Shown piece by piece: positions 1-13,015 of a stretch of DNA of 13,015 nt. The DNA is from Cryomorphaceae bacterium (GTDB lineage Bacteria; Bacteroidota; Bacteroidia; Flavobacteriales; Crocinitomicaceae). Location of the stretch: the NCBI GenBank assembly GCA_021298235.1, contig JAJTDX010000092.1:1-13015 (forward strand). The letters are read 5' to 3'. How positions within the stretch are numbered: position 1 is the stretch's first letter; each line of letters begins with the position of its first letter. A program made the position numbers and the translations under genes. Below the pieces are notes generated by a model. That model had not been told where the DNA came from, did no database searches, and saw nothing but the letters and a program-made list of their open reading frames with translations.

Positions 1-1
1 C

Positions 2-1213
2 TTCAAAACAGACAATGCGGCTTTGAGAAAGATTTCTGTGAATGCAGTATTGAATCATTCCACTATGACGAATGGACCATTGTCGATTTCGGCAAATCAG
101 GTCAAAACTTTCAATTCTGAACAAATTCTACCGAATAAGTTCACAACATTGTTTGCTTTTCCTCACATGCACTTGTTGGGCAAAAGTTTTAAAGTTTGGG
201 CCAACGCTCCTTTGACGGGAGATACCACCCGAATTGTATGGATTCCAAAGTGGGATTTTCATTGGCAGGATAATTTTATTTTTCCGAATGCTTTGGTAAT
301 GCCAACAGGAACTACACTCAAGGCAGAAGCAATCTACGATAATACGACGTCAAATCCGAACAATCCATCATCTCCTCCACAGAATGTTTCCGCTGGTGAG
401 GGCACGAATGATGAAATGTTTTTAGTCTTCTTTGGATACATGCCTTTTATTTCCGGTGATCAAAATTTAATCGTCGACAAACGTGTATTCGCGAAAGGAG
501 CTACGACGTTTTGCGATGGTCATACGGTCCGTCTCGAGACGATACAGGGGGTGGGCTATACCTATCAATGGTTAAAAGATGGTGTTGCTATTCCCGGAGA
601 AACGAATTGGTTTATGGAAGCTGGTACATCAGGGGCCTATACGGTTTCCATTACTCTTGGTCCGAACAATGCCGTGTCAGACCCAGTGAATGTGGTCGTA
701 AATGCAGCGCCGACAGCGCAGATTCAAACACCGTCTTCAACTGTTATTCCGGTAGGAGGCACAGTAATGCTTTCAGCTGTGATTGGTTCAGGCCTTCAAT
801 ACCAATGGTATCTCAACGGAAATGCCATAGCCGGAGCGACTGCCTCTACCTATGACGCGGCCTTTAACGGGGCCTACACTGTTGAGGTATTTAATGGGGC
901 TTGTTATGCTCTCTCTGATCCTTTAGTCATGACTGGAGGTGTGGCAGGAATTAACGAAGCAGAGAACAATGGACTTTCAATGATTCCAAATCCTGCTTCC
1001 AATGTCGTTGAGCTAAGTGGAACACTATTACTGACGTCTGATATCGCAGAAATTGTTGACATGAATGGGAAGCTGGTATCTTCGCATGTCTTAACCGGAT
1101 CAATGTCGTATTCTCTGGCTACGAACCATTTGAATGAAGGCACCTACATCTTATCCTTGATGAACGGTGATAAAGAGATCGTGCTTCGTAAACGTTTCGT
1201 GATTGCCCGCTAG
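2..1213 (+). CDS. Secreted copper type II monooxygenase-like protein, 3' part, with Ig-like domains and T9SS type A sorting domain
   Basis: The reading frame is open to the left window edge, so the N-terminus (signal peptide and probably the first monooxygenase domain) is missing; the TTG at 23 is not a credible start. Domains in order: a Cu2_monoox_C-like domain with the copper-ligand pattern HMH at 164-172, an HW dipeptide in the following beta segment, an Asn/Pro-rich stretch, and a DEM motif whose Met codon is at 416-418. In peptidylglycine alpha-hydroxylating monooxygenase the matching His-x-His and Met bind the CuM copper. Next come two Ig-like domains (about 494-706 and 725-931, each with a YQW core and a GAYTV strand). 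Last is a T9SS type A tail from about 965, with the IPNPASN motif, a DMNGK turn and a basic end. Inferred role: an exported or surface-attached redox enzyme, substrate unknown. Its stop shares the CTAG at 1210-1213 with convergent truA. Confidence 0.8.
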   Translation, partial: FKTDNAALRKISVNAVLNHSTMTNGPLSISANQVKTFNSEQILPNKFTTLFAFPHMHLLGKSFKVWANAPLTGDTTRIVWIPKWDFHWQDNFIFPNALVMPTGTTLKAEAIYDNTTSNPNNPSSPPQNVSAGEGTNDEMFLVFFGYMPFISGDQNLIVDKRVFAKGATTFCDGHTVRLETIQGVGYTYQWLKDGVAIPGETNWFMEAGTSGAYTVSITLGPNNAVSDPVNVVVNAAPTAQIQTPSSTVIPVGGTVMLSAVIGSGLQYQWYLNGNAIAGATASTYDAAFNGAYTVEVFNGACYALSDPLVMTGGVAGINEAENNGLSMIPNPASNVVELSGTLLLTSDIAEIVDMNGKLVSSHVLTGSMSYSLATNHLNEGTYILSLMNGDKEIVLRKRFVIAR

Positions 1214-1953
1214 AAATTGTAGTCAATTTTCCAGAGGAAAAGTCCATGAGCTGGAACGGAAGTCGCGGCCGCACCTCTGTTTCTAGCGTCTAGAATTGTA
1301 CGAATTTCTTCCGGAGCGATGTTCTTCCATCCAACCTCCAAAAGTGTGCCCACCGTGGAGCGAACCATATTTCTGAGAAAACGGTCAGCTGATATTTCAA
1401 AATACCAACTCGTTTCACTTACTTGGTGCCATTTGGCATGTGTAAGTGTACAAATATTGGTTTTAACATCCGTATGAAGCTTTGAAAGCGATGTGAAATC
1501 TTGGGTGCCAAGGAAAAATTCAGCAGCCTGATTCATCAGGTGAAAATCTGGTACATTAGGGATGTAGAGATGACTTTCAGTTTTGAACGGATCTTTTTCC
1601 TGGCAAACATAATAGCGGTATGTCCGGGATAGAGCATCAAAGCGTGCATGAAAATCACATTTAAAAATCCGTTTTACTGCAATAGATTCTGGCAGCATGC
1701 GGTTCATTTTAAACTTGAAATGCTCGAGATCTGAAAGCACTTCATGATTCTCCAAATCTACGTGAAAAAAATATTGATTTGCGTGAACACCTGTGTCCGT
1801 TCTTCCACACCCTACTATTTCAATTTTCTTATTGGAATATATGCTGGAGACACATTGTTCTATGGTCTCTTGAACGGACGACTGTTCGGGTTGTCTTTGC
1901 CATCCGAAGAACAATTTTCCGTTGTAGGCTATTTCAAAGAAAAATCGCTGCAC
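1210..1953 (-). CDS. truA: tRNA pseudouridine synthase A
   Basis: This 247-residue protein is of normal TruA length. TruA converts uridines at positions 38-40 of the tRNA anticodon stem-loop to pseudouridine. The hallmark GRTDTGVHA motif is present, with the catalytic Asp at residue 53 (D60 in E. coli). The N-terminal FEIAYNG..FFGWQ and C-terminal FLRNMVRSTVGTLLEVG segments also match the family. The start is GTG. It is preferred because the family's first strand begins within a few residues of it and no ATG lies upstream in frame. The bases just before it are pyrimidine-rich (TTTCTTCCTCC), so there is no Shine-Dalgarno sequence. The gene lies 19 bases downstream of the TPR-PD40 gene and is probably cotranscribed with it. 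Family TruA motifs usually read GRTDAGVHA; the Thr here is a mild variant. Confidence 0.96.
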   Translation of the reverse strand: MQRFFFEIAYNGKLFFGWQRQPEQSSVQETIEQCVSSIYSNKKIEIVGCGRTDTGVHANQYFFHVDLENHEVLSDLEHFKFKMNRMLPESIAVKRIFKCDFHARFDALSRTYRYYVCQEKDPFKTESHLYIPNVPDFHLMNQAAEFFLGTQDFTSLSKLHTDVKTNICTLTHAKWHQVSETSWYFEISADRFLRNMVRSTVGTLLEVGWKNIAPEEIRTILDARNRGAAATSVPAHGLFLWKIDYNF

Positions 1954-1972
1954 GGAGGAAGAAATAATCTGC

Positions 1973-3340
1973 TTATTTCGAAGTAGGGATAGCGAAATCC
2001 GTCGTGTCTACCTGATAAATGTCCATACTCGCTTTCTGTCCGATGATTTGAAAACTTGAAAGAACAGCTTTATTAAGTGCCGGATAGTATTGGAAATGAG
2101 TGTCATTGTTCACCGAATTGAACTCAATTCCCAAATTCACGGGTGTACCCCATGTTCCACCTTTATTTTCAACTACATAGATGTCAAATCCACCCATGCC
2201 TTCCATGCCATCAGAGCTGTAGAATAAAAATCTTCCGTCTCCGGTGATGAAAGGAGTGGTTTCTCTTCCTACAGTATTAATTGGTGCCGGAAGTGGTTTT
2301 GCTTCTCCCCAATTTTTTCCATTTTTGGTTACCGCGTAAATGTCTGTTCCAGATTTGTCTCCCTTGCGGTCAGAAACAAAGTACATCGTATTCATATCAT
2401 CTGTCATTGTTGCGGCACCCTCAAAAAATGAGGTATTGATAGTTTTGTTGTTTATCCTCTTTGGAGTTGACCACTTATTCTTGTTAGTCATTTCAATTGT
2501 AAAGATGTCCGAACCTTTGGTTGGTTTGCTGCTTTCAATGGCGGTGTTATTAAGAGTCATTAAACCATACAAACCATCTTTTGAAATAAAATTAATAGCG
2601 TCAAACCCTTCAGAGTTAACGCGACCAAGCTCATTACTTATAGAATCCCAATCGCTAATCTCATCATTCCAGACGGCAAAATAGGTATCTTCAAAAAATT
2701 CTTGATCATCCGGATTCATATTCCCTCCCTTCGTATCACTGCGTCGCGAGACAAAATAGATGGTTTTTCCACCTTGGGTGAGAATTGGGCAGTAATCATT
2801 GTACCCGGAATTAATTGCACCCATAGACTCTTTCTTGGCTAATTTTCCAGAAGACATTTGTGCTTTCGCGAATTCACACTGTTTGATGCGCAATTCCAAT
2901 TGTAATTCTTTTACTCTCCCTGCTGAAAGCATTGAAATGGCCATGTTGTAATTCACTAGTGCCGAATCTATATTTCCAATTCGGTGATATGACCTCCCTA
3001 GCAATTCGTACACATCTTTATCGACTTCATTTTTATCAAGTTCGACAGCTTCTTTAGCATATTTCAATGCAAGTCCGTAATTATTTTGCTGGTAATGACA
3101 TTGTCCTACCCAATAAGCACCACGCCAATTGTTGGGGTCTTTTACCGAAGCTTGTCTGAATTGGACAAGTGCGTCACGTACTTTGCCTTCATTGAAAAGT
3201 CCTTTTCCTTTTTCTATTAGGGTCAATGCAGCTGTTTTGTCAACGAGAGTGGTAAGGGTATCCGGGGGTAAACTTTCTGCAAGTGCAGCATTCACAAAAA
3301 AAAGCGCACATACCGATAGGGAGACAATTCCTTTGATCAT
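1973..3340 (-). CDS. Periplasmic TPR and PD40 beta-propeller protein
   Basis: This 455-residue protein has a Sec signal peptide at residues 1-22 (hydrophobic core, ALA-ES cleavage region). There is no lipobox cysteine after it; the only Cys in the signal, at residue 11, is inside the core. About three TPR units follow (roughly 38-71, 72-105 and 109-142), e.g. AYWVGQCHYQQNNYGLALKYA. From about residue 178 there is a WD40-like PD40 propeller with repeated blades of the type GKTIYFVSRR, MNTMYFVSDR and GRFLFYSSDG, each followed by a (G)xDIY segment. This TPR+PD40 order is the front half of Bacteroidota envelope proteins such as the T9SS component PorE, which end in an OmpA domain; here the OmpA domain is absent. 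The function is therefore open: probably a protein-protein scaffold in the periplasm. It lies 76 bases after the EI24 gene and 19 bases before truA. Confidence 0.85.
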   Translation of the reverse strand: MIKGIVSLSVCALFFVNAALAESLPPDTLTTLVDKTAALTLIEKGKGLFNEGKVRDALVQFRQASVKDPNNWRGAYWVGQCHYQQNNYGLALKYAKEAVELDKNEVDKDVYELLGRSYHRIGNIDSALVNYNMAISMLSAGRVKELQLELRIKQCEFAKAQMSSGKLAKKESMGAINSGYNDYCPILTQGGKTIYFVSRRSDTKGGNMNPDDQEFFEDTYFAVWNDEISDWDSISNELGRVNSEGFDAINFISKDGLYGLMTLNNTAIESSKPTKGSDIFTIEMTNKNKWSTPKRINNKTINTSFFEGAATMTDDMNTMYFVSDRKGDKSGTDIYAVTKNGKNWGEAKPLPAPINTVGRETTPFITGDGRFLFYSSDGMEGMGGFDIYVVENKGGTWGTPVNLGIEFNSVNNDTHFQYYPALNKAVLSSFQIIGQKASMDIYQVDTTDFAIPTSK

Positions 3341-3358
3341 AGGATTAAATGTTTGTAT

Positions 3359-3390
3359 ACAAGCTAAATGTTCACTGCAAAAGAAAGCAA
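3359..3390 (-). promoter_or_regulatory. Weak candidate promoter for the TPR-PD40 gene
   Basis: In the 76-base gap upstream of the TPR-PD40 gene, the minus strand reads TTG (3390-3388), 21 bases, then TAGCTTGT (3366-3359). This is an imperfect version of the Bacteroidota TTG/TAnnTTTG pattern. The initiation point would lie a few bases upstream of the ATG at 3340. The match is poor at the end of the -7 element, and readthrough from the upstream EI24 gene is equally possible. Confidence 0.22.
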
Positions 3391-3416
3391 TTTTATGTTT
3401 TATAGAAAGTGTTTAT

Positions 3417-4226
3417 TTACTTTTCCGTCGCTTCTGTTGATATTTTTATAGAATCCTTCTCAAGTTCTGCCATACACAAGGTTGCTGCGAGGATACCAAT
3501 CAAAGGAGATAAAGCTCTGGAAAGCCAAATGAACATGTCTTTCATACCGGTGAGTGAATCAAAAGGAAAAGGCGCAGCGGTTGGAAAAAGTATGCTTAAT
3601 GAAAAGCATGCACCAATGGAAAGGGCAATTCCTTTATGACTTTTAATGAAAGAAATACATTGGTGGTAGTTTAGTTTTTTTCTTTCCAAAGAATAATCTA
3701 AAAAGTTAAAGCCATAAAAATAGGCGCCAAATACAAAAGTTCCAAGTCTGAAAATTACTTTTTCACTTTCCCCTAATAAACTAATTGTGAACAGGTACAG
3801 TATCAAGATCCAGAATGAATATAAGATAATATTTCTTAGACTCAAGCGTGCGGCACGAAGTACATCTTTTAAAAATTGAAACAGTTCAAAAGGGGTGTCT
3901 TTTCCGGAAATCAATTTTTCACATCGTTCGCTGTAATACGTAAATAGTGGGGTTAGAATCAATGGCGCAAGAAAATTTCCCAAGGCAAACATGAGAATTC
4001 CAAGAATCGTTTGGAACGTAATGGCTATCCATGCCCAAAATATTCCTATTGTGGAATTTGCTTCAGCAATTTTCTCAGTTGGGAGAATCAATTCATTTCC
4101 CGTATTTAAAATGATTGCGATAAGTATGGGCAGTATGGCAAATGAATATAATCGATACCTGAAAAATAACGGTACTGCTTTCAGAAAGACTTTGAATCCA
4201 AGAATAAGGTGGCTCCATTTTGGCAT
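3417..4226 (-). CDS. EI24 domain-containing integral membrane protein (CysZ-like superfamily)
   Basis: A polytopic membrane protein of 269 residues from the ATG at 4224-4226. Visible EI24-family traits are the opening amphipathic stretch (LILGFKVFLKAVPLFFRYRL) before a first membrane segment beginning at ILP, a long second hydrophobic segment ending in PLILTPLFTYYSE, a cytosolic-looking basic segment (LKDVLRAARLSLRN), and the later FGAYFYGFNFLDYSLERK motif. Family members include CysZ, a sulfate transporter, but most Bacteroidota members have no known substrate, so no transport role is assigned. An in-frame GTG at 4260-4262 would add 12 residues; the ATG is preferred because homologues begin close to the amphipathic stretch. 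The stop lies 76 bases upstream of the TPR-PD40 gene on the same strand. It is divergent from purB, with 93 bases between the two starts. Confidence 0.75.
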   Translation of the reverse strand: MPKWSHLILGFKVFLKAVPLFFRYRLYSFAILPILIAIILNTGNELILPTEKIAEANSTIGIFWAWIAITFQTILGILMFALGNFLAPLILTPLFTYYSERCEKLISGKDTPFELFQFLKDVLRAARLSLRNIILYSFWILILYLFTISLLGESEKVIFRLGTFVFGAYFYGFNFLDYSLERKKLNYHQCISFIKSHKGIALSIGACFSLSILFPTAAPFPFDSLTGMKDMFIWLSRALSPLIGILAATLCMAELEKDSIKISTEATEK

Positions 4227-4229
4227 CTT

Positions 4230-4237
4230 CAAAAATA
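4230..4237 (-). promoter_or_regulatory. Candidate -7 element directly before the EI24 gene
   Basis: The minus strand reads TATTTTTG, a full match to the Bacteroidota -7 consensus TAnnTTTG, ending only three bases before the ATG at 4226. If functional, transcription would begin at or next to the start codon and give a leaderless message. No TTG is visible 17-23 bases upstream, and the region is AT-rich, so chance is a real alternative. Confidence 0.3.
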
Positions 4238-4279
4238 GGAAATAGAGCAGGTACAGCCACACTACGTCTATGGAAATAT

Positions 4280-4287
4280 TATCTTTG
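4280..4287 (+). promoter_or_regulatory. Candidate -7 element of the purB promoter
   Basis: TATCTTTG matches the Bacteroidota -7 consensus TAnnTTTG at every fixed position and lies 32 bases before the purB ATG, implying a leader of about 25-30 bases. There is no clear TTG at the -33 position (about 4254-4262). It sits in the 93-base divergent gap between the EI24 gene and purB, which is where a purB promoter has to be. Confidence 0.45.
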
Positions 4288-4319
4288 CCCTTTCATTTTT
4301 GACGGTTAATTCTTTGAAT

Positions 4320-5622
4320 ATGTCCACATCCAGTCTTACTGCCATTTCACCTGTTGATGGTCGGTATCAGTCTAAAACACAAGAACTACAGTCCTATTTT
4401 TCAGAATATGGACTAATTCGCTACAGGGTAATCGTGGAAGTGGAATATTTTATCGCGCTCGTTTGTACGCGTCTCACTCCCTTAGAAGACTTTCCAATGG
4501 AGAAGATGGAAGATTTGAGAATGATTTGCGTAAACTTTTCGGAAGAGGATGCCCTTTGGATCAAGAATACCGAAAAAGTGACGAATCATGATGTGAAAGC
4601 TGTTGAATATTTTCTGAAAGAAAAGTTGAATGAGTTGGGCCTGGAGAAATATGCTGAATTCGTGCATTTTGGTCTAACATCTCAGGATATAAATAATACC
4701 TCTGTTCCGCTTTCTTTGAAGGAAGCTATTCATGAGCAATACTTTCCGCTAATGAGGAAAGTGCTCGACAAGCTAACTGCAATGCAGGAGGAGTGGAAAG
4801 ACATTCCTATGCTGGCTCGTACGCATGGTCAACCCGCATCACCGACACGTTTAGGAAAGGAAATTAAAGTTTTTACGGAGCGATTAAGTATTCAATTACA
4901 GCAGCTCGAACCAATAAAATACGCAGCAAAATTTGGGGGCGCAACAGGAAATTTTAATGCACATTACGTAGCTTACCCCTCCTATGATTGGGTGTCTTTC
5001 GCTAATTCTTTCGTTAATTCCATTCTTGGATTGAGCCGAAGTCAAACTACCACGCAAATCGAACATTATGACAACCTTGCTGCACTCTTTGACTGTTTGA
5101 AGAGGATCAATACCATCCTTCTTGATTTGAATCGTGACATGTGGACCTATATTTCGATGGACTATTTTAAACAGAAATTGAAGGAAGGAGAAATTGGTTC
5201 GTCATATCGGCGTAGCAAATGCCTTGTTCGAACATCTTTCCGCTAAATTGCCAGTTTCCAGATTACAAAGGGATCTGACCGATTCAACCGTATTAAGAAC
5301 GATCGGGTTGCCTATGGCGCATACGTTTATTGCAATCAAATCCACCCTCAATGGCCTTGATAAATTGTTGCTAAACAGAGATGCCTTCGAAAGCGATCTT
5401 GAAAAGAACTGGGCGGTTGTAGCTGAAGCAATTCAAACAATATTAAGACGAGAAGGATTTCCGAAACCTTACGAAGCTTTAAAAGGGTTGACCCGAAAAA
5501 ATGAGGCGGTAACAAAAGAAACAGTGCATTCATTTATCGATCAATTGAATGTTTCGGAGGAATTAAAGGCAGAATTAAAGGCAATAACCCCTTCAAACTA
5601 TACCGGCATCGATCTGGTATGA
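4320..5622 (+). pseudogene. purB: Adenylosuccinate lyase, broken by an internal deletion of about 50 bp with frameshift
   Basis: Adenylosuccinate lyase acts twice in purine metabolism: on SAICAR, and on adenylosuccinate to give AMP. The ATG at 4320 opens MSTSSLTAISPVDGRY, typical of the family; the TTG at 4299 is less likely. The first 295 residues are intact, with TNHDVKAVEYF, the TSQDINN loop, ARTHGQP (catalytic His 169; H171 in E. coli) and GGATGNFNAH. The frame reads GEIGSS up to 5204, then shifts and stops at TAA 5244-5246. Normal sequence resumes in another frame at 5206 (IGVANALFEHLSAKL, QRDLTDSTVLRTIG) and runs cleanly to 5622. The 17-residue loop expected between GSS and IGVAN (AMPHKVNPIDFENSEGN in the family), including the catalytic Ser region, is absent. 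Restored, the protein would be about 450 residues, the usual length. It is either a recent null mutation or an assembly error. The stop overlaps the next gene's start (ATGA). Confidence 0.9.
5202..5208 (+). other. Deletion junction in purB
   Basis: The last base that fits the upstream frame is 5204 (TCA, second Ser of GSS), and the downstream frame resumes with ATC at 5206. One base (T 5205) is left of the 51 bases expected to encode the 17 missing residues, so about 50 bp are lost, which accounts for the frame change. The A at 5204 could come from either flank, so at most one or two bases of microhomology are visible. Confidence 0.85.
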
Positions 5623-7205
5623 TTTCGTTCATGATTTATTTAAAGCGCATTGGACTGAGTATTTTTTTTGCGCTTGGTCTTCTTTCTGCGAGTGCTCAAA
5701 AATACCCTATCGAGTGGAGTGAGTCTTTCAGATCGGGAAGCCAATTAAATACAATTCTTCCGATTTCTGGTTCGAATTTCTACGCGTTACGTTGGTCGGG
5801 GGGAATCTTGGGTTCGTTGACTCTTTCGAAGCATGTTCATTTTGAAAATATCCTGCAGAAAAGAATTGCCTTGAAAGTAGAGAATGGCATGGCCAATTAC
5901 GAAGGGATTCAGCGTATCGGAAATAAACTGATTGTTTTTCTCTCTGACCGATTGAAAGGTGTCAATCATTTGTATATGCAGGAATACAATGAGGAGCTCA
6001 TGCCGAAAGGACCGGCAGTGGAGGTAGCCACATTTGAAGAGGAGAGAGGAAGAGGTAAGGGGATATTTCAAACAATTGTCTCAAGAGATCTAAATTACAT
6101 AGGAATAATTTGGGAAATTCCAGGCAGACGTGATTTCCCGGACAGATATGGATTTAAAATTCTCGACAGCACTCTTCAGGAACATTCAAGTGGTGATTAT
6201 GCCCTTCCTTTTGATCCAAAATTATGTGCAATTGATCAGCATTATCTTTCGAATACAGGGGATTATTTTCTTTCACTCACGGAGTTTGAATCCATAGATC
6301 GAAAATTATTCAGGGATTACCAAAGTTACAAGTCGGTTCACATTTTACACGTGACTGAGGATGAGGTGGAAGATATGGTTATTGATGTTCAGGGAAAACG
6401 AATCGATGCCATGACCATGAGCTCCGATAATGAAAAGGTGTTTACCATACTTGGCGTGTACGGAGAAAAGGGAAAGCCAGGAGTTTCCGGCCTTATCTAT
6501 CTGCGCGCCAACTTTTTGAAACGCGAGATTATTGATGAGGGTTCAACCATATTTTCAAAGGATTTTATCACCCAAGATTGGTCTGACCGTGAAAGACAAC
6601 GTGCAGATCGAAGGGAATCCAGGGGGAGAGGTGAGCCGCAGTTTTATAATTATGTGGTCCGTCAGTCAGAAGTACTTAAGGATGGCAGCATCGTTGGTTC
6701 ACTCGAACAGTTTTATGTCGTTGTCAATACATACACCGATCCACGAACTGGTGTGACCAGGACATCCTATACGTATTATTACAATGATATTATAGCCTTT
6801 AAGGTTGGCAAAGACGGTGGTTTTGATTGGTTGACAAAAATCCGAAAAACACAGGTTTCAACCAATGATGACGGATATTTCAGCTCTTATTTGCGATTCA
6901 TTGATAATGGAAAGATGTGCATTCTTTTCAATGATAATATCAATAACTACGATGACGTTGGGCGATTCATAGACACCAATCGAATCTATCCTTCCAGTTT
7001 TACCAAGAAAAGGAATGCAGTTGCATTGGTTCAGGTGGATTTGCAAGACGGTTCAGTTGATAGACAAATGCTGTTCGATCGGAAAGAAGTTCAAGCCTTG
7101 GCAGTACCGCGAAAAAGTCCTGTAGATTACAACCAGAAGTATATTCTAATTTATGCCACCTACGGAAGACGTGAGCGCTTCGGACTGATGAAATTGGCAG
7201 AATAG
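5619..7205 (+). CDS. Secreted protein of unknown function, conserved-looking in Bacteroidota
   Basis: I do not recognise a named domain in this 528-residue protein. It has a clear signal peptide (basic YLKR, then a hydrophobic run ending ASA-QK near residue 26). No lipobox Cys follows, so it is probably periplasmic or secreted. The start ATG overlaps the purB stop as ATGA; an ATG at 5631 would also leave a complete signal peptide. The body alternates short beta-strand-like segments with polar turns, compatible with a beta-propeller-like fold, though I see no regular blade motif. An Arg/Asp-rich, probably exposed loop lies at about residues 318-340. The best-conserved-looking part is about 385-445: a YYYND segment, FDWLTKI, TNDDGYFSSY and ILFNDNINN. 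From memory this resembles the C-terminal part of uncharacterised Bacteroidota secreted proteins, without experimental function. It abuts convergent lnt with no intergenic base. Confidence 0.8.
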   Translation: MISFMIYLKRIGLSIFFALGLLSASAQKYPIEWSESFRSGSQLNTILPISGSNFYALRWSGGILGSLTLSKHVHFENILQKRIALKVENGMANYEGIQRIGNKLIVFLSDRLKGVNHLYMQEYNEELMPKGPAVEVATFEEERGRGKGIFQTIVSRDLNYIGIIWEIPGRRDFPDRYGFKILDSTLQEHSSGDYALPFDPKLCAIDQHYLSNTGDYFLSLTEFESIDRKLFRDYQSYKSVHILHVTEDEVEDMVIDVQGKRIDAMTMSSDNEKVFTILGVYGEKGKPGVSGLIYLRANFLKREIIDEGSTIFSKDFITQDWSDRERQRADRRESRGRGEPQFYNYVVRQSEVLKDGSIVGSLEQFYVVVNTYTDPRTGVTRTSYTYYYNDIIAFKVGKDGGFDWLTKIRKTQVSTNDDGYFSSYLRFIDNGKMCILFNDNINNYDDVGRFIDTNRIYPSSFTKKRNAVALVQVDLQDGSVDRQMLFDRKEVQALAVPRKSPVDYNQKYILIYATYGRRERFGLMKLAE

Positions 7206-8804
7206 TTAGAAATAAGTTTTTTTTATCCAGGTGTAGAGTGTTGCAAGGATAAGTCCAGAGGCTATACAAAGCAATATAACGGATACAAGATCGCCAATTC
7301 GCGTATAAAATGTTTGCTTGGAATTCAAATCTATTTTGTGACGTAATGCAGTAGCTTGCCACCACTTGGAAGACAACTGAACCTCGCCTTTTTGATCTAT
7401 AAAACAACTTATTCCGGTATTGGCTGATCTCACTACGCATCTTCTGTTCTCAACAGCTCTGAGTTGGGAAAAGCTCATATGTTGCTTGTATCCGGGCGTA
7501 TCTCCCCACCATCCGTCGTTGGTGATGACAAAAATCGCTTCTGCTCCTTTCCGGCATTGCTCGCCACAGAATTCACCGTAAATGGATTCATAACAGATCA
7601 ATGGAGCAAATTCCAAAAGATTTGTTTCAAGTGTTTTCGGTTCTTTTTCTATCCCTAAAGTTCCGGACGTACCTCCATTGTTTATAGACAGTTCTTCCAA
7701 AAAAGGAATCCAGTCAGAGAAGGGAACCTTTTCCACACCAAGAACCAGTTTTGATTTGTGTAGGAATCGATGTCCACCGTCGGGACCAATCAGCAAGGAG
7801 CTATTGTAATATTCAATGAAACCCGGTCCGTCAGTAAGCTTTACTGAAGCTCTTGAATTTTTGAGCTCAAAGAATTCTGCGGTAGAGGCCCCCGTAAATA
7901 AGGATGCTTTTTTCCAGGATTTAATACGCTCTTTTAAAAAGTTGAAAAAGTCAAGTCTGGGTAAGTCCTGTTCAATAAAGGTATTGCTGAGTGCGGTTTC
8001 CGGAGCGAGGACTAATGCAGTATTTGGAGTTATTTTTTTCTCCGCCTCTTTGATTATTTTAACTAACTGTTCCGAAAGTGGAGCCGTAAATTTCTCTTTG
8101 TAGGGATCAATATTTGGTTGAACTGCGACAACCTCTAAAGGTTGTTTTTCCTGAACGTAGGTATTGAATAAAAAAACGGAAAGTAGAATTGGGGCAATTA
8201 AAGTTGTAGTAAGAAGGATGAGATTTTTATTAAATCGAGGGTCGGTTTTCTCTGAACCTATCCAATTTCGAACTAGAACAAAACCGAGGTGATTTACGAG
8301 CATGACCCAAAGGGTTCCTCCGGCTATACCGGTAAAACTGTACCACTGAACCCATGACGTGCGGATGGAAAAGAAATTCCCCATGCTTAACCATGGCCAT
8401 GAGAGCTCCCATCGATGGTGCAGGTACTCAAAACTTCCCCATATACTGACTAAGATCAACCCACTCCAAACTCCACTCAGTTTTTTTCTTACAACATGAA
8501 ATGTTTGAAAGGACAGGGCCATCAATAAAGCATTCAGTATAAATGCCATGATGGCACCTCCGGGACTTGCATTCCAGATCCACCAGGTCGTACCGATATT
8601 GAAAATTATAAAGGTGAGGTAGGCATGAATGAAAACCTTAGAAGACCTGTAGCGGCTTCTAAGAATGTTGTCCTCTACTAAAAGTAAAGGAATCCAGGCG
8701 ACGAAAATGAGCCAGGTCTGACTGCCAGTGAAGGGAAAAGACAGGGTAAGTAACACACCTGAAAGAACACTTAGCAAAAAACGATTACGCCTCGACAATG
8801 ACAT
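7206..8804 (-). CDS. lnt: Apolipoprotein N-acyltransferase
   Basis: Lnt transfers a third acyl chain to the N-terminal cysteine of diacylated lipoproteins at the periplasmic face of the inner membrane. The 532 residues show the expected plan: a multi-span N-terminal half (to about 215, including LSFPF near residue 22 and a WPWLSMGN segment near 136-143), a nitrilase domain (about 223-480), and a final membrane helix near 503-524. The nitrilase triad is visible as Glu269 (APETAL), Lys350 (LHKSKLV) and Cys404 (LICYESIYGE), matching E267/K335/C387 of E. coli. NDGWWGDTPGYKQH and RAVENRR are further Lnt signatures. The ATG at 8802-8804 directly precedes the first hydrophobic segment and fits the family. 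A terminator separates it from the upstream OmpA-type gene, and it appears to have its own promoter. Confidence 0.96.
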   Translation of the reverse strand: MSLSRRNRFLLSVLSGVLLTLSFPFTGSQTWLIFVAWIPLLLVEDNILRSRYRSSKVFIHAYLTFIIFNIGTTWWIWNASPGGAIMAFILNALLMALSFQTFHVVRKKLSGVWSGLILVSIWGSFEYLHHRWELSWPWLSMGNFFSIRTSWVQWYSFTGIAGGTLWVMLVNHLGFVLVRNWIGSEKTDPRFNKNLILLTTTLIAPILLSVFLFNTYVQEKQPLEVVAVQPNIDPYKEKFTAPLSEQLVKIIKEAEKKITPNTALVLAPETALSNTFIEQDLPRLDFFNFLKERIKSWKKASLFTGASTAEFFELKNSRASVKLTDGPGFIEYYNSSLLIGPDGGHRFLHKSKLVLGVEKVPFSDWIPFLEELSINNGGTSGTLGIEKEPKTLETNLLEFAPLICYESIYGEFCGEQCRKGAEAIFVITNDGWWGDTPGYKQHMSFSQLRAVENRRCVVRSANTGISCFIDQKGEVQLSSKWWQATALRHKIDLNSKQTFYTRIGDLVSVILLCIASGLILATLYTWIKKTYF

Positions 8805-8808
8805 TTTT

Positions 8809-8840
8809 CAAAGATAAAAAAAGGGTTAGACTACATCCAA
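8809..8840 (-). promoter_or_regulatory. Candidate promoter of lnt, overlapping the upstream terminator
   Basis: On the minus strand, TTG (8840-8838) is followed after 21 bases by TATCTTTG (8816-8809). This matches the Bacteroidota TTG-N17-23-TAnnTTTG arrangement fully. The TTG lies in the 5' arm of the terminator hairpin, and the -7 element starts in its T-tract. Only four bases separate the -7 element from the lnt ATG, so the predicted start of transcription is at or beside the start codon. Confidence 0.5.
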
Positions 8841-8844
8841 CCCT
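8816..8844 (-). terminator. Intrinsic terminator after the DUF5723-OmpA gene
   Basis: On the minus strand the arms AGGGTT (8844-8839) and AACCCT (8827-8822) pair perfectly. A G-T wobble and two further pairs extend the stem to nine pairs around a five-base loop. The 3' arm runs directly into seven T residues (8822-8816). It lies 24 bases beyond the stop of the OmpA-type gene, as expected for its transcript end. Confidence 0.8.
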
Positions 8845-8867
8845 CTCTTGTTATGTTTGGTTAACTC

Positions 8868-11378
8868 TTACTTCAAGATAATTTTCATTTCAACGCGCCT
8901 GTTCTTTTGTCGTCCTTCCGGAGTATCGTTCGTGGCAATTGGCATTGTTTCTCCGAAATAAAGTACGAAGAATCTGCTCGCATCAATTCCTTGAGAGGAT
9001 AGATAGTTCTTTACAGCCTCTGCTCTCTTCTTCGAAAGTATGAGGTTTTTCTGATCGTCACCAACATTATCCGTATGACCTGAGATCTGAAGATTCCATG
9101 CAACTTTTTTCTTCAGCACTTCCGCAAGCTCACTGAGTGAAGGGAACGAAACCTCTTTTATGATGTCTTTTCCTGTTTCAAATTCAAGGTTATCGAAAGC
9201 TGTTTTCAAGATTTCTTCCACCTCTTTTTCGATTACCGGACAGCCTTTATTGGCCACGGGTCCAGGAGTCGCAGGACAATCATCGTCTTTGTCTAACACG
9301 CCATCGCTGTCTGTATCCTGATATGGGCATCCTTTGTTCTGAATCGGTCCGGCAAGATTTGGACACTCATCGTTTTTATCCAACAGTCCATCTCCGTCTG
9401 TATCAGGCCAAGGACAACCCTTATTTTCTTTCGGGCCATACTGTTCCGGACAGTCATCAAGGAAATCGAATAGACCATCCTTGTCAGTGTCTGGACAGCC
9501 TTGATTAACAAGCGGACCAGCGACTTCAGGACATGCATCTTCATCGTCTTTGATGCCGTCTCCATCAGTGTCCGGACAACCTTTAAATGTCACGAGACCC
9601 GCAATCTCCGGACATTCATCCTCCGGATCGATAACCTCATCGTTGTCTTTGTCAGGGCAACCATTGAATTTTTGAATTCCCGCTAAATCAGGACATTTAT
9701 CTTCACTGTCAATTATCTTGTCCCCATCTTTATCCGGGCAACCCTTAAATTCTGCAAGGCCGGCTTCTCTTGGACAATTATCGAGCATGTCTTCAATTCC
9801 ATCCCCATCCGTGTCCGGACAACCTTTGAAAGCCCAGATTCCCGGTACTGAAGGACATACATCTTTTTTGTCCGAAACCTTATCGTTGTCCTCATCGCGT
9901 GGGTGGCCATAAAGAATTGGAACACGAAGTCCCATATATAGCTCCGCACCGCGCACTTTTCCTACAGCAAATAATGTTTTAAAATCCGTACAACCTATTG
10001 TCAACGGACCCAGACGAGTTGCGATTCCAGCTTTGAATCCCGAATACGAATTAATGGAAAGAGGGAGATGTAAACCAAACCAGGCATAATCAAAGCTTGG
10101 AGTTAAAGAGAATTGGTTGGCAATATGCACATTTGTTCCTTTTTTTCTGGAATTCACATTTAGTATACCCGTAGCATTCACATAAAACCATTTCCAGATA
10201 TTATAATCTACCTGCAAACTCAATGCGGTAGGTGTATACATAAAGAATGTGGAAGAAGCTTCTTCCGTTTCATCCCATTGATCTACGGTACTCGTAATTA
10301 AACTATCCAGAATACTGTCTGCTTGTGCAAGAGAACCTGCTGATTCAAAAACATTAAGATCAAATTTTGTGCTTGAATTGACTGTAAAGTTTCGGCTTAA
10401 TCCTCCTTTCTGGAATTTCATTCCTCCTAAATCTAAAAGGGAGGCGCCCACACGAAGTTTGTATTTCTCGCGATCTCTGCGCCATAAGTCAGTTTCACCA
10501 TCCATATCGTACTTGTAACTTTTCCAATTCGGGCGCCATTCGTAAACAACTCCTAAATCAAGTCCCAAACCAAATTTCGAGGTCATCTTCATCAGATCTT
10601 GATCACCATTGGCAAATCCATCTATATTTCCAGAATATCCGTAATCAAAATTTCCTTGCAAGGCAAGTGAAGTATCCTTGTCCTGAAGCTTGTAATAAAA
10701 ATCATTGGTATGCATGTAGGCCGAAACCAATCCCGTTAAATATTTAGCTCTACCTCCTGCTTTCAAAAAATGTTCTCCATCATCTTTGATGACTTGGCTA
10801 TAGTTGATACCATACTCGAGCCAGGTCATACTACTTACTCTAAGTCTTTTTTCTTCAATTTCCTGATTCCAGAGCTGTGAATAGTCTAAACCATTTTCTG
10901 CAAGAATTGCCAGTTTTGAATCTACATCGTCCACGTTGGTAATCGACCTTAGTTTACCTGTAAAGCCAACAGCAATTTTTCGGTTTAGATGAAACATAAA
11001 ATTCAGAAGATCGATCTGTGCATTTACATAAATTCCAAGCTTATCTGAGGAATTTTCATCATATCTTTGAAGGATATATCGATCCATAAAAGTGTTCTCT
11101 GGACGTGCCCAGGAGTTGTATACTGACGTGTCTAAAAATGATTTCGTCCACCACTTCGGCATATCTTTCGTGTCAAATTGCATGGCATTTTGGTACGCAG
11201 TTACGTTGAAGCTAAATAGATTAACATCAACTGCAAAGCGTCCGTCAACAAAGCTTGCAGGTTGAAGATCTGTTCCCATTACGCCACTGTAATTGCTGGA
11301 GTGAACTCCAAGATAATTTTGAGCGTGAAAATTTAAAGATGCCAACACAAGACATACAACTCCAATTAGTTTTTTCAT
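8868..11378 (-). CDS. DUF5723-like outer-membrane protein with thrombospondin type 3 repeats and C-terminal OmpA domain
   Basis: An 836-residue protein. Residues 1-20 form a signal peptide (HAQ end). Residues about 21-490 resemble the DUF5723 family of Bacteroidota outer-membrane proteins, with NYLGVHSSNYSGVMGTDLQP at the start and many alternating beta-strand segments (inferred outer-membrane barrel). Residues 495-713 hold eight calcium-binding thrombospondin type 3 units (DxDxDG-type loops with CP and GCP). Residues about 727-836 are an OmpA C-terminal domain: SGHTD with Asp770, and SKKRAEAVKNYL with Arg785. These are 15 residues apart, as in the peptidoglycan-binding Asp/Arg pair of OmpA, and NRRVEM ends the domain. 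Known roles of these parts suggest an outer-membrane protein tethered to peptidoglycan through a stiff Ca-binding stalk; any further function is unknown. It lies 17 bases after the upstream gene, probably one operon, and is followed by a terminator. Confidence 0.9.
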   Translation of the reverse strand: MKKLIGVVCLVLASLNFHAQNYLGVHSSNYSGVMGTDLQPASFVDGRFAVDVNLFSFNVTAYQNAMQFDTKDMPKWWTKSFLDTSVYNSWARPENTFMDRYILQRYDENSSDKLGIYVNAQIDLLNFMFHLNRKIAVGFTGKLRSITNVDDVDSKLAILAENGLDYSQLWNQEIEEKRLRVSSMTWLEYGINYSQVIKDDGEHFLKAGGRAKYLTGLVSAYMHTNDFYYKLQDKDTSLALQGNFDYGYSGNIDGFANGDQDLMKMTSKFGLGLDLGVVYEWRPNWKSYKYDMDGETDLWRRDREKYKLRVGASLLDLGGMKFQKGGLSRNFTVNSSTKFDLNVFESAGSLAQADSILDSLITSTVDQWDETEEASSTFFMYTPTALSLQVDYNIWKWFYVNATGILNVNSRKKGTNVHIANQFSLTPSFDYAWFGLHLPLSINSYSGFKAGIATRLGPLTIGCTDFKTLFAVGKVRGAELYMGLRVPILYGHPRDEDNDKVSDKKDVCPSVPGIWAFKGCPDTDGDGIEDMLDNCPREAGLAEFKGCPDKDGDKIIDSEDKCPDLAGIQKFNGCPDKDNDEVIDPEDECPEIAGLVTFKGCPDTDGDGIKDDEDACPEVAGPLVNQGCPDTDKDGLFDFLDDCPEQYGPKENKGCPWPDTDGDGLLDKNDECPNLAGPIQNKGCPYQDTDSDGVLDKDDDCPATPGPVANKGCPVIEKEVEEILKTAFDNLEFETGKDIIKEVSFPSLSELAEVLKKKVAWNLQISGHTDNVGDDQKNLILSKKRAEAVKNYLSSQGIDASRFFVLYFGETMPIATNDTPEGRQKNRRVEMKIILK
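9240..9896 (-). repeat. Eight tandem thrombospondin type 3 units within the OmpA-type gene
   Basis: The protein units recur every 27 residues (81 bases) for six copies, then every 29 residues for the last two, which gain two residues after GCP (WP and YQ). Each unit has an Asp-rich calcium loop, then CP, then GCP. Every CP cysteine is exactly 12 residues from the next GCP cysteine (508/520, 535/547, 562/574, 589/601, 616/628, 643/655, 672/684, 701/713). The first unit has HPR in place of a GCP at its start, so the 16 cysteines form eight complete pairs. The DNA copies have diverged and are coding repeats only. Confidence 0.9.
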
Positions 11379-11395
11379 AGTCGTAGACTGTTTTA

Positions 11396-13015
11396 TTATT
11401 TTTTAATGTAGTACTGGACGATGTACTTATCGACTACGGTGGTTAGCAATAGATCTTCTCCTGTAAGAGAAAGCTGACATTTCTTGCTTCCCTCAAATGA
11501 ACGATCCATGAACTTTCCTCCATCTAATTCATAGAGGTAAGAATTATTTTCTAGTCCATCTACCAAAGTGACGTAAGAAACCCCATTGATGGTTTGTAAA
11601 TTCCAGAATTCGGCATCTTTCACGTCTGTTTTTACTTTTCCAATGAAGGCACCCTGCGCACCGAAAAACTGAATCTGGCCATTATTAAAATTGGACATGT
11701 ATGTCTCTTTCCTGCCTTTTTCACTTGAGAGAAGTTTTCCTTTAGAGGTAGAACGTACGTCTTGTTTGATTCCTTTTTGATTGACACTTGAGAGTTTTCC
11801 GCCATCAGAGGTTAACATAAACAGCTCATTGTCAGAAATCGTGGAGATACTTTCTCCCGGTAAAGCAAATGAACGATAAACCTGTTTCTTCTCCGCATCT
11901 ATCATGACAAAGTTGGCGCTATTTAAAATTCCAAAGAATAGTTTTTCCTGACTGATCCAAATCTCTACAGGTTGAGAAATTTCATTTAGTCCATGAGGGA
12001 ACGTAGAAAGTTTTTTTCTTTTAGAATCAAAGACGACCACATTTCCACTATTATCAGGATATGCAATGTAGAGTTTTCCTTTAAAATTGAAGAGAGTAGC
12101 ACTTTGTGTCGGTGTCCTGGAGCCAATGGGAATAGGTCCGCCGGTCACATATTTCCCTGATTTATCGAGTAAATGAAGAGCATTCTTTGTTGTGACTAAA
12201 ATGAATTGGTATTCCTCGTTGTAATGAATTCCTCCAATTGTTTTGGCATTTAAGTTTTTTACCCAATTCATTCGTCCACCGGTGTAAGACATCAGTTCGC
12301 CTGTTGCGGTCAACGTGATGAAATTACCTTTGCCATTGAAGGAGATGAAATCATTGATTTTCGCGTTAATATTGAATGTTTTAGAATCGTCTGATTCTTT
12401 TACATCTTCCTCACTTTCTTCACTGGTTTCTTTCTGAACTGGAATTGTAATATTGCTGAAAATACCTTCTCCGTAATGAGTTTCAAGTAGTTTTGATTTA
12501 TATACAGTTTTGGTATATCTTGTGTCTCCATCAATGAATCTTTCCGAAACCCGTGCAGGAAGGTCAGCATAAATTTCATCCAATGAGAACTGTTCAGACG
12601 AAAGCGTGTTTTCGAGCTTCAGTTGTCCCACAATATCAGAACCAACCCATTCTTCCTCGGAAAGAATGCAATAATCTCCCTCAATAAACACATGAAAGAA
12701 AGTGTTTTCTGTCGAAGGGAATTCATTCGTCAGTTTGATGCCTTTGAAAGAGGCATGTTCTTCACCGATTTCTTCCTTACCTAATCTAGAATTGAGTATA
12801 TCAATGGGTGATTTCCCCGGAAGTATATCAGTTATGATGGCATCTTTACCTTTGAATTGAAATGAAACGAAACCTTTTGAAATCCATTCTTTCATAGGAC
12901 CTTTGGAATAGTCGCCACCCAAATACGATGCGTAGTCCTTTTGAAGAAAGTGGTATTTCTTGATGTTCCTGGGAATAGCGGACGAGAAGACGCTTCGATC
13001 ATCAATCTGTTTTCC
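11396..13015 (-). CDS. Protein of unknown function with beta-propeller-like C-terminal half, 5' end outside the window
   Basis: The frame is open to the right window edge: a further 31 sense codons lie upstream of the TTG at 12920-12922, so that TTG is not the start and the true N-terminus is missing. About 539 residues are visible. The N-terminal half (to about 12434) shows mixed segments such as KEWISKGFVSFQFKGKDAII, and I cannot assign it to a family with confidence. A very acidic, Ser/Glu/Asp-rich linker follows at 12383-12433. The C-terminal half has repeated strand-turn units (FITLTATGELMSY, FILVTTKNALHLLDKSGK, LYIAYPDNSGNVVVFDSKRK, LFMLTSDGGKLSSVNQKG), which suggests a PQQ- or WD-like propeller. 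No catalytic motif is visible. It lies 17 bases upstream of the OmpA-type gene on the same strand, so the two may act together in the envelope; that is inference only. Confidence 0.75.
   Translation of the reverse strand, partial: GKQIDDRSVFSSAIPRNIKKYHFLQKDYASYLGGDYSKGPMKEWISKGFVSFQFKGKDAIITDILPGKSPIDILNSRLGKEEIGEEHASFKGIKLTNEFPSTENTFFHVFIEGDYCILSEEEWVGSDIVGQLKLENTLSSEQFSLDEIYADLPARVSERFIDGDTRYTKTVYKSKLLETHYGEGIFSNITIPVQKETSEESEEDVKESDDSKTFNINAKINDFISFNGKGNFITLTATGELMSYTGGRMNWVKNLNAKTIGGIHYNEEYQFILVTTKNALHLLDKSGKYVTGGPIPIGSRTPTQSATLFNFKGKLYIAYPDNSGNVVVFDSKRKKLSTFPHGLNEISQPVEIWISQEKLFFGILNSANFVMIDAEKKQVYRSFALPGESISTISDNELFMLTSDGGKLSSVNQKGIKQDVRSTSKGKLLSSEKGRKETYMSNFNNGQIQFFGAQGAFIGKVKTDVKDAEFWNLQTINGVSYVTLVDGLENNSYLYELDGGKFMDRSFEGSKKCQLSLTGEDLLLTTVVDKYIVQYYIKK

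What the first reader, a model, noticed from the sequence alone, without database searches (positions are those of the whole stretch)
4320..5622. purB has lost exactly its catalytic signature loop through a deletion of about 50 bp
Both flanks encode well-conserved adenylosuccinate lyase. The 17 residues expected between GSS and IGVAN, the most conserved signature of the fumarase/aspartase superfamily carrying the catalytic serine region, are missing, and the frame shifts at 5204/5205. No other stop or frameshift is visible in the gene, so the event is recent or artificial. If real, the cell cannot make AMP from IMP by this route and must salvage adenine or carry a second purB. That would point to host or community dependence.
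Basis: partly seen in the sequence, partly recalled or inferred. Interest (0 to 1): 0.7.

Follow-up and report, generated by a model that had tools for sequence, protein, structure and literature searches.

The report
purB gap, probably an assembly artefact
One purine-synthesis gene in this environmental bacterium's contig lacks just the 50 bases that are most alike between related species, which points more to an assembly error than to a bacterium that has lost the enzyme.

Summary
Confirmed: purB (4320-5622) is open on both sides of 5204/5205, and 50 nt present in relatives are absent there, which shifts the frame. The loop is present in 80 of 80 related loci and in the 120 listed protein hits; the two nearest proteins, 96% identical, are intact. 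No whole genome is held, so a second purB, purA or apt could not be sought in this organism.

The missing 50 nt is rank 1 of 1295 50-nt windows of purB for DNA conservation among 80 relatives. In one of 150 related genomes two contigs end inside the same stretch with a 21-nt overlap. The junction has at most 1 nt of homology. I judge an assembly or sequencing artefact most likely (0.78) and a recent real null allele the main rival (0.17); no reads were available to decide.

Host dependence is not supported.

The parts
4320..5204 (+). purB N part, 295 codons, ending in the GSS that opens the signature loop (E. coli Ser295 equivalent at 5199-5201)
   Evidence: NF006764 1-296/456 and TIGR00928 hits; Lyase_1; 96% identical to P0001 and P0002
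5204..5205 (+). junction; 50 nt present in relatives are absent here, at most 1 nt of homology as judged from relatives
   Evidence: alignment; 51 nt versus 1 nt between the two parts in six relatives; 17 residues in 80 of 80 loci; codons at the edges in 80 relatives
5205..5246 (+). frame-shifted tail of 13 residues and stop that follow the N part
   Evidence: sequence and ORF list
5206..5622 (+). purB C part, 138 codons plus stop, in the other frame
   Evidence: ASL_C; NF006764 314-447/456; no stop inside

Best explanation
The gap is most likely an artefact of reconstruction. The organism's purB is probably intact, and the 50 nt that are most alike between related species were lost when the two flanking sequences were joined. 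Shown: what is lost, that it is the most conserved 50 nt of the gene, that relatives are intact, and that one related assembly breaks inside this stretch. Inferred: that a branch was closed wrongly here (a scaffold gap closed or its Ns removed, a chimeric read, or some later edit of the sequence). I could not show which of these happened.
For: The missing stretch is rank 1 of 1295 overlapping 50-nt windows of the purB alignment by mean pairwise DNA identity among 80 relatives (0.863; median 0.695). Among 3145 of 3160 pairs (those at most 90% identical), exact shared k-mers cover it 5.9 to 9.3 times as densely as the rest of the gene at k 21, 27, 31 and 41; the peak lies inside it at k 21, 27 and 31. 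In G055, one of 150 family genomes, purB is cut between two contigs that both end inside this stretch, sharing exactly 21 nt. In G132 two Ns and a frame break lie about 12 codons before GSS. The loop is present in the 120 listed hits (best 120 of 8000 scored): 118 with the exact 16-residue motif, 2 with one residue changed; and in 80 of 80 loci. The two nearest, 96% identical, are intact. Third-position share of differences from 80 relatives is 0.596 (N part) and 0.637 (C part), against 0.590 and 0.608 among the relatives. The junction has 0-1 nt of homology judged from relatives. Literature: homologous genes of related species behave like repeats for assemblers (PMC3436815, passages); conserved regions give branched graphs that are split (PMC11479545, passages); many bacterial pseudogene calls are assembly errors (PMC11017572, abstract).
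Against: No reads were available. A plain de Bruijn break should leave part of the shared stretch on each contig end, as it does in G055, so losing all 50 nt needs a further step that I did not see. No Ns are in the window. The rank test was made after the deletion was known. At k 41 the peak of shared k-mers lies outside the stretch (column 837; the stretch is 888-937), and fewer than half of the pairs that share a k-mer share one touching it (415 of 1135 at k 21, 155 of 358 at k 27, 73 of 204 at k 31, 19 of 65 at k 41). purB of other related genomes is cut at other places, so G055 alone is an anecdote. The window has 8 unique residues in 433 columns, against 4 (P0001) and 7 (P0002), and 3 of the 8 are unseen in the 118 other listed hits, against 0 of 4 and 1 of 7, which slightly favours relaxed selection.
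Confidence: 0.78

Rival explanations
1. Real, recent deletion: a strain or subpopulation carries a null purB and takes adenine or other purines from its surroundings (or has a second purB elsewhere).
For: The deletion is clean, the window's other genes are open, and apt passes its cut-off in 5 of 7 related genomes searched, so adenine salvage is possible in the group. Three of the window's 8 unique residues are unseen in the 118 other listed hits.
Against: The loss coincides with the most conserved 50 nt. No flanking repeat supports replication slippage. 142 of 150 family genomes have purB over the cut-off; of the other 8, 3 have fragments, 4 only weak hits and 1 none, in assemblies of unstated completeness. 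Each of 7 relatives searched has one purB over the cut-off.
Confidence: 0.17
2. Recoded or split enzyme: a +1 frameshift at 5204/5205, or translation of the C part from the TTG at 5194, gives a loopless or two-piece but working lyase.
For: The TTG at 5194 opens an ORF of 142 aa that holds the C part, and a purine-rich stretch precedes it (sequence).
Against: The purine-rich stretch is explained by coding for KEGE; 54 of 80 relatives have EGE at the same place in an unbroken gene. The lost loop holds the strictly conserved Lys (S. aureus Lys268, 2.8 A from a succinyl carbonyl; mutagenesis of the equivalent Lys in B. subtilis decreased activity significantly) and Asn270 (PMC2917274 passages). 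None of the 120 listed hits lacks the loop.
Confidence: 0.02

Closest known systems
Adenylosuccinate lyase PurB (NF006764 / PRK09285, E. coli type)
   Same: Both parts match the model in order, with 96% identity to two intact homologues over the N part.
   Different: Model positions 297-313, the signature loop, are absent and the frame is broken.
Spurious pseudogenes and gene breaks in short-read or metagenome assemblies (PMC11017572 abstract; PMC3436815 and PMC11479545 passages)
   Same: An otherwise normal gene broken once, at sequence shared between species; one related assembly breaks inside the same stretch.
   Different: What I saw of those reports concerns breaks, chimeras, frameshifts and internal stops; a clean 50-nt loss without Ns was not described there, and its step is not shown here.

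Membership tests
PurB (NF006764) | Match to N-terminal lyase part and ASL_C part in order | tested here: met
PurB (NF006764) | Single open frame of about 450 aa | tested here: not met
   frame changes at 5204/5205
PurB (NF006764) | Signature loop with conserved Lys and Asn | tested here: not met
   17 residues absent; residue roles from PMC2917274 passages
PurB (NF006764) | Catalytic serine (E. coli Ser295) | tested here: met
   codon retained at 5199-5201; chain position, role
Assembly artefact | Loss coincides with DNA shared between species | tested here: met
   rank 1 of 1295 windows; k-mer peak inside the stretch at k 21, 27 and 31, outside it at k 41
Assembly artefact | Reads disagree with the contig at the junction | not testable with these tools
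   no reads held; no whole genome held
Real pseudogene | Relaxed selection on the remaining parts | tested here: inconclusive
   codon-position pattern like that of relatives; 8 unique residues against 4 and 7 in sisters, 3 of them unseen elsewhere against 0 and 1; a recent loss would show the same
Real pseudogene | Loss of other purine genes or other decay in the genome | not testable with these tools
   no genome held for the window

The most novel reading that the evidence does not exclude
A real, very recent knock-out of purB in a population of Crocinitomicaceae-like bacteria, which makes it unable to build purines de novo and dependent on purines released by neighbours, in a group where 142 of 150 genomes searched have purB over the model's cut-off.
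Probability: 0.15. Interest if true: 0.4.

Novelty: not a real feature. Interest (0 to 1): 0.1.

Why it matters
Mainly a caution: the most conserved motif of a housekeeping gene is also the DNA most alike between related species, so a clean loss of just that motif in a contig of unknown, probably metagenomic, origin should be suspected before any auxotrophy is inferred. If it were real, it would be a case of purine dependence caught at its start.

Tried and rejected
Second purB, purA or apt in the same genome: no genome is held. Missing loop elsewhere in the window (inversion, split, cassette): no match to its core. In the 120 listed N-part hits (best 120 of 8000 scored) and the 120 listed C-part hits (of 7724) none was marked as the window's own product, so these lists neither confirm nor deny the deletion. 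A genome of the same species: the best of 240 family genomes is 83% identical in protein (3 of 240 matched at E 1e-160), and the best of 80 loci 82%, so exact junction homology could not be read from a sister's DNA. Replication slippage: no repeat pair flanks the junction. Start points of 120 C-terminal fragments as a map of assembly breaks: 103 of 120 start with Met, 45 at residue 280 and 25 at 297, so gene callers' choice of start dominates; not used. Eleven rows show stops inside the match; all eleven have open frames of 450 aa or more, so I took the stops to be the natural end read through, without inspecting them. Structure prediction was not run, since a model would not decide between artefact and deletion. 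A first view that P0054 and P0098 lack the loop (note) was wrong: each has it with one residue changed; P0054 has a different C-terminal end. Papers seen: PMC2917274, PMC3436815 and PMC11479545 as passages; PMC11017572 as abstract and section list; the remaining titles as search listings only.

Full report
What is there. The window carries purB on the + strand. Its first 295 codons (4320-5204) and last 138 codons (5206-5619, stop 5620-5622) are each open and match adenylosuccinate lyase in order: NF006764 positions 1-296 and 314-447 of 456, Lyase_1 and ASL_C in Pfam. Aligned with seven intact homologues, 17 residues are missing between GSS and IGVAN; 80 of 80 related loci have 17 residues there. 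In the six relatives printed the two parts lie 51 nt apart; here they lie 1 nt apart, so 50 nt are missing and the frame changes. The upstream frame adds 13 residues and stops at 5244-5246.

Whose it is. No whole genome is held for the window. Relatives by protein are Crocinitomicaceae and other Flavobacteriales, mostly metagenome-assembled genomes, some under doubtful names. truA, a TPR/PD40 protein, an EI24/CysZ-like gene, purB, a 528-aa ORF, lnt, an OmpA-family protein and the right-edge gene occur in the same order in L005, L006, L022 and L024. These four have about 2.1-2.2 kb between truA and the TPR/PD40 gene that the window lacks; of 26 loci with both genes, 13 have at most 100 nt there, 2 have 257 and 579 nt, and 11 have more than 2 kb, so this spacing varies naturally. 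The six complete neighbouring genes have no stop inside; the two edge genes are cut by the window's ends, and the left one had a hit in only one of the 80 loci. So, apart from the gap, purB lies in its usual surroundings and no other break is seen.

Are relatives intact? The two nearest homologues, 96% identical over the N part, have the loop. Of the 120 listed hits (best 120 of 8000 scored) 118 carry the exact 16-residue motif and two carry it with one residue changed; one of those two, P0054, is 357 aa long with a different C-terminal end. All 80 loci carry it. Of 150 family genomes 142 have purB over the cut-off; of the 8 others, G132, G136 and G148 have fragments, G068, G103, G134 and G138 have only weak hits, and G028 has none. 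Seven relatives, picked from the 80 loci, have one purB each over the cut-off; two of them also show a weak second hit. In the same seven, purA passes in 6 and apt in 5.

What the loss would do. PMC2917274 (passages) gives PurB two reactions, SAICAR to AICAR and adenylosuccinate to AMP, and discusses Ser262 on a mobile loop (E. coli Ser295), the strictly conserved Lys268 and Asn270. In the alignment with PDB entry 2pts chain position 295 is the first S of GSS. I take chain numbering as residue numbering; 2pts has the length of 2ptr, which that paper names as E. coli PurB. This serine remains in the window at 5199-5201, while the Lys and Asn that follow are lost. With the frame broken as well, no working enzyme is expected (inference). 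A real loss would stop de novo purine synthesis, not only IMP to AMP.

Real or artefact? Three facts favour an artefact. First, the missing 50 nt is the top window of 1295 for DNA identity among 80 relatives (0.863 against a median of 0.695). Shared exact k-mers pile up there: at k = 21 mean coverage is 205 pairs against 30 elsewhere, at k = 27 94 against 10, at k = 31 49 against 6.5, at k = 41 14.7 against 2.5, among 3145 of 3160 pairs at most 90% identical; at k = 41, however, the peak lies outside the stretch. A chance deletion has no reason to pick this stretch, though I made the test after knowing the place. Second, in G055 purB is divided between two contigs that end inside this same stretch with a 21-nt exact overlap; G132 has two Ns and a frame break shortly upstream. 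Other family genomes are cut at other places of purB, so this shows that assemblies can break there, not that they do so more often. Third, the junction has at most 1 nt of homology, judged from the codons of relatives, unlike slippage between repeats.

Against this: there are no reads, and a plain graph break would leave part of the shared stretch on each side, so an added step (gap closing, N removal, a chimeric read or an edit) has to be assumed. Selection tells little: both halves show codon-position patterns like those of the relatives, and the window has 8 unique residues in 433 columns against 4 and 7 in its sisters, 3 of the 8 unseen in 118 other hits against 0 and 1. A very recent real loss would look the same.

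Verdict. The sequence observation is right. Published work reports assembly trouble at homologous or conserved sequence (PMC3436815 and PMC11479545, passages) and many false bacterial pseudogenes from assembly (PMC11017572, abstract).

Noticed in passing
P0224 (public protein, 140 aa): A PurB fragment that starts MLFRS before mid-gene sequence; these letters fit the end of an Illumina adapter read in frame (adapter recalled, no call), so a public contig seems to begin with adapter.
   Followed up: no
window 3417-4262 (-): The EI24/CysZ-like membrane protein next to purB is only 28-31% identical to its counterparts in four relatives, while the other complete genes are 52-83% identical and the right-edge gene 33-43%: fast change.
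   Followed up: no
window 1973-3340 (-): TPR/PD40 protein resembles the CHU_0125/PorE family models but stops before their C-terminal third; L005, L006 and L024 have open frames of similar length, 458 aa, so this looks natural.
   Followed up: partly
window 1953-1973: truA and the TPR/PD40 gene are adjacent here; 11 of 26 loci have more than 2 kb between them (in L005 a 668-aa ORF), 13 have at most 100 nt: a gene present in some relatives only.
   Followed up: partly
L081:1141-1142 (G132): Two Ns and a frame break inside purB shortly before the signature loop in a related public genome.
   Followed up: partly
G068, G103, G134, G138, G028: Five of 150 family genomes show only weak hits or none to the PurB model; not checked whether these are incomplete assemblies.
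   Followed up: no
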